64,000 nucleotides of DNA. Origin: an uncultured Porphyromonadaceae bacterium. Lineage in GTDB: Bacteria > Bacteroidota > Bacteroidia > Bacteroidales > Muribaculaceae. Positions 1 to 64,000 of this stretch are shown here, piece by piece. Under the pieces are notes generated by a model. The model saw nothing but the letters and a program-made list of their open reading frames with translations, was not told the origin of the DNA and searched no databases. The stretch lies in NCBI GenBank assembly GCA_947176295.1, contig CAMWQB010000002.1, positions 1-64,000 on the forward strand, read 5' to 3'. Made by a program: the position numbers and the translations under genes. Every line of letters begins with the position of its first letter. Position 1 is the stretch's first letter.

Positions 1-188
1 GCGGAACGGATTTCGACTTCGACGTTGTCGTGCAAGATGGTCTCGCTTAAAATTTCCGCATTCATTTTGGCACGCCAGTAGTCCTGACTGGGCTGGGAAA
101 CGGCGATACGATATGGTTTTTCCTTGGCACATGAAAAAGCAAGGAATGACAAAACAAGCAGGAAGAGATGAAAGAGGCATTTTCTCAT
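1..188 (-). CDS. N-terminal part of a hybrid two-component system sensor (periplasmic sugar-binding type), truncated by window edge
   Basis: Reverse-strand translation MRKCLFHLFLLVLSFLAFSCAKEKPYRIAVSQPSQDYWRAKMNAEILSETILHDNVEVEIRSA: lipoprotein signal then start of a RbsB-like periplasmic domain as in the B. thetaiotaomicron fructan HTCS; divergent from GH32. Not in ORF track because truncated. Confidence 0.6.
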   Translation of the reverse strand, partial: MRKCLFHLFLLVLSFLAFSCAKEKPYRIAVSQPSQDYWRAKMNAEILSETILHDNVEVEIRS

Positions 189-226
189 GGCTTATACATT
201 ACGGCCACAAAGATAGACATTTTTAG

Positions 227-269
227 GATATAAAAAAGCGTGAATGCGATATAAAAAACGGTGCGATGC
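227..269. repeat. Two tandem ~21-bp direct repeats in the divergent HTCS/GH32 intergenic region
   Basis: GATATAAAAAAGCGTGAATGC (227-247) followed directly by GATATAAAAAACGGTGCGATGC (248-269). Confidence 0.75.
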
Positions 270-324
270 ACGATTTTTGGCACGGCGCGCACAAAAAATG
301 ATAGGACATACAGGATTTATGTAT

Positions 325-332
325 TAGTTTTG
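325..332 (+). promoter_or_regulatory. Bacteroidetes -7 box (TAnnTTTG) of GH32 operon
   Basis: TAGTTTTG, ~54 nt upstream of the GH32 start. Confidence 0.5.
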
Positions 333-385
333 CGTCGGCTTAGGAAAAAAACGCCGGGCCAACCTGAAATCTAAACATAAAAGAC

Positions 386-2242
386 ATGACTGAAACAAGC
401 AAAATCCTCAGCGCAATGATACTCCTTGGGGCTGTATCGGCCACACCAAGCAGCGCAGCCACACCGGCTCAACCCGAGAATACGGGGGTGAAGGTAGAAT
501 TTATCTCTCCCAACCATTCCCTGATCCGCATAAACTCCGACGACAAATATCTTCTTCTTCCCATCGAGGAAAGCCAGGACGATGCCAAAATAGAAATCAT
601 CGTTAACGGCAAGCTCGAAAAGGTTGTGAACGCACGCCTGGCCAAGAACAAGGTGGACTATATGGTTCCGCTGGATCTTTCGGGCTATGACAACAAGGGG
701 CTGGTTCTGGCAGTTGAGACGCGCCAAGGTCGCTCGACCACACGCGATATCCAAAACGACGCGTGCTGGAAGGCACTGGAACTGACCAACGAATTCGAAA
801 GCACGAACACGGAAAAGTTCCGCCCGGAATTCCACCACACACCGCTCTGGGGATGGATGAACGACCCGAACGGCATGTTCTACAAGGACGGCGTGTGGCA
901 CCTCTACTATCAGTGGAACCCATACGGATCGAAGTGGCAGAATCTCTCGTGGGGCCACTCGACTTCGACGGACCTGGTGAACTGGAAGCATGAGACATCG
1001 GCAGCTTTGGAGCCCGACGCATTAGGCATGATTTTCTCCGGCAGCAGCGTGGTGGACAAGAACAACACCGCCGGCTTTGGAGAAGACGCAGTGATAGCCC
1101 TCTACACAGCCGCAGCAGCCACTCAGCAGCAGAGCCTGGCATGGAGCACGGACGACGGCACCACACTGAATCCCTATTCCGGGAATCCGGTGATAACCCT
1201 CGACTCGGAGGCGCGCGACCCGAATATGTTCTGGCACGAACCGACGCAACATTGGGTACTTCTCCTGGCCCACGCCCTTGAGCACGAGATGCTGATCCTG
1301 ACGTCTCCCGACCTGAAGGAATGGACACTTCAGAGCTCCTTCGGCAAGGGTCTCGGGGCACAGGACGGCGTGTGGGAATGCCCTGACCTCCTGAAGGTGA
1401 AGGTGGACGGCAGCGACAAGGAGAAGTGGGTGCTGATATGCAACCTGAATCCGGGAGGAGTATTCGGCGGCAGTGCCACTCAATATTTCGTCGGCGATTT
1501 CGACGGCAAGACCTTCACGCCCGATACGGATGCCGAGGGAAAGGTGCCCACGAAATGGATGGACTTCGGCAAGGACCACTATGCAACGGTGAGCTTCAGC
1601 AACGCACCCGACGGTCGCAACACCGTGATAGGGTGGATGAGCAACTGGCAGTATGCGCCTGAAGTTCCCACGATGCAATTCCGCAGCGCCAACACCCTTC
1701 CGCGCGAAGTGGGCCTTTTCGAAGGAGCTGACGGACAGCTCTATGCCTCGTCGACACCTTCGCCCGAAGTAGAGACAATGCGTGGCAGCGTTTTCAAGCG
1801 CATCGGCGGAATGAGTGCCGGCACCAAGGCCAAGAGCGTTGCTATCCCCGATGTTTGCGAGATAGTCCTGACCCTGAAAGCCGGGAAAGCAGCAGGCAAT
1901 GTGAATCTTACCCTCGAAAACAATGCCGGAGAAAGAGTTGTTATGACCTACGATCCGACGACAAAAACGCTGAGCTTCGACCGCACGAACAGCGGCATCA
2001 CAGACTTCAGCCAGGATTTCCCCGCAGTAACGGTTGCGCCGACCTTCAACGAAGGCAAGGAGAGCGTGGAGCTGCGGATATTCGTGGACCGCTCGAGCAT
2101 CGAAGTGTTTGAAAAAGACGGGCGCTTCGCCATGACGAACCTCGTGTTCCCGAACGAGCCCTACTCGCGCCTGACGGTGAACACGGACAAGGGTTCGGCA
2201 GAAATCAAGAATCTGACCATCTACGACATCAAAAAGAACTAA
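386..2242 (+). CDS. Glycoside hydrolase family 32 (levanase/inulinase/invertase type)
   Basis: HHTPLWGWMNDPNGMFYKDGVWHLYYQWNPYG (WMNDPNG motif), EARDPNMFWH, VWECPDLLKV, and C-terminal beta-sandwich VELRIFVDRSSIEVFEKDGR. Confidence 0.95.
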   Translation: MTETSKILSAMILLGAVSATPSSAATPAQPENTGVKVEFISPNHSLIRINSDDKYLLLPIEESQDDAKIEIIVNGKLEKVVNARLAKNKVDYMVPLDLSGYDNKGLVLAVETRQGRSTTRDIQNDACWKALELTNEFESTNTEKFRPEFHHTPLWGWMNDPNGMFYKDGVWHLYYQWNPYGSKWQNLSWGHSTSTDLVNWKHETSAALEPDALGMIFSGSSVVDKNNTAGFGEDAVIALYTAAAATQQQSLAWSTDDGTTLNPYSGNPVITLDSEARDPNMFWHEPTQHWVLLLAHALEHEMLILTSPDLKEWTLQSSFGKGLGAQDGVWECPDLLKVKVDGSDKEKWVLICNLNPGGVFGGSATQYFVGDFDGKTFTPDTDAEGKVPTKWMDFGKDHYATVSFSNAPDGRNTVIGWMSNWQYAPEVPTMQFRSANTLPREVGLFEGADGQLYASSTPSPEVETMRGSVFKRIGGMSAGTKAKSVAIPDVCEIVLTLKAGKAAGNVNLTLENNAGERVVMTYDPTTKTLSFDRTNSGITDFSQDFPAVTVAPTFNEGKESVELRIFVDRSSIEVFEKDGRFAMTNLVFPNEPYSRLTVNTDKGSAEIKNLTIYDIKKN

Positions 2243-2270
2243 TATCATAAAGAACAAGAACATAACAACG

Positions 2271-3449
2271 ATGGCATCACACGCACAGACAGCAGGCAAG
2301 AACACACTGCTGCAATTCATCCCCGTAATGCTCTGCTTCTTCGCCATGGGCTTTGTGGACCTGGTAGGTTCGGCTACGAACTTTGTGAAAGAAGACCTTG
2401 GACTGAGCGCCGCACAAGCCGGCTTTATTCCCTCGCTTGTATTCTTCTGGTTTCTGATTTTCTCGGTGCCGACGGGCATGCTGATGAACAAAATCGGGCG
2501 CAAAAAGACGGTTCTGTTCTCGCTTCTTCTGACCCTGGTGTCGCTGATCATTCCGATGTTCGGAAACGGCTACTACACGATGCTAATCGCCTTCTCGCTG
2601 CTGGGCATCGGCAATGCGGTGATGCAGACGTCGCTGAATCCTCTCGTGTCGGGGCTCATCAACCCTTCGAAGCTTGCCTCGACGCTGACCTTCGGCCAGT
2701 TCGTGAAGGCACTTGCCTCGCTTCTCGCTCCCTATCTGATGGCCTGGGGTGCAGCTGCCCTTCTTCCCACGTTCGGGCTCGGCTGGCGCGTGCTCTTCCC
2801 GATCTTTGCCATCGTGTGCCTTCTGTCGATAGCCATGCTTGGCGCGACCCCTATCCGCGAGGAGCGTGCCGATAAGGTAACGGGCTTCATGGAATGCGTG
2901 AAGCTTCTGAGCATTCCTTTCGTGCTTCTTTGCTTCGTGGGCATCATGTGCCACGTGGGTATAGATGTGGGCACTAACACCTTTGCGCCTCAGATTCTTG
3001 CAGAACGGTTCGGACTGAGCGTTGAGGAGGCAGTGATAGGCACGCAGATTTACTTCTATTTCCGCACGGGCGGCTGCCTTCTGGGCTCTTGGGCTCTGGC
3101 AAAATTACCAGCCAAGGCGTTCTTCAGTTTCAGCGTGTTCTGCATGCTGCTTGGAATGGCAGGACTTTTCGCCGGGACGACCCAGACGATAATCCTTGCC
3201 TCCATCGCCTGCATCGGCTTCGGCAACTCCAATATTTTCTCGGTAGTATTCGCGCAGGCACTTAACCGCCAGCCGGACGAGAAGAACGAAGTGTCGGGCC
3301 TTATGATCATGGGCCTATTCGGCGGGACGGTGTTCCCCCTGGCAATGGGTTTCGCCCAGGATGCAATCGGGGTGTCGGGCGCGGTAGCCGTGATGACCAT
3401 CGGAGTTCTCTATCTTATGTTCTATACACTCAAAATCAAAAACGCTTAA
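2271..3449 (+). CDS. MFS sugar permease (FHS-type, likely fructose)
   Basis: 12-TM hydrophobic protein; FMNKIGRKKT-like MFS motif; lies between GH32 and fructokinase. Confidence 0.85.
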   Translation: MASHAQTAGKNTLLQFIPVMLCFFAMGFVDLVGSATNFVKEDLGLSAAQAGFIPSLVFFWFLIFSVPTGMLMNKIGRKKTVLFSLLLTLVSLIIPMFGNGYYTMLIAFSLLGIGNAVMQTSLNPLVSGLINPSKLASTLTFGQFVKALASLLAPYLMAWGAAALLPTFGLGWRVLFPIFAIVCLLSIAMLGATPIREERADKVTGFMECVKLLSIPFVLLCFVGIMCHVGIDVGTNTFAPQILAERFGLSVEEAVIGTQIYFYFRTGGCLLGSWALAKLPAKAFFSFSVFCMLLGMAGLFAGTTQTIILASIACIGFGNSNIFSVVFAQALNRQPDEKNEVSGLMIMGLFGGTVFPLAMGFAQDAIGVSGAVAVMTIGVLYLMFYTLKIKNA

Positions 3450-3461
3450 AACGATAATATC

Positions 3462-4343
3462 ATGACTGACATTGTAGTAGGAATGGGCGAGGCCCTTTGG
3501 GACGTCCTACCTGAAGGAAAGAAAATCGGCGGGGCCCCTGCCAACTTCGCATACCACGTATCGCAGTTCGGACTGCCGTCGGAGGTTGTGAGCGCTGTAG
3601 GCGATGACCCCCTGGGAGCCGAAATAGTTGAAAACCTTACGTCGAAAGGTCTCAACCAACTGATTGAGACAGTTCCCTACCCCACGGGCACGGTGCAGGT
3701 AGAGCTCGATCCGGAAGGCATCCCTATGTACGACATCAAGGAAAACGTGGCATGGGACAACATCCCCTACACGGCACGCCTCGAGAACCTCGCAGGCCGG
3801 ACGAAGGCCGTTTGCTTCGGATCGCTTGCCCAGCGCAATGTGGTGTCGCGCAACACTATAAACCGCTTTCTGGATGCGATGCCGCATAAGGGCGACGAGC
3901 TGATAGTTTTCGACGTGAACCTGCGTCAGGGCTTCTACACGAAGGACATTCTCTGCAACTCGATGGAGCGTTGCAATATACTAAAAATCAACGATGAAGA
4001 ACTCGTAACGGTGAGCCGCATGTTCGGCTATCCGGGAATCGATCTACAGGACAAATGTTGGATTCTGCTCGGGAAATACAACCTGAAGATGCTGATACTT
4101 ACGTGCGGCATCAACGGCAGCTATGTCTTCACTCCGGGCGCAGTATCATTCCAGCCTACACCAAAAGTAGAAGTAGCCGATACGGTGGGTGCAGGCGACA
4201 GTTTCACGGCCGCCTTCATAGCATCGATATTGAAGGGAAAGAGCGTGCAGGAGGCCCACGCAAAAGCCGTGCAGACATCGGCCTTCGTATGCACACAGAA
4301 CGGCGCGATGCCGGTCTTACCCAAAGAACTGACAGAAAACTAA
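3462..4343 (+). CDS. PfkB-family carbohydrate kinase (fructokinase)
   Basis: GEALWDVLPEGKKIGGAPANFAYH and DTVGAGDSFTAAFIASIL. Confidence 0.92.
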   Translation: MTDIVVGMGEALWDVLPEGKKIGGAPANFAYHVSQFGLPSEVVSAVGDDPLGAEIVENLTSKGLNQLIETVPYPTGTVQVELDPEGIPMYDIKENVAWDNIPYTARLENLAGRTKAVCFGSLAQRNVVSRNTINRFLDAMPHKGDELIVFDVNLRQGFYTKDILCNSMERCNILKINDEELVTVSRMFGYPGIDLQDKCWILLGKYNLKMLILTCGINGSYVFTPGAVSFQPTPKVEVADTVGAGDSFTAAFIASILKGKSVQEAHAKAVQTSAFVCTQNGAMPVLPKELTEN

Positions 4344-4417
4344 CTCTGAAACAGGGTTTCAAATTTGAGGGAGCAATTTCTCAAAAAAGCAAAAAAAGAT
4401 TGATTTAGGTAGCAATT

Positions 4418-4458
4418 CCCGTCGGATAAGGTTATCCGGCGGGGATTTTATATTTTTT
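4418..4458 (+). terminator. Rho-independent terminator after fructokinase
   Basis: CCCGTCGGATAA-GG-TTATCCGGCGGGG then ATTTTATATTTTTT. Confidence 0.8.
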
Positions 4459-4524
4459 GGGGAATGGAATTTTCGGAGATTCAAGGAAATGTTGTAATTT
4501 TGCATAAAACTAATAATTTGAACC

Positions 4525-4968
4525 GTGAACGCTGAGTTGTCGAACGAAGATAAGAGGCTGCTTCTTGACAAGCGGTATCTGCGCATGGCCCGGATCTGGG
4601 CCGAGAATTCATATTGCGAACGCCGGAAGGTGGGAGCGATAGTGGTGAAGGACCAGATGATAATCTCAGACGGCTACAACGGCACCCCCTCGGGCTTCGA
4701 GAACGTATGCGAGGACGAGCAAACGGGACTGACGAAGCCTTACGTTCTACACGCCGAGGCAAATGCGATAACGAAGGTGGCCCGCAGCAACAATTCGAGC
4801 GACGGGGCCACGCTATACGTGACAGCTTCTCCCTGCCTCGAATGCGCGAAACTCATCATCCAATCGGGCATCCGGCGTGTGGTATTCAACGAACTCTATC
4901 GCCTGAGCGACGGCATCGACCTGATGCGGCGCGCGGGCATCGAATGTATTCATGTCAATGAACTCTAA
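4525..4968 (+). CDS. Deoxycytidylate (dCMP) deaminase
   Basis: GTG start; HAEANAI and PCLECAKLIIQSGI zinc deaminase motifs; CERRKVGAIVVKD. Confidence 0.92.
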   Translation: MNAELSNEDKRLLLDKRYLRMARIWAENSYCERRKVGAIVVKDQMIISDGYNGTPSGFENVCEDEQTGLTKPYVLHAEANAITKVARSNNSSDGATLYVTASPCLECAKLIIQSGIRRVVFNELYRLSDGIDLMRRAGIECIHVNEL

Positions 4969-6619
4969 GGACGGAAACAACAGGAATTATATAAAATATC
5001 TCTACATGCTGCCGGCGATAACAGCGCTGGCTCTTGTGGCGGGAATATGGATAGGGACGGCTCTGTCGCGCTCGTCGGACCAGTCGGCAGCCCGGCAGAA
5101 GCTGAACGAGGTTTTCGACATAATCGAGGAGAGCTATGTGGACGAGGTGTCGCTGGACAGCATCGTGGACATATCGCTTCGGGAGATTCTGACGAATCTC
5201 GACCCCCACTCGGTGTATATCTCGGCGTCGGAGCGTGCGCGGAGCGACCGGGAGCTTGAGAGCTCGTTCTACGGCATCGGCATCCAGTTCCAGATGCAGA
5301 AGGACACGGTGTATGTGGTGGAAGTGATAACCGGTGGCGCGGCCGAGGAGGCCGGAATGCAGGCCGGCGACCGCATTGTGAAGGTGGACGGGCGCGACAT
5401 CACGGGCCCGGAAATGACGACGGACAGCGTTTTCTCGATGCTCCGCGGGCCTGAGGGGACGCCTGTGGACGTGAGCGTGAAGCGCTTCAATTCGCCGGAT
5501 CTGATCGACTACAGGCTCGTGAGGGTTGAAATCCCGGTAACGCCGGTGGATGCGTCGTACATGCTGAACGACTCAACGGGCTATCTGAAGATAAGCAAAT
5601 TCTCGGACGCGACATATCCCGACTTTATCCGCAACTTCAACGAACTTCGCTTCAAGGGTGCGAAGTCGCTGGTGCTGGATCTCCGCGGCAATACTGGGGG
5701 ATATATGCAGCCTGCGGTGCTGATGGCAAATGAGTTCTTCGGGACAAACACGGTGCTTGTGAGCACACGCGGGCGTCAGTGGCGCGACAATTCGGTGCTT
5801 GGGTCGGACCGCACGGGCTCTTTCGCGGGCGAACGTGTTGTGGTCCTGATCGATGAATATACGGCGAGCGCGAGCGAGATTTTCGCGGGCGCCATCCAGG
5901 ACAACGACCGCGGCCTGATCGTGGGGCGTCGATCGTTCGGTAAGGGCCTGGTGCAGCATCCGTTCGAGCTGGAGGATTCGTCGCTGATCCGCCTTACGGT
6001 TCAGCGATACTACACCCCCTCGGGCCGCTGCATCCAGAAGACCTTCCATCGAGGGAAGAATTCGGAATATGCCATGGACCTGATGGAACGCTACAACCAC
6101 GGGGAGAGCTTCGTGGCCGACAGCATAAAGGTGGACTCGACGCAGGTGTTCGAGACGCTCGTAACGGGCCGCACGGTGTATGGGGGCGGTGGAATCATGC
6201 CTGATGTGTTCGTTCCTGCCGACACGACAGGCGTAACGCCCTACTATCTGAGCGTGGCCAATGCGGGGCTTCTGCAGAAGTATGCCTTCGAGTTCAGCGA
6301 CCTTAACAGAGATAACCTTTCGGAAGCGACGACCACGGGAGAGCTGCTTGAGCTTCTGCCGTCGGATGCGGTGCTGCTGCAATCGTTCGTGAAATATGCC
6401 AATGATGTGGGGAACGTGCGCCCGCGGTGGTATTACATCGAACCTTCGCGCCGTCTAATCGTTAATCAGATAAAGGGCCTTATCGCGCGTGATATACTCG
6501 GGCTGTCGAGCTATTATGAGGTAATCAACGCGACGGACCCCGTTGTAAAAGAAGCAATCGAACAGATTAAAAAGGGCGGAGCGGATTTTCCGATCCAAAC
6601 AGGCACGACTACAAAATGA
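4952..6619 (+). CDS. S41-family carboxy-terminal processing protease
   Basis: PDZ domain (GIQFQMQKDTVYVVEVITGGAAEEAGMQAGDRI) and catalytic YTASASEIFAGAIQDNDRGLIVGRRSFGKGLVQ. Confidence 0.95.
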   Translation: MSMNSKDGNNRNYIKYLYMLPAITALALVAGIWIGTALSRSSDQSAARQKLNEVFDIIEESYVDEVSLDSIVDISLREILTNLDPHSVYISASERARSDRELESSFYGIGIQFQMQKDTVYVVEVITGGAAEEAGMQAGDRIVKVDGRDITGPEMTTDSVFSMLRGPEGTPVDVSVKRFNSPDLIDYRLVRVEIPVTPVDASYMLNDSTGYLKISKFSDATYPDFIRNFNELRFKGAKSLVLDLRGNTGGYMQPAVLMANEFFGTNTVLVSTRGRQWRDNSVLGSDRTGSFAGERVVVLIDEYTASASEIFAGAIQDNDRGLIVGRRSFGKGLVQHPFELEDSSLIRLTVQRYYTPSGRCIQKTFHRGKNSEYAMDLMERYNHGESFVADSIKVDSTQVFETLVTGRTVYGGGGIMPDVFVPADTTGVTPYYLSVANAGLLQKYAFEFSDLNRDNLSEATTTGELLELLPSDAVLLQSFVKYANDVGNVRPRWYYIEPSRRLIVNQIKGLIARDILGLSSYYEVINATDPVVKEAIEQIKKGGADFPIQTGTTTK

Positions 6620-7173
6620 AGAAAGACGACATAAGACGACACATACGCGCGCGCAAGGCCCTGCTGAACGCAGAGGAACGGCTTGCGGCGGCCGAACGGG
6701 TATTCGAGACCGTGCAGAAGATGGCGGCGTTCACACTGGCACGACGGATACTTCTCTACCATTCCCTACCGGACGAACTCTCGACGCGTGAATTTATCGA
6801 CCGCTGGCACGAGCGAAAGGAATTTTTCCTCCCGCGTGTGAACGGACTGAATCTCGAGATACTTCCCTACGACCGCTCGAAGCTGCACCTGGGGGCTTTC
6901 CAGATTGAGGAGCCTGACGGGACAGAAACGGTGGACCTCAAGGACATAGACCTGGTGATAGTTCCGGCAGTGGCCTACGACCGGCAAGGCAACCGCGTGG
7001 GCCGGGGGAAGGGCTACTACGACCGCCTGCTTTCGACGGCGAGGGCGCTGACAAAAATCGGTGTAGGCTACGGGTTCCAGCTCGTGGACGAAATCGAGGC
7101 GGATCCATTCGATGTGGCCGTTGATTTCGTGGTAACCGATGGCAACGGAGTGATCCGGTGCAGAAGACGCTAA
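6616..7173 (+). CDS. 5-formyltetrahydrofolate cyclo-ligase
   Basis: DLVIVPAVAYDRQGNRVGRGKGYYDRLL motif. Confidence 0.93.
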   Translation: MKKDDIRRHIRARKALLNAEERLAAAERVFETVQKMAAFTLARRILLYHSLPDELSTREFIDRWHERKEFFLPRVNGLNLEILPYDRSKLHLGAFQIEEPDGTETVDLKDIDLVIVPAVAYDRQGNRVGRGKGYYDRLLSTARALTKIGVGYGFQLVDEIEADPFDVAVDFVVTDGNGVIRCRRR

Positions 7174-7210
7174 GATCCCGTTTCCGCTCCATATTTGTTA
7201 TTATATGTTA

Positions 7211-7239
7211 AGCCCGCAACGAAAGTTGTCGGGCTTTTT
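7211..7239 (+). terminator. Rho-independent terminator after cyclo-ligase
   Basis: AGCCCGCAAC-GAAA-GTTGTCGGGCTTTTT. Confidence 0.8.
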
Positions 7240-7302
7240 ATGGTTTTTTGTATATTTGCGGATATTTTGTGTACAATACAGACACCCCACAAATTTCCTG
7301 CT

Positions 7303-8676
7303 ATGGATATTAAAATAAAGAAAGGTCTGGACCTGAAACTGGCCGGGGGCATCGAAAACGTGTCGGCGGCTCTTGCAGACTGCCGGGACGTGCATGGAGT
7401 GTGCGCGATATGCCCGGAGGACTATCCCGGCTTCAAGCCCAAGGCTCTTGTGAAAGAGGGCGATATGGTATATGCCGGCGAGCCGGTGCTCTACAACAAA
7501 GACTATGAGGGTATGACGCTTGTGTCGCCTATCGACGGGCGCGTGAAGGCTGTGGTACGCGGCGACCGCCGCCGCATCCTACGCGTAGAAATCGAGCCTA
7601 TCGAAGCCGGCGAGGCCGTTCCGCGCACAATTTTTCCAATAGAAAAGGGCACTGCCGCAAATGTGGTGAGCAGTCTCGCGCATCTGGGGCTGCTTGCCCG
7701 CTTACGCCAGAGGCCTTACGATGTGGTGCCTACGGAAGGGACGACGATGGTGCGCGACATCTACGTGATGTGCTTCGATGCAGCTCCGTTGGCGCTGTCG
7801 CTGCCGCTTGAAGCTTTCGGAAACGAAGCGGAGGAGTGGCTTAGAAGCGGTCTGGCAGTTCTCTCGCGCCTCACTACAGGAAAAGTGTACGTGGCTTGCC
7901 GGGAGGGCGACAAAGTGGCTTCCGTGTCCGGTGGCGTGCCGGGCGTTGAGATTGTCAAGGTGGCAGGACCATATCCGTCGGGGCTTCCCGGAGCTGTGAT
8001 TGCCGCGACGAAGCCGATAAACAAGGGCGAGACCGTGTGGACACTGGACCTTGCGACGGCTATCCGAGTGGGCGAGTATGCCAAACACCATAAATACGGA
8101 TTTGAGAACTACGTGGCGCTGACGGGGTCGGAACTCTCGGCTCCCGGAATAGCGAAGGCTCCGGACGGGATAGAGTTGAAGGCACTTCTGAAGGGTGTGG
8201 TGAAGGATACTCCCGAGCACAAGCGCATAATCAGCGGAAACGTGTTTACGGGCGTCCGCGAAAGCGAGGACGGCTATCTTCGCTTCCCCTACCGCCAGGT
8301 AACGGTGATTCCCGAGGGCGACGATACGGACGAATTCATGGGCTGGGCCAGCCTCGCGCCCTCGAAGGTGAGCGCCAAGCGCTCGTTCCCCCTGAGCTTC
8401 ATGCGTAAGCTGTTTTCGCCTGACGCGCGCCTGAACGGCGGCCGCCGAGCCATGATAATGAGCGGGGAATATGATAGATACATGCCTATAGACATCCTGC
8501 CGGAATATCTGGTGAAGGCCATCCTGGCCAAGGATGTGGAAGGGATGGAACGCCTGGGCATATATGAGGTTGCGCCCGAGGACTTCGCCTTGGCGGAGTT
8601 TGCGGACACGTCGAAGCTACCGCTGCAGCAAATTGTCCGCGACGGTCTTGACTACCTGCGCAAAGAATTAGAATAA
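7303..8676 (+). CDS. nqrA: Na+-translocating NADH-quinone reductase subunit A
   Basis: MDIKIKKGLDLKLAGGIE start; first of six collinear nqr genes; upstream part of the track ORF (7195-) overlaps a terminator. Confidence 0.95.
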   Translation: MDIKIKKGLDLKLAGGIENVSAALADCRDVHGVCAICPEDYPGFKPKALVKEGDMVYAGEPVLYNKDYEGMTLVSPIDGRVKAVVRGDRRRILRVEIEPIEAGEAVPRTIFPIEKGTAANVVSSLAHLGLLARLRQRPYDVVPTEGTTMVRDIYVMCFDAAPLALSLPLEAFGNEAEEWLRSGLAVLSRLTTGKVYVACREGDKVASVSGGVPGVEIVKVAGPYPSGLPGAVIAATKPINKGETVWTLDLATAIRVGEYAKHHKYGFENYVALTGSELSAPGIAKAPDGIELKALLKGVVKDTPEHKRIISGNVFTGVRESEDGYLRFPYRQVTVIPEGDDTDEFMGWASLAPSKVSAKRSFPLSFMRKLFSPDARLNGGRRAMIMSGEYDRYMPIDILPEYLVKAILAKDVEGMERLGIYEVAPEDFALAEFADTSKLPLQQIVRDGLDYLRKELE

Positions 8677-8711
8677 ACCTTGATTACATTCACGTTTCAA
8701 CACAAACGAAA

Positions 8712-9920
8712 GTGGCAAGTCTAAGAAAATATCTTGATAAAATCAAGCCTCAGTTCGAGCCCGGTGGCAAGTATCAAGCCCTGCAGTCGGTGTTCGAAGG
8801 CTTCGAGAGCTTCCTTTATTCGCCTCGGACGACGTCGGCCGGGCGGTATACCACACACATCCACGACTCGATAGACTCGAAACGCACGATGACGATAGTG
8901 ATACTGGCACTGTTGCCGTGCTTCGTGTTCGGGATGTATAATATCGGCTATCAGCACTGGCTTGCGGCGGGAGCGAATCCCGAGGGGGCTTTCTGGAGCC
9001 TCCTGTTCTACGGCTTCCTGACGGTACTGCCGCGTCTGGTGGTTTCGTATGTCGTGGGCCTGGGCATTGAATTTGTGGTGGCCCAGTGGCGCCACGAGGA
9101 AATCCAGGAAGGCTTCCTGGTGACGGGTATCCTTATTCCAATGATCTGCCCGCCGGAAGTTTCGCTGTGGATGCTTGCGGTGGCCACGGCCTTCTCGGTG
9201 ATATTCGTGAAAGAAGTGTTCGGGGGCACGGGCTATAACCTTCTGAACGTGGCTCTTGTGACGCGCGCCTTCCTGTTTTTCGCCTATCCGGCCCACATGT
9301 CGGGCGACAAGGTGTTCGTAGCCACGGGCCAGCCTTTCGGCTTCGGGCCTGAGGTGGCGGACGGCTTTACGTGCGCCACACCGTTGGGGCAGATTTCGCA
9401 GGGGACGCTGGATGTGAGCGGCGTAGGGGGCCATGTGCTCTCGACGTGGGATGCCTTTCTGGGGCTGATGCCGGGGTGCATGGGAGAGACGTCGACGCTG
9501 TTTATCCTTATCGGCGGCGTGCTGCTGATGCTTGCGGGGATTGCTTCGTGGAGGGTGATGCTGACGGTGTTTGCCGGGGCACTCTTTATGGGCTGGGTTG
9601 CGAATATCTTTGCCACGCCGACCTACCCGATGGCGTCGGTTGAGCCATGGCACCAGCTTCTCTATGGCGGCCTTGCATTCGCGGCCGTGTTCATGGCAAC
9701 GGACCCGGTAACGTCGGCACGCACGACTAAAGGCAAATATGTCTACGGCTTCCTGACGGGCGTGATTGCCGTGCTGATCCGCACCTACAACAACGGCTAT
9801 CCCGAGGGGGCGATGCTTGCGGTGCTGCTGATGAACTGCTTCGCTCCGCTGATAGACTGGTGTGTAGTGGAGGCTAACGCTCGTCGGCGCCTGGCCCGCC
9901 TGGTGCGCTCGCAGAAATAA
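8712..9920 (+). CDS. nqrB: Na+-translocating NADH-quinone reductase subunit B
   Basis: GTG start; RnfD/NqrB family; FMN-attachment region FTCATPLGQIS. Confidence 0.95.
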   Translation: MASLRKYLDKIKPQFEPGGKYQALQSVFEGFESFLYSPRTTSAGRYTTHIHDSIDSKRTMTIVILALLPCFVFGMYNIGYQHWLAAGANPEGAFWSLLFYGFLTVLPRLVVSYVVGLGIEFVVAQWRHEEIQEGFLVTGILIPMICPPEVSLWMLAVATAFSVIFVKEVFGGTGYNLLNVALVTRAFLFFAYPAHMSGDKVFVATGQPFGFGPEVADGFTCATPLGQISQGTLDVSGVGGHVLSTWDAFLGLMPGCMGETSTLFILIGGVLLMLAGIASWRVMLTVFAGALFMGWVANIFATPTYPMASVEPWHQLLYGGLAFAAVFMATDPVTSARTTKGKYVYGFLTGVIAVLIRTYNNGYPEGAMLAVLLMNCFAPLIDWCVVEANARRRLARLVRSQK

Positions 9921-9947
9921 GTGAAACCTGCCATCGAAGAAGCAACT

Positions 9948-10670
9948 ATGAACAAGCAAAGCAATATATATACACTGATATACATAATAGTTCTGGTGGT
10001 AGTGGCAGGGGCCGCGCTTGCCTTCACGTCCATCTCGCTGAAGGACCGCCAGCAGGCTAACGCCGATGCTGACAAGATGAGACAGATTCTTGCGTCGGTG
10101 AAGATTTATCCTCCGTCGGATTCGATCATCGCGGAATACAAGCACTACGTGGACGATAGTTATGTGGTGAACATCAACGGCGAAAAGGAAGAGGGCGTGG
10201 ATGCCTTCGGCGTGAACGTGGCGCAGGAGACGAAGAAAGCCGAGGACGTGAGAGAGCTGCCGGTGTACGTGTGCAGGCTCGCCGACGGGACGAGGAAATA
10301 TATTCTTCCTCTTTACGGCGCCGGGCTATGGGGCCCGATCTGGGGCTACGTGTCGATTGACGCTGACGGCAGCACTATCTACGGGGCTTATTTCGCACAC
10401 CAGGGCGAAACTCCTGGCCTGGGCGCGGAGATTGAAAAGCCGGCCTTCTCCGACCAGTTCGGAGGGAAGGAGCTCTTCAAGGGCGAACGCTTCCTGCCCA
10501 TCGCTGTGGTGAAGGCGGGGCAGGCCCCGAATGGGGATGAGGACTACGTGGACGGCGTGTCGGGTGGCACCATTACGTCGAAAGGCGTTGAGGCAATGCT
10601 TGACAACTGTCTGAAGCCTTACGCGCGCTTCCTTGAAATTGTGGGCACAAACAAAACAAAGCAAAACTAA
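9948..10670 (+). CDS. nqrC: Na+-translocating NADH-quinone reductase subunit C
   Basis: Covalent FMN motif DGVSGGTITSKGV; alternative GTG start at 9921. Confidence 0.94.
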   Translation: MNKQSNIYTLIYIIVLVVVAGAALAFTSISLKDRQQANADADKMRQILASVKIYPPSDSIIAEYKHYVDDSYVVNINGEKEEGVDAFGVNVAQETKKAEDVRELPVYVCRLADGTRKYILPLYGAGLWGPIWGYVSIDADGSTIYGAYFAHQGETPGLGAEIEKPAFSDQFGGKELFKGERFLPIAVVKAGQAPNGDEDYVDGVSGGTITSKGVEAMLDNCLKPYARFLEIVGTNKTKQN

Positions 10671-10676
10671 AGAGCT

Positions 10677-11303
10677 ATGGCAGAAAAAATATCTTCCGGC
10701 AGTGTGCTGTTCAATCCATTCTCGAAGAACAACCCTGTGATAGTGCAGATTCTCGGTATCTGCTCGGTGCTTGCCGTAACCGCGAAACTCGAACCGGCCA
10801 TAGTGATGGGCCTGTCGGTGATCGTGGTCCTGGCGTTCAGCAATGTGATAATCTCGCTAATCCGCAATACGATACCGGTGAATATCCGAATCATCGTACA
10901 GCTCGTGGTTGTAGCCACGCTGGTGGTGGTGGTGTCGCAGCTTCTTCAGGCCTATGCCTACGATGTGAGTAAACAGCTGAGCGTTTTTATCGGCCTTATC
11001 ATCACGAACTGTATTCTGATGGGACGTCTTGAGGCCTTTGCGATGGCCAACAAGCCGTGGCCTTCGTTTCTTGACGGCATCGGCAACGGCGTGGGCTACG
11101 CGATAATCCTGGTGATCGTCGGCTTCTTCCGCGAGCTTTTGGGGTCGGGGACGCTGCTGGGGTATCAGGTAGTGCCGGAGGCCTTGTATGAGGCGGGCTA
11201 CGTGAACAACGGCCTGATGATTCTGCCTCCGATGGCGCTGATCGTGGTTGCGTGTATCATATGGGTGCACCGGAGCTATAACAAGGACCTTCAGGAAAAG
11301 TAA
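10677..11303 (+). CDS. nqrD: Na+-translocating NADH-quinone reductase subunit D
   Basis: Polytopic NqrD/RnfE family, synteny. Confidence 0.95.
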   Translation: MAEKISSGSVLFNPFSKNNPVIVQILGICSVLAVTAKLEPAIVMGLSVIVVLAFSNVIISLIRNTIPVNIRIIVQLVVVATLVVVVSQLLQAYAYDVSKQLSVFIGLIITNCILMGRLEAFAMANKPWPSFLDGIGNGVGYAIILVIVGFFRELLGSGTLLGYQVVPEALYEAGYVNNGLMILPPMALIVVACIIWVHRSYNKDLQEK

Positions 11304-11370
11304 GCCGAAGGGATTCGCACAAAGAAAACTAAAAATCTAATCTCCCCTATTCTACTCTCTGAGCCTGACA

Positions 11371-11988
11371 ATGGAGAATTTCAATATCTTTATACGGTCG
11401 ATATTTGTCGACAACATGATTTTCGCCTACTTCCTGGGGATGTGCTCGTTCCTTGCCGTGAGCAAGAACGTGCGCACAGCCTTCGGACTTGGCATTGCAG
11501 TAACATTCATGCTCACCATCACGCTGCCTATCAACTACCTGCTGGAGACTTACGTGCTCAAGGCGGGGGCACTGACGTGGCTTGGGCCTGAATATGCGGA
11601 CGTGGACCTGAGCTTTCTGTCGCTGATCGTGTTCATCGCGGTGATCGCGTCGATGACGCAGCTTGTGGAAATGGCCGTGGAGCGATATGCTCCGGCGCTG
11701 TACGCGTCGCTGGGTATCTTCCTGCCCCTGATAGCCGTGAACTGCGCAATTCTGGGCGGGTCGCTGTTCATGCAGCAGCGGGAATGGACGTCGGTATGGA
11801 CAGCGGTGTGTGCCGGCGGCGGCTGGGGCATAGGCTGGCTTTTGGCCATCACTGGAATCGCCGCCATGCGCGAGCGCATCGCCCAGTATTCCAACATTCC
11901 CGGGCCCCTGCGCGGGGTGGGCATAACGTTTATCCTTACGGCTCTGATGGGCATTGCGTTCATGAGCTTCTTGGGCATCAAAATCTGA
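11371..11988 (+). CDS. nqrE: Na+-translocating NADH-quinone reductase subunit E
   Basis: Polytopic NqrE/RnfA family (ENFNIFIRSIFVDNMIFAYFLGMCSFLAVSKNV), synteny. Confidence 0.95.
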   Translation: MENFNIFIRSIFVDNMIFAYFLGMCSFLAVSKNVRTAFGLGIAVTFMLTITLPINYLLETYVLKAGALTWLGPEYADVDLSFLSLIVFIAVIASMTQLVEMAVERYAPALYASLGIFLPLIAVNCAILGGSLFMQQREWTSVWTAVCAGGGWGIGWLLAITGIAAMRERIAQYSNIPGPLRGVGITFILTALMGIAFMSFLGIKI

Positions 11989-12003
11989 CAGGAGGGCACG
12001 ACG

Positions 12004-13311
12004 ATGAATACATTTCTCACACTGAATATACTATTATCGGCTGCGAGCCTGACCTTTCTGGCGGGCGTGGGCTTCTTTTTAGGGGTAACGCTGCTGCTTG
12101 TGGTGGTGCTTCTTGTGGCGAAGCACTTTCTTGTGCAGTCGGGCGACGTAACGGTGAGCTACAACGACGGGCGCGAGGCAATCGTGCCTTCGGGGAAGCC
12201 ACTTCTCTCGGCGATGGCCGACAAAGATATATTCCTGCCTTCGGCCTGCGGCGGCAAGGGCTCGTGCGGCCAGTGCAAGGTGCGTGTGCTCGAGGGCGGC
12301 GGGGAGATCCTTCCGACGGAGACGGTGCACTTCACACGCAAGGAGATGAAGGACAACTGGCGTCTTGCGTGCCAGGTGAAGGTGAAGCAGGATATGAAAA
12401 TCGAGATTCCAGCCGCGGCTCTCGACGTGAAGGAATATGAATGCGAGGTGGTGTCGAACAAGAACGTGGCCACCTTCATCAAGGAATTTATCGTGGCCCT
12501 ACCGGCGGGCGAACACATGGACTTTATCCCGGGCTCGTATGCCCAGATCAAGATTCCGCCTTTCGAGATGGACTACGACAAGGATATAGACAAGGCTTCG
12601 ATCGGGCCGGAGTATCTTCCTTCGTGGGAGAAGTTCGGGCTTTTCTCGCTGAAGTGCCGCAACACGGAGACGACGGTGAGGGCTTACTCGATGGCCAACT
12701 ATCCGGCCGAGGGCGACCGCTTCATGCTGACGGTGCGCATAGCCACGCCTCCGTTCAAGCCGAAGCCTGAGGTGGGCTTCCAGGATGTGATGCCGGGCAT
12801 TGCGTCGAGCTACATCTTCTCGCTGAAGCCGGGCGACAAGGTGCGGATGAGCGGCCCTTACGGCGACTTCCATCCGATATTTGACTCGAAGAAGGAGATG
12901 ATGTGGATCGGCGGCGGCGCGGGGATGGCTCCGCTCCGGGCGCAGATTATGCACATGACGAAGACGCTGAAGACTACGGACCGGAAGATGAATTTCTTCT
13001 ATGGGGCGCGTGCGCTGAACGAGGTGTTCTATCTCGACGACTTCCTGAAGCTGGAGAAGGAGTTCCCGAACTTCAAGTTCCATCTTGCGCTTGACCGCCC
13101 TGACCCGGCGGCCGATGCAGCGGGCGTTAAGTACACTCCGGGCTTCGTGCATCAGGTGATCTACGACACCTATCTGAAGGACCATGAGAATCCGGAGGAC
13201 ATCGAATACTACATGTGCGGCCCCGGACCGATGAGCCAGGCCGTGAACAAGATGCTGGATTCGCTGGGCGTGGATCCGGAAAATATCCACTACGACAACT
13301 TCGGAGGCTGA
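12004..13311 (+). CDS. nqrF: Na+-translocating NADH-quinone reductase subunit F
   Basis: 2Fe-2S ferredoxin motif CGGKGSCGQCKV and FAD/NADH domain RAYSMANYPAE, GGGAGMAPLR. Confidence 0.96.
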   Translation: MNTFLTLNILLSAASLTFLAGVGFFLGVTLLLVVVLLVAKHFLVQSGDVTVSYNDGREAIVPSGKPLLSAMADKDIFLPSACGGKGSCGQCKVRVLEGGGEILPTETVHFTRKEMKDNWRLACQVKVKQDMKIEIPAAALDVKEYECEVVSNKNVATFIKEFIVALPAGEHMDFIPGSYAQIKIPPFEMDYDKDIDKASIGPEYLPSWEKFGLFSLKCRNTETTVRAYSMANYPAEGDRFMLTVRIATPPFKPKPEVGFQDVMPGIASSYIFSLKPGDKVRMSGPYGDFHPIFDSKKEMMWIGGGAGMAPLRAQIMHMTKTLKTTDRKMNFFYGARALNEVFYLDDFLKLEKEFPNFKFHLALDRPDPAADAAGVKYTPGFVHQVIYDTYLKDHENPEDIEYYMCGPGPMSQAVNKMLDSLGVDPENIHYDNFGG

Positions 13312-13366
13312 GGCCCAATCGCCACCACACTACACTCCCCCACTCTACACTACAGAAGAAAAAAGG

Positions 13367-14176
13367 ATGCGCAAACTCAGGTCGATACTCTTTGCGGGAC
13401 TGCTGTCGGCAGCTGCTTCGGCGGCTTTCGCGGCAGCGGATGCCAAACCTTTCACTCTCGTTCTCGATCCGGGACACGGGGGAAAGGACTATGGCTGCGT
13501 GGGGAAGATGACCAACGAGAAGACTATTGTGCTGAACGTGGCGAAAATGCTCGGCAAGATGGTGGATGCGGCTTACGGCGACAGCGTGCGCACGGTGTTC
13601 ACGCGACCGGACGATACTTTCATCTCGCTTCAGGAGCGTGCTGCGATTGCCAACCGCGCGGGAGGCGACTTTTTCGTGAGCATCCATGTGAACTCGGTGG
13701 ACAAGCGGACCCGCGGGCGCGAGAATATCCACGGGGCGTCGGTGTACACGCTGGGGCTGCACAAGAGCGAGAGCAACCTTGGAGTGGCCATGCGCGAAAA
13801 TGCGGTGATGGAGCTGGAGGAGGACTATTCGGCAACCTACCAGGGCTTTGACCCCAACTCGTCGGAGAGCTACATCATCTTCGAGCTTAGCCAGGACGCC
13901 AACATGAAGCAGAGCCTGGAGATGGCTTCGCTGATGCAGGGGGAGCTGACGGGCTATGCCGGACGCGCCGACAAGGACGTGAGGCAGGCGGGCTTCTGGG
14001 TGCTGTGGTCGACGTCGATGCCGTCGGTGCTTGTGGAGCTCGACTTTATCTGCAATCCTGCGGCCGAGCGCTTTCTTGCCTCTGAAAAGGGTCAGCGCAA
14101 ATGCGCGGAGGCACTTTTCCGGGCCTTCAAGGACTACTACGGGCGCCATAAACAAAGCCTGTCGGACGGCCGTTAA
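13367..14176 (+). CDS. N-acetylmuramoyl-L-alanine amidase (amidase_3), secreted
   Basis: LDPGHGGKDYG, FVSIHVNS, SVLVELDFICN. Confidence 0.95.
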   Translation: MRKLRSILFAGLLSAAASAAFAAADAKPFTLVLDPGHGGKDYGCVGKMTNEKTIVLNVAKMLGKMVDAAYGDSVRTVFTRPDDTFISLQERAAIANRAGGDFFVSIHVNSVDKRTRGRENIHGASVYTLGLHKSESNLGVAMRENAVMELEEDYSATYQGFDPNSSESYIIFELSQDANMKQSLEMASLMQGELTGYAGRADKDVRQAGFWVLWSTSMPSVLVELDFICNPAAERFLASEKGQRKCAEALFRAFKDYYGRHKQSLSDGR

Positions 14177-14215
14177 AAATTTATCATGTAAAAAAATCCA
14201 TACCCACAATTTGAT

Positions 14216-15118
14216 ATGAAAAAATTATTCCGCAAAGAGGTTGTCATCGGGCTCTGCGCTATCGTGGCTCTTCTCATTCTGTTCTTCGGTATCCAGTTTC
14301 TGAAAGGGATCAATCTCTTCCATCCAGCCAACTACTACTACGCGACGTATTCGAACGTGGAAGGGCTTGCGGTGTCGGCACCGGTTACGCTCAACGGCTT
14401 CAAGGTAGGCCAGGTGCATGAAATAATCTATCAGTACGACCGCCCCGGGAATGTGGTTGTGGAGCTTAATCTGGACAAGAGCCTCCGCGTGCCTGCCGGG
14501 ACGCAGGCCAAGCTTTCGACGGACCTGCTGGGCACAGCCTCGATCGTGCTGGAGCTGGGCAAGGGCGCGGGGGGCTACCTGAGTGTGGGCGATACGCTGG
14601 CGGGCCGGAACGAGCCGGGGTTGATGGGCTCGGTAACGGAGACGCTGCTACCGAGCGTGGGCGCTGTGATTCCGAAAATCGACACTCTGCTCACGAACCT
14701 GAATACCTTGACGGGAAATCCGGCACTGACCTCGTCAATAAGCCGTCTGGATGCTATCACGGCCGACCTTGCCCGCAGCTCGGCGAGCCTCTCGCGGATG
14801 CTTGCGGAGATGGGTCCGGCAACGGCAAATATCCGCAGCATAGCCACAAATGTTGATACTATCACGGGCAATTTCGCGGAAGTGAGCTCGCAGCTGAGCC
14901 AGGCTCACGTGGACAGCATAATCCGCGATCTTGAGGCTGCGGCTGCGAATGTGCATGCTCTTACGGCTCAACTCAACGACCCGAACTCGAGCATCGGCCT
15001 GCTGACACGCGACCCGGCGCTGTACGACAATCTGAACAAGACGGTGGTGTCGCTTGACTCGCTGTTCTCAGACATAAAGGCCCACCCGAAAAGGTATATC
15101 AACATTAAGTTGCTTTAA
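14216..15118 (+). CDS. MCE/MlaD-family lipid transport substrate-binding protein
   Basis: N-terminal TM and MCE domain ATYSNVEGLAVSAPVTLNGFKVGQV. Confidence 0.9.
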   Translation: MKKLFRKEVVIGLCAIVALLILFFGIQFLKGINLFHPANYYYATYSNVEGLAVSAPVTLNGFKVGQVHEIIYQYDRPGNVVVELNLDKSLRVPAGTQAKLSTDLLGTASIVLELGKGAGGYLSVGDTLAGRNEPGLMGSVTETLLPSVGAVIPKIDTLLTNLNTLTGNPALTSSISRLDAITADLARSSASLSRMLAEMGPATANIRSIATNVDTITGNFAEVSSQLSQAHVDSIIRDLEAAAANVHALTAQLNDPNSSIGLLTRDPALYDNLNKTVVSLDSLFSDIKAHPKRYINIKLL

Positions 15119-15186
15119 GATTAGACCCCGTCTCCCAATATTTGTTAAGACCGGGGAACGGGGGCTAAGTATTATATGATTTAAAG

Positions 15187-15215
15187 GAGAGCATTTCCCG
15201 AGTGCTCTCTTTTCA
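15187..15215 (+). terminator. Rho-independent terminator after MCE gene
   Basis: GAGAGCA-TTTCCCGAG-TGCTCTC-TTTTC. Confidence 0.75.
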
Positions 15216-15364
15216 TTTTTTGAGAGGGGGGGAGGATTCTTCTTTACCGGATAGAACGCCAGACTGATCGGGCTCGTTTTAATATATTGTCTATAAATGG
15301 ATTATTTTTGATTTGACTGATGGATTTTGTTTGAGCTTTGAGGTGGATATGTGTGATTTTTGCA

Positions 15365-15372
15365 TAACTTTG
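15365..15372 (+). promoter_or_regulatory. Possible distal -7 box of TPR-HTH regulator
   Basis: TAACTTTG. Confidence 0.35.
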
Positions 15373-15457
15373 CAGCATCGAAAACCAAAAGTAGACGTAA
15401 TGAAATCATCCCGAGAACTTTTATCAGAACTTTCTTGCGCGGATGGTGGGAATTTTG

Positions 15458-15465
15458 TATCTTTG
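15458..15465 (+). promoter_or_regulatory. -7 box of TPR-HTH regulator
   Basis: TATCTTTG 19 nt upstream of ATG at 15484. Confidence 0.55.
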
Positions 15466-15483
15466 CGATAATCTATTTCACTG

Positions 15484-17139
15484 ATGAGTATGGCTTTATC
15501 TTTCCGACTAAATTCTTTTATGGTGCTTGTGTTGCTCGGACTTTTCGGGGCGACCGGGCTTTTCTCCTGCAAAGAAAACGGCGACTACAAACGGCTGCTT
15601 CATGCCGAAGCAATTTTAGATTCTATGCCGGATTCGGCTCGGAGTTTGCTTAGTGGCATTTCCTATGATAAACTGAACAATAGGTCCAGAGCCTTATATA
15701 CATTGGTCGATGCAGAAATAAAATATAAATCATTCGTAATTTCCACAGAAGATTCCCTACTAAGAATAGCGGCAAATACATTTGATAAGCTTGGAGACAA
15801 AGATCGATTGATGCGTACTTTGTTTCAAATGTCTCTAAATGAATATTATGCGCTGGACTATGCTGAGGCAATTCTTTCTGCAACAGAGGCAATGCATCTT
15901 GCAAATGAGCTTAATTCACATTTATACATTGCCAGAACATGTGAGCAAGTGGCTACACTTTATAACAATAACTTCAATTTCGAGGATGCACTACCATACA
16001 TATTGCGCACCATAGAGGAGTATAAACTGGCTGGGAAAGAAAGGAATTTGGAATATGCGACTGTTGACAAGGCTTCTATTCTTCGCAATTTGAAACGCTA
16101 TGACGAGGCTCTCGGAGTATTAGACAGTCTGTCAAACATTATATCATCATCGAATTCCGATTCATCGCTAATCCGCTACTCTTCATACGCCAAACTCGAT
16201 TTACTCACCTTAAAGAACGATCCAAAACGAGTTCGGGCCATTGCGGATTCCATCATGCGTTTTACTGGTCCTTCCTCACACGTAGATGCCAAATATTTTA
16301 TAAGCGCAAGGGTTACTTGTGGCGACTTGGATGAAGCTAAAAGGATAATAGATTCGCTCCGTCGCCATCAACCATCATGGGACAGACAGGCTCGAATACT
16401 AAAGGGCATAATCGATTATAATATCGCTATTGGACATACAGATTCGGCCCTTGAATATTCAAACATGATGATTGATTTACAGCAAGATGGAATTTCGAGA
16501 GTTTTCAACGGAGGGTTGCAGAAGGCTCAGGTAAGTCATCTTTCAACGAAATATGCTCTGGCCCAGGAGCATAACTCCGCTATGCGAGTAGTATTTTTTT
16601 CGGTGGCTCTATCACTTATATTTATAATAGGTGTGATCGGATATGTCTTCAGGTTAAGGATGAAAAGACAAAAAGAAATTATCGATAATAAAATGGGTGA
16701 AATTTCGGAGCTTTTCAGCTCCCAAAACACCCGCTTGGCACACCTATTTTCAAATCGTGTAGAAATAATCAATGGTATATGCGAACGATACTTCACGGAA
16801 AAAGGCGTGAAAGATGTAATGCGAGCTAAATTATATAGGGAGGTATGCGGAGAATTGAAAAAGCTTAATTCTACGGAAAGCGTCGAAGAGATTGTTCGAT
16901 TTCTGAATGATACTCGAAATAATATTGTCATGAAACTCGATGAAATTCCCGGCATAAAGGATACTTCGCGGATCGTGGCAATATTTTCCATCTTAGGCTT
17001 GACACCCAAGGCCGTGTCGATATTATGTGAAATCAGTGCATCGAATGTATACACGCTGCGCTCCAGACTAAAAGATCTAATAGAAACTTCGGATTCGAAA
17101 AACAAGCGGGAACTTATCGGAGCATTAAGTCTGAAATGA
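15484..17139 (+). CDS. Membrane-anchored TPR regulator with C-terminal LuxR-like HTH (Bacteroidetes DUF6377-like)
   Basis: N-terminal signal/lipobox, TPR-like helices, single TM (VVFFSVALSLIFIIGVIGYVFRL), C-terminal LGLTPKAVSILCEISASNVYTLRSRLKDLI. Confidence 0.75.
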   Translation: MSMALSFRLNSFMVLVLLGLFGATGLFSCKENGDYKRLLHAEAILDSMPDSARSLLSGISYDKLNNRSRALYTLVDAEIKYKSFVISTEDSLLRIAANTFDKLGDKDRLMRTLFQMSLNEYYALDYAEAILSATEAMHLANELNSHLYIARTCEQVATLYNNNFNFEDALPYILRTIEEYKLAGKERNLEYATVDKASILRNLKRYDEALGVLDSLSNIISSSNSDSSLIRYSSYAKLDLLTLKNDPKRVRAIADSIMRFTGPSSHVDAKYFISARVTCGDLDEAKRIIDSLRRHQPSWDRQARILKGIIDYNIAIGHTDSALEYSNMMIDLQQDGISRVFNGGLQKAQVSHLSTKYALAQEHNSAMRVVFFSVALSLIFIIGVIGYVFRLRMKRQKEIIDNKMGEISELFSSQNTRLAHLFSNRVEIINGICERYFTEKGVKDVMRAKLYREVCGELKKLNSTESVEEIVRFLNDTRNNIVMKLDEIPGIKDTSRIVAIFSILGLTPKAVSILCEISASNVYTLRSRLKDLIETSDSKNKRELIGALSLK

Positions 17140-17147
17140 TCAATTTA

Positions 17148-17270
17148 TTCTTACATAACATCATTGTAAGAGCACAAAAGTCGATGTAAGAAACTTTTTA
17201 AAAAATACAGCTTATTATCAACACGATATTAAAACGATGTAAGAAAATGTAAGAAGCAAATTTCTTGCAA
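17148..17270 (+). repeat. Cluster of ATGTAAGAA repeats upstream of the DUF3244/C10/serpin operon
   Basis: Inverted TTCTTACAT 17148; ATTGTAAGA 17163; ATGTAAGAA 17184, 17237, 17247; near-inverted TTCTTGCAA 17262. Confidence 0.8.
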
Positions 17271-17287
17271 ATTCACTGATGTAGCAC

Positions 17288-17295
17288 TAACTTTG
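17288..17295 (+). promoter_or_regulatory. -7 box of protease/serpin operon
   Basis: TAACTTTG ~34 nt upstream of ATG 17329. Confidence 0.6.
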
Positions 17296-17328
17296 CATTA
17301 AGTAAAACCACATCAAACAACGCAGTAA

Positions 17329-17712
17329 ATGAAAAAATCTTTACTATTAATTATTGTACTTTTTTTACTTAATCCAAGCTTAATAAGTGCCGACGAACCC
17401 AAACCTACCCCTCCACCCCTCCCCCCCGGTGAAGTGGTAATTCTGCCAATAGATCCACCAGGAAAACCACGCTCGCAATGTAATCTTTATAATATCAGTG
17501 CATATATTGATTCGTCATGTCTAACAATATTTTTTGACTCGCCTGAAGGCATGGTGAATTTTACAATCATAGATGCCAATAGAGAAATCTTCCATGAAGG
17601 TATCTACACTTCATGTGAGCCAATATTCATTGACTTATCCTCGGTAGAAGCGCCTTTGGAAATACGAATTTCCACAAGCGAAGGCAATGAATACGAAGGG
17701 TGGATAGAATAA
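17329..17712 (+). CDS. Small secreted protein, DUF3244-like (possible C10 protease inhibitor/partner)
   Basis: Signal peptide, Pro-rich linker, beta-rich ~80 aa domain; directly upstream of C10 peptidase. Confidence 0.6.
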   Translation: MKKSLLLIIVLFLLNPSLISADEPKPTPPPLPPGEVVILPIDPPGKPRSQCNLYNISAYIDSSCLTIFFDSPEGMVNFTIIDANREIFHEGIYTSCEPIFIDLSSVEAPLEIRISTSEGNEYEGWIE

Positions 17713-17746
17713 AATCTTTAAACCTGAACTAATAAGAAACTACACG

Positions 17747-19021
17747 ATGAAAAAAATTTTAATCTTGTCCACTATAGGAATTCTAATGGGGGCTTGTGCT
17801 AATGATGAACCGGCACATGAGGCGTTTGATCATGAGGCTGAAAACAAAACAGGAGTAGAGGCTATTTTAATGAGCTCTGATGAAGCGATTGAAATAGCAG
17901 AAAAGAGCTATGCCAACTTCTATGGCAAACTTAGAACCCCAAAATCCAGAGACAGCTATTCAAAACCGGTTGCAATAACTCAAACTCATTCTCGTGCAAC
18001 AGAAGGGGATACTATCGCGTATATAGTGAACTTCCCGAATAATGAAGGGTATGCTATAATCCGAGCATTTAAAAATTCCATGTCACCGGTGTTAGCAGTT
18101 GTTGAAGACGGATTTCTCGGAGGAATCGACGAAATAACAGTTCCTGCTCAGAAGGAATATATCCAAACGATGCTTAGCACCAATGATATAGCTACAAATG
18201 ACGTTATTTCGCGGGGCGGATCAGCAGTAATTACACCGGTTACTGAAGAAAAATATGAAATTGACACTTTATATAGCCATAGATATGGCGTAGTCAGCGA
18301 ATTAAAGTGGGGCCAAGGAAGCGCGTTCGGAGCATATTGCGATAATGGATTATGCGGATGTTTCCCTCTCGCCACCCTATTTGTCATGGCTCATTATGAA
18401 GAAGCGGCTGAAATGAAAATAAACTTTACAAACAAAAAAGCACCTTCTGTAAACACAGTGATCCATCCCGATTGGAAGAATATCAAGAGGTACGGAAAGC
18501 CATACGATGGATATTGGAACATGCCGACACAAGAATCTATTACCAATATCGGACTTATAGCCCGACAAATAGGAGCATATGCAAAATCGGAATATAAAGG
18601 ATGGGACGGAGGCAAAGACACAACTACCTCTACCAGCGAGTCGAACGCTATAGCAGCTTTAAAGACAATATTCCCTCAAAAATCGGTAAGCGGATGGAGC
18701 AGCTACGATAAAACAGGAATAGCCGAAGGGTTGAAGTACGCACCGGTTATCATGAGTGGCCAAGGTTCTGCCGGCGGACACGCCTGGGTAGCAGAAGCTT
18801 ACGAACATTCACAGGTACAAGTAAAATATTACACAAGAGAGTACATGCATCTATTCTGGACCTTAGTTAGTACGACTTATCGAGAAGAAGAATATATGTA
18901 TTTCAACTGGGGATGGTACGGAACCGGCGATGGCTATTATAATGTAAGGTTTGCTGAATCCTTTACTCCGTCCGGGACGCATACGGAATATAAGAAATTA
19001 AAATACGTTACTATAAAATAA
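17747..19021 (+). CDS. C10-family (streptopain-like) cysteine peptidase with Spi-type propeptide, lipoprotein
   Basis: Lipobox LMGAC; propeptide AYIVNFPNNEGYAIIRA; catalytic KWGQGSAFGAYCDNGLCGCFPLATLFVMAHYE and GGHAWVAEAYE; NWGWYGTGDGYY. Confidence 0.88.
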   Translation: MKKILILSTIGILMGACANDEPAHEAFDHEAENKTGVEAILMSSDEAIEIAEKSYANFYGKLRTPKSRDSYSKPVAITQTHSRATEGDTIAYIVNFPNNEGYAIIRAFKNSMSPVLAVVEDGFLGGIDEITVPAQKEYIQTMLSTNDIATNDVISRGGSAVITPVTEEKYEIDTLYSHRYGVVSELKWGQGSAFGAYCDNGLCGCFPLATLFVMAHYEEAAEMKINFTNKKAPSVNTVIHPDWKNIKRYGKPYDGYWNMPTQESITNIGLIARQIGAYAKSEYKGWDGGKDTTTSTSESNAIAALKTIFPQKSVSGWSSYDKTGIAEGLKYAPVIMSGQGSAGGHAWVAEAYEHSQVQVKYYTREYMHLFWTLVSTTYREEEYMYFNWGWYGTGDGYYNVRFAESFTPSGTHTEYKKLKYVTIK

Positions 19022-19068
19022 ATTGCACTATTAATCCAATAAATAAATATATAAAAAGGGATAAAAGC

Positions 19069-20328
19069 ATGAGAAACATTTTAGTTGGAGCTATTGCTCT
19101 TGGGAGTATGATTTGCACTTCTTGCTCTGAAGAGGGTGGAGGCAATCAGCGGAAGGATATTCCGGTGTCGCGCACGGAGGCAGAAATCGTGGCGCTGAAC
19201 AATGAGTTTTCGCAGAAGGTTGTGTCGGCTCTCCGCTCGGGGGCCGAGGGGTTGAACGGCAATTTTGTGATGTCGCCGCTGAGCCTGTCGATGGATATGA
19301 GCATGCTTGCCGCCGGCACGGGCGGAGAATCGCAGGCTGAGATTTTGCGCGCGATGGGCTACGAGGCCGAAAATGCAGCTGAGGTGAATGCACTGAACCG
19401 GAAACTGATGTCGGAGCTTCCAAAGGCCGACAGAAAGACGACGGTATCGCTGGCGAACTGCATGTGGTATTCGCAGGCACATGGTTCGACGGTGAAGGAC
19501 AGCTATAAGGAGGTGTTGTCGACGTACTATTCGGCGCCACTTACGGGAGTTGCCGACCTTGGCGGCGAGGAAGGCCGCACGGCCATAAACAAATGGGCGA
19601 AGCAGAGCACGTCGGGGATGATTCCCGAGTTCCTGAGCGTCCCTCTCGGGGCCAATACGGTGATGGCTCTGACGAATGCCACGTACTTCAAGGGCGAATG
19701 GGCAAAGAAATTCGACAAGCAGAACACGACTAAGGAAGTGTTCCACAACGAGGACGGGACTTTTGCCCGCGTGAACATGATGAAGAACAGCGACCTGAAC
19801 ATCCAGGCCTACTACGATGGCGAGGCGGGGTATTCGCTTGCACTGCTCGACTACGGCAACAAGGCATACTGCATGGCAATAATCCTTCCTGACAAGGGCA
19901 AGAGTGCGGCCGAGATATACTCGTCGATGAACATGAGCGACCTTCAGGAATACATGATGACGCCTTCGCTACTGAAAACGCACCTCAACTTCGCGATGCC
20001 TCGCTTCGAACTCGAATCGTTCATCGGCTTCATTCCTGCGCTGAAGGCTCTGGGCGTGCACTCGATCTTCACAGAGGGTGGCGACTACTCGGGGATGTTC
20101 GCGCATGACATATCGGGCTTCTACATCGACAGGATTCTCCAGGGCACAAAGCTTGTGGTGAACGAAGAAGGCACAGAGGCAGCCTCGAGTACTGTAATAA
20201 GCAACGGCCTGACGTCGCCCGGTCCGGTTCAGACTAAGAACTTCATCGTGGACCGTCCGTTTGCCTTCGCTATCGGCGAACGCTCGACGGGAGCAATTCT
20301 TTTCAATGGAGTAATAGAACAGCTTTAG
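19069..20328 (+). CDS. Serpin-family protease inhibitor, predicted surface lipoprotein
   Basis: NATYFKGEWAKKFD, hinge VVNEEGTEAASST, C-terminal DRPFAFAIGERSTGAILFNGVI; N-terminus ...CTSCSEEGGG. Confidence 0.95.
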   Translation: MRNILVGAIALGSMICTSCSEEGGGNQRKDIPVSRTEAEIVALNNEFSQKVVSALRSGAEGLNGNFVMSPLSLSMDMSMLAAGTGGESQAEILRAMGYEAENAAEVNALNRKLMSELPKADRKTTVSLANCMWYSQAHGSTVKDSYKEVLSTYYSAPLTGVADLGGEEGRTAINKWAKQSTSGMIPEFLSVPLGANTVMALTNATYFKGEWAKKFDKQNTTKEVFHNEDGTFARVNMMKNSDLNIQAYYDGEAGYSLALLDYGNKAYCMAIILPDKGKSAAEIYSSMNMSDLQEYMMTPSLLKTHLNFAMPRFELESFIGFIPALKALGVHSIFTEGGDYSGMFAHDISGFYIDRILQGTKLVVNEEGTEAASSTVISNGLTSPGPVQTKNFIVDRPFAFAIGERSTGAILFNGVIEQL

Positions 20329-20375
20329 AGCCTATGCGATAGCAAGCTCAAAGATTGGTTAGCTATGTTTTGCCG

Positions 20376-20417
20376 GGAGAGCTCCGCCGATGAGGCCGGG
20401 GCTCTCTCTTTTGTTTT
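20376..20417 (+). terminator. Rho-independent terminator after serpin
   Basis: GGAGAGCTCCG...CCGGGGCTCTCTC then TTTTGTTTT. Confidence 0.75.
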
Positions 20418-20477
20418 GGGATTTCGGGCAATTTTTTTTATTTTTGCGGGAAATACAAAAATAAACCCAGAACGATT

Positions 20478-21059
20478 ATGCTGCAATATATGTTGACGCC
20501 ATCGGATCGGTATTCACTTGCCGAGCTTGCACAGATGGCAATCGAGGGGGACTGCGGATGGCTTGTGCTACCGACCTCCGGAATGACAGACGATATGGTG
20601 CGGGAGGAGTGTGCAGAGCTTGTGCCCCTGTGCAAGGAGGCGGAAGTGATACTGACACTTACCGACCGCCCCGAGCTGGCCCGCGATCTCGGGCTTCACG
20701 GGGTGTATCTGACCTCCGAGAGCGGGCATGCCCCTGCGGCTGTGCGCGAGGAGCTTGGTCCGGAAGCAATAATAGGCGTGGAGATTTCGACGGCCGGCAC
20801 CGTAAAAACGCTTGAGGCTATGGATATAGACTATGCCGTGCTGAGCGGGGAGCTGCCTCAGGACAAATGCGTAGAGCTTATCGTGGATGCACGCGAAGGC
20901 GGAGCGATCCTTCCTCTTGTGATGCAAGGGGCCATGACGCCTGCGGAAGGTGCAGAGATGAGAGGCCTCGGAGCCACGGGACTGCTCGTCGGCCGGGGGA
21001 TTTCCGATGCGGAGGACCCTGTAGAGGCCGTTCGCGAGTTTCTGAAAGCAGGAGAATGA
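20478..21059 (+). CDS. ThiE-like (thiamine phosphate synthase superfamily) TIM-barrel protein, motif-poor
   Basis: LTDRPELARDLGLHGVYLTSES, IGVEISTAGTVKTLEAMDIDYAVL, GATGLLVGRGI. Confidence 0.7.
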   Translation: MLQYMLTPSDRYSLAELAQMAIEGDCGWLVLPTSGMTDDMVREECAELVPLCKEAEVILTLTDRPELARDLGLHGVYLTSESGHAPAAVREELGPEAIIGVEISTAGTVKTLEAMDIDYAVLSGELPQDKCVELIVDAREGGAILPLVMQGAMTPAEGAEMRGLGATGLLVGRGISDAEDPVEAVREFLKAGE

Positions 21060-22075
21060 AAAAAACGCTGCTCCGAACGATAGCCCCTCTGCTGATAGGA
21101 TTGGGAGTGTGCGGATGGCTCTTCTTTAAGGACTTTTCGCCAGAGAGCTGGAGCGCGTTGCGCTTCGACGGGCGTGCGTGGCTTCTGCTTGGGGTTGCGC
21201 TGCTCTTCGCTGCGGGTCGCGACTTCGGGCTGGCATGGCGCTTCCACACCTTGGGCGCCGGCGACCTGAGCTGGAAGCGAGCGTTCAGAGTGGACCTTAT
21301 GTGCGCCTTCACGTCGGCAGTAACGCCGTCGGTTGTTGGCGGGAGCGCCCTGGCCATCTTCTACCTCAACCGCGAGGGTATAGGCCTGGGGCGGGCAACG
21401 TCGCTGACGCTGACTACGCTCTTTCTGGACGAGCTGTTTTTCGTGATATTCTGCCCGGTGATTGTGGCGATTCTCCCGTCGTCCGAGCTATTTGCGGCGG
21501 CCGAAGGGGCTGCGGGAGGGAGCGTGGGCTTCCTTACGGGTGTGAAGGCCGTGTTCTGGGTGGTGTATGCGGGGATATGCATCTGGACTGCTATTCTGTA
21601 TATGGCGATATTGGGACGCCCCGAGGGCACGGCGCGTGTGCTTGAGCGCGCGAGCCGGCTGCGCCTAATCCGCAGATGGGGCGAGGCCCTTCGCACGACG
21701 GCCGGAAACATGCTGAGCACGTCGGAATGGGTGAAGGGACGCCCGGCGGGATGGTGGGGACAGATTTTCGGAGCGACGGTTGTGTCGTGGTTCTCGCGCT
21801 ACTTTGTGGTGAACGCCCTGTTTGCGGCACTTGTACCCGCGGCCTCCGGGCTGCTTGTATTCGGGCGGCAGTTTGTGGTGTGGGTTGTGCTGATGGTGAG
21901 CCCGACGCCCGGCGGGAGCGGCGTGAGCGAGTGGCTCTTCACGAACTATTACGGCGACCTGATAGGGAGCCTGAGCACGGCGCTTGTGATTGCCATGCTT
22001 TGGCGCATTCTCAGCTATTATATTTACCTTTTTGCCGGAGCTTGTCTGCTGCCGGGATATTTCAAGAAAAAATGA
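21056..22075 (+). CDS. Flippase-like (LPG_synthase_TM / YbhN-type) integral membrane protein
   Basis: Multi-TM; SAVTPSVVGGSALAIFYLNREGIGLGRATSLTLTTLFLDELFF and SPTPGGSGVSEWLF; true start at 21056 (ATGA overlap). Confidence 0.85.
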   Translation: MKKTLLRTIAPLLIGLGVCGWLFFKDFSPESWSALRFDGRAWLLLGVALLFAAGRDFGLAWRFHTLGAGDLSWKRAFRVDLMCAFTSAVTPSVVGGSALAIFYLNREGIGLGRATSLTLTTLFLDELFFVIFCPVIVAILPSSELFAAAEGAAGGSVGFLTGVKAVFWVVYAGICIWTAILYMAILGRPEGTARVLERASRLRLIRRWGEALRTTAGNMLSTSEWVKGRPAGWWGQIFGATVVSWFSRYFVVNALFAALVPAASGLLVFGRQFVVWVVLMVSPTPGGSGVSEWLFTNYYGDLIGSLSTALVIAMLWRILSYYIYLFAGACLLPGYFKKK

Positions 22076-23421
22076 AAATGAAAAAAATTGTTCTGAGCCT
22101 CGTTCTGATCCTTGTGCAGGCACTGATCGCGCTTGCCGGCGATGGCGAGGGGAAGACCGTGCTGGTGCTCCCCATTGAGCGCGAAATCGACATGCAGGCC
22201 GTGCACCACGTGCGCAGCGGCCTTCGGGAGGCCCGGGAATGCGGGGCGAGCCTGGTGCTTGTGAAACTGAACACCTTCGGGGGCGCGCTCGACGCGGCCG
22301 ACAGCATCCGTGCGGCGCTTCGTCGCTGCCCTGTGGGAACCGTAGCGTTTGTGGACCCGAACTCAGCGTCGGCGGGAGCACTGATAGCGCTTGCCTGCGA
22401 CTCCGTGTGGATGAGCCCTGAGGCCTCGATGGGCTCGGCCACGGTGGTAAACGGCGCCGGGGAGCCCATGCCGGAGAAATACCAGCAGTACATGCGTGCC
22501 ATGATGCGAGCCACGGCCGAAAGCCACGGCCTGCGTCCCGATGGCGACAGCGGGGCTATGGTGGCACGGCGCAATCCGGAGATAGCCGACCGAATGGTGA
22601 AGCCTGATGAATCCATCTCCCTGACGGCCACGCAGGCTGTGGCCGAGGGCTACGCGGAAGGAATAGCGCCGAACGTTGAGGCAGTTCTCGAGCAGCTGCA
22701 TATGGCTGATGCGCGTGTGGTAATGTATGAGCCTTCGATGAGCGACAATATCCTTGGCTTCCTGAGCAACGCAGCCGTGCGGGCCGTATTGGTAACTTTG
22801 ATTCTCGGGGCTCTGTATATGGAGATGCATTCTCCCGGGCTTGGCTTTGCGGCAGCTGTGGCCATGGTGGCAACGGTGTTGTTTTTCCTTCCGATGATCG
22901 TAACGGGGGCTCTCTCGGCGTGGGTAATCGTATGCTTCATCCTTGGGATTGTGCTGGTGGCGCTTGAGATTTTCGTGATACCGGGCTTCGGCATCTGCGG
23001 AGTGGCCGGGGGTATAGCCATACTTGCATCGCTTGGCGGGGCAATCATGGAGAGCGATGCCGTGACGGGCTTCGACTTCGGAGGGCTGGTGGACGCCTTC
23101 TTCACGATACTTGCGGGGCTTGTGATGGCTATAGCCGGGGCCGTGTGGCTTACGGGTAAACACGGGCCCAAATTCATCCGCCGCCACACGGAGCTGATGA
23201 CCGAGCTGAAGACTTCGGAGGGCTTCGTGGGTGTGGACATGGGCATGGCGAAATATGTGGGCGAAGAGGCGCGGGCGCATACCGACCTGCGTCCCGCCGG
23301 GAAAATCACGATCGGGGATGAAATTCTGCCGGCAGTGTCGGCGGGGGAATACATCTCCAAGGGCGCTCATCTGCGCGTGGTGAAATTTGAGAATGCACAA
23401 CTTGTGGTAGAGAAAAAATGA
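22072..23421 (+). CDS. NfeD-family membrane-bound ClpP-class serine protease
   Basis: VLPIEREIDMQAVHHVRSGLREA, VDPNSASAGALIALACDSVWMSPEASMGSATVV, NfeD TM region and OB-fold C-terminus. Confidence 0.92.
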   Translation: MKMKKIVLSLVLILVQALIALAGDGEGKTVLVLPIEREIDMQAVHHVRSGLREARECGASLVLVKLNTFGGALDAADSIRAALRRCPVGTVAFVDPNSASAGALIALACDSVWMSPEASMGSATVVNGAGEPMPEKYQQYMRAMMRATAESHGLRPDGDSGAMVARRNPEIADRMVKPDESISLTATQAVAEGYAEGIAPNVEAVLEQLHMADARVVMYEPSMSDNILGFLSNAAVRAVLVTLILGALYMEMHSPGLGFAAAVAMVATVLFFLPMIVTGALSAWVIVCFILGIVLVALEIFVIPGFGICGVAGGIAILASLGGAIMESDAVTGFDFGGLVDAFFTILAGLVMAIAGAVWLTGKHGPKFIRRHTELMTELKTSEGFVGVDMGMAKYVGEEARAHTDLRPAGKITIGDEILPAVSAGEYISKGAHLRVVKFENAQLVVEKK

Positions 23422-24194
23422 AGTACATTGCAATAATTCCGGCCCGATATGCCTCGACGCGATTTCCGGGCAAACCTCTGGCCATGATTGGCGGGAAGCC
23501 GATGATTCAGCGCACGTACGAGGCCGCGGCTGCAGCTCTCGGGGCAGAAAATACGGCTGTGGCGACCGACGACACTCGGATATTCGAGGCCGTGGAGGCT
23601 TTCGGGGGCCGCGCCGTGATGACGTCGGCCGAACACCGGAGCGGCACCGACCGCTGCCGCGAGGCCTACGAACGCCTTGGCTCGGCTGCGGAGATAATCA
23701 TAAACGTTCAGGGCGACGAGCCCTTCCTGCAGCCCGAGCAACTGAGGCAACTCATATCCTGCTTCGACGAAGCCGGGACGGATATCGCCACGCTTGCGCG
23801 AAGCTTCGACCCGACAGAGAGCTACGAGAAGCTCGAGGACGGGAACACGCCGAAGGTGGTGTGCGATGCGAAGGGCTTCGCGCTGTATTTCTCGCGGTCG
23901 GTGATCCCCTACGTCCGCGGGGCGGAGCGCGAGGAGCGGCCGGCATGTTTCCCCTACCTCACCCACGTCGGGCTCTATGCCTTCCGGGCAGAAGTGCTGA
24001 AGGCCGTGTCCTCTCTGCCTCAATGCGAGCTCGAGCTTGCCGAAAGCCTCGAGCAACTGCGGTGGCTGCATGCGGGATACAAGATTCGGGTGGCCGTAAC
24101 GGAGCTTCCGAACATAGGAATCGACACCCCGGCCGACCTTGAGGCCGCCGAGCGAATGCTAAGCCAACACAAGGAGGCGAGGAATGATGCCTGA
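23418..24194 (+). CDS. kdsB: 3-deoxy-manno-octulosonate cytidylyltransferase
   Basis: IAIIPARYASTRFPGKPLAMIGGKPMIQRTYE, INVQGDEPFL, YLTHVGLYAFR. Confidence 0.96.
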   Translation: MKYIAIIPARYASTRFPGKPLAMIGGKPMIQRTYEAAAAALGAENTAVATDDTRIFEAVEAFGGRAVMTSAEHRSGTDRCREAYERLGSAAEIIINVQGDEPFLQPEQLRQLISCFDEAGTDIATLARSFDPTESYEKLEDGNTPKVVCDAKGFALYFSRSVIPYVRGAEREERPACFPYLTHVGLYAFRAEVLKAVSSLPQCELELAESLEQLRWLHAGYKIRVAVTELPNIGIDTPADLEAAERMLSQHKEARNDA

Positions 24195-25485
24195 CAGGAC
24201 GAAAGCACCCGAGGTGAGGCCCTTCGGCTTCCGGACCTTGCCTTGCGACACGATAGAGCGGATGCGCAACGGCGCCACGCTCCATACTCTGGTGGGAGGC
24301 ACCCAGGCCGTGGGGCAGATGAGCATGCTCTTCTCCGGAGGGACGCACGACCTTGCTAACCCGACTGTGTGCGCCATGGCCTCGACGCTCGTTTCCGAGG
24401 GCGCGGGCCGATATTCGGGGGCGGAGATTGCGGACAAGATGGACTTCTCGGGGGCGGTGTTCCTGTCGCACTCGTCGGCCCACTACACAGGCTTCGGAGC
24501 CACAGTGCTGAGCCACCGGCTCCCGGACATCCTGCCGCTTCTGAAGTCCATGGCCGAGGCTCCCGAGTTTTCCGAACGGAGCATCGAAAACAGCCGGAGG
24601 GTATTGAGCGCGCGCCTGAAGATGGACGAGGCAAAGGTGATGTATCGCGCAGGGGTGGAATTCCGCAAGATGGTCTATGGCGCGGGGCACCCGCAGGCCC
24701 ACGTGAGGACGCAGGAAGAGATCGAGGCTGTAGGGCGCGACGAACTTCTCGGGTTCCATGCGTCGCTGGTGAAGCCCGAGGGGCTGCACGTGTATCTTGC
24801 CGGAGGGTTCGGGGAACCGACGGTAGACGCCGTCAAGAAATTCCTCCTTTCGCTCGAAGCGCCCCAGCCCGAGGCTGAAGGAATCGTGCGCAAGGAAGAG
24901 AAGCCCGCGCCGGAAGCCCCGGGCACCATCTTTACGGAGATGGAGGGGTCAGTGCAGACGGCAGTGTGCGCGGGGATGCCCTCTATCAGCAGGACGTCGG
25001 CCGACTTTATTCCGCTTCGCATGGCCGTGATGGCTCTCGGAGGCTACTTCGGGTCGCGGCTGATGACGAACATACGCGAGGAAAAGGGACTGACATACAA
25101 TATCGACGCATTTCTGGCGGCTCTGCACGACGGAGCGGCCGTGAATATCCAGGCCCAGTGCAATTCGGACAACGTGGACGAGGTAGTGGACGAGATACGC
25201 AAGGAACTTCGCGGGATGGCTGAGAACCCGCCTGAGGGGCGCGAGCTCGAACGCCTGAAGCTCACGGCCATGACCGGGCTTGTGGAGACCCTGGATTCGC
25301 CCCTGAGCATATCGGGCTACAGACAGCTCGAGCTCGTAACGGGGACGCCGCGCAACTACTTCGAGGAGCAGCAACGCATAATCTCCGAGCTTACTCCCGA
25401 GATGCTCGGCGAGATGGCCTCGCTCTATCTGCGTCCCGACGACCTGAGGGTGTCGATAGCCGGGCCCGGCCGCGGGCGATTGTAA
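24184..25485 (+). CDS. M16-family (insulinase-type) protein lacking HxxEH zinc motif
   Basis: FGSRLMTNIREEKGLTYNIDAF C-terminal M16 signature; no HxxEH in N-terminal half. Confidence 0.85.
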   Translation: MMPDRTKAPEVRPFGFRTLPCDTIERMRNGATLHTLVGGTQAVGQMSMLFSGGTHDLANPTVCAMASTLVSEGAGRYSGAEIADKMDFSGAVFLSHSSAHYTGFGATVLSHRLPDILPLLKSMAEAPEFSERSIENSRRVLSARLKMDEAKVMYRAGVEFRKMVYGAGHPQAHVRTQEEIEAVGRDELLGFHASLVKPEGLHVYLAGGFGEPTVDAVKKFLLSLEAPQPEAEGIVRKEEKPAPEAPGTIFTEMEGSVQTAVCAGMPSISRTSADFIPLRMAVMALGGYFGSRLMTNIREEKGLTYNIDAFLAALHDGAAVNIQAQCNSDNVDEVVDEIRKELRGMAENPPEGRELERLKLTAMTGLVETLDSPLSISGYRQLELVTGTPRNYFEEQQRIISELTPEMLGEMASLYLRPDDLRVSIAGPGRGRL

Positions 25486-25591
25486 ATTTACGTAGTTAAT
25501 ACTTAATTTTTGCTAATTTTATTAAAGATAATTTGGTTAGTGCCGGAAATTAGTCTATCTTTGTAAGTAGTATAAACAAAGCAAAGAGGCC

Positions 25592-28500
25592 ATGAATAAA
25601 ACCGGCGCAAGCATCATCTTCAGTCTGATTCTTGCAATCATGAGCCCTGCGGGGGCGTACTCGAACCCCGCAGCGGCATCGCAGCGCACCGCTGCCGTAA
25701 CGAAACTTCTCCGCAGCCACCTGCCGGGCACGACGGGCTTCGGCGCCGTGAGCGCCGAGAAGGTGAGCGTGAACGAGAAGACGAAGACCATCTCCGTGAA
25801 GTGCAACGCCAATACGGCATACATCCCCTTCACGTATGAAAGTCTGCGACAGCTGAAAAACGAAGTTCTCGAGGCAATGGGGCCTCAGTACAAGAAGTAC
25901 AAGGTAGAACTTACGACGACAGTGAACAAAGAGAGCGTGAGCCTCGACAAGCTCGTGCTGTCGGCTCCGAAAAAAAATATAGGGCCGACCGAGACGATGC
26001 CTTTCATCACCCGCCACGGAGCAATAGAAGCGCCCAAGGGCCTCGACGGGTCGAACATCGCCTTGTGGCAGAGCCACGGCTGGTATTTCGAGCCGAAGCT
26101 GAACAGGTGGGAGTGGCAGCGTGCGCGCATATTCGAGACCGTGGAAGACCTCTACACTCAGAGCTACGTGATGCCCTTCCTGATGCCCATGCTCGAAAAT
26201 GCCGGAGCCTACGTGATGAGCCCCCGCGAGAGAGACGTGAACCTGAACGAGCTGATAATCGACAACGACGGCTCGGCCTTCACGAGTGGCGACTATGCGG
26301 AGACGGGTAAGAGCAACGCCTGGAGCGATGCCAAGCCATCAGGCTTCCGCTACTACGCCGAGGAACTCCGCGACACGGAGAATCCCTTCCGCATGGGCAC
26401 GGCGCGCCAGGCACGCCTCTCGGGGCAGAAAGAGAAGACTACGGCGGCGGCGACATGGAGCGCCGACCTCCCTGAGGACGGCGAGTATGCGGTGTATGTG
26501 AGCTACGTGAGCGTGCCTGAGAGCACGGAGGAGGCGGAATATACCGTGAACGCCGCCAACGGGGCACACCGCTTCACCGTGAACCAGACTATGGGCGGGG
26601 GCACATGGATATATCTTGGACATTTCCCGTTCAAGGGCGGACGCCAGAACGGGCCGATCGTTGAGCTGAGCAATGCCGGCGAGAACATGAATTCGGTGAT
26701 AACGGCCGATGCCGTGAAAATAGGCGGCGGCTTCGGCAATGTGGGCCGCATCGTGAAAGAGCCCCTTGATTCGATAGACTATGAATATGTGCGGAGCGGC
26801 TATCCCCGCTTCGTGGAGGGCGCACGCTACTTCCTGCAGTGGGCGGGAGCGCCAGACAGCGTATTCACGCCCTCGAACAACGTGAAGGACTACAACGACG
26901 ACTACATGAGCCGCGGCCTGTGGGTGAACTGGCTGACGGGAGGCTCGTCGATGCTCCCGGGGCGCGAAGGCCTCGGCATCCCCGTGGACCTGAGCTTCGC
27001 TTTCCACTCCGACGCGGGCACGACGATGAACGATTCTATCATCGGCACGCTGGGAATCTACTGCACTGCAGGCGAAACTCTGGGCAACGGCTCGAGTCGC
27101 CTCGCCTCGCGCGACCTTACGGACCTTGTGATGACCGAAATCACTGAAGATGTGCGCGCCGCCTACGAGCCGAACTGGACACGCCGAGGGATGTGGGACA
27201 AGAGCTATCATGAGGCCCGCTCGCCGCAGGTTCCGTCGATGCTCCTGGAGCTTCTCTCGCACCAGAACTTCGCCGACATGGGCTATGGCCTTGACCCGAC
27301 CTTCCGCTTTACGGTGGCCCGCGCCATCTACAAGGGGATGCTGCGCTTCCTTGCCAACCGCGACGGGCGCGAATACATCGTTCAGCCCCTGCCGGTGAAC
27401 ACCTTCGCTATCCGCGAGGGAAATGAGGCCGGGAGCTATATCCTGAGCTGGCAACCCACAGAAGACGAACAGGAAGAGACGGCCATGCCAACGAGCTACA
27501 TAATCGAGGAACGCATCGGCAATGAACGGGGCTTCCGGCGCGTGGCCACGGTCGAAGAACCCGAATGGACCACGAGCGTGAGCGACGATGCCATCCACTC
27601 CTACCGCATCATAGCAGCCAACGCGGGCGGTGCGTCGTTCCCGTCGGAGGTGCTTGCTCTCCGCAATGGCGGGGCAAATGCTCCGAAGGCACTTATCGTG
27701 AACGGCTTTACGCGAGTGAGCGCACCCGATCGCTTCGATGCGGGCGAGATTGCGGGCTTCTACGACATGCGCGACCGTGGCGTGGCATATATCCAGGACA
27801 TCTCCTATATCGGCGACCAGTTTGAATTCCGCCGCAATATCCCGTGGATGGATGATGATGCCGCCGGGTTCGGAGCTTCGCGCGCCGACTTCGAGGACAA
27901 GGTAATCGCGGGCAATACGTTCGACTTCACGGCTATCCACGGCGAGGCACTCGCGGCCTGCGGGTATTCCTTCATGTCGGCCGGAGTGGATGCGTTCACG
28001 GCAGGTGTGGCCACGGGGGGCCGGGACGTAATGGTGGACCTCATCCTGGGCAAGCAGAAAGAAATCCAGCGTGGGCGCGGTGCTTACGGCACCGTCTACA
28101 AAGCCTTCCCGTCGGAGCTGCAGACACGCATCGCCGACCACACCGCAGCCGGTGGGAGCATCTTCGTGAGCGGAGCCTATGTGGCAACCGACATCTGGGA
28201 CAATCCCTACTCCGACGAGGCTACAGCCGAAGCCGACAAGGCCTTTGCTCGCGATGTCCTAGGCTTCAACTGGCGTGTGGGCCAGGCATCCGTAACGGGC
28301 GAAGCCTACCAGGTGCCGACCCGCTACAAAGCCCTCGGCAAGGGTGTCTACCGCTTCTCGAACGAGCGCAATCCCGAAATCTACGCCGTGGAAAGCCCCG
28401 ATTCGTTCTATCCTTCCGACGACAAGAAGGGCGCGACCTTCATGCGCTACACCGAGAACAACCTCATCGCCGGCACGGCCTACAGCCCCGGCGACTACCG

Positions 28501-28597
28501 AGCCATCGTAATCGGCTTCCCCTTCGAGACAATCGACGGCGCCGACAGCAGGACGCATCTGATGCGCCAGATAACCAACTTCCTCTCCGGGAAATAA
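25592..28597 (+). CDS. Secreted golvesin/xanthan-lyase-like protein with amidase-like region
   Basis: Signal peptide; FHSDAGTTMNDS and PSMLLELLSHQNFADMGYG amidase_3-like motifs, split by a beta domain (ADLPEDGEYAVYVSYVSVPESTEEAEYTVNAANGAHRFTVNQTMGGGTWIYLGHFPF). Confidence 0.75.
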   Translation: MNKTGASIIFSLILAIMSPAGAYSNPAAASQRTAAVTKLLRSHLPGTTGFGAVSAEKVSVNEKTKTISVKCNANTAYIPFTYESLRQLKNEVLEAMGPQYKKYKVELTTTVNKESVSLDKLVLSAPKKNIGPTETMPFITRHGAIEAPKGLDGSNIALWQSHGWYFEPKLNRWEWQRARIFETVEDLYTQSYVMPFLMPMLENAGAYVMSPRERDVNLNELIIDNDGSAFTSGDYAETGKSNAWSDAKPSGFRYYAEELRDTENPFRMGTARQARLSGQKEKTTAAATWSADLPEDGEYAVYVSYVSVPESTEEAEYTVNAANGAHRFTVNQTMGGGTWIYLGHFPFKGGRQNGPIVELSNAGENMNSVITADAVKIGGGFGNVGRIVKEPLDSIDYEYVRSGYPRFVEGARYFLQWAGAPDSVFTPSNNVKDYNDDYMSRGLWVNWLTGGSSMLPGREGLGIPVDLSFAFHSDAGTTMNDSIIGTLGIYCTAGETLGNGSSRLASRDLTDLVMTEITEDVRAAYEPNWTRRGMWDKSYHEARSPQVPSMLLELLSHQNFADMGYGLDPTFRFTVARAIYKGMLRFLANRDGREYIVQPLPVNTFAIREGNEAGSYILSWQPTEDEQEETAMPTSYIIEERIGNERGFRRVATVEEPEWTTSVSDDAIHSYRIIAANAGGASFPSEVLALRNGGANAPKALIVNGFTRVSAPDRFDAGEIAGFYDMRDRGVAYIQDISYIGDQFEFRRNIPWMDDDAAGFGASRADFEDKVIAGNTFDFTAIHGEALAACGYSFMSAGVDAFTAGVATGGRDVMVDLILGKQKEIQRGRGAYGTVYKAFPSELQTRIADHTAAGGSIFVSGAYVATDIWDNPYSDEATAEADKAFARDVLGFNWRVGQASVTGEAYQVPTRYKALGKGVYRFSNERNPEIYAVESPDSFYPSDDKKGATFMRYTENNLIAGTAYSPGDYRAIVIGFPFETIDGADSRTHLMRQITNFLSGK

Positions 28598-28622
28598 CAA
28601 TCCAAGCCCTAAGCATACCATC

Positions 28623-30083
28623 ATGAACAAGACAATCCACTGCTATCTTCCCTACGGCGAAGAAGCCCAGGTGAAGGCCACGGTGAAGGCTCTGAAGGCC
28701 TCTCCCGCAGTAATCAAAATAACGCTTCTGACGACCGACGCTGAAGCACAACCCGTGGAGGGCTGCGACATGCTCACCATCGACGGCCTCAACTCCTCGG
28801 CCACGATGCGTGCCATCGCCGAACACACGGCAGCCGACTACATCCTTCTCTACACGAAGTACAACACCCTGGAGCCGGGGTATCTGGCCCTGGAGCGCTT
28901 CGTGAAGATTGCCGAGGACACGAAGGCCGGCATGCTCTACTCCGATTGCTACACCATCATCGAAGGGAAGAAGAGCAATGCTCCCGTAATCGACTACCAG
29001 GAAGGCGCACTACGCGACGACTTCAACTTCGGGTCGGTTCTGTTCTTCAATACGGCCGACTTCAAAAAAGCAGCCGCAGGCATAAGCAAAGACTACAAGG
29101 CAGCGGGCCTCTATGACCTTCGCCTGCGTCTGAGCCGCATCGCTCCGATCGTACACATCAACGAGTATCTCTATTCGGACGTAACTCTCGACAACCGCAA
29201 GAGCGGCGAGAAGATCTTCGACTATGTAGACCCGAAAAACCGCGGTGTACAGCTCGAAATGGAAGAGGCATGCACTGACCACCTGAAGGCCGTGGGGGCA
29301 TATCTCGAACCAAAGTTCGACACGATAGAATTCAATGCGGGCGACTTCGCCAACGAAGCCTCGGTGATAATACCCGTTCGCAACCGCAAGCGCACGATAG
29401 CCGACGCCGTGAAGAGCGCCCTGGGACAGAAGACCGATTTTCCGTACAATGTGATCGTGATCGACAACCACTCCACAGACGGAACCACTGAAATCCTTGC
29501 CGAACTGGCCAAAGAAGAGCCCCGTCTTATTCACATCGTGCCCGAACGCGAGGACCTGGGCATAGGCGGATGCTGGAACCTTGGCGTGCATCATCCCGAG
29601 TGCGGCAAGTTTGCCGTGCAGCTCGACAGCGATGACGTGTATGCCGATGAAAATACGCTTTCGAAAATCGTGAAGGCTTTCTACGAGCAGAACTGCGGGA
29701 TGGTCGTGGGCACGTATATGCTCACGGACATCAATCTGCAGATGCTCCCTCCAGGGGTAATCGACCACAAGGAGTGGACGCCCGAAAACGGCCGCAACAA
29801 TGCGCTGCGCATCAATGGCCTTGGAGCACCGCGCGCCTTCTATACGCCGATGCTTCGCGAAATCATGGTGCCGAACACATCGTACGGCGAAGATTATGCC
29901 CTGGGGCTTGCCTTCTCGCGCCACAACCAGATAGGCCGCATCTATGATGTTCTCTACTTCTGCCGCCGCTGGGAGGACAACTCCGATGCCGCCCTGGACA
30001 TCAACAAGATGAACGCGAACAATCTCTATAAGGACCGCATCCGCACGTGGGAGCTCCAGGCGCGCAAGGCCATGAACAAATGA
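28623..30083 (+). CDS. Family 2 glycosyltransferase with a second, degenerate GT-A-like N-terminal half
   Basis: SVIIPVRNRKRTIADAVKSAL, VIDNHSTDGTTEIL, VQLDSDDVYA. Confidence 0.88.
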   Translation: MNKTIHCYLPYGEEAQVKATVKALKASPAVIKITLLTTDAEAQPVEGCDMLTIDGLNSSATMRAIAEHTAADYILLYTKYNTLEPGYLALERFVKIAEDTKAGMLYSDCYTIIEGKKSNAPVIDYQEGALRDDFNFGSVLFFNTADFKKAAAGISKDYKAAGLYDLRLRLSRIAPIVHINEYLYSDVTLDNRKSGEKIFDYVDPKNRGVQLEMEEACTDHLKAVGAYLEPKFDTIEFNAGDFANEASVIIPVRNRKRTIADAVKSALGQKTDFPYNVIVIDNHSTDGTTEILAELAKEEPRLIHIVPEREDLGIGGCWNLGVHHPECGKFAVQLDSDDVYADENTLSKIVKAFYEQNCGMVVGTYMLTDINLQMLPPGVIDHKEWTPENGRNNALRINGLGAPRAFYTPMLREIMVPNTSYGEDYALGLAFSRHNQIGRIYDVLYFCRRWEDNSDAALDINKMNANNLYKDRIRTWELQARKAMNK

Positions 30084-31060
30084 GCCAGGGCAAAGCTGCA
30101 ACCAGCATGAACACAGAGAACAAATACAACATAGCACCGGCGACGGAGGAATTTTTCGTCCGTCAGCTGGCGCTGTGGCCTATGGCCGCGGCCAACTTCA
30201 AGGCACTTGAGGGCGTGGAGGTCAAGACCTTTCCCGGGGTAGGGCTGCTCGACATGAAGGTACAGTTCAATCCGGCACGTCGAGTATCGTCGGCAGCCAA
30301 GGTTGACGCCGCGTCGCTGAAGGCCAGGAAATGCTTCCTGTGCGGTGAGAACCGTCCGGCTGAGCAGATAGCCGAGGAGCGCGGGCGCTATGAGATACTG
30401 ATAAACCCCTTCCCAATCTTCCCCCGCCACCTCACGATTCCCGACCGCAAGCACACGGACCAGCGCATAGAGGGACGCGTGGAGGACATGTGCCGCCTGG
30501 CGCTGGAGCTCAAGGGCATGACCGTGTTCTACAACGGACCGCGCTGCGGCGCCTCAGCCCCCGACCACATGCATTTCCAGGCCGGGAATACCGACTTTTT
30601 GCCTCTGCCGGGGCTTATCGACTCCTTGGCTGACGCACCGGAAAAGGGCGAAAGCGCACGGATATGGACCGTAAAGGGCCTGCCGATGGGCGTGGCCGTA
30701 ATCGAGGGCTATGAGCCCAAGGAAATAGCTTCGATATTCGAGGCGTTGTATGCCTCTCTGCCCGTGCCCGCTCCCGGCGAGGAACCGATGATGAACATTC
30801 TTTGCTACACTCCGGCCGGCGGCCCTGCAGGCCTGGTACGCCTGGTGGTGATTCCGAGGAAGAAGCATCGCCCGAGTTTCTACGGAACGGAGGGCGGGGA
30901 ATGCTGGCTCATCAGCCCGGCAAGTGTCGACATGGGGGGCGTGTTCATAACCCCTCGCGAAGAAGACTTCGCGCGCATCGATGCCGGAACGATGAGAAGT
31001 ATCCTCGACGAGGTGTGCATGACAACTGCCGAAGTAGAAGACCTGATAGACAAACTATAA
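30080..31060 (+). CDS. DUF4922 protein (HIT-like nucleotidyl-sugar phosphorylase fold)
   Basis: GPRCGASAPDHMHFQAG (HxHxQ-type), INPFPIFPRHLTIPDRKHTDQ; overlaps upstream GT stop (ATGA). Confidence 0.75.
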   Translation: MSQGKAATSMNTENKYNIAPATEEFFVRQLALWPMAAANFKALEGVEVKTFPGVGLLDMKVQFNPARRVSSAAKVDAASLKARKCFLCGENRPAEQIAEERGRYEILINPFPIFPRHLTIPDRKHTDQRIEGRVEDMCRLALELKGMTVFYNGPRCGASAPDHMHFQAGNTDFLPLPGLIDSLADAPEKGESARIWTVKGLPMGVAVIEGYEPKEIASIFEALYASLPVPAPGEEPMMNILCYTPAGGPAGLVRLVVIPRKKHRPSFYGTEGGECWLISPASVDMGGVFITPREEDFARIDAGTMRSILDEVCMTTAEVEDLIDKL

Positions 31061-31079
31061 ACGAATCATAATCCGGAAC

Positions 31080-32411
31080 ATGACACACGGGCCCGAACTG
31101 AACGTTGGAATTGTGAGCGGTGAGGAACTGCGCGTAAATCTCGCTACTCCCTACCGCCTCGAAGGAAGCAACCGCGAACCGCTCGAAGGAGACCTCACCT
31201 TCCGCCTGAGTGCTGCGGGAAGGGTGGAATTCGAAGGCAAGGAATACGACGGAATTGAGCTGCGCCCCGCCGCGTCGGGGAATGGCGCGCGATTCGAGGT
31301 GAAGGACGTTACGATAGGCGTGAATTTCCACTGGGAACGCAAAGAGAATCAAAGCTTCACGGGCGGCCTAGGCATAATCGTGGAAGATGAGCCCAAGCGC
31401 CTGACCTTGGTGAACCGCCTGCCGGTGGAAGACTACCTGAAGAGCGTGATTTCGTCGGAGATGAACGCCACGTCTTCGCCCGAACTGCTGAAGGCACATG
31501 CCGTGATTTCGCGTTCGTGGCTATTCGCCCAGCTTGCCGCTGCGAAAGCGCCGAAATGCAAGGATGGGTGGACGGACACGGCCGAGGAACGCATCGTGTG
31601 GTATGACCGCGAGGACCATAAGAACTTCGACGTCTGCGCCGACGACCACTGCCAGCGCTATCAGGGCATAACGCGCCAGACGCGCCCGGAAGTGGAGGAA
31701 GCTATCGACGCCACCTTCGGGGTGGTGCTGAAGGACGCGGAGGGGAAGGTGTGCGACGCGCGCTTCTCGAAGTGTTGCGGCGGAGTGTTCGAGAAATTCG
31801 AATCGTGCTGGGAGCCTGCCCCCCACCCCTATCTGCAGGCTCTCCGCGACGGAGAAAACGAGACGGACTTCCCTGACCTCATGGATGAAGATGCTGCGCG
31901 GGAATGGATTGCCGGTTCGCCGGAGGCATATTGCAACACCCGCGATGAGCGAGTGCTGGCAGAGGTGCTGAACAGCTACGACAGGGAAACTCCCGATTTC
32001 TACAGATGGAATGTGGAATACAGCCGGGAAGAGCTTTCGGACCTTCTGCGCAGGCGTGCTGGCGAGGACTTCGGTGATGTTGTCGAGATGAAAGCTCTCG
32101 AACGCGGGACGTCGGGCCGGATCATCCGTCTGCTTGTTCGCGGCACCAAGAAAACGAAAGTGATAGGCAAGGAGCTTGAAATACGTCGGAGCCTGTCGGA
32201 GTCGCATCTCTACAGCTCGGCTTTCTTAGCCGAAGGGATGGATGCCGACGAGCATGGCGTGGCGCGAAGGTGGCGGCTCCGTGGGGCCGGCTGGGGCCAC
32301 GGTGTGGGCCTCTGCCAGATAGGGGCCGCGATGATGGCCCATGAGGGAAAGAGCTGGGAAGCTATTCTCGGCCATTACTTCCCGGGCGCTGTCCTGAAAA
32401 AAGAATACTGA
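31080..32411 (+). CDS. SpoIID/LytB-domain protein (putative peptidoglycan lytic enzyme)
   Basis: VISSEMNATSSPELLKAHAVISRSW, and GAGWGHGVGLCQIGAAMMAHEGKSWEAILGHYFPGA. Confidence 0.93.
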   Translation: MTHGPELNVGIVSGEELRVNLATPYRLEGSNREPLEGDLTFRLSAAGRVEFEGKEYDGIELRPAASGNGARFEVKDVTIGVNFHWERKENQSFTGGLGIIVEDEPKRLTLVNRLPVEDYLKSVISSEMNATSSPELLKAHAVISRSWLFAQLAAAKAPKCKDGWTDTAEERIVWYDREDHKNFDVCADDHCQRYQGITRQTRPEVEEAIDATFGVVLKDAEGKVCDARFSKCCGGVFEKFESCWEPAPHPYLQALRDGENETDFPDLMDEDAAREWIAGSPEAYCNTRDERVLAEVLNSYDRETPDFYRWNVEYSREELSDLLRRRAGEDFGDVVEMKALERGTSGRIIRLLVRGTKKTKVIGKELEIRRSLSESHLYSSAFLAEGMDADEHGVARRWRLRGAGWGHGVGLCQIGAAMMAHEGKSWEAILGHYFPGAVLKKEY

Positions 32412-32441
32412 AAATCTATACCAAACAAACCAAGAAAAACG

Positions 32442-34361
32442 ATGCAAAAGACAACGAAACGCAATCCGTGGGCATGGATTCCTACGCTATATTTCGCGCA
32501 GGGGCTACCGTATGTGGCGGTGATGACCATCTCGGTGATCATGTACAAGCGTCTGGGGATTTCCAACACAGACATCGCGCTCTATACGGGATGGCTCTAT
32601 CTGCCGTGGGTAATCAAACCCTTCTGGAGCCCGTTCGTGGATATAATCAAGACAAAGCGGTGGTGGACGTTGACGATGCAGTGGATCATTGCCTTCGCCA
32701 TGGCCGGCATAGCCTTCTCTATCCCGGCGCCCTTCTTCTTCCAGATGACACTGGCGGTTTTCTGGCTCGTGGGCTTTACGTCGGCGACCCATGATATTGC
32801 CGCCGACGGCTTCTATATGCTTGCACTTACGGAGCATGAGCAAAGTCTGTATGTGGGGATACGCTCGACCTTCTACCGCGTGGCTACGGTTGCGGGCCAG
32901 GGGTTACTCGTAATCCTCGCGGGCCTTATCGAGACGAACTCCGGGCTGACGCCTCTGCAACTGACCGTGAATGCCGACCCGGCCGTAGAGTGGACTGCCA
33001 CGAATACGGAGGACATCGCCGCAACGGAACAGGACCTGCAGGGCGAACTCCAGTTCTTCACGCCACAGGCCGAGACTACGGCTTCGATAGCGACGCCCTC
33101 GGTGGTGAGAATCTTTGAGGCTGATTCGAGCGTGCGCGAGATGCCCTTCAAGGAATATGCGACGATGATGCGCGATTCGGTGAAGCACATGAACGCGCGC
33201 AACGGCTTCCAGACTGCCGAGACGGCGACAACGGCCGCGACCGCGACGGCAAGCGCAGCCCCGAAGAGCGAGGGCGGCTTCACGCGCTGGGTGCGCGACA
33301 CTTTCGGCGAAAAGCGCGAGATGTCGGCCGAGGGTCCCACGGCGAACAATATCGTCCTTGTGGGCTTCCGCCTGAACAAGCGTCCTGAACCGGGCGAGAG
33401 TATCATCGTGAACGTAACCCAAAAGGGTGGCGACCAAAGTATCCACCTGGAGCAGGACAAGCTCTCGACGCGCTTTGTCTTCAACGACACGAACTGGGAC
33501 AAGACCGCATGGCTCTATTATGAGATAGACCACAAGCTTACGGAACGCGTGTCGGCCACGTTCGAAGGTGCGTCCGGCAATATTCCGATGGCGTGGATGG
33601 TTGTATTCGGAGCACTTTCGGCCTTCTTCTTCGCAGTGGCCGCCTATCACAGCTGGGCTCTCCCCCGCCCCGGCTCGGACGGCAGCGGTGCGGAACTGAA
33701 CACGGCCGGCGACATCATGCGTGAATTTTTCGATACGTTCAAGAGCTTCTTCCAGAAGCCCCAGATATGGATAGCGATAGCCTTCATGCTTCTCTACCGC
33801 CTGCCAGAGGCGCAGCTGGTGAAGCTGATCAATCCCTTCCTCCTTGACCCCATCGACAAAGGCGGCCTCGGACTGACGACGGGCCAGGTAGGTCTGGTTT
33901 ACGGCACCGTGGGCATTATCGGTCTGACGATAGGCGGTATCATCGGTGGCATCGTGGCTGCCAAGGGCGGCCTGAAGAAATGGCTCTGGCCGATGGCGTG
34001 GTCGATGTCACTGACGTGCCTTACCTTCGTATATCTGAGCTATGCCACGGCCCCGTCGCTGCTGACGGTGAATATCTGCGTGTTTATCGAGCAGTTTGGC
34101 TACGGCTTCGGCTTCACGGCCTACATGCTCTACCTCATCTACTTCTCCGAGGGCACCCACAAGACAGCCCATTACGCGATCTGCACGGGCTTCATGGCCT
34201 TGGGCATGATGCTCCCGGGCATGGCTGCGGGCTGGCTGCAGGAGACCATAGGCTACCGCCACTTCTTCATCTGGACGATGATATGCTGCATCGCGACGGT
34301 GGGAATCTGCGCGTTCCTGAAAATCGATCCGAACTTCGGGCGTAAGGAAGAAAAGAAATAA
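32442..34361 (+). CDS. AmpG-like MFS muropeptide permease with ~215-aa soluble insertion
   Basis: YFAQGLPYVAVMTISVIMYKRLGISNTDIALYTGWLYLPWVIKPFWSPFVD; STHDIAADGFYMLAL; TM segments before and after the insertion. Confidence 0.85.
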   Translation: MQKTTKRNPWAWIPTLYFAQGLPYVAVMTISVIMYKRLGISNTDIALYTGWLYLPWVIKPFWSPFVDIIKTKRWWTLTMQWIIAFAMAGIAFSIPAPFFFQMTLAVFWLVGFTSATHDIAADGFYMLALTEHEQSLYVGIRSTFYRVATVAGQGLLVILAGLIETNSGLTPLQLTVNADPAVEWTATNTEDIAATEQDLQGELQFFTPQAETTASIATPSVVRIFEADSSVREMPFKEYATMMRDSVKHMNARNGFQTAETATTAATATASAAPKSEGGFTRWVRDTFGEKREMSAEGPTANNIVLVGFRLNKRPEPGESIIVNVTQKGGDQSIHLEQDKLSTRFVFNDTNWDKTAWLYYEIDHKLTERVSATFEGASGNIPMAWMVVFGALSAFFFAVAAYHSWALPRPGSDGSGAELNTAGDIMREFFDTFKSFFQKPQIWIAIAFMLLYRLPEAQLVKLINPFLLDPIDKGGLGLTTGQVGLVYGTVGIIGLTIGGIIGGIVAAKGGLKKWLWPMAWSMSLTCLTFVYLSYATAPSLLTVNICVFIEQFGYGFGFTAYMLYLIYFSEGTHKTAHYAICTGFMALGMMLPGMAAGWLQETIGYRHFFIWTMICCIATVGICAFLKIDPNFGRKEEKK

Positions 34362-34388
34362 CCAATCAACACAAACGGACCAAAAAAA

Positions 34389-35630
34389 ATGAAAAAGACT
34401 GCCACAATAATACTTGCCGCCGCCCTTGCCGCTTTCGCCGCAACGGGGGCCGAACCGAAGGTGAAACCCGGCGTGGAGGTACTCCGCGACAACGGCTTCG
34501 CCCAGCTCCAGGGGAAGCGGGTAGGCCTCATCACGAATCCTACGGGCGTGGACAACAATCTGAAGTCGACGGTGGATATTCTCGCAGAGGCTCCAGGGGT
34601 GGAACTGGTTGCACTTTACGCTCCCGAGCACGGGGTGCGCGGTGATGTGCATGCCGGCGACCATGTTGACAACACGGTCGACAAGGCTACGGGAGTTCCC
34701 GTCTACACCGTTTACGGCAAGACGCGCAAGCCGACGGCCGAGATGCTGAAGGATGTAGACGTGCTGATCTATGACATCCAGGACAACGGCTGCCGCTCTT
34801 ACACGTTCATCTCCACGATGGGCCTCGCGATGGAAGCCTGCGCCGAATTGGGTAAGGAATTCATGGTGCTCGATCGCCCGAACCCCATCAACGGCACAAA
34901 GGTTGAGGGCAACCTCACGGAGCCCGACTGCGTGTCGTTCGTAAGCCAGTTCCCCATCCCATATCTCTACGGCCTTACGCCGGGCGAACTTGCCAACTAT
35001 CTCAATGACGAAGGCCTCATCGGCGATGGCAAGAAGGTGAATCTGAGCGTTGTTCCGATGGAAGGCTGGGAGCGATCGATGGACTTCCGCGCGACGGGGA
35101 TGCCGTGGGTGCTACCGTCGCCGCACCAGCCCACGCCCGAAAGCGCACTCTACTACCCCACCTCGGGAATCCTCGGCGAGCTCGGCTATATGAGCATAGG
35201 CGTGGGCTATACGGAGCCCTTCAAACTGTTCTGCGCTGAGTGGATCGACGCTGAGGAGCTCTCCAAGCGCATGAACGCAAGGAATATTCCCGGTGTGATG
35301 TTCCGTCCTATCCACATCAAGCCTTTCTACTCGGTTGGCTCGGGCACGAATATCCAGGGCGTGGAGCTCTACATCACCGACCTGGACAAGGCACCGCTGA
35401 GCCTGATTCAGTTCCACGTGATGGACGAGCTGGCTCAGATGCATCCCGACCGGAAAGTGTTTGAAAACGCCAACGAGCGCCGCTACAATATGTTCGACAA
35501 GGTGAGCGGCTCGAAAGAAATCCGTGGCCGATTCAGCCAGAACCACAAGGTGGCCGACATCGAAGACTACTGGAACAAGGACGCCGAGGCATTCAAAGCC
35601 AAGAGCGAAAAATATTATCTTTACAAGTAA
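34389..35630 (+). CDS. DUF1343 protein, NamZ-type exo-beta-N-acetylmuramidase
   Basis: GKRVGLITNPTGVDNNLKSTVDIL, LYAPEHGVRGDVHAGDHVD, YDIQDNGCRSYTFISTMGLAMEAC. Confidence 0.9.
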   Translation: MKKTATIILAAALAAFAATGAEPKVKPGVEVLRDNGFAQLQGKRVGLITNPTGVDNNLKSTVDILAEAPGVELVALYAPEHGVRGDVHAGDHVDNTVDKATGVPVYTVYGKTRKPTAEMLKDVDVLIYDIQDNGCRSYTFISTMGLAMEACAELGKEFMVLDRPNPINGTKVEGNLTEPDCVSFVSQFPIPYLYGLTPGELANYLNDEGLIGDGKKVNLSVVPMEGWERSMDFRATGMPWVLPSPHQPTPESALYYPTSGILGELGYMSIGVGYTEPFKLFCAEWIDAEELSKRMNARNIPGVMFRPIHIKPFYSVGSGTNIQGVELYITDLDKAPLSLIQFHVMDELAQMHPDRKVFENANERRYNMFDKVSGSKEIRGRFSQNHKVADIEDYWNKDAEAFKAKSEKYYLYK

Positions 35631-35708
35631 GCCAAGCCGGGCCCGGCAAAAGAGCGCGAGAGACAACGGAACTCCGAGCCGGGGACCTGAGAACACGAAA
35701 AACTCCAC

Positions 35709-38528
35709 ATGGAAGCCATATATAAAGAATTTGTCAAAGCCATCCGCAGGCAGGGTGTAGATAGCAAGCGCATCTACACCGATGCCCTGCGGACGCTCGC
35801 ATGGGGTACGGACGCAAGTTTCTACCGCCTGCTGCCGCAAGTGGTGGTGAGAGTGAAGGACGAGGCCGAGATGCAGGCCATCCTCCGGGAGGCGAGTGAG
35901 CGAAATCTCCCCTTCACCTTCCGTGCGGCGGGCACGAGCCTTTCGGGGCAATCGCTCTCGGATTCGATACTCCTCGTGGCCGGCAAATCGTGGGAAGGCT
36001 ACCGTATTCTCGACCCGGAGGCGCATGAGATAGCGCTGCAGCCGGGAATCATCGGCGAGCGCGTGAGCCAGATTCTGGAGCCTTACGGCCGTGTTTTCAG
36101 CCCCGATCCAGCTTCGAAGAAATCGGCTATGGTCGGCGGCATCGTGGCGAACAATGCTTCCGGAATGAAATGCGGCACGCATGCAAATTCCGACCGCATC
36201 CTTCGCTCGATGCGTATAATCCTTGCCGACGGCACCGTGCTCGACACCGGCGACGAAAAGTCGCGGGCCGCCTTCCGGCAGACACACGCCGACTTGCTGA
36301 ACGAGCTCGAGAGCATCCGCAAAGAAATCAGGGACGACGCGGCCCTTTCCGAGCGGATACGCTACAAGTATTCGATAAAGAACGTAACGGGCCTGAACCT
36401 GCTTCCCTTCGTGATGTATGACGACGTGTTCGACATCATCGCGCACATGATGGTGGGCTCGGAGGGCACTTTGGCTTTCATCAGCGAAGTGCGCATGAGC
36501 ACCGAGGCCAAGCCAGAGAACACCGCTTCGGCAATGATATATTTCCGCGAGCTCACGGAAGCCTGCAGGGCGGTGGTGGCCCTGAAGAAATCCGGCGCCG
36601 TGGATGCATGCGAGCTCTTGGACCGCAAGTCGCTCGAATCGGCTCACGACACCACGGGCGAAGGCCTTACGGCCCTGCTTCTTCGAGTGGACGCCTCCAC
36701 GGAAACGGAGCTGAAAAAACGGACGGAGCAGGCGCAGGGAGTGATCAACGGCTTCGACCTTTTCCGCCCTGCCGAATTTTCGACCGACCCCAAGACTGTT
36801 GCCGACTGGTGGCTTATCCGTTCGGGTATCTTCCCTGCAGTGGGAGGCACTCGCAAGCCCGGCACGACAGCACTCATCGAAGACATCGCCTTCCACATCG
36901 ACGACCTACCCGCGGCCACGGCCGAGCTGCAGAAGCTGCTTGAGGACTGCGGCTATGAGGACGCCTGCATCTACGGGCATGCTCTGGAAGGGAACTACCA
37001 CTTCGTGATAGCCCAGGCTTTCGACACACAGGCAGAAATCGACCGCTACCGCAGGCTGATGGAATCTATTGAAAAACTCGTGGTGGAGAAATATGACGGC
37101 TCGCTGAAAGCCGAACACGGCACGGGGCGCAACATGGCTCCCTTTGTGGAGCGGGAATGGGGCGCGAAAGCCTGGGGGATGATGCGCAGAATCAAAAAGG
37201 CGTTCGACCCCCGGATGCTCCTGAACCCGGGTGTGATATTCAACGACGACCCCGAGTGTTTCATCCACTCGCTCAAGCCGCTGCCGCTGACCAATCCCAT
37301 CGTGGACAAATGCATAGAATGCGGATTCTGCGAGGTGAATTGCGTGAGCTGCGGACTGACGCTTTCGGCACGACAGCGAATAGTGTCGCAACGCGAAATT
37401 ACCCGTCTCGAAGCCTGCGAGCCCGACAGTCCGCGGCTGAAGGAACTGAAAAAGGAATTCAAATATTACGGCGAGGAGACGTGTGCGGGCGACGGGCTCT
37501 GCTCAACGTCGTGCCCTATGAAGATCAACACGGGCGACCTCGTGCACGTGATACGCGAGCGGGAGATTCCGCCCGGCTCGCTCGGCCACGGCATAGGGCG
37601 ATATGCGGGCGAACATCTTGCGGGAGTGAGCACGGCCGTGCGCGGAGTGCTCGGAGCCGCATCCGTGGCCCGGAAGATAATAGGCGTGAAGGGTGTTGAA
37701 TTTGTGGGCACGGCCCTGCACGGCATAGGCATGCCTCTCTGGACGCCTTCGCTGCCGAAGCCCTTCAGCTCCGGGAAACTGGTGAAGAACACTGCCGAGG
37801 AAAACGAAAAACGCCCGGAGCGCCGTCCGAGGCTTGTCTACTTCCCGTCGTGCCTCAACCGTGTGATGGGAGCGGCAGAAGATGCTCCTAAGGCAGAAGA
37901 GCCCTTGGCAGAGGTGTTCGTGCGTCTGTGCGAGCGTGCAGGCTATGAAGTTGTGTTCCCCAATGACATGAGTGGCCTCTGCTGTGGCATGATATGGGAG
38001 AGCAAGGGGATGCCGGATATTGCCGAGAGCAAGGTGCGCGAACTCGAAGCCGCTCTGGCAGCAGCGTCCGAAGGAGGACGCATCCCCGTGGTATGCGACC
38101 AAAGCCCGTGTCTCCACCGGATGCGGAAGTGCATAAAGAGCATGAAGCTCTACGAGCCGTCGGAATTCATCCACGACTACTTGGCGAAGCACCTTACGTT
38201 CCGGAAGACTGACAGGCCTGTGGCTGTGCACATCACGTGCTCGACGCGACTTATGGGCATAGGCGACAAGCTGGTGGGCCTTGCGGGGATGTGTTCGACA
38301 AATGTCACCGTGCCGGCAGAAGTCGGGTGCTGCGGTTTTGCCGGAGACAAAGGCTTCACACATCCCGAGCTTAACCGCTGGGGGCTGCGGAAGCTGCGCA
38401 AGGCCATCGAGGGATGCGGCGCTGAGGAAGGCTACTCCAATTCGCGCACATGCGAGATAGGGCTTACGACCAACAGCGGGATTCCGTATCAGTCGATAGT
38501 CTACCTGGTTGAAGAGTGCACCCGCTGA
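35709..38528 (+). CDS. FAD-binding and Fe-S-binding oxidoreductase (D-lactate/glycolate dehydrogenase type)
   Basis: FRAAGTSLSGQSLSDSILL, SEGTLAFISEVRM, CIECGFCEVNC, CAGDGLCSTSCP, and CCG motifs CCGMIWESKG / GCCGFAGDKGF. Confidence 0.9.
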   Translation: MEAIYKEFVKAIRRQGVDSKRIYTDALRTLAWGTDASFYRLLPQVVVRVKDEAEMQAILREASERNLPFTFRAAGTSLSGQSLSDSILLVAGKSWEGYRILDPEAHEIALQPGIIGERVSQILEPYGRVFSPDPASKKSAMVGGIVANNASGMKCGTHANSDRILRSMRIILADGTVLDTGDEKSRAAFRQTHADLLNELESIRKEIRDDAALSERIRYKYSIKNVTGLNLLPFVMYDDVFDIIAHMMVGSEGTLAFISEVRMSTEAKPENTASAMIYFRELTEACRAVVALKKSGAVDACELLDRKSLESAHDTTGEGLTALLLRVDASTETELKKRTEQAQGVINGFDLFRPAEFSTDPKTVADWWLIRSGIFPAVGGTRKPGTTALIEDIAFHIDDLPAATAELQKLLEDCGYEDACIYGHALEGNYHFVIAQAFDTQAEIDRYRRLMESIEKLVVEKYDGSLKAEHGTGRNMAPFVEREWGAKAWGMMRRIKKAFDPRMLLNPGVIFNDDPECFIHSLKPLPLTNPIVDKCIECGFCEVNCVSCGLTLSARQRIVSQREITRLEACEPDSPRLKELKKEFKYYGEETCAGDGLCSTSCPMKINTGDLVHVIREREIPPGSLGHGIGRYAGEHLAGVSTAVRGVLGAASVARKIIGVKGVEFVGTALHGIGMPLWTPSLPKPFSSGKLVKNTAEENEKRPERRPRLVYFPSCLNRVMGAAEDAPKAEEPLAEVFVRLCERAGYEVVFPNDMSGLCCGMIWESKGMPDIAESKVRELEAALAAASEGGRIPVVCDQSPCLHRMRKCIKSMKLYEPSEFIHDYLAKHLTFRKTDRPVAVHITCSTRLMGIGDKLVGLAGMCSTNVTVPAEVGCCGFAGDKGFTHPELNRWGLRKLRKAIEGCGAEEGYSNSRTCEIGLTTNSGIPYQSIVYLVEECTR

Positions 38529-38593
38529 GGGCGACTTTCCTCCCCCACTCCATTTAAGAAAAAAGTACAGAACCAATCATAGGACACAAAACA

Positions 38594-39787
38594 ATGAGTA
38601 AAGGAAAATCACCAACAGCGAACGCGGTCTCCGCAGAGGCGGGGCGTCCGAAAGGCCGCTTGCTGGCACTCGATATCCTGCGAGGTATCACCATCGCGGG
38701 GATGATACTTGTGAACAACCCTGGATCGTGGGGCCATATCTATGCGCCATTGGAGCATGCGTCGTGGAACGGGCTTACGCCAACCGACCTGGTGTTTCCG
38801 TTCTTCATGTTCATCATGGGTGTGAGCACCTACATGTCGTTGCGGAAATATGACTTCCGACTGAGCGGCTCCCTTTTATGGAAAGTTCTGCGGAGGGCGG
38901 TGGTCATCTGGTTCATCGGTCTTGCAATCGCGTGGTTCGGGCTTTTCCTGCGAGGGATTCTGAACGAGGCCACCTTATGGGAGGCAGTCTGGAATTTCGA
39001 CCACATCCGCATTCTCGGTGTGATGCCGCGTCTGGCCATCTGCTATGGCACGGGCTCTCTAATCGCCGTGTTGGTTGGCCGCAAGGGGGTGCCTTGGGTA
39101 ATCGCCACGATGTTGGTTGCATATTCCGTGATACTCCTCCTGGGCCACGGCTTCGAGTTCTCGGACCGGAACGTCATATCGGTAGTGGACCACAAAGTGC
39201 TGGGCCCTGACCACATGTACGCCGACACGATCGACGGCGTCCGGTTGAAATTCGATCCCGAAGGATTGCTGAGCACGCTGCCCTCGATAGCGCACATGCT
39301 GATAGGCTTTATGTGCGGCTTCCTGCTGATGGGCACGAAGGACAACAGGGAGAGGATCAACCGTCTGTTTATCGTTGGCACGATTCTCACGTTCTCGGGC
39401 TTCCTGCTGGACTTCGGGCTTCCCATCAACAAGAAAATCTGGTCGCCGTCGTTCGTGCTGACGACCTGTGGCCTCGCCTCGAGCTTCCTGGGGCTTCTGA
39501 TATGGATAATCGACATTTGCGGGCACAAAAAATGGTGCAGATTCTTCGAAGCATTCGGCATCAATCCACTGTTCATGTACTGCCTCGGGGCCGTGCTGAG
39601 CATAGTGATAGGGAGCGTAAAAATCGGAGACATGAGCATCAAAGGGCACATCTACAAGGATTTCCTGATGCCCGTATGCGGAGAAGACGCCACGCTTGCA
39701 TCGCTGGTGTTCGCCCTGCTATTCGTGGGAGTGAACTGGTGTGTGGGCTATGTACTGTATAAAAAGAAAATATATATAAAGATATGA
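38594..39787 (+). CDS. DUF5009/HGSNAT-like membrane protein (acyltransferase-like; MurT-position gene)
   Basis: RLLALDILRGITIAGMILVNNPGSWGHIYAPLEHASWNGLTPTDLVFPFFMFIMGVS; multi-TM. Confidence 0.88.
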   Translation: MSKGKSPTANAVSAEAGRPKGRLLALDILRGITIAGMILVNNPGSWGHIYAPLEHASWNGLTPTDLVFPFFMFIMGVSTYMSLRKYDFRLSGSLLWKVLRRAVVIWFIGLAIAWFGLFLRGILNEATLWEAVWNFDHIRILGVMPRLAICYGTGSLIAVLVGRKGVPWVIATMLVAYSVILLLGHGFEFSDRNVISVVDHKVLGPDHMYADTIDGVRLKFDPEGLLSTLPSIAHMLIGFMCGFLLMGTKDNRERINRLFIVGTILTFSGFLLDFGLPINKKIWSPSFVLTTCGLASSFLGLLIWIIDICGHKKWCRFFEAFGINPLFMYCLGAVLSIVIGSVKIGDMSIKGHIYKDFLMPVCGEDATLASLVFALLFVGVNWCVGYVLYKKKIYIKI

Positions 39788-40635
39788 TACTGATCGCCGA
39801 CTGCGGGAGCACAAAGATAGACTGGTGTGTGCTCTCGGACGAAAAGAAAGTAGCCAAACAGGTATTCACGATGGGCATGAACGCCGTCATGCTCACGGAA
39901 GAGGAAATGCGCGGACGCATCGCCACGGAGCTTCTGCCCGAGTTAGGAGGCATCGTCTCGGAAATCGAGGCAGTTTATTTCTACGGCGCGGGGTGCCTTG
40001 CGCCTGAAGTGTGCGGGAATGTAGCGTCGGCTCTGCGGACCAATCTGCCCTCGGCCGGGACTGTAGAGGTGTATTCCGATCTGCTTGCGGCAGCGCGTGC
40101 GCTCTGCGGGCACGAGGGAGGGATAGCCTGCATCCTGGGCACGGGAGCGAATTCGTGCTATTACGACGGCAATGAAATCGTGAAGAATGTGTCGCCCTTA
40201 GGGTATATCCTCGGCGATGAGGGCTCGGGCGCAGTTCTCGGGAAGCTCTTCCTTGGAGATGTGCTGAAGAATCAGCTTCCGGCGGGGATTGCAGAAGAGT
40301 TCCTGACGGAATACAAGCTGACGCTACTGGACGTGATCCGGAGGGTCTACAAGGAGCCTCAGGGCAATCGCTTCCTGGCGTCGGTCACGCCCTTCCTGTC
40401 GTCGCATTTAGACGTGAAGGAAATCCACGACCTGGTGCTCGGAGCGTTCCGTGCGTTCTTCCGCAGAAATGTGAAGCAATACGAGAGCTACGGCCGCAAG
40501 GACGTGAACTTCGTGGGCTCGATAGCCTACTATTTCCGTCCGGTGCTTGAAGAGGCGGCTGAGGCCGAGGGCTTCAACGTGGGCATGATACTCAAGAGCC
40601 CGATGGAGGGCCTTGTTCGCTTCCACACTAACTGA
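39784..40635 (+). CDS. BadF/BadG-type ATPase, N-acetylglucosamine/MurNAc kinase
   Basis: LIADCGSTKIDWCVL, ACILGTGANSCYYDG, LGDEGSGAVLGKLFL; 4-nt overlap with upstream gene. Confidence 0.88.
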   Translation: MILIADCGSTKIDWCVLSDEKKVAKQVFTMGMNAVMLTEEEMRGRIATELLPELGGIVSEIEAVYFYGAGCLAPEVCGNVASALRTNLPSAGTVEVYSDLLAAARALCGHEGGIACILGTGANSCYYDGNEIVKNVSPLGYILGDEGSGAVLGKLFLGDVLKNQLPAGIAEEFLTEYKLTLLDVIRRVYKEPQGNRFLASVTPFLSSHLDVKEIHDLVLGAFRAFFRRNVKQYESYGRKDVNFVGSIAYYFRPVLEEAAEAEGFNVGMILKSPMEGLVRFHTN

Positions 40636-40678
40636 GGGGCTAAGAGAGCAAAGAAACAGACAAAAGAAAATCGACAAA

Positions 40679-41494
40679 ATGGCATTTGTAAAGATAAGCG
40701 AGCAGTCGTCGCTATATAACGACTTGGAAAAGAAGAGCGTGGGCGAGATACTCCACGACATCAACACGGAAGACAAGAAGGTGGCCGTGGCCGTAGAGAA
40801 GGCTATTCCGCAGATAGAAAAGCTTGTGGAGCAAATCGTTCCGCGCATGAAGCAGGGCGGCCGCATTTTCTACATGGGCGCCGGCACCTCGGGGCGCCTT
40901 GGCGTGCTTGACGCTTCGGAGATTCCTCCGACCTTCGGCATGGACCCCTCGTGGGTTATCGGCCTGATAGCCGGTGGCGACACAGCGCTGCGCAACCCTG
41001 TGGAAAATGCCGAGGACGACACAGCCCAGGGATGGAAGGACCTTGAGAAGTTCAACATCAACGCGAAGGATACGGTGATAGGCATCGCAGCTTCCGGGAC
41101 GACGCCCTACGTGATAGGCGCCCTGAAGGCCTGCCGCGAGCACGGAATCCTCACGGCCGCGATAACGTCGAATCCCGACGCGCCTATCTCCGAGGCCGCT
41201 GACATCGCTATCGAGATGATCGTAGGACCGGAATACGTAACGGGCAGCTCGCGAATGAAGAGCGGCACGGGGCAGAAGATGATCTGCAACATGATCACGA
41301 CTTCGGTGATGATAAAGATGGGCCGCGTGAAGGGCAACAAGATGGTGAACATGCAGCTGTCGAACGCCAAACTCGTGGACCGCGGCACGCGTATGATTGT
41401 CGAGGAACTCGGGCTGCCTTACGACGAGGCAAAGCGCCTTCTGCTGATGCACGGGTCGGTGAAGAAAGCCACGGACGCATATCGCGGAGAATAA
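40679..41494 (+). CDS. murQ: N-acetylmuramic acid 6-phosphate etherase
   Basis: GRIFYMGAGTSGRLGVLDASEIPPTFGM and GSSRMKSGTGQKMICNMITT. Confidence 0.96.
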   Translation: MAFVKISEQSSLYNDLEKKSVGEILHDINTEDKKVAVAVEKAIPQIEKLVEQIVPRMKQGGRIFYMGAGTSGRLGVLDASEIPPTFGMDPSWVIGLIAGGDTALRNPVENAEDDTAQGWKDLEKFNINAKDTVIGIAASGTTPYVIGALKACREHGILTAAITSNPDAPISEAADIAIEMIVGPEYVTGSSRMKSGTGQKMICNMITTSVMIKMGRVKGNKMVNMQLSNAKLVDRGTRMIVEELGLPYDEAKRLLLMHGSVKKATDAYRGE

Positions 41495-41515
41495 GAAACG
41501 CTGAAAGTAAGAGAC

Positions 41516-42184
41516 ATGAACTTAAGGAAATATTTAATCATGGGCGCATTGCTACTTGCCGGAGCATGCGCATCGGCGGTGGCGCCGGCAGCGGGCGAGA
41601 TGCCCAAGGGCCAGACTACCCCCGACGGGATGAAGGACACGATTACGAGCGAATCGATCGTGTTCCTGGGCAATAGCCTGACCTACGGGGGCAAGTGGAA
41701 CGAGCTCTTCGGCATCGAGAATGCCGTGAACCGCGGCATCGTGGGCAACACGGCGGCTGACATAGACGCCCGTCTGGCGGAAGTAACGGCCGGAAAGCCC
41801 AGGAAAATCTTCCTGATGTGCGGTGTGAACGACGTGAGCCACGACCTGACGGCCGATTCGGTGGCTCGTGCGGTGATAGGGCTCGTGGACAGAATCCGCG
41901 AGGAGAGCCCCGAAACGGAGCTATACCTGCAGTCGCTTCTGCCCATCAACAACAGCTTCGGGCGCTACAAGCGCGTGATAGGCAAGGAACAGACTATCCG
42001 CGACATCAATGCCCTCCTCGAGCCTATGGCTCGCGAAAGGGGCGTGGAGTGGATCATGCTCTATCCTTATTTCTGCGACGAGGAGCAGAATCTGAGAAAG
42101 GAACTGACAACCGACGGGCTGCACCTCGTTGGGGCCGGATATGAAATCTGGCGCGAACATCTCGAGCCATACGTGAAGCGCTGA
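41516..42184 (+). CDS. SGNH/GDSL-type hydrolase, secreted/lipoprotein
   Basis: LLLAGACAS lipobox; IVFLGNSLTYGG, LMCGVNDVSHD, TTDGLHLVGAGYEIW. Confidence 0.88.
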   Translation: MNLRKYLIMGALLLAGACASAVAPAAGEMPKGQTTPDGMKDTITSESIVFLGNSLTYGGKWNELFGIENAVNRGIVGNTAADIDARLAEVTAGKPRKIFLMCGVNDVSHDLTADSVARAVIGLVDRIREESPETELYLQSLLPINNSFGRYKRVIGKEQTIRDINALLEPMARERGVEWIMLYPYFCDEEQNLRKELTTDGLHLVGAGYEIWREHLEPYVKR

Positions 42185-42203
42185 GCTTTACTTCTCGACC
42201 ACG

Positions 42204-44654
42204 ATGCTTGATGCCGACCAGAGTGCCATCTGCGACCTCAACGGGGAGCGGGCACTGGTGCTTGCAGGGCCGGGATGCGGAAAGACGCACATTCTGGCGC
42301 TACGTGTTTTCAAAGCCAATGCCGAACATGGTGTTGGCTTTGAGCGCATGTTGTGTCTGACTTTCACCAATCGCGCCGCCCGCGAGATGAACGAACGGAT
42401 CGCGGGGCTGACGGGCTACGTGCCCCGGGAGCTGTTTGTGGGGAATATCCACCGCTTCTGCTTCCGCTTCCTTATGGCCAACGGCCTGCTGCCTGCGGAG
42501 ACGGGGATAATGGACGAGGACGACCAGGAAGAGTATCTCAGGACGGCGGCGGGGATAACGCGGGCGGGAGACGCGGCCAACTTCAGAAAAGCGGCAATGA
42601 GAATTTTCGAGGACGAGCATGACTTTCCGGAACACCTGAAGCAACGGCTCCGCTTCACGCTCTCGGAGAGGGATTATGCGGCCGTGAATGAATACACGGA
42701 CTACAAGCGGCGGCATATGCTCGTGGACTATGACGAGATAATCCTGCGGGCCTACGAAGCTCTGAGCTCGGCCGGGGGCGATCTTCTCGAGATGAGCTCA
42801 TACGACTGGATTCAGGTGGACGAGGTGCAGGACATGACGCCGCTACAATTAGCGATAGTGCACTTGCTGACAGACAATTCCGGAGGACGGCCGACGTGTG
42901 TATATCTCGGCGACGAGCAGCAGGCGATATTCAATTTCACGGGCGCGGGGGGCCCGGCGCTCGAACGGCTTAAGCATGAGTGCCGCGGACATATCTACCA
43001 TCTGCGGCGCAATTACCGCTCGCCGCGCGGGCTTGTGGAGCTATGCAACGAGCTGGCCCTGACGTGGCTCGACATAGACCCTGAGTTTCTTCCCGAACCG
43101 GCGTCGGGAACCGGCGAAGGGGGCGAGGCAAAGCTTCGGGAGGTGTTCTCTCCGGCGGAGGGGGCTGCATACGAGGTGCGCAGGCTCATTGCGCTTCACC
43201 CGGGGGAATCGGTGAGCGTGCTCGTACACACGAACTCACAGGTCGAGCAGGTGTCGGCGGCCCTTGATGCTATGAGTATCCGGCACATAAAGTTGAGCCG
43301 AAACGATATGTTCCACCAGGCGTCGTTCAAGACGCTCTACAGCCACCTGGCGGTGGTGATGAATCCGTTGCGCATCAGCGAATGGGCGCGTCTGTTTTTC
43401 CAGAGCGGGGCAGCCAAGAGCCTGCGGGGGGCGCGACGGCTGTGCGCGGGCTTGCTCGAAAGGGGCATCAGCCCTGCTGAAATCATGGATTCCGACAGAC
43501 CGACAATGCTCGAAAATTTCTCGGAGCTGTTTGCACCGGATAGTGAAAAGACTGTCGTGGTGCTGGACACGGAAACTACGGGACTGGATATTTTCGAGGA
43601 TGATGTTGTGGAAATCGCTGCCGTGAAGATGCGTGGCGGGAAAATTGTGGAAGGAAGCGAATTCGACATCCTGCTGCGAACAGAGAAGGCCCTTCCGCGG
43701 ACCTTGGGCGACGGCACTCCGAATCCTCTGCTCGAAGTCTATGATCCTTCGAGAGCGCCGGACCGGGAGGATGGCCTGAAACTTTTTGCGGAATATCTGC
43801 GAGGGGCCGATGCCGTGGCGGGGCATAATCTCGACTTCGACTTACCCATACTCCGATTCAACTACATGCGGCACAGCCGCGATGGTATGGTACCGCCGGC
43901 ACTGAGGGAGGGGGCGCCGCAAACGGATACACTCACGACAAGCCGACTGGCGCTGCCCCGACAGCGGAGCTATCGCCTTGGGGCACTTGCAGGGCTCTTC
44001 GGGATAGATACTGGGACCTCGCATCTTGCAATCGCCGATGTGCGGGCCACATCTCAGCTTACCACGGCCCTTTGGCCTCTTGCTTCTGCAAAGGTGCCTG
44101 AGGCAAGGGCTGCGATGTCCGACCCGAGAATGAGAGAGGCCGGAACTATTCTCGAAGAAGTGTACGGCCACCACTACCGACGGGCACGCGCACTGATGAC
44201 CGACCCGGAGGAGGGTCCGGCAAACTGCCTTATTGCGGAAATGACGTGGGTGTATGACGGATTCACGAGCCTGGGGCTTATACGCCCGATTGAACGCTAC
44301 GACTATCTGTGCAGACTTGTAGAGGAGGTGATGGTGGACGCGACGCGTGAGCGGCGCTTCCGCGAGCAGCTCACTCGGAGACTTCCGGAACTCCTGAGCT
44401 TCAATGAAGGCGACCTGTTCACGAACGGGATAGTCCGCGAGAATGTTTCGGTGATGACAATTCACAAGGCCAAGGGTCTTGAGATGGACAATGTGGTGGT
44501 TTTCAACGCCGACACGGGCTGGGGCTCCGTTGATGAGCGGGCGAAGGTCTACTACGTGGCCTTCTCTCGGGCGCGCAAGCGGCTGATCGTGCAGACGACG
44601 GGCCATCTCGACCCTATCGTAGAGGCCATCAGCAACAAATTCTACCGGGGCTGA
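42204..44654 (+). CDS. UvrD/Rep-type SF1A helicase with internal DnaQ-like DEDDh exonuclease domain
   Basis: LAGPGCGKTHILALRV (Walker A), VDEVQDMTPLQ, RRNYRSPRGLVELC, VMTIHKAKGLEMDNVVVFN, YVAFSRARKRLIV; internal VVVLDTETTGLDI...GHNLDFDLPIL...SHLAIADVRAT. Confidence 0.93.
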   Translation: MLDADQSAICDLNGERALVLAGPGCGKTHILALRVFKANAEHGVGFERMLCLTFTNRAAREMNERIAGLTGYVPRELFVGNIHRFCFRFLMANGLLPAETGIMDEDDQEEYLRTAAGITRAGDAANFRKAAMRIFEDEHDFPEHLKQRLRFTLSERDYAAVNEYTDYKRRHMLVDYDEIILRAYEALSSAGGDLLEMSSYDWIQVDEVQDMTPLQLAIVHLLTDNSGGRPTCVYLGDEQQAIFNFTGAGGPALERLKHECRGHIYHLRRNYRSPRGLVELCNELALTWLDIDPEFLPEPASGTGEGGEAKLREVFSPAEGAAYEVRRLIALHPGESVSVLVHTNSQVEQVSAALDAMSIRHIKLSRNDMFHQASFKTLYSHLAVVMNPLRISEWARLFFQSGAAKSLRGARRLCAGLLERGISPAEIMDSDRPTMLENFSELFAPDSEKTVVVLDTETTGLDIFEDDVVEIAAVKMRGGKIVEGSEFDILLRTEKALPRTLGDGTPNPLLEVYDPSRAPDREDGLKLFAEYLRGADAVAGHNLDFDLPILRFNYMRHSRDGMVPPALREGAPQTDTLTTSRLALPRQRSYRLGALAGLFGIDTGTSHLAIADVRATSQLTTALWPLASAKVPEARAAMSDPRMREAGTILEEVYGHHYRRARALMTDPEEGPANCLIAEMTWVYDGFTSLGLIRPIERYDYLCRLVEEVMVDATRERRFREQLTRRLPELLSFNEGDLFTNGIVRENVSVMTIHKAKGLEMDNVVVFNADTGWGSVDERAKVYYVAFSRARKRLIVQTTGHLDPIVEAISNKFYRG

Positions 44655-44675
44655 ATGAAATTTTTCGGCTGGAAT

Positions 44676-44706
44676 TTTGATTTTTCACATTTAATTGTTA
44701 ATTTTG
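44676..44706 (+). promoter_or_regulatory. Bacteroidetes housekeeping promoter of the two-component operon
   Basis: TTTG (44676-44679), 19 nt, TAATTTTG (44699-44706). Confidence 0.65.
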
Positions 44707-44735
44707 GGCCGAAATGTTAATTCGGGCATCGAAAT
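44697..44735 (+). repeat. Imperfect 19/20-bp tandem repeat overlapping rprX-like promoter
   Basis: GTTAATTTTGGGCCGAAAT / GTTAATTCGGGCATCGAAAT. Confidence 0.7.
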
Positions 44736-44836
44736 GATGCAACGAAGCAAACAAAGGACACATTGAATTGTTAACAAATAAAGGTTAAATTTAAAAATTC
44801 TTCCTCTCTTCCGTGAGAGGCCTCCACACCGACCCG

Positions 44837-46372
44837 ATGAAGAAACAGACAATCTGGATACTGGCGATACTGATGGCCATTACGTTCATAGGCCTTCTGT
44901 GCATACAGATTTTCTATATGCGCAATATCGTGGGGCTGCGCTACGAGCAGTTCTCGCAGGGTGTCCGCCAGGCCCTCGTGGCCACGAGCGCACATCTGGA
45001 GCAGGACGAGACGCGCCACTACCTGGAGGATGACGTCCGGCAGATAGAGTCGTCGTCGATCATCTCGCAATACATGGGCGAGGCCGTGCCGCGCGTTGGT
45101 GGTATCAAATATTCCTTCACGACCTCCACGGGCATCGAGGCGGACCTCACCATCAAGGGCGACGCCAATGCCATCTCCAAAATCCAGAGCTCGGAGGAGC
45201 GAGGACCGCAAGCCCACTACCGCACGCTGCAGGATGCATACCGCCACAAGTATCTCTACCAGCAGGGGATTCTGGACGACGTGATCCTGAATATCATATC
45301 CAAGGCTTCTAACCGCCCCATCACCGAGCGGGCCGATTCGACCATAGTGGGCGACTATCTGCGCCAGGAGCTCGACACGCTGGGGCTGAAGGTGCCCTTC
45401 GAATATGCACTTGTGAACCACTCGGGTCTCATCCTCTACAAGAGCACCGGCTACGTGCCGGGGCAGACCGACGGCGACGCCATGTTCGCGCAGGTGCTTT
45501 TTCCCAACGACGCTTCGGGGATCAGGAACTATCTGAAGGTGTACTTCCCGACAAAGAAGGATTATATCTTCAAGAGCATCAGGTTTATGGTTCCGGCCTT
45601 CGCGTTCACACTGATTCTGCTGATAATCTTTGTCTACACCATCATCGTAGCGTTCAGGCAGAAGAAGCTCACGGAGATGAAGAACGACTTCATCAACAAC
45701 ATGACGCATGAATTCAAGACGCCTATATCGTCGATATCGCTTGCGGCACAGATGCTTAACGACCCGAGCGTGCGTAAGTCGCCAGAGATGATGCAGAAGG
45801 TGTCGTCGGTGATAACGGACGAGACCAAGCGCCTGCGTTTCCAGGTGGAGAAGGTTCTGCAGATGTCGATGTTCGACCGCCAGAAAGCAACCCTGCGGCT
45901 CGAGGAGACTGACGCCAACGTGATAATCTACAACGTGGTGAACACCTTCAAGCTGAAAGTTGAACAATACGGAGGGACGCTGACGGCCGACCTGGACGCC
46001 CTGGATGCGATAGTGAACGTGGACCAGATGCACTTCACGAACGTGATATTCAACCTGCTGGACAATGCCGTGAAATATCGGTCGGACGAACGACCTCTGA
46101 ACCTGCGTGTCAAGACGGCCGACCAGGGCACAGATGAACTGCGCATCGAAATCGAGGACAACGGCATAGGCATCCGCAAGGACGACCTAAAGAAAATATT
46201 CGAAAAATTCTATCGCGTATCCACGGGCAACCGCCACGACGTGAAGGGCTTCGGGCTGGGCCTGGCGTACGTTCACAAACTGCTGACCGACATGGGCGGG
46301 AGCATAAGCGTGGAAAGCGAAATCAATTCAGGAACAAAATTTATAATAATACTACCACTCTCAAAAAACTGA
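44837..46372 (+). CDS. Sensor histidine kinase, RprX-like
   Basis: Two TMs; FINNMTHEFKTPISSISLAAQML; NLLDNAVKYR; GFGLGLAYV. Confidence 0.92.
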   Translation: MKKQTIWILAILMAITFIGLLCIQIFYMRNIVGLRYEQFSQGVRQALVATSAHLEQDETRHYLEDDVRQIESSSIISQYMGEAVPRVGGIKYSFTTSTGIEADLTIKGDANAISKIQSSEERGPQAHYRTLQDAYRHKYLYQQGILDDVILNIISKASNRPITERADSTIVGDYLRQELDTLGLKVPFEYALVNHSGLILYKSTGYVPGQTDGDAMFAQVLFPNDASGIRNYLKVYFPTKKDYIFKSIRFMVPAFAFTLILLIIFVYTIIVAFRQKKLTEMKNDFINNMTHEFKTPISSISLAAQMLNDPSVRKSPEMMQKVSSVITDETKRLRFQVEKVLQMSMFDRQKATLRLEETDANVIIYNVVNTFKLKVEQYGGTLTADLDALDAIVNVDQMHFTNVIFNLLDNAVKYRSDERPLNLRVKTADQGTDELRIEIEDNGIGIRKDDLKKIFEKFYRVSTGNRHDVKGFGLGLAYVHKLLTDMGGSISVESEINSGTKFIIILPLSKN

Positions 46373-46377
46373 CAATT

Positions 46378-47085
46378 ATGGAAGACCGCATGAGAATCCT
46401 CCTTTGCGAAGACGACGAGAATCTCGGAATGCTCCTTCGCGAGTATCTTCAGGCCAAGGGCTATAACGCCGACCTGTATGTGGATGGCGAGGCAGGCTAC
46501 AAAGCATTCCTGAAAGGGAAATACGACATCTGCGTGCTGGACGTGATGATGCCGAAGAAAGACGGCTTCACGCTTGCGCAGGAGATCCGCACCGTGAATT
46601 CCGAGGTGCCTATCATCTTCCTGACGGCCAAATCGCTTAAAGACGACATCCTCGAGGGCTTCAAGCTCGGGGCCGACGACTACATCACCAAGCCCTTCTC
46701 GATGGAAGAGCTGGTGCTCCGCATCGAGGCTATCCTGCGCCGCGTGAAAGGCAAGAAAGGCAAGGAAATTACGATGTACAAGATCGGCAAATTCACTTTC
46801 GACACACAGAAGCAGGTGCTGATGATCGGCGACAAGATGACGAAGCTGACGACGAAAGAGTCGGAACTGCTGAGCCTTCTCTGCGCACACGTGAACGAAA
46901 TTCTCGAACGCAACTATGCGCTGAAGACTATCTGGATAGACGACAACTACTTCAACGCCCGCTCGATGGATGTGTACATCACGAAGCTCCGCAAGCATCT
47001 GAAGGCCGACCCGTCGATCGAAATCATCAACATCCACGGCAAAGGCTACAAGCTGATAGCCCCTGAAGCCGAAGCCGGAAAGTAA
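46378..47085 (+). CDS. OmpR-family response regulator, RprY-like
   Basis: RILLCEDDENLGMLLREYL, VLDVMMPKKDGF, winged-helix C-terminus. Confidence 0.93.
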   Translation: MEDRMRILLCEDDENLGMLLREYLQAKGYNADLYVDGEAGYKAFLKGKYDICVLDVMMPKKDGFTLAQEIRTVNSEVPIIFLTAKSLKDDILEGFKLGADDYITKPFSMEELVLRIEAILRRVKGKKGKEITMYKIGKFTFDTQKQVLMIGDKMTKLTTKESELLSLLCAHVNEILERNYALKTIWIDDNYFNARSMDVYITKLRKHLKADPSIEIINIHGKGYKLIAPEAEAGK

Positions 47086-47105
47086 ACGCAGAGGCTCTCA
47101 GGACG

Positions 47106-47504
47106 ATGCCCAAGCAGGAATACATAGAAAAGAACCGCGAATGGCTCAAGGCCAAGGCCGGAGAGGCGGGCGTGAAGGCGCTCGACAAGGGCGTGCTTTA
47201 CAAAGTGATTAAAAGCGGCAACGCCTCCGGCCCCCGGCCCAACCGCGGAAGCGTGGTAACGGCCCACTATACGGGCAAGACCATCAACGGCAAAACATTC
47301 GACTCGAGCCGCGGAGGGACGGCGCCGGCATTCCGTCTGCGCGACCTTATTCCGGGGTGGATCATCGCCCTCCAGCAGATGCACCCCGGCGACCGCTGGG
47401 AAATCTACGTGCCTGCGGAGCAGGGCTACGGCCGCTTCAGCCAGCCCGGCATTCCCGGAGGCTCCACACTGGTATTCGACATTGAGCTCCTCGGCGTGAG
47501 CTGA
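47106..47504 (+). CDS. FKBP-type peptidyl-prolyl isomerase
   Basis: VVTAHYTGKTINGKTFDSSRGGTAPAFRLRDLIPGWIIALQQMHPGDRWEIYVPAEQGYG. Confidence 0.95.
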   Translation: MPKQEYIEKNREWLKAKAGEAGVKALDKGVLYKVIKSGNASGPRPNRGSVVTAHYTGKTINGKTFDSSRGGTAPAFRLRDLIPGWIIALQQMHPGDRWEIYVPAEQGYGRFSQPGIPGGSTLVFDIELLGVS

Positions 47505-47549
47505 GCACCCAGGGCCTGAGAGGGCCCGTGTACGGAATCGGACAGTTTA

Positions 47550-47607
47550 TCCCCGTGCAAGTATCTGCTAATCAGCAGAGCTTGACACGGGGAAAATTTT
47601 TTTCTTA
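47550..47607 (+). terminator. Strong composite terminator after FKBP
   Basis: TCCCCGTG-CAAG-TA-TCTGCT-AATC-AGCAGA-G-CTTG-A-CACGGGGA then AAATTTTTTT. Confidence 0.85.
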
Positions 47608-47616
47608 TTTTGCGGC

Positions 47617-48870
47617 ATGGACAAGATAATTTCTCAGGACGAACAGCGCCGCGCAAAAAGGCGCAAGACAATCAAGGCATGCGCATGGGTTGTGGCCGGA
47701 GGGGCCATTCTCGGAACCGCAATATTTATGACAACCGGAAAGAGCGTGCGCGAAGCCGATCTGAATCTCCAAAGTGCGACAAGGGGTCCTTTGGAATCGG
47801 CAGTGGCCGCTTCGGGCCGTCTCGTTCCGGCTTTTGAGGAAATCGTGAACTCACCGGTGGGGAGCCACATCATGGAGGTGTATGCCCGTCCGGGCGACAG
47901 CGTCAAGGCCGGGATGCCTCTTCTGCGACTTGACCTTCAGGAGGCAGACGCGCAATATCAGAATCTGCGGGATGCCCACGACATAAAGACGAGCCAGCTG
48001 CGACAGCTTCGCCTCACCAACCGCTCGGCCATGGCCGACCTGGAGATGCAGACGCAGATAAAGGAAATGGAGGTGAACCGCCTGGCCATCGAGGTGGAGA
48101 ATGAGCGTCGGCTCGACAGCATAGGCTCGGGAACGGGCGACCGCGTGCGGCAGGCTGAAACGGCTTACGCCACGGGGCGGCTTGAGCTCCAAGGGCTTCG
48201 CCAGCGACTTGTGAACGAGCGCGAGCGCCTCGAGGCACTGGAGACATCCACGGCTCTTGAACTGGGCAACAGCGCACGCGACATGACGCTGATGGAACGG
48301 ACGCTTGCTCAGGGACGCATTCCGGCGCCGCACGACGGGGTGCTGACGTTTCTGAAAACTCAGATAGGAAGCACGGTGGCACCGGGGGAAAAGCTGGCGG
48401 TTGTGGGCGACCTGAGCTCCTTCAAGGTTGAGGCCGAAGTGCCCGAAGGGAGCAGCTTCAAGGTGAAGCCGGGGGCGAACGCGACTGTGCGTCTGGGAAA
48501 TATAGAACTTGCAGGAACGGTAGCGTCGGTAGAACCGCAATCCACGTCGGGGGCAGTTCCCTTCACGGTGAATCTGGAGGATGCGTCGAATCCCCGCCTG
48601 CGTCCGGGAGTGCGCGTGCAGGTGTATGTGGGATATGGGTTCAAGGAGGATGTTGTGCGCATCCCGATGGGCACCTACTTCAAAGGCCCGGGCGACTACA
48701 TGCTCTTCGTGGACGAAGGAAACGGAAAGGCACGCCAACGAAAGATCACCCTCGGCGACAGCAACCGCAACTGGGTTGAGGTGGTGAACGGAGTTTCGCC
48801 GGGCGAACGGGTGTCGATAGCCGACCTGAGCGCATTCGAAGGATATAAGACCGTTACACTCACGAAATGA
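47617..48870 (+). CDS. HlyD/MacA-type periplasmic adaptor
   Basis: Single N-terminal TM, SPVGSHIMEVYARPGDSVKAGMPLLRLD lipoyl-like, coiled coil, IPAPHDGVLTFLKTQIGSTVAPGEKL. Confidence 0.92.
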   Translation: MDKIISQDEQRRAKRRKTIKACAWVVAGGAILGTAIFMTTGKSVREADLNLQSATRGPLESAVAASGRLVPAFEEIVNSPVGSHIMEVYARPGDSVKAGMPLLRLDLQEADAQYQNLRDAHDIKTSQLRQLRLTNRSAMADLEMQTQIKEMEVNRLAIEVENERRLDSIGSGTGDRVRQAETAYATGRLELQGLRQRLVNERERLEALETSTALELGNSARDMTLMERTLAQGRIPAPHDGVLTFLKTQIGSTVAPGEKLAVVGDLSSFKVEAEVPEGSSFKVKPGANATVRLGNIELAGTVASVEPQSTSGAVPFTVNLEDASNPRLRPGVRVQVYVGYGFKEDVVRIPMGTYFKGPGDYMLFVDEGNGKARQRKITLGDSNRNWVEVVNGVSPGERVSIADLSAFEGYKTVTLTK

Positions 48871-48923
48871 AAACAAATAAAATAACTCTCTAACATTCTA
48901 CATTCTAAACAAACAATAGAACT

Positions 48924-49598
48924 ATGGCACTAATCGAACTCAAGGGTATCAGCAAGGTGTATCGCACTAAGGAAATCGAGACGACGGCGCTCGAGAACGT
49001 GAACCTCAGCATCGAGGAAGGAGAATTTGTGAGCATCATGGGCCCGTCGGGCTGCGGAAAATCTACGCTGCTCAACATCATAGGTCTTCTTGACAAACCG
49101 ACGACAGGGAGCGTGCGTCTATGCGACACGGACTGCGACGGGATGAACGATTCGGCACTGTCGCGTTTCCGCAACGACAAGCTGGGATTCGTGTTCCAGA
49201 GCTTCCATCTGATTCCGTCGCTGAACGTGGAGGCGAACGTGGAGATGCCTCTCGACTACCGCAGCGGGGAGAGCAGCGGCGAGCGGCACAAACGCGTGAG
49301 CGAGGTGCTCGAACGGCTCGGGATGGCACACCGGCGGAAGCACCTGCCGTCGCAGCTCTCGGGCGGACAATGCCAGCGCGTGGCCATAGCCCGCGCGATC
49401 GTGGGACGTCCGACCATCGTACTTGCGGACGAACCTACGGGCAACCTGGACTCGAAAATGGGCGCCGAGGTGATGGAGCTCCTTCACAAGCTGAACAAGG
49501 AGGACGGGATAACGATCGTGATGGTAACGCACAATGAGCAGCAGGCGCTTCAGACCGACAGAATCATCCGCTTCTTCGACGGACGCATCATTTCTTAA
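48924..49598 (+). CDS. ABC transporter ATP-binding protein (MacB/LolD type)
   Basis: [44 protein letters not shown]. Confidence 0.96.
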
Positions 49599-49627
49599 AT
49601 CCTTATCTCCCCACCTACCAAGCATTA

Positions 49628-50905
49628 ATGACGATGAAAAAACAGCTTCGACAAATAATATACGATATGCGTACCCAGCCGGTGATAGCGTGGGTAACGG
49701 TATTCGGCACGGCAATGTCGATTTTCCTGATAATGACGATGCTGACGATGCAGATGCTCTACACGATGCCAATCGCACCGGAAACTCACAGACCGAGGAT
49801 GCTTTACGGCTTGTATTTCCACATGGAAAACTCCGGGTCAGGCAATTCCGGTTCGGGCCCCCTTTCTCTGAAACGCGCACGTCAGCTCTACAATGGCCTA
49901 GAAGGCGTGGAGGCCGTGAGCTTCCAGAACAACAATCCATGGCGCACCGACGTGAAGGGCTCGACAGGAGAGACTTTTACGGCGAACGTCCGACAATCGG
50001 ACACCGGTTTCTGGGACATCTACGATATGAAACTTCTCGAGGGACGGATTTTTACGGCCGAGGAAGTGGAGGCCGGAACTCGAGTGGCCCTTGTGAGCGA
50101 AAGCACGGCCCGGAGGCTTTTCGGCGGGGAGCCGGTGCTGGGAAGCCATTTCCTGCTATCGCACGTGGACTATGAGGTGATAGGCGTGGTGGGCGACACG
50201 AACCCCATTGCAACCTGGGCCTTCGGGGATGTGTTCACTCCGATCGATACGCGCGAGTACGGAAACGGTTTCTGGGACGAGAACTTCGGGAACGTGAGTG
50301 TGGCTCTCCTTGTGAAGGAGGGGGTGGACTTCGACAAAATCCGCTCGCAGGTAAAGGCCCGCTATGCCGGCATCGACTCGGAATTGGCCGCCGACGGGTA
50401 CAAAACGGTGTATCACGAAGCGCCCTTCGACCAGGAGACGGTGTCTCAGGGCATGAGCGGGAGCAACATAACGCCGGACACATCTTCGGCCGAGCTGCTC
50501 CACGGACTTATTTACGCTATACTTCTCCTTGTTCCGGCCATCAATCTGAGCAGTATGCTCCACAGCCGCCTTCGCCGGCGCATCAGCGATATAGGTATTC
50601 GCCGGGCCTTCGGCTGCACGCGAGGCCGAATAATCCGGGACATCATAGCCGAGAACTTCCTTGTGACGCTTGCCGGAGGTATAATCGGCCTTGCCGCAGG
50701 GGTGGTGTTCGCCCTTCTATGGGACGGGCTGTACACGACGGAATATAACGAGGCTATCCATCCGTCGCTGACGATGCTTCTGAACTGGCGCATCATACTC
50801 CGGGCGCTCGGGGCTTGCTTCGTGCTGAACATAATCAGCGCGGCGGTTCCGGCGTGGCAGGCATCCAGAATGAACCCGGTAGAGGCTATCAACGCCAAGA
50901 AATAA
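49628..50905 (+). CDS. FtsX-like ABC permease 1
   Basis: MacB-PCD-like periplasmic domain and C-terminal SRLRRRISDIGIRRAFGCTRGRIIRDIIAENFLVT. Confidence 0.92.
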   Translation: MTMKKQLRQIIYDMRTQPVIAWVTVFGTAMSIFLIMTMLTMQMLYTMPIAPETHRPRMLYGLYFHMENSGSGNSGSGPLSLKRARQLYNGLEGVEAVSFQNNNPWRTDVKGSTGETFTANVRQSDTGFWDIYDMKLLEGRIFTAEEVEAGTRVALVSESTARRLFGGEPVLGSHFLLSHVDYEVIGVVGDTNPIATWAFGDVFTPIDTREYGNGFWDENFGNVSVALLVKEGVDFDKIRSQVKARYAGIDSELAADGYKTVYHEAPFDQETVSQGMSGSNITPDTSSAELLHGLIYAILLLVPAINLSSMLHSRLRRRISDIGIRRAFGCTRGRIIRDIIAENFLVTLAGGIIGLAAGVVFALLWDGLYTTEYNEAIHPSLTMLLNWRIILRALGACFVLNIISAAVPAWQASRMNPVEAINAKK

Positions 50906-50949
50906 GGATATCATCAAAGAATCAGAACCAAACGAAGAAACAAAAATCC

Positions 50950-52185
50950 ATGAAACGGAAACTCATACAACAAATGCGCAATGAATGGCGCAGCAATATA
51001 TGGATGTGCGTGGAGCTGGTGATAACGGGGCTTGTGCTATGGGCAATATTCTCGACCTTCGCCGTCCTTCTTCACATGCATCAGGACCCCGAGGGCTATG
51101 ACCTAACCGACATTTATGCGGGCAATACGGGGACACTCGGGGAAGGGGCAATCACCTTCACCCCCTACCCCGATTCTCTCCACAACGAACACACAGACTT
51201 CGAGACGCTACTGACGAATCTGCGGAACAATCCTTACGTGGAGAGCGTGGGTGCGGGCAACAACGCGCTGCCCTACAGCTACAACTATTCGGGCAACTTA
51301 TTTGAGGCAAACATCAACGGGGAGCGGCAGCAATACGGCGGGAATCTCCGCCACATGACGCCGGATATGGTACGGACCATCCGCATGAAGGGTCTCAACG
51401 GAGAAACGACCGAGGACCTGGCACAGATGATAGCCGACGGCCAGACGATAATCTCGCTCTTCGAAGCCTCGCGCTACGAAGGCAATCCGCTGGAATGGCG
51501 TGGCCGGGATGTGTACTGGAGCTACGATTCGACGCGGATAGAACACATCGGGGCAATCGTGGCAGGCATCCGCCGCACGGATTACGAACCGATATTCAAC
51601 GGCATGATTCTGCAACGGCAGCCGGAGCAATGGGTGCCGGACCAAGTGGCCATCCGTGTGAAGCCGGGGAAAGGAAGAGAATTCATGGAATCGATCAAGG
51701 CAGAAGACCTTGAGTTCGGGAATGTGTATATCACCAATCTGCAGAGCATAGAGCAACTGCGCGAGCAGGCGCACATGAATGCGAATGAGGTGATACGGAC
51801 CATGACGGTGAGCGCGATATTTGTTATGACGGCCGTGTTCCTTGGCTTCCTTGGGTCGTTCTGGTTCCGGACGCAGCAGCGGGTGCCCGAGCTGGCCTTG
51901 CGAAGGGTGAACGGCGCCACGCGCAGCGACCTCTTCCGCCGCCTGCTTGGCGAAGGGATGCTCATCCTGATGATGGCTCTGCCGTTTGTTGCGGGCTTGG
52001 GCGGGCTCCTGCTCTACCGCACCGACATTTCCGCGGAGCTGAACATTCCCTTCCCCAACTACATCCTATGGACGGGCCTTCCCTGCGCGATAGGGGCTCT
52101 CGGACTGATGATATGCGCAGGCATCCTCTTCCCGGCTTCGAAGGCGATGAAGGTGAACCCGGCCGAAGCACTCAAGGACCAATAA
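50950..52185 (+). CDS. FtsX-like ABC permease 2
   Basis: QQRVPELALRRVNGATRSDLFRRLLGEGMLI; ASKAMKVNPAEALKDQ. Confidence 0.9.
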   Translation: MKRKLIQQMRNEWRSNIWMCVELVITGLVLWAIFSTFAVLLHMHQDPEGYDLTDIYAGNTGTLGEGAITFTPYPDSLHNEHTDFETLLTNLRNNPYVESVGAGNNALPYSYNYSGNLFEANINGERQQYGGNLRHMTPDMVRTIRMKGLNGETTEDLAQMIADGQTIISLFEASRYEGNPLEWRGRDVYWSYDSTRIEHIGAIVAGIRRTDYEPIFNGMILQRQPEQWVPDQVAIRVKPGKGREFMESIKAEDLEFGNVYITNLQSIEQLREQAHMNANEVIRTMTVSAIFVMTAVFLGFLGSFWFRTQQRVPELALRRVNGATRSDLFRRLLGEGMLILMMALPFVAGLGGLLLYRTDISAELNIPFPNYILWTGLPCAIGALGLMICAGILFPASKAMKVNPAEALKDQ

Positions 52186-52199
52186 GAATTACGAAAAAC

Positions 52200-53678
52200 A
52201 TGCTCAAAACGATTCTCTTTGTTGGAAGTATCCTCATGGCGCTCCCTGCCTTCGGGCAGGGGGGCAAAATGAGGCTGACGCTCGACGATGCCATAGCGAT
52301 GGCACGGGTGCGAAGCGTGGATGCGGCGTCGGCTCTGGATGAACTCCGGACGGCCTACTGGGAGTGGCGGACATTCCGCGCCGACCAACTGCCGGAACTG
52401 AGCTTCTCGGCTACGGCACCGGCCTACGCGAAACAATACAGCTCGTATATGAACGAGGAGGGCGACTACTCGTTTGTGCGGACAAATACGCTGCAGGCCA
52501 GCGGGGAGCTTGCCATAAAGCAAAACGTGGCTCTGACGGGGGGCAAGGTGTCGCTGAGTTCGTCGCTCGACTTCCTGCGGCAGCTTGACGGGACGCCCTA
52601 CAATCGCTTTATGAGCATCCCGGTGGCGCTGTCGCTGGAGCAGCCGCTCTTTGGGGTGAACACGATGAAGTGGGACCGGCGCATCGAGCCCGTGAGATAT
52701 GCTGAGGCGAAGGCGGCTTTCCTGAGCGCGACGGAGGATGTGGCTCGGCTGACGGTGAACTATTACTTCAATCTGCTGATGAGCCGCGAGAACGTGGAGA
52801 TTGCCGAACAGAACCTCGAGAATGCCTTGAAGCTGCATGCGGTGGCTAAGGAGAAGCGGGAGATGGGCAAGATAAGCCAAAACGACCTTCTGCAGATGGA
52901 GCTGAACGTGCTGGATGCACAATCGGCGCTGACGGACTACCGGAGCGAGCTGAAGTCGATGATGTTTCAGCTGCGGGCATTCCTGGACTTGGGGGAGGAT
53001 GTGGAAATCGTGCCGGTGGCACCGGAGAATGTTCCGCAAGCGGATATTTCCTATCCAGATGCACTCGAGCGTGCGACGGCGAACAACAAATTTGTGAAGA
53101 CGATGCTTCGCGAACAGCTTGAGGCTGACTATGAAGTGGCCCGCGCCAAGGGCGACCTGCGAGAGATAAAGCTCTTCGCGAGGATAGGCTACTCGGGGAC
53201 CGACCCCGAAATCGGAGAGGCATATTCGCGCCTGCGGTCCAACCAGGTGGCGTCGGTGGGCTTCTCGATTCCGCTCGTGGACTGGGGCAAGCGTCGCGGG
53301 AAGGTGAAGGTGGCGGAAAGCAAACGGCGGGTTGCCGAAAGCCGCATACGCCGTGAGACGATGAATTTCAATCAGGAGCTCTACATCCTTGTGGAGCGGT
53401 TCGCCAACCAGCAGCAGCAGCTCGAGCTGTCGACACGGGCAACAGAAATAGCGGCACGACGATATGCTACCAACGTAGAGACGTATATGATTGGGATGCT
53501 GTCGCCTCTGGAGCTGAACGATTCGCGGACGAGCAAGGATAATTCGCGCCGCGACTACATAAATCAGCTCTATAAATTCTGGACTTACTGGTATCAGCTG
53601 CGCTCGCTGACGCTCTACGACTACTCGAGCCTGCACGACATCAATGCAGATTTTGACAAACTGATAAAAATTCAGTAA
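52200..53678 (+). CDS. TolC-family outer membrane efflux protein
   Basis: Signal peptide; RLTLDDAIAMARVRS; paired OEP helical repeats. Confidence 0.92.
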   Translation: MLKTILFVGSILMALPAFGQGGKMRLTLDDAIAMARVRSVDAASALDELRTAYWEWRTFRADQLPELSFSATAPAYAKQYSSYMNEEGDYSFVRTNTLQASGELAIKQNVALTGGKVSLSSSLDFLRQLDGTPYNRFMSIPVALSLEQPLFGVNTMKWDRRIEPVRYAEAKAAFLSATEDVARLTVNYYFNLLMSRENVEIAEQNLENALKLHAVAKEKREMGKISQNDLLQMELNVLDAQSALTDYRSELKSMMFQLRAFLDLGEDVEIVPVAPENVPQADISYPDALERATANNKFVKTMLREQLEADYEVARAKGDLREIKLFARIGYSGTDPEIGEAYSRLRSNQVASVGFSIPLVDWGKRRGKVKVAESKRRVAESRIRRETMNFNQELYILVERFANQQQQLELSTRATEIAARRYATNVETYMIGMLSPLELNDSRTSKDNSRRDYINQLYKFWTYWYQLRSLTLYDYSSLHDINADFDKLIKIQ

Positions 53679-53688
53679 TTTTGCCGCT

Positions 53689-54228
53689 ATGATACTGATT
53701 GTGGACGATGACAAATCTATCCGTCTTTCGATTTCGCTGATGCTGAAACAGGCGGGGCTGGAGTTTGAAGCCGTGTCGACTGAAGATGAGGCGATGGCGG
53801 CTGTGCGCAGGCCGGATGTGGAGCTCGTGATCCTCGACATGAATCTGACGCTCGCGACGACCGGCCGCCAGGGGATAGATATGCTGCAGGGGATACGTAT
53901 TCTGGCTCCGGAGGTGCCTGTGATCATGCTCTCGGCCTGGGCGACGGTGCCATTAGCTGTGGAAGGGATGAGCCACGGGGCTGTGGACTTCGTGACGAAA
54001 CCTTGGAGCAACCGCGATTTCATGGCGAAGATCCGCACGGCGCTGAAGCGCGCGGAGGAGAGTGCGGCACGCACGAAGGCCGTGGACACGCTGGACAATA
54101 CCGAGCGCGAGGCTATAGCCAAGGCGCTGAAGCAGACGGACGGCAACCTGAGCGACGCAGCGAGACTGCTGGGCATCACGCGCCAGTCGCTCTACAGAAG
54201 GATGGAGAAATTCGGACTTAAAGCTTGA
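53689..54228 (+). CDS. Response regulator: receiver domain plus Fis-type HTH, no AAA+ domain
   Basis: ILIVDDDKSIRLSISLML, VILDMNLT, VIMLSAWAT; C-terminal AIAKALKQTDGNLSDAARLLGITRQSLYRRMEKFGL. Confidence 0.9.
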   Translation: MILIVDDDKSIRLSISLMLKQAGLEFEAVSTEDEAMAAVRRPDVELVILDMNLTLATTGRQGIDMLQGIRILAPEVPVIMLSAWATVPLAVEGMSHGAVDFVTKPWSNRDFMAKIRTALKRAEESAARTKAVDTLDNTEREAIAKALKQTDGNLSDAARLLGITRQSLYRRMEKFGLKA

Positions 54229-55451
54229 GGATTATGACAAGGAGCAACGTATATTTCGGATTGAGTTTGGTTTTGCTTGTGGCTGCGGGCCTTTGCGGCT
54301 ACCGGGGGCATGCATATGAATGCGTGGGGCTTACGGCCGCGGGGGTGGTGGCGCTGGTTCTTTTCCGGCGGGCGACAGTGAAACCGATGCGGGCAATCCG
54401 CTCCGGAATGGACTTGCTTCTGAGCCAAGACTTTGCAAGCCGGCTTCGCCCGGTGGGCCAAAAGGATGCGGATGAGGTGGTGAGGGTTTTCAACGCCATC
54501 ATGGGGACGATGAAATCCGAGAGGCTCAAAAACGAGGAACAGAATGCTTTTCTGTCGAAAATCGTGGAGGCTTCGCCGATGGGGGTGGCGGTTTGCACGT
54601 TCGACGGGGAGATAGAGAGCTCGAATCCTGCATTCAAGGACTTGGGCGGGGAAGCGCTGGAAGGGGTGCTGTCGACGCTCGGCGACGGGGAGCAGCGGAT
54701 AATACGGCCTGGAGGCGAGCAGGTGCTGAAATGCGTGCGCATGCATTTTATGGACCGTGGGTTCCGTCGTAGATTCTACCTGGTGGAACGTCTGACTGAT
54801 GAAATCGTACGGGCGGAGACGGAGCTCTTCCACAAGATAGTGCGGACGATGGGGCATGAGGTGAACAATACGCTTGGGGGCGTGGTGAGTGTGCTGGAAA
54901 CGCTCCAGGCTGTGCATGAGGGGGACGAAATCGTGGCGGAGGCGCTGGATTCGAGCCGGAGCTCGTGCCTTGCGCTGACGTCGTTCGTGAAGGCATACTC
55001 GGATGTCGTGAAACTTCCGGATGCAGAACCGGAAGCTATCGATGTGGCGGAGTTCCTGCGCCGCTGCCTGCCGTTTCTGCAGAAGATGTGTCCGCCGAAC
55101 ATCCGTCTGCGGGTGGATGCGAAAGACGGATCGCGAATCGAGGGGGACCCGATGCTGCTGGAGCGCGTGATAGTGAATGCGGTGAAGAATGCGGTGGAAA
55201 GCATCGGGAGCCGGGATGGGGAAATAGCATTGGGGTGCTCCGGGAAGCGGATTGAAATAACTGACAACGGCCCCGGGATAAGCGCAGAGAATGCAGAACG
55301 GGTGTTCACTCCCTTCTTCTCGACCAAGCGCGCCGACCGCGGGCTTGGGCTTATGCTCATCGCCGACATCCTCAGGAAACATGGGGCGGCGTTCAATCTA
55401 TCGACGGATGCTGATGGGCTGACGAGGTTGAGAATCGATTTCGCAAAGTGA
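54225..55451 (+). CDS. Sensor histidine kinase (TM, HAMP/PAS-like, HATPase)
   Basis: VRTMGHEVNNTLGGVVSVLETL, VIVNAVKNAVESIG, ITDNGPGISAENAERVFTPFFSTK. Confidence 0.92.
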   Translation: MRIMTRSNVYFGLSLVLLVAAGLCGYRGHAYECVGLTAAGVVALVLFRRATVKPMRAIRSGMDLLLSQDFASRLRPVGQKDADEVVRVFNAIMGTMKSERLKNEEQNAFLSKIVEASPMGVAVCTFDGEIESSNPAFKDLGGEALEGVLSTLGDGEQRIIRPGGEQVLKCVRMHFMDRGFRRRFYLVERLTDEIVRAETELFHKIVRTMGHEVNNTLGGVVSVLETLQAVHEGDEIVAEALDSSRSSCLALTSFVKAYSDVVKLPDAEPEAIDVAEFLRRCLPFLQKMCPPNIRLRVDAKDGSRIEGDPMLLERVIVNAVKNAVESIGSRDGEIALGCSGKRIEITDNGPGISAENAERVFTPFFSTKRADRGLGLMLIADILRKHGAAFNLSTDADGLTRLRIDFAK

Positions 55452-55498
55452 GGGATGTTAAATGTTAACAAATTGTTGGCGGGGTGGAATTTTATTTG

Positions 55499-55506
55499 TA
55501 TCTTTG
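55499..55506 (+). promoter_or_regulatory. -7 box of pnp
   Basis: TATCTTTG, 43 nt upstream of pnp ATG. Confidence 0.6.
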
Positions 55507-55549
55507 CACGATTTTGAAGTAAATAAACCAATACGAACCTCGAATTTTT

Positions 55550-57772
55550 ATGAATCCGATCAAAAAAACCATCACCCTTGCCGACGGTCGCACGATAACG
55601 CTTGAGACCGGGAAGCTGGCGAAGCAGGCTGATGGAGCGGTAGAACTGCGGATGGGCAATACTATGCTTCTTGCCACCGTGGTATCGGCAAAGGAAGCCG
55701 GCGAAGGCGTCGACTTCATGCCCCTGACAGTAGAGTACAAAGAAAAATTCTCGTCGAACGGTCGCTTTCCGGGCGGCTTCCTCAAGCGCGAAGGCCGCGC
55801 GAGCGACTACGAGATCCTGACCTCGCGACTTGTAGACCGCGTGCTGCGTCCGCTTTTCCCGGACAATTACCATGCCGACACGTTTGTGAACATCATTATG
55901 TTCTCGGCCGACGGCGAGGATATGCCCGATGCCCTTGCAGGACTTGCAGCGTCGGCAGCGATAGCAGTGAGCGACATTCCCTTCAACGGGCCTATTTCGG
56001 AGGTTCGTGTTGCCCGAGTTGACGGCGAATATGTGATCAATCCTACCTTCAAGCAGCTCGAGAAGGCTGACATGGAACTGATGGTAGGTGCTACATACGA
56101 CAATATCATGATGGTGGAAGGCGAGATGGACGAAGTGTCGGAAGCCGACCTCCTTGGAGCCCTGAAGGCAGCGCACGAAGCGATCCGCGAGCAGGTGAAG
56201 GCCGTGAACGAACTGGCCGAGGCTGCCGGAGCTACGGTGAAGCGCGAATACTGCCACGAGGTGAACGACGAGGAGCTCCGCAAGGACATCCACGACAAGT
56301 GCTACGAGAAGGCATACGCCATCGCCAAGACCGGCACGGCCGACAAGCACTGGCGTCAGGAGTCGTTCGACGCTATCCGCCAGGAATATATCGATTCGCT
56401 TCCGGAGGACGTTCGCGAGGAGAAGACACCTCTTGTAAAGCGCTACTACCACGAGGTAGAGAAGGAGGCCATGCGCCGCTGCGTGCTTGACGAGGGCATC
56501 CGCCTCGACGGCCGCAAGACCACGGACATCCGCCCCATCTGGTGTGAGACGGACTACGTTCCGGGCCCTCACGGGTCGGCAGTGTTCACCCGCGGGGAGA
56601 CGCAGGCCCTGGCTACTGTAACTCTCGGCACGAAGCTTGACGAGAAGATTCTGGACGATGTTCTGAACCAGGGCCGCGAGCGTTTCCTGCTTCACTACAA
56701 CTTCCCTCCCTTCTCGACCGGCGAAGCCAAGCCTCAGCGCGGCGTGGGCCGACGCGAGGTGGGGCACGGCAACCTTGCACACCGCGCCCTGAAGCGTATG
56801 TTCCCCGAGAACTTCCCGTATGTAGTTCGCATTGTGAGCGACATCCTCGAGAGCAACGGGTCGTCGTCGATGGCAACTGTCTGCGCCGGCACTCTTTCGC
56901 TTCTTGACGCCGGCGTGAAGATGAAGAAGCCCGTGAGCGGTATCGCCATGGGTCTTATCACGGACACGAACTGCTCGAAATATGCAATTCTGAGCGATAT
57001 CCTCGGCGATGAGGACCACTTGGGTGACATGGACTTCAAGGTAACGGGCACGCGCGACGGCATCACGGCCACGCAGATGGACATCAAGTGCGACGGCCTG
57101 AGCTACGAAATCCTTGAGCGCGCTCTGAACCAGGCCCGCGAAGGCCGCCTCCACATCCTGGACAAAATCGAGGAGACCATTCCGGCTCCCCGCGAGGACT
57201 ACAAGCCTCACGTTCCGCGGATCGTGACGATGCTGATTCCGAAAGAGCTTATCGGTGCCGTAATCGGCCCGGGCGGAAAGGTGATCCAGGGCATCCAGGA
57301 GGAATCGGGTGCGACGGTAAGCATCGACGAAATCGAGGAAGGCGGCCACATAGAAGTGGCAGCACCTCACAAGGATGCTATCGACAAGGCTCTGGCTATG
57401 ATCAATGCCATAGTGGAGCTTCCCGAGGAAGGCAAGGTATATCAGGGCACTGTTCGCTCGATCATGGACTTCGGTGCATTCGTTGAATTCATGCCTCACC
57501 GCGACGGCTTGCTGCACATCAGCGAGATTTCGTGGGAGCGTCTTCCCGACATGGAAGCCTCGAAGCTTAAAGAAGGCGACAAGGTGGAAGTGAAGCTGAT
57601 TGAAATCGACAAGAAGAGCGGCAAATACCGTCTGTCGATGCGTGCGCTTCAGCCGAAGCCGGAAGGCTACGTAGAGCCTCAGCGCGGACCTCGCGGCCCG
57701 CGTCGAGAAGGCGGCGAGAACAACCGCGGCGAGCGTCGCGGCCCGCGCCGTCCGGCAGCAGAAAAGAAATAA
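55550..57772 (+). CDS. pnp: Polyribonucleotide nucleotidyltransferase
   Basis: [37 protein letters not shown] domain [22 protein letters not shown]1 domain [30 protein letters not shown]. Confidence 0.98.
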
Positions 57773-57784
57773 GACATGACACAC

Positions 57785-57822
57785 CACTCCCCGACGGTTG
57801 CTCGCCGGGGAGTGATTTTTTG
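57785..57822 (+). terminator. pnp terminator
   Basis: CACTCCCCG...CGGGGAGTG then ATTTTTTG. Confidence 0.88.
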
Positions 57823-57825
57823 AAG

Positions 57826-57925
57826 GGGGAATTATCGGGATTAATCTTGATTTATCGGGATCAAGCGGGGATGAGCGGGATTAAGCAGGGAACAAAGGGC
57901 ATTGTCAGGAATATGCGAGGGAGGG
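57826..57925. repeat. Degenerate 10-bp tandem repeat array (about 10 units)
   Basis: In-phase units from 57836: CGGGATTAAT CTTGATTTAT CGGGATCAAG CGGGGATGAG CGGGATTAAG CAGGGAACAA AGGGCATTGT CAGGAATATG CGAGGGAGGG. Confidence 0.75.
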
Positions 57926-58005
57926 ATTGAGCCTCGTTAACAATTTTTTAAGAGGATATTGAGTGGAAAATTGCGGAAAAATTTCTTTATATGCCGAATT
58001 TTTTG

Positions 58006-58013
58006 TTACTTTG
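58006..58013 (+). promoter_or_regulatory. -7-like box of acpP
   Basis: TTACTTTG, one mismatch to TAnnTTTG. Confidence 0.45.
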
Positions 58014-58055
58014 CATCGCAAAACGTGAAATTACTAATTAAAACCGAAAAGTATT

Positions 58056-58289
58056 ATGTCTGAAATTGCAGATCGCGTAAAAGCTATCGTAGTAGACAAG
58101 CTCGGCGTAGACGCTGACAAAGTAACTGAAGAAGCAACCTTCATCAACGACCTTGGCGCCGACAGCCTCGACACTGTAGAGCTGATCATGGACCTCGAAA
58201 AGGAATTCAACATCACTATTCCTGAGGACAAGGCAGAAGAAATCAAGACGGTAGGCGACGCAATCGCTTTCGTAGAAGCCAGCAAGTAA
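58056..58289 (+). CDS. acpP: Acyl carrier protein
   Basis: [38 protein letters not shown]. Confidence 0.97.
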
Positions 58290-58349
58290 GCCGGGCTCCG
58301 ACACGAACCGTCAGCTTCTAAAGCAGTCAAAAAAAAAGAGACTAAAAGC

Positions 58350-58404
58350 CGCCGAGGAGCCGCCTTTCCCCCTCCAAGGGGCGGGCAGAATCCGGCGGTT
58401 TTTT
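58350..58404 (+). terminator. Intrinsic terminator/attenuator between acpP and fabF
   Basis: CCGCCG...CGGCGG followed by TTTTTT. Confidence 0.65.
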
Positions 58405-58495
58405 CATATATCGCGGGAGGAGGCCTCCGGGCCGGCCCTCGAATTGCAAGAAAAGGCATCCGCCATACAGCTAAAACAACTCCAAAGACACAAAT

Positions 58496-59761
58496 ATGGA
58501 ATTAAAAAGAGTCGTGGTAACAGGCTTAGGCGCCATCACCCCTCTTGGCAATGACGTAGCAACGACATGGGCCAATGCAAAAGAGGGCGTGAGCGGAGCG
58601 GGCCCTATCACCCATTTCGACGCCTCGAAGTTCAAGACGCAGTTTGCGTGCGAGGTCAAGGGCTACAATGCCGCAGACCACTTCGACCGCAAGAAGGAGC
58701 GTCAGCTTGACCTCTATGCTCAGTATGCCCTCGTGGCTGCCCGCCAGGCAGTGGAGGATTCGGGCATCAATGCCGAGAGCGTGGACCACAACCGTGTGGG
58801 TGTGATTGTAGCAGCCGGCATCGGCGGGCTCCACACCTTTGAGGAAGAGGCAGGATATTTCGCACTTACGGGCGAAGAAAAGGGCCCGAAGTACAATCCG
58901 TTCTTCATCCCTAAGATGATTGCGGACATCGCCTCGGGCCACATATCGATGGAATATGGCTTCCACGGCCCGAACTACGGCGTGGTGAGTGCATGCGCCT
59001 CGTCGAACAATGCGATAATCGACGCATTCAACTATATCCGTCTGGGCAAGGCTGATGCCTTTATCACCGGCGGCGCGGAAGCAGCAGTCTTCCCAGCGGG
59101 CGTGGGCGGCTTCAACTCGATGCACGCACTTTCGACGCGCAACGACAGTCCGAAGACGGCTTCGCGCCCCTTCAGCGCCAGCCGCGACGGCTTCGTAATC
59201 GGCGAGGGTGCTACAGTGCTCATCCTCGAAGAGCTGGAGCATGCGAAGGCACGCGGAGCGAAGATCTATGCCGAGGTTGTGGGCGGCGGCATGAGCGCCG
59301 ACGCTTATCACATCACGGCTACGCACCCCGAAGGCCTTGGCGCTATCCTCTCGATGAAGATGGCTCTCGAGGACGCAGGGATGAAGCCTGAGGATATCGA
59401 CTACATCAACGTGCACGGCACGTCGACCCCGAAGGGCGATATCTCCGAGGTGAAGGCTATCGTGGACCTCTTCGGCGATGCGGCCTACAAGCTGAATATC
59501 TCGTCGACGAAGTCGATGACGGGCCACCTCCTGGGCGCTACGGGCGCTATGGAAGCAATGTTCAGCATCAAGGCTGTTGAGGAAGACATCGTGCCTCCGA
59601 CCATCAACCATGAGGAGGGCGACAATGATCCTGAGATTGACTACAACCTGAACTTTACTTTCGGCAAGGCCCAGCATCGCAAGGTGCGTGCGGCGCTTTC
59701 GAACGCTTTCGGTTTCGGCGGCCACAATGCTTCCGTGATCGTGAAGAAGTACGAGGAATAA
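58496..59761 (+). CDS. fabF: 3-oxoacyl-[ACP] synthase II
   Basis: VVVTGLGAITPLGNDV, GVVSACASSNNAIIDAF, NVHGTSTPKGDISE, KSMTGHLLGATGAMEAM. Confidence 0.97.
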   Translation: MELKRVVVTGLGAITPLGNDVATTWANAKEGVSGAGPITHFDASKFKTQFACEVKGYNAADHFDRKKERQLDLYAQYALVAARQAVEDSGINAESVDHNRVGVIVAAGIGGLHTFEEEAGYFALTGEEKGPKYNPFFIPKMIADIASGHISMEYGFHGPNYGVVSACASSNNAIIDAFNYIRLGKADAFITGGAEAAVFPAGVGGFNSMHALSTRNDSPKTASRPFSASRDGFVIGEGATVLILEELEHAKARGAKIYAEVVGGGMSADAYHITATHPEGLGAILSMKMALEDAGMKPEDIDYINVHGTSTPKGDISEVKAIVDLFGDAAYKLNISSTKSMTGHLLGATGAMEAMFSIKAVEEDIVPPTINHEEGDNDPEIDYNLNFTFGKAQHRKVRAALSNAFGFGGHNASVIVKKYEE

Positions 59762-59786
59762 AATTTTTACAAGCTCAAGATAAGGA

Positions 59787-59825
59787 CACCTCCGGGGCGA
59801 TCGCTCCGGAGGTGTTGTTTTTTTT
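59787..59825 (+). terminator. fabF terminator
   Basis: CACCTCCGG...CCGGAGGTG then TTGTTTTTTTT. Confidence 0.88.
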
Positions 59826-59856
59826 GGGGGGGGGAGTGGGAATGTCGTGGATTTTT

Positions 59857-59906
59857 CGGGACTAATCGGGGAAAATCGAGATTAATCGGGATTTAGCGGG
59901 AATGGG
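59857..59906. repeat. Second degenerate 10-bp tandem array (5 clear units), same consensus as 57826-57925
   Basis: CGGGACTAAT CGGGGAAAAT CGAGATTAAT CGGGATTTAG CGGGAATGGG. Confidence 0.75.
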
Positions 59907-59912
59907 GTCGGG

Positions 59913-60644
59913 TTATTGGGCTTTGAGCCAGGTGCGGTAGGCGAGGGTGTCGCCGTTGAAGGTGTTGAGGTCGACGGGGCCTTTTATGCCGGGGATGGTG
60001 GCGCGGTGGCTGTGCTGCCACAGACGCCATGAGACGGCGGATGAGATGGGAGGTGTGGTGAATGAACATATCCACAGGTCAGCATCGGATATGCGTCGGC
60101 GCATGAAGCGGGAATAGCCGGCTTTGTTGGTGTAGATGAGGGATGGTATCCCAGCGGCGGCGAGGGTTGCACGGAGGGCCTGGAGGCGCTCCATTATTGT
60201 CTCAGTGGGGACTTGGGCGGGATTGCCGCTTTCTTCGACGTCGATTGCTACGGGGAGGTCGATTATCCGGCCATTTAGGGTGGAAATAATGTTGCGGGCC
60301 TGCTCGGCTCCTTCGGTGTCGAAGCGGAAGAAATGATATGGGCCGACGTCGAGGCCTGCAGCGCGGGCGGAATCGAAGTTGGCGGCGAATGCTTTGTCGC
60401 GGAAATCGGCTCCTTCGGTGGCTTTGAGGTAGACGAAGCGCACCCCACCCTCCAGGCGTGCGCGCCGGAAATCGACGCGACCGTTGTGGGAAGATATGTC
60501 GATGCCGATGACGGGATATTCGGAGCGGTCGAGGTCGATGTGGACAGAGTGAGGCATCAGCAGACGCCACCCTGCAAGCGCTACGATTGCAGCGCCTGTG
60601 AGGGCAATAATGGCTATTGCTATAGTGCGGGCCTGGAGATGCAT
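59913..60644 (-). CDS. GH25-family lysozyme (muramidase), membrane-anchored/secreted
   Basis: YPVIGIDISSHNGRVDFRRAR, FVYLKATEGADFRD, GPYHFFRFD, LPVAIDVEESGN; start chosen at MHLQARTIAI. Confidence 0.92.
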   Translation of the reverse strand: MHLQARTIAIAIIALTGAAIVALAGWRLLMPHSVHIDLDRSEYPVIGIDISSHNGRVDFRRARLEGGVRFVYLKATEGADFRDKAFAANFDSARAAGLDVGPYHFFRFDTEGAEQARNIISTLNGRIIDLPVAIDVEESGNPAQVPTETIMERLQALRATLAAAGIPSLIYTNKAGYSRFMRRRISDADLWICSFTTPPISSAVSWRLWQHSHRATIPGIKGPVDLNTFNGDTLAYRTWLKAQ

Positions 60645-60711
60645 GGGATGAAAATAGCGGATGTGGAACCAATTCCACATCCGCTGCAAAGGTATGAAAA
60701 AAAAGGGAATT

Positions 60712-61671
60712 TCAATATACCATGCCGACATTATCGACCCAGAAATTCATGCCGGGCGTGCCGGTGTAAGGCTCGCCGGAGCCGCTGCTCATCATGAGGA
60801 CGAGGTGTGTGGGGGTGGCGTCGGGGGAGTCCCAGCCTACTTCGCGGACGGGAACCATCTTTCCGTGGGAGTTGCGAGCGTAGTAGCTCTTGGCTTCGGG
60901 GATGAGGCCCATGAAGGGCTTGTAGCCGGGGGTGGAAGTGATGTCGCCGTAGTTGATCTTGAGGTTGTGGTTGTTTACCCATCCGTTTGTGGAGCGTCCG
61001 AGGAGCTCGCGGCCTGTGCCGACGCGCTTAGCGTAGATGTTGCCGTCGGCGTCTTCCCAGCGGCGCTGAAGGAGGACGAGAACTTCGGCCTTGTCTGTGC
61101 CGGGCATTTCTTTCTTGGCTCCGAAACCGGAGGAGTAGATGCGACCTGCTCCTGCGGGGATGGAGAGCTTATAGTCGTAGCGGAGAGCTTTGGGGCGCTT
61201 AGTGAATGGGACGCCCATTTCCATCTTGGAGTAAGGATTTTTGGTGTTCTTGACGGGCTCGAGCATCTTTCCGAGGAATATCGAGCCGGCTACCATGACG
61301 TCGATATTTACCATTCCGGCGGCTTTGCATTCTTCCATCTGAGTGGAGAGGCGTGCGCAGCGGTTGCCGGGGGCTCGGTCGTCGGGATATACGGCGTTGG
61401 AAGTCTTTGTGATGCCCATTACTTTAGCGAGGACGTTGGAAGTGGCCCATGGGGATCCGCCGGCGTTGGTGTAAGGCTTGTCGCCGGGTATTGTTGCGTT
61501 AGGACCGATTTCGTATACGGTCTTTGTCTTGCCGCCGATGATACCTGATTCCTTGATGGGACGTGCTACCCAGTTTTCGAAATCGCCGAACTTGAGCATT
61601 TCGACATTTTGCGCTGAAACAAGGCCTGAAACAAGAAGCGCGATTGCTAAAAAAATATTCTTGGCTTTCAT
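60712..61671 (-). CDS. PCMD-domain-like secreted protein
   Basis: Signal peptide; FGDFENWV, PYTGTPGMNFWVDNVGMVY-type C-terminus typical of putative carbohydrate metabolism domain proteins. Confidence 0.65.
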   Translation of the reverse strand: MKAKNIFLAIALLVSGLVSAQNVEMLKFGDFENWVARPIKESGIIGGKTKTVYEIGPNATIPGDKPYTNAGGSPWATSNVLAKVMGITKTSNAVYPDDRAPGNRCARLSTQMEECKAAGMVNIDVMVAGSIFLGKMLEPVKNTKNPYSKMEMGVPFTKRPKALRYDYKLSIPAGAGRIYSSGFGAKKEMPGTDKAEVLVLLQRRWEDADGNIYAKRVGTGRELLGRSTNGWVNNHNLKINYGDITSTPGYKPFMGLIPEAKSYYARNSHGKMVPVREVGWDSPDATPTHLVLMMSSGSGEPYTGTPGMNFWVDNVGMVY

Positions 61672-62016
61672 AGGTGATTGCGGATTAGAGTATAACGGAT
61701 GAAAAGATCTTACCTCTTGAATTCTCGGAGGCTTTGAATACTAACACCGCAAGGGGTAGATCGGTTTGTGTAATCATATTTTTTAACCAATGGGGAGGGG
61801 GATGGGTAGTCGGATGCTATCATTTATAAAGGATATTTGGTTAAAATGATTTAAGGAATGAATATAAAATAGAGTAAGGGTGAGTTTAACGAAAAAATTT
61901 TTGGAAAAAGAACAAATTTTTTGTAACTTGCGGCCAATTTAGATTATACAGGCTTCGGCCAATCTCGCAGATTTAATTACCAATCACTCAACATACATTT
62001 CCAATTAATACAATTT

Positions 62017-64000
62017 ATGAAAAAGCTTTACACTTACATCATGCTGATGGCAGTAGCGGCGTTTACGTTTACAGCGGCTGCCAAAAGCTACACAATCGAG
62101 ATTGATGATCCGACGGCGGCTTATCTGATCGACACAGAATCGGGCCGACCGATGCAATGGAACGGCAGTGTGATTAAAGTCTCGAATGCAGATGACAATG
62201 TTTTCTATCCAACATTTGCGAATGATGGCTTTGCAATCACGAACATACAAGTCCTTGGCTATGGAATCTGCCCTGCTTCGGGCTCTTTCCCGACTGATAA
62301 CTGCCAGATATACGGTTCGGACATCCCCGACGGCTCGACGGTTTATATTACAACCGGAGCTAAAGAAATTCCCACACTGACCATCACGGCAGAAGATCCT
62401 TCGATTCTGTGGGTGAGCTATAACTACCAGCAGTGTCAGCTCCAGGGGAACAGCTATGTTGTGCCTCTGACATCGCAGTACGGATCGGTAACGATTGCGA
62501 GCTCAAATCCGGACTACGTAATTGTTGGCGCCATCGACGACCAGGGGGAGAGCTATTCGCCGGACTATAGCGGCGTACTTTCGATCTATGCAGGAAACAT
62601 CACTTCGAGCCGGACTATCACCGTTCAGGTTCGGAATATTTCGGAAAGCCGCTCGGCATCGATGACCGTGAATGTTTCGGGCAATCTTTCGGCTGTCCGT
62701 CTGGTGTATTCTAACACGTTCGAGGAAATTCCTCTCTCGGGCCCGACGACTGTAGTTAAGTTTGATCCTTACACGGAATATGAGTTCTGCGTTCAGAGCA
62801 ATATCTATGGCAAGAACCTGTATAAGGTGGAACTTGACGGGAACCCCGTGTCGCGCAGCGGGTCATCCTACTACCTGTCGGCATCGGATGGCAGCGTACT
62901 GAATATCGAAACGGAGTTCCCCGCAGTGGATGTTCCCGTAAGCTTTACCTTCGGCGAGGGTGTCGGTTCGGACATCATCAACATGGTATCGGTGAACGGG
63001 ACGAACGTATTCAACTGGGGCTCGAGCGACTTCAGCGTGCAGATGGGTCAGTCGGTGTATGTTTCGTTCAACACGATGGCTTATACGGACATCACTGTTA
63101 AGCACAACGGCTCGACCAACTACATCTCGCAATACAGTCCGTTCTATCGGTTTACGGTTGACAGCGAAGAACCTGTTGTGATCCACACTGATGGCGTTGC
63201 GCCGCAACCCTACCACATCACGCTCATTACGGATTGCCCCGAAGGCGTGCGCGTCTACAACGGTTATGGCTACGATGAGTCCGAACTTGTGGAGCTCAGC
63301 GGCGAAGAAACGGAGTTTGACATTCCGAGCTCGTATCCCTATCTTTACTTCAAGGGCGCACCCGGCTATATAGTTGAGAGCGTGATAGATGAGTTAGGCA
63401 ATGAGCTGTATGTGGGCTCTTACAACTATATTTCGAGCGATATGACGATCTTCGTGAGTGCCTCGGAAGTGGTTCGCAACAAGACGGCTACGGTATATGT
63501 AGAGCCCGGGATGTGGAACTATAAGGGCATCACTCTGAGCCAGTATAATTCGGACCTTACGGTTCAGTATACAGACGCTAATCTCCCCGGCGGGTATAAC
63601 TTCATACCTTTCGGTGACTTTGACCTTCCGATGGTAATCAGCGGCTATCCTTCGCTGATACTTTACCTGAATGACCAGGAAGTGGCACTTGAATACGGCG
63701 CACTGAACAAGCCTATGGAAGACGGCTGCGTACTGAAGATGTTCCGCAGCACACCTGCCAGCTACAGCCTGAGCTACGACATCCATGAGGATGCAGCGGT
63801 AGAGGTGCACCACGACCACACGATGTTTGTAGAAACACCTTCGGTTCACAGCGTGTTCGAGGGCACGGAAATCGTGATCAGTCCTATCGCACAGGAGAGC
63901 CCCGTGGCTCGCGTTGCAGCGGAAAGAGAAGGCCTTCCTGTAGTGAAAGTGGACGGCGAGATCTGCCAGCCTAATGAGGACGGCAAGTACGTGATTGCCA
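62017..64000 (+). CDS. Large secreted modular beta-repeat protein, 3'-truncated by window end
   Basis: MKKLYTYIMLMAVAAFTFTAAAKSYTIEIDDPTAAYLID... open to the end of the window; absent from ORF track because it has no stop in the window. Confidence 0.8.
   Translation, partial: MKKLYTYIMLMAVAAFTFTAAAKSYTIEIDDPTAAYLIDTESGRPMQWNGSVIKVSNADDNVFYPTFANDGFAITNIQVLGYGICPASGSFPTDNCQIYGSDIPDGSTVYITTGAKEIPTLTITAEDPSILWVSYNYQQCQLQGNSYVVPLTSQYGSVTIASSNPDYVIVGAIDDQGESYSPDYSGVLSIYAGNITSSRTITVQVRNISESRSASMTVNVSGNLSAVRLVYSNTFEEIPLSGPTTVVKFDPYTEYEFCVQSNIYGKNLYKVELDGNPVSRSGSSYYLSASDGSVLNIETEFPAVDVPVSFTFGEGVGSDIINMVSVNGTNVFNWGSSDFSVQMGQSVYVSFNTMAYTDITVKHNGSTNYISQYSPFYRFTVDSEEPVVIHTDGVAPQPYHITLITDCPEGVRVYNGYGYDESELVELSGEETEFDIPSSYPYLYFKGAPGYIVESVIDELGNELYVGSYNYISSDMTIFVSASEVVRNKTATVYVEPGMWNYKGITLSQYNSDLTVQYTDANLPGGYNFIPFGDFDLPMVISGYPSLILYLNDQEVALEYGALNKPMEDGCVLKMFRSTPASYSLSYDIHEDAAVEVHHDHTMFVETPSVHSVFEGTEIVISPIAQESPVARVAAEREGLPVVKVDGEICQPNEDGKYVIA

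Follow-up and report, generated by a model that had tools for sequence, protein, structure and literature searches.

Bacteroides fragilis and B. thetaiotaomicron harbor some of the closest described systems, the Bfp/Bfi and Btp/Bti loci, where genes for C10 cysteine peptidases share a transcript with small, inhibitor-like genes (PMC2873492, PMC3462683). These loci encode lipoprotein C10 zymogens, and their small exported partners are encoded nearby, a few bp to a few dozen bp away (PMC2873492, PMC3462683, PMC10434189). At BT2221-BT2220 of B. thetaiotaomicron, a DUF3244 gene is found upstream of the C10 gene (PMC3462683, PMC10434189). The SpeB-Spi system of Streptococcus pyogenes and the staphopain-staphostatin systems likewise encode a papain-like secreted protease beside its inhibitor (PMC3462683). 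All of them resemble in part a four-gene module that we examined in a Muribaculaceae gut bacterium, where open reading frame calls place a TPR-HTH regulator, a DUF3244-like secreted protein, a C10 peptidase and a serpin all on the + strand (Table 1). The window hereafter is the whole stretch of DNA analysed, 64,000 nucleotides in length. Co-transcription was demonstrated for Bfp/Bfi and Btp/Bti, whereas the operon in the window is predicted from sequence.

An earlier sequence-only reading had assigned these four genes to 15484-20328 with gaps of 35 and 48 nt between the last three. The identities and positions held up; the gaps, in gene order from the TPR-HTH gene to the serpin, were measured as 189, 34 and 47 nt. 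No terminator-like site was found in the 34-nt and 47-nt gaps, and the terminator stands solely after the serpin (-27.2 kcal/mol, z -2.7). We infer that the DUF3244-like, C10 and serpin genes would be read as one transcript.

Table 1 Features of the protease-serpin module and its boundaries, numbered along the window.
Feature	Position	Strand	Remarks
Terminator-like hairpin	15183..15213	+	closes upstream housekeeping genes; left module boundary
TAACTTTG, second -7-type element	15365-15372		before regulator gene
TATCTTTG, -7-type element TAnnTTTG	15458..15465	+	18 nt 5' of regulator gene
TPR-HTH membrane regulator gene	15484..17139	+	551 aa
Operator-like array	17149..17254		five TGTAAGA copies, one of them reverse; between regulator and operon
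TAACTTTG, predicted -7-type promoter element	17288..17295	+	of the three-gene unit
DUF3244-like secreted protein gene	17329..17712	+	127 aa
C10 cysteine peptidase gene	17747..19021	+	424 aa
C10 I69 propeptide and peptidase domain			residues 43-131 and 188-398
C10 catalytic Cys205	18359-18361	+
C10 catalytic His345	18779-18781	+
Serpin gene	19069..20328	+	419 aa
Serpin reactive-centre loop	20164..20250	+	residues 366-394; position computed from ORF
Terminator 3' of serpin	20375..20416	+	14-pair stem, T-rich tail; right boundary

The peptidase matches PF01640 (C10) over the whole model at 58.1 bits (cut-off 26). The Spi-like propeptide ascribed to it in the earlier reading was recovered as an I69/Spi match of 29.3 bits, above the cut-off of 25. 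The catalytic Cys in GCFPLAT, the catalytic His in GGHAWV and the NWGWYGTGDGYY motif of the Trp-Gly region are all present, and the C10 family matches streptopain and interpain A. With its lipoprotein-type signal, the protein is predicted to be a lipoprotein zymogen with peptidase activity, and the products of the operon would be located at the cell surface.

The occurrence of the C10-serpin adjacency was surveyed with a genus profile, because an order-wide Pfam survey of C10 proteins was dominated by long PrtT-like proteins. A same-strand serpin lies directly downstream of 27 of the 38 C10 genes in the genus, at gaps of 6-188 nt. The link extends to four or more further genera of Muribaculaceae (g180, g185, g186 and g194) and to two loci, L181 and L241, that lie outside the family set. 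The adjacency is thus frequent and not peculiar to this genome, a restriction that would have refuted the earlier reading. Because dozens of related genomes contain the pair, the serpin is probably part of the protease operon. Of the 65 distinct short C10 genes across Bacteroidales, 61 are followed by another gene on the same strand no more than 130 nt away, compared to 233 of 501 background genes (47%; P 3e-16). On this occupancy and the genus count, chance adjacency of C10 and serpin genes was rejected. The position holds a serpin in 33 cases and other proteins in 32. The latter are for the most part lipoproteins unrelated to each other, 22 of the 32 being lipoprotein-like versus 62 of 599 in the background (P 2e-15). 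Among the non-serpin proteins compared with Pfam, no informative family emerged except an OMP beta-barrel match in L155, and the predicted model for L168/L167 was of very low confidence (pLDDT 33). We read the position as a downstream partner slot of C10 genes, which is filled by serpins in the Muribaculaceae lineage and elsewhere by other exported proteins. Our literature search, which covered few subscription papers, found no report of a C10-serpin operon.

The pairs are old, since paired C10s share a median identity of 26% while an ordinary MlaD-like neighbour shares 54-61% in most of the same genomes. The distances among C10s and among their partner serpins are correlated (Mantel r 0.61, P 2e-4), with the signal coming mostly from close pairs and falling to r 0.17 among pairs more than 60% divergent; strict co-divergence was therefore rejected. 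The base composition suggests that the pair may be a composite of separate parts: the regulator, small and C10 genes are AT-rich (GC3 0.31-0.39, against about 0.7 around them) whereas the serpin is native-like (0.70). In 26 of 27 pairs the C10 gene has a lower GC3 than its serpin. The MlaD-like gene to the left is conserved among relatives. The window's right-hand neighbours were found behind the MlaD-like gene, within 1.5 kb, in no relative examined, so no empty insertion site was identified. This composition would fit a neighbourhood devoid of functional meaning, in which genes that are mobile or evolve fast ended up side by side and relatives kept this order by descent. We consider that very unlikely, given the recurrence across several genera at very low identity, the non-random occupancy and lipoprotein enrichment of the slot, and the shared promoter and terminator boundaries.

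The serpin itself matches PF00079 with 269 bits over profile positions 2-367 of 370, carries a lipoprotein-type signal and has miropin (5ncs, E 1e-52) as its best solved relative. Its hinge, EEGTEAASST, has the small residues T, A and S at P14, P12 and P10 and is of the inhibitory type. P4-P1' is predicted as N-G-L-T-S, with the reactive bond between T and S. In some relatives P12 is bulky, and these may not be inhibitory. The usual explanation for bacterial serpins is that they shield the cell from proteases of foreign origin. By that explanation the serpin would be aimed outward, shielding the surface from host digestive enzymes or the proteases of neighbours, and would be co-expressed with the C10 enzyme without inhibiting it. 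This is a possibility of some substance, though one to which we give less than even weight. The reactive loops are hypervariable, with mostly small residues (Ala, Ser, Thr) at P1. A hydrophobic residue at P2 is favored by C10 enzymes such as streptopain, and no C10-specific signature was seen there, hydrophobic P2 residues occurring in 32% of C10-linked versus 34% of unlinked serpins. Serpins are common without C10 genes, several per genome; this genome has six serpins and one intact C10, which implies that most serpins have other work. Serpins are also kept at L096, L153 and L161, where the C10 is a remnant (68 aa at one locus) or absent, and a serpin may change while its C10 does not, as in one pair of loci with C10s 88% identical and serpins merely 42%. 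Moreover, miropin targets host proteases (PMC8233489). An outward role, however, leaves unexplained why a serpin or another exported protein stands specifically behind C10 genes, and why the link persists at such low C10 identity. Inhibition of papain-like cysteine proteases by serpins is documented (PMC8233489), and the serpin may serve as guard of the C10 enzyme.

The 127-aa protein carries a type-I-like signal and scores 23.7 bits against DUF3244, slightly below the Pfam cut-off of 25, hence "DUF3244-like". Its predicted model (pLDDT 82.8) matched the DUF3244 crystal structures 3d33 (E 4.5e-5), 3sd2 and 4g5a in a structure search and also a type 9 secretion C-terminal domain; the profile comparison with 3sd2 gave E 0.0014. 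The model indicates an Ig-like beta-sandwich of the DUF3244 type. It had been suggested that this protein may be a second inhibitor, and a stronger version, modelled on the proposal for BtiZ (BT2221) in B. thetaiotaomicron, would make it the C10 inhibitor and the serpin an accessory. It does resemble the staphostatin-like BtiZ in size, in being secreted and in lying immediately 5' of a C10 gene (PMC3462683), and BT2221 is annotated as DUF3244 (PMC10434189). However, there was no staphostatin in the 50 best structural matches, where DUF3244 was found instead. Across the order, 15 of 19 judgeable stand-alone DUF3244 loci have a TPR-HTH gene directly upstream, and at 2 others such a gene is the neighbour in a different orientation. 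A C10 gene was found near none of the 19 within the stretch retrieved, which was mostly 10 kb. The genus loci L153 and L161 similarly have a small DUF3244-like gene behind the regulator and no C10 gene. DUF3244 is therefore not confined to protease loci, as a staphostatin or Bfi-type protein would be. Since the stand-alone genes mostly follow TPR-HTH genes without a C10, the DUF3244-like protein probably belongs to the regulator as its partner, and its suggested role as an inhibitor, whether second or principal, is improbable.

The regulator is predicted to have a lipobox-like N-terminus (GLFSC), periplasmic TPRs with weak Pfam matches, a single hydrophobic segment at about residues 365-390 with basic residues after it, and a C-terminal LuxR/NarL-type HTH; the N-terminal motif and the hydrophobic segment were located by direct sequence inspection. 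Pfam gave no HTH match to the C-terminus of the window protein alone. A profile of 25 members, 7 of which matched GerE, recognised LuxR/NarL-type HTHs (FixJ 1x3u, E 4e-7; NarL, E 2e-5), which substantiates the LuxR-like HTH noted earlier on this membrane-spanning protein. The consensus of the Bacteroidetes -7-type promoter element is TAnnTTTG, and most comparable loci have such an element 25-65 nt 5' of the next gene. The TGTAAGA repeat array between regulator and operon arose in 0 of 300 shuffles, and the longer element CGATGTAAGAAA...TGTAAGA is unique to the array, with no other occurrence in the genome. The regulator would bind this array. Its position, the unique repeats before the operon and the promoter element all favor the earlier suggestion that it governs the operon.

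We propose, with about even confidence, that the module is an inducible surface-protease operon in which the serpin guards the C10 peptidase. The TPR-HTH protein in the membrane would bind the TGTAAGA array, probably aided in sensing by the DUF3244-like protein as its partner, and switch on a single transcript that starts near 17288 and ends at the terminator (20375). Three products would result: the DUF3244-like protein, the C10 pro-peptidase and the serpin, the last two lipid-anchored. The serpin would fill the partner slot present at nearly every short Bacteroidales C10 gene and act as a suicide inhibitor of C10 peptidase that is activated too early or strays, trapping it at the envelope of its own cell. 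More tentatively, and with somewhat less confidence, Bacteroidales C10 operons may have a general guard slot in which unrelated families of exported inhibitors are swapped, and in Muribaculaceae the serpins in this slot would have a dedicated, genetically linked target, a protease of their own cell. The operon head would then be an order-wide TPR-HTH and DUF3244 sensing pair commanding varied surface cargo.

If a serpin recurrently accompanies a secreted cysteine protease made by its own cell, this would be a case in which serpin self-protection across protease classes can be cleanly tested. In addition, the survey splits two things that were earlier merged, the DUF3244-type protein that follows a regulator and the true downstream partner of the C10 gene. 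This distinction bears on BtiZ (BT2221), which is described as staphostatin-like in PMC3462683 and as DUF3244 in PMC10434189. The solved DUF3244 proteins 3d33, 3sd2 and 4g5a share the Ig-like fold and similar size with the window protein; they have no assigned function, and the window protein differs in its slightly subthreshold Pfam score. Miropin of Tannerella forsythia, the closest solved serpin, also has Thr-Ser at the predicted reactive bond in the 5ncs alignment. It differs as a broad inhibitor of host and secreted serine proteases (PMC4404884, PMC8233489), and a C10 linkage was not found reported there. Like SpeB-Spi, the window carries a Spi-type sequence, here as the C10 propeptide; the inhibitors of SpeB-Spi and staphostatin systems are a propeptide analogue or lipocalin-like and thought to be cytoplasmic, whereas the candidate guard in the window is an exported serpin. 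Compared to Bfp/Bfi and Btp/Bti, whose partners are 116-138 aa, the window has a full-length serpin downstream of the peptidase and a TPR-HTH protein at the head of the operon.

The pairing of a C10 peptidase gene with a serpin gene, which the sequence-only reading noticed in the window, recurs beyond this genome and is more general than that reading could know. Among 49 genomes of the genus, a C10 relative is present in 27, a serpin in 33 and a regulator relative in 38. Genes were located in 80 fetched regions with profiles built from the same set. Among the 38 C10 genes that encode at least 250 aa, 27 are followed immediately by a serpin on the same strand, 6-188 nt away; several of the genus C10s outside the 27 are genes broken by a stop ahead of a serpin. 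By a rough estimate, chance adjacency would be about 0.1% if there were two serpins per 2000 genes. The median identity of the paired C10s is 26%, as is that of the serpin bodies, whereas an MlaD-like neighbour gene retains 54-61% identity in most of the genus, so the C10-serpin link has persisted, or has formed anew, across long divergence. Genera g180, g185, g186 and g194 of the wider family also show the link; it is rare in 79 serpin loci taken from other Bacteroidota and neighbours, with clear cases at L181 and L241.

The four ORFs, in a 2.2-Mb metagenome-assembled genome, are present as first described, and their reading frames, catalytic residues and domain matches hold up. Successive ORFs are separated by 189, 34 and 47 nt, and a search of the two short gaps revealed no terminator-like site.

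Genes of the module and associated sequence features
Feature	Position	Strand	Remarks
Terminator-like hairpin	15183-15213		sets module apart from upstream housekeeping genes
TPR-HTH regulator	15484-17139	+	
TGTAAGA array	17149-17254		operator-like repeats
TAnnTTTG (-7 box type)	17288		comparable placement in most loci
DUF3244-like small protein	17329-17712	+	127 aa
C10 peptidase	17747-19021	+	
Serpin	19069-20328	+	
Strong hairpin with T-rich tail	20375-20416		3' of serpin; -27.2 kcal/mol; 1/200 shuffles equally good

Beyond the genus, the serpin is often missing next to short C10 genes (380-520 aa), but a neighbour is still there. A same-strand gene lies within 130 nt downstream of 61 of 65 distinct C10 genes, compared to 233 of 501 background genes (P 3e-16), and these neighbours comprise 33 serpins and 32 other proteins. 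By a simple lipobox rule, 22 of the 32 non-serpin proteins are lipoprotein-like compared to 62 of 599 background genes (P 2e-15). They are mostly unrelated to one another, and those tried gave no informative Pfam family apart from an outer-membrane beta-barrel match at locus L155. We read the position behind short C10 genes as a partner slot. Serpins are protease inhibitors by nature. In Bacteroides, C10 genes share transcripts with genes for small exported proteins resembling inhibitors, which lie at a distance of a few to a few dozen bp (PMC2873492, PMC3462683). On these grounds, the simplest reading is that the slot would serve as a guard position, with different families of inhibitors occupying it.

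Several unusual arrangements were seen among the surveyed loci. L155 (G037:C11) is a longer array of a DUF3244-like small gene, a C10, the beta-barrel protein, a second C10 and a serpin. One C10 protein (L166:4904-6277) is missing both the catalytic Cys (GQS) and His (GYTW), reminiscent of BtpZ, which lacks the Cys, and another (L147:324-1568) is missing the His; both are possible pseudo-peptidases retained in place. Rumen Prevotella, Bacteroidaceae and Bacteroidales MAGs encode double serpins, in which one polypeptide of 820-870 aa carries two complete serpin domains (L185, L208, L209, L213, L230, L234, L245, L247, L249).

Does the serpin act on its own cell's C10 enzyme? Recurrence and the slot strengthen the pairing proposed earlier, in which inhibition is a candidate role. 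The serpin hinge is intact and of the inhibitory type (P14 Thr, P12 Ala, P10 Ser), C10s and partner serpins co-diverge (Mantel r 0.61, P 2e-4), and serpins against papain-like enzymes are known (PMC8233489). Together with the slot pattern, these points argue for a guard, to which we assign about an even probability. The serpin may instead face outward and merely share an operon with the C10 enzyme, an alternative we consider less probable. Counting against a guard, or leaving the question open, are the hypervariable reactive loops, in which a hydrophobic P2 is not enriched (0.32 in C10-linked serpins, 0.34 in unlinked ones), a Mantel signal that weakens to r 0.17 in distant pairs, and the presence of six serpins for one intact C10 in the genome. 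On the same side, two loci, L104 and L110 (G039:C3 and G008:C20), carry the same cassette with C10s 88% and serpins 42% identical; here the partner changed and the protease stayed, although the two serpins are still similar at the predicted P3-P1 residues (Tyr-Val-Ala and Phe-Val-Thr).

By direct reading, the N-termini of the C10 enzyme (MGAC/ANDEP) and the serpin (CTSC/SEEGG) are lipoprotein starts with acidic residues after the Cys, a feature often associated with surface targeting in Bacteroidetes; the 127-aa protein starts with a type-I-like signal. In the surveyed loci, the same lipobox rule picks out as lipoprotein-like 82 of the 101 serpins and 51 of the 69 short C10s, compared to 62 of 599 other genes. 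In the regulator, a lipobox-like N-terminus is followed by one hydrophobic segment at about residues 365-390 and a C-terminal HTH, the HTH being confirmed at profile level.

The suggestion that the 127-aa protein is a second inhibitor was not supported. Its model (pLDDT 82.8) matches the DUF3244 crystal structures 3d33, 3sd2 and 4g5a as well as a type 9 secretion C-terminal domain, and no staphostatin is among its 50 best structural matches. Within the genus, a DUF3244-like protein follows 18 of 28 regulators having a same-strand follower, also where C10 is absent, indicating that the small protein belongs with the regulator. We sampled 20 stand-alone DUF3244 regions (L339-L358) across Bacteroidales, picked by DUF3244 score irrespective of C10. 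A TPR-HTH gene is directly upstream on the same strand in 15 of 19 judgeable loci and adjacent in another orientation in 2 more; none of the 19 fetched regions, mostly 10 kb, contains a C10 gene. The cargo behind varies, including a C25-type peptidase (L358), a SPASM radical SAM protein (L342) and a T9SS cargo protein (L347). Across the order, TPR-HTH followed by stand-alone DUF3244 forms a pair at the head of operons whose cargo differs. BT2221 (btiZ), which one study presents as an inhibitor of staphostatin-like type (PMC3462683), carries a DUF3244 annotation elsewhere (PMC10434189), and we suggest that the former assignment merits a second look.

Of just seven TGTAAGA copies in the 64-kb window, five lie within 106 bp between the regulator and the small gene; five copies were attained by 0/300 shuffles of the intergenic stretch. 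A longer element, CGATGTAAGAAA followed by TGTAAGA, has no other occurrence in the genome. Loci L102 and L109 have their own, different repeats at this position (ATAACGG and AGTACGG, respectively), which form perfect inverted repeats, 23 and 27 bases long, composed of internal direct repeats (0/300 shuffles); many compared loci have no clear repeat there. Since the repeats differ, each regulator may have its own putative operator. We take the TAnnTTTG element to be the Bacteroidetes -7 box.

GC3 is 0.31-0.39 in the regulator, small gene and C10, compared to about 0.7 in the surrounding region and 0.70 in the serpin. Genus means are 0.37 for C10, 0.53 for serpins and 0.68 for flanks, and C10 GC3 is below that of the paired serpin in 26 of 27 pairs. 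These contrasts indicate that the cassette is a mosaic whose C10 part is the most foreign-looking; no empty insertion site was identified among the relatives examined. The same genome carries two paralogous cassettes: in L096 (G000:C74) the C10 is reduced to a 68-aa remnant while regulator, small gene and serpin are kept, and in L092 (G000:C33) the regulator is broken into two ORFs and the serpin shares 57% identity with that of the window. We rate the module as a further variant of the C10 protease-inhibitor operons already known.

Follow-up and report, generated by a model that had tools for sequence, protein, structure and literature searches.

Repeated words upstream of a C10 protease/serpin operon as the probable operator of an adjacent membrane-spanning regulator, and the operator design of its family

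The window is the whole 64,000-nucleotide stretch of DNA analysed here. It contains a cluster of short repeated words between the gene of a membrane-spanning regulator and an operon for a DUF3244 protein, a C10 protease, and a serpin. These words are quite probably the operator of the adjacent regulator and would form a dedicated activator operator-promoter for the operon. The preliminary description had proposed a single operator and its probable binder. The larger finding is an operator design shared across the regulator family, in which a regulator-specific word keeps set distances to a common box and to the promoter. This design is most likely previously undescribed and is widely repeated. 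Sequence comparison brings out the clustering, the conserved spacing, the box, the distance to the promoter, and a word that follows the helix type. In the literature searched, with subscription journals mostly outside it, no paper describes a shared operator design, and no binding site or regulon is described for the regulator family.

The putative operator copies of the window are:

17148 to 17156, minus strand: outermost copy, TTCTTACAT, an exact match (ATGTAAGAA on the minus strand)
17163 to 17171, plus strand: copy ATTGTAAGA, with the core TGTAAGA at 17165 to 17171, paired with the minus-strand copy
17184 to 17192, plus strand: copy A, ATGTAAGAA, 53 bp from copy C and 63 bp from copy C'
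17237 to 17245, plus strand: copy C, ATGTAAGAA, 51 bp from the -7 box (the family standard), or 53 bp if the count starts at the extended repeat CGATGTAAGAAA
17247 to 17255, plus strand: copy C', ATGTAAGAA, one turn downstream of C

The clustered repeats of the preliminary description are genuine. The exact copies were found again, and 4 of the 9 exact occurrences of ATGTAAGAA in the whole genome (2.23 Mb, 138 contigs) lie inside 108 bp of the window, which is beyond chance. The backwards-read control of the word occurs 14 times in the genome, so ATGTAAGAA has no general over-representation there. The spaced pair TGTAAGA-N41..70-TGTAAGA is found genome-wide only in the window's intergenic region. 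A chance cluster in AT-rich DNA would agree with the count for the window as a whole when one mismatch is allowed (9 matches vs. 7.7 expected, no enrichment). Against it stand the 4 of 9 exact copies and the recurrence of the design at independent loci; this explanation is already refuted and keeps practically no probability. A genus search for the tandem word pair returned the window and one near match only.

The TGTAAGA cores start at 17165, 17185, 17238, and 17248, giving core-to-core offsets of 20, 53, and 10 bp, or 1.90, 5.05, and 0.95 turns. Offsets of 21, 53, and 10 bp had been reported before. The last two hold, whereas the first came from comparing out-of-register starts (ATTGTAAGA vs. 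ATGTAAGAA) and becomes 20 once the core is kept in register. Helical phasing is thereby weaker for the first copy; at family level, the preferred spacings of 53 and 63-65 bp support it as a trend. Cooperative binding would fit these spacings. An inverted copy B, facing A and placed just downstream of it, is common, not universal, in the family; in the window, no minus-strand word lies between A and C.

Directly upstream of the words is the regulator gene, with these features:

15484 to 17139, plus strand: regulator of 551 aa, with an N-terminal hydrophobic/lipobox segment, a TPR solenoid, a transmembrane segment in a long helix, and a C-terminal HTH
16573 to 16644, plus strand: predicted transmembrane segment (residues ~364-387), a hydrophobic stretch inside model helix 345-439
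16960 to 17088, plus strand: C-terminal HTH (residues ~493-535), recognition helix ...SASNVYTLRSRL..., based on the model helices and the family alignment

Pfam matches of the regulator to TPR are weak. Its AlphaFold2 (AF2) model (mean pLDDT 84.9, pTM 0.63) has a TPR solenoid at residues 33-341, a single long helix at 345-439, and HTH helices at 493-504, 508-515, and 519-535. The best Foldseek match of the model is 1hz4 (MalT domain III), and other matches include NprR and Rap TPR-sensor chains. MalT-type and RRNPP (NprR, Rap) sensors use a TPR solenoid as the signal sensor, as in the window regulator. MalT and NprR also bind DNA. Unlike in these systems, the window sensor is predicted to be extracytoplasmic and joined via a transmembrane helix to the C-terminal HTH. 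Membrane one-component regulators of the ToxR/VtrA type (co-component systems, PMC9214523) are likewise membrane-spanning transcription factors in fast-evolving cassettes. Their sensor fold differs from that of the window regulator, and no co-component partner was found at the window. The term 'DUF6377-like', used for the regulator before, applies in a loose sense only: PF19904 is hit weakly by 6 of 22 family members and not at all by the window protein.

Relatives of the regulator are diverged but common, occurring in 38 of 49 genomes of the genus. A search of the host family with a 22-row alignment found regulators in 122 of 148 sampled genomes, often several per genome. Outside the family, a search of 295 other genomes of the order with a stricter cut-off found them less often, in 27. 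A GTDB scan with the regulator gave no relative, and no direct orthologues turned up for a footprinting set. In the other genomes of the genus, the best match shares 29% identity with it and has TGTAGAA repeats. In many family members, a DUF3244 gene comes next, ~200-240 bp on.

The operon downstream of the words is composed of three genes:

17329 to 17712, plus strand: small secreted DUF3244 protein of 127 aa, a candidate staphostatin-like inhibitor
17747 to 19021, plus strand: C10 peptidase (PF01640, E=1.9e-15) with an Inhibitor_I69 pro-domain (PF13734, E=1.2e-6)
19069 to 20328, plus strand: serpin (PF00079, E=7.5e-80)

The PF01640 match of the peptidase, at 58.1 bits, is above the gathering score of 26. 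The DUF3244 product matches PF11589 (E=4.9e-5) at 23.7 bits, just below the 25-bit cut-off, and a PDB sequence search with it gave no match. In the accessible text of PMC3462683, BT2221/BtiZ is staphostatin-like and associated with C10 proteases, and that of PMC10434189 gives it a DUF3244 annotation. The Bacteroides bfp/bfi and btp/bti operons resemble the window in that C10 genes are linked to small secreted inhibitor genes; the same accessible text names no dedicated regulator or operator for them (PMC3462683), whereas the window operon is preceded by a TPR-HTH regulator and additionally carries a serpin.

The comparison set was made up of ~90 intergenic regions adjoining relatives of the window's TPR/transmembrane/HTH regulator. 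Most of these regions carry their own repeated word, e.g., TGTAGAA in L044, GTGCACAAAA in L045, GTGAACAGA in L058 and L020, TGTGAGGCAA in L024, AGGTGGTGGAAA in L072, and ATGTAACGCC in L025. The repeats reach significance individually in some family regions, not all. The window likewise has a repeated, regulator-specific word adjoining the regulator gene.

Spacing of the words is conserved across the family. Among 62 non-redundant regions, direct repeats form a sharp peak at 63-65 bp, with 30 counted where dinucleotide shuffles predict 3.3, and a second, lower peak lies at 53 bp (5 vs. 1.1 expected). In 29 regions unused before, the 63-65 bp spacing was again in excess (13 vs. 1.1 expected, p=2e-10). 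Natural controls are richer in G+C than the test regions (42% vs. 31%), so the shuffles serve as the main control; in these natural controls, 63-65 bp spacings occur in 3 of 57 unrelated intergenic regions vs. 42 of 93 test regions, and 53 bp spacings in 1 of 57 vs. 7 of 93. Spacings of 58-60 and 68-70 bp show no clear excess in family regions. With 53 bp from 17184 to 17237, the window falls into the 53-bp class, and the extra copy C' adds a 63-bp pair (17184 to 17247). Tandems of 10-11 bp like C/C' are also observed in L156 and L266.

RNA structure, a terminator, or an invertible element would be a very improbable source of the repeats. Such an origin could draw on the long inverted repeats of several sister regions and on a 7-bp inverted pair at 17149-17171 in the window. 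The sites lie upstream of the promoter and are thus outside the leader transcript. A hairpin also fails to explain direct copies at a fixed 53 or 63-65 bp and at a fixed distance to the -7 box. No recombinase gene is seen nearby, and the words differ between loci.

The promoter elements of the window are:

17265 to 17267, plus strand: -33 element TTG, inside TTTCTTGCAAA, assigned by the family promoter profile
17288 to 17295, plus strand: -7 element TAACTTTG (family profile TAwnTTTGC)

When 67 family regions were aligned on TAnnTTTG, an AT tract emerged and TTG clustered 21-25 bp ahead of the first base of that box. In the window, TTG and TAnnTTTG are ~20 bp apart, matching the Bacteroidota -33/-7 promoter, and nothing sets the window promoter apart from an ordinary one of this type. 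This promoter type, together with the protein families, would place the source in Bacteroidales. The sequence TTCTTGCAA at 17262, formerly read as an inverted operator half, is most likely a -33 promoter element in light of the 67 aligned promoters.

Copy C is placed relative to this promoter. In the family, its distance to the -7 box has a median of 51 bp (sd 2.3), with 24 of 26 regions within 49-55 bp. The distance to the ATG is far more variable (sd 24.6). Copy C of the window lies 51-53 bp before TAnnTTTG, inside the 49-55 bp range. Its fixed position upstream of -33 suggests an activator in contact with RNA polymerase. Repressor operators also show multiple copies and looping-type spacing, and copy C' stops 9 bp short of the -33 TTG. 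The adjacent regulator could accordingly bind and repress, with RNA polymerase blocked in the absence of a signal. Repression is rather unlikely, given a fixed copy upstream of -33, a near-constant 51 bp to -7 in the tabulated family members, and a window in which no copy overlaps the promoter.

A motif search of the family regions returned a constant box, yTGAwwATCArnnnnTTACrA (short form TGAwwATCArnnnnTTAC). In 6-fold cross-validation, 55 of 62 held-out regions reached at least 10 bits vs. 2.6% of shuffles. The same level was reached in 19 of 29 new regions vs. 3.1% of shuffles and in 3 of 57 natural controls. Where both were found, the box is mostly 23-30 bp before copy C, about 25. The window has one such element:

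17211 to 17232, plus strand: constant box CTTATTATCAACACGATATTAA, between copies A and C, a moderate match to the family box

It lies 24 bp from copy C and scores 8.5 bits, a level also reached by 5 of 57 control regions.

The IHF consensus is WATCAANNNNTTR, and IHF or HU may act at the constant box. The family box fits this consensus, which may not be that of the host lineage, and the window copy TATCAACACGATA lacks the fit to the TTR part. The box could then be an ordinary IHF/HU bend site between spaced copies, leaving the word and spacing as the only novelty; this has a real chance, clearly short of even. Against it, conservation continues into the flanking CTGA and takes in the C of TTAC. 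The strict box pattern is also unlike a general IHF site in that the window's genome has it at one place, the regulator/DUF3244 region of contig C74 beside a sister regulator. A general IHF site was considered for the box and is weakened by this rarity.

The word follows the type of the predicted recognition helix. Regulators with a K-x-K helix have at least two TGAGG words in 18 of 22 cases vs. 3 of 130 others (p=9e-17), often 64-65 bp apart, and those with an N-[VILC]-Y helix, the window's type, have at least two TGTAAG words in 9 of 16 cases vs. 4 of 136 others (p=7e-8), where both p-values ignore relatedness. The K-x-K rule also applied in set 2, which was retrieved later (2 of 2 vs. 0 of 29), and in set 3 (4 of 6 vs. 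0 of 9). Set 3 is not fully independent, since isoleucine entered the helix pattern once this set had been seen. The N-[VILC]-Y rule, framed after set 2 had been seen, gave 3 of 6 vs. 3 of 100 in set 1, which contains the window. A paralogue in the same genome, L041, has an N-[VILC]-Y helix without a TGTAAG word, and its gene is split. The overall Mantel correlation between HTH identity and word similarity was rejected as proof of a recognition code. It is confounded by relatedness (partial r of 0.09 given the N-terminal domain) and was replaced by the helix-class tests. On a tree built without the HTH, both traits changed several times in the same direction and almost never in opposite ones, with independent pairs too few for significance. 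The helix-word association is partly shared ancestry.

Comparison gives good support to the proposal that the words are an operator for the HTH protein directly upstream, since most sister regulators adjoin their own repeats and two helix types pair with two words. An unlinked transcription factor might instead bind the words, with the upstream HTH protein a mere neighbour. This is improbable. The operator assignment is drawn from sequence comparison, and TGTAAG-like words do occur in a few of the regions with regulators of other helix types than N-[VILC]-Y (4 of 136). An unlinked global factor would have other sites, however, and the genome has no second such spaced pair; the word also varies from cassette to cassette, tracking the recognition-helix type of the adjacent regulator.

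With the adjacent regulator as the binder, 17148-17295 would act as a dedicated operator-promoter. The TPR solenoid would sense something outside the cytoplasm, and the cytoplasmic HTH would bind the TGTAAGAA words, several copies of which are roughly on one DNA face. The promoter-proximal copy, ~51 bp before the -7 box, most likely serves to activate the -33/-7 promoter of the DUF3244/C10 peptidase/serpin operon. The shared box at 17211, between A and C, is probably a site of DNA bending or of binding by a common partner. Binding, activation rather than repression, cooperativity, a ligand, and the role of the box are what we infer from this arrangement.

At family level, there may be a large collection of membrane regulator/operator pairs that diversify fast and work independently of one another. 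In each pair, the regulator's word would fit into one invariant frame (the common box, a spacing of 53 or 64 bp, and 51 bp to -7), with a readable helix-word code and a shared architectural protein on the box. The chances of this broader proposal are nearly even, slightly on the lower side. Family regulators adjoin secreted protease/inhibitor and other small-protein cassettes. A common operator grammar would make regulator targets predictable from sequence alone and the helix-to-word recognition code testable. It might also supply regulator/promoter pairs that act independently of one another for use in Bacteroidales.

Two further cassettes were observed in the window's own genome (G000). In L041 (4364-5799, contig C33), the regulator paralogue is split into two ORFs and a serpin paralogue follows directly. 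The intergenic region retains TTGATTATCAG and has no clear repeated word, which together with the split gene suggests decay. In L043 (2812-4787, contig C74), the regulator is followed by DUF3244, then by a 69-aa ORF resembling a lipoprotein-precursor N-terminus and another lipoprotein ORF. The C10 peptidase may have been lost or truncated there.

Elsewhere in the family, ORFs judged by eye to resemble peptide-modifying (radical SAM type) enzymes replace the C10 peptidase in L058 (4234-5854), L045 (8175-8999), and L056 (404-1690). L058 also encodes a Cys-rich small protein of 79 aa with a GG motif, assigned by eye as like a modified-peptide precursor. Near-perfect inverted repeats of 30-45 bp span the constant box and the specific word in the intergenic regions of L163, L072, and L016. 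Shorter regulators (~350 aa) with another N-terminus and an HTH of the same type are found in L028, L201, L214, and L218, some of which have TGAGG-type words downstream and other neighbours.
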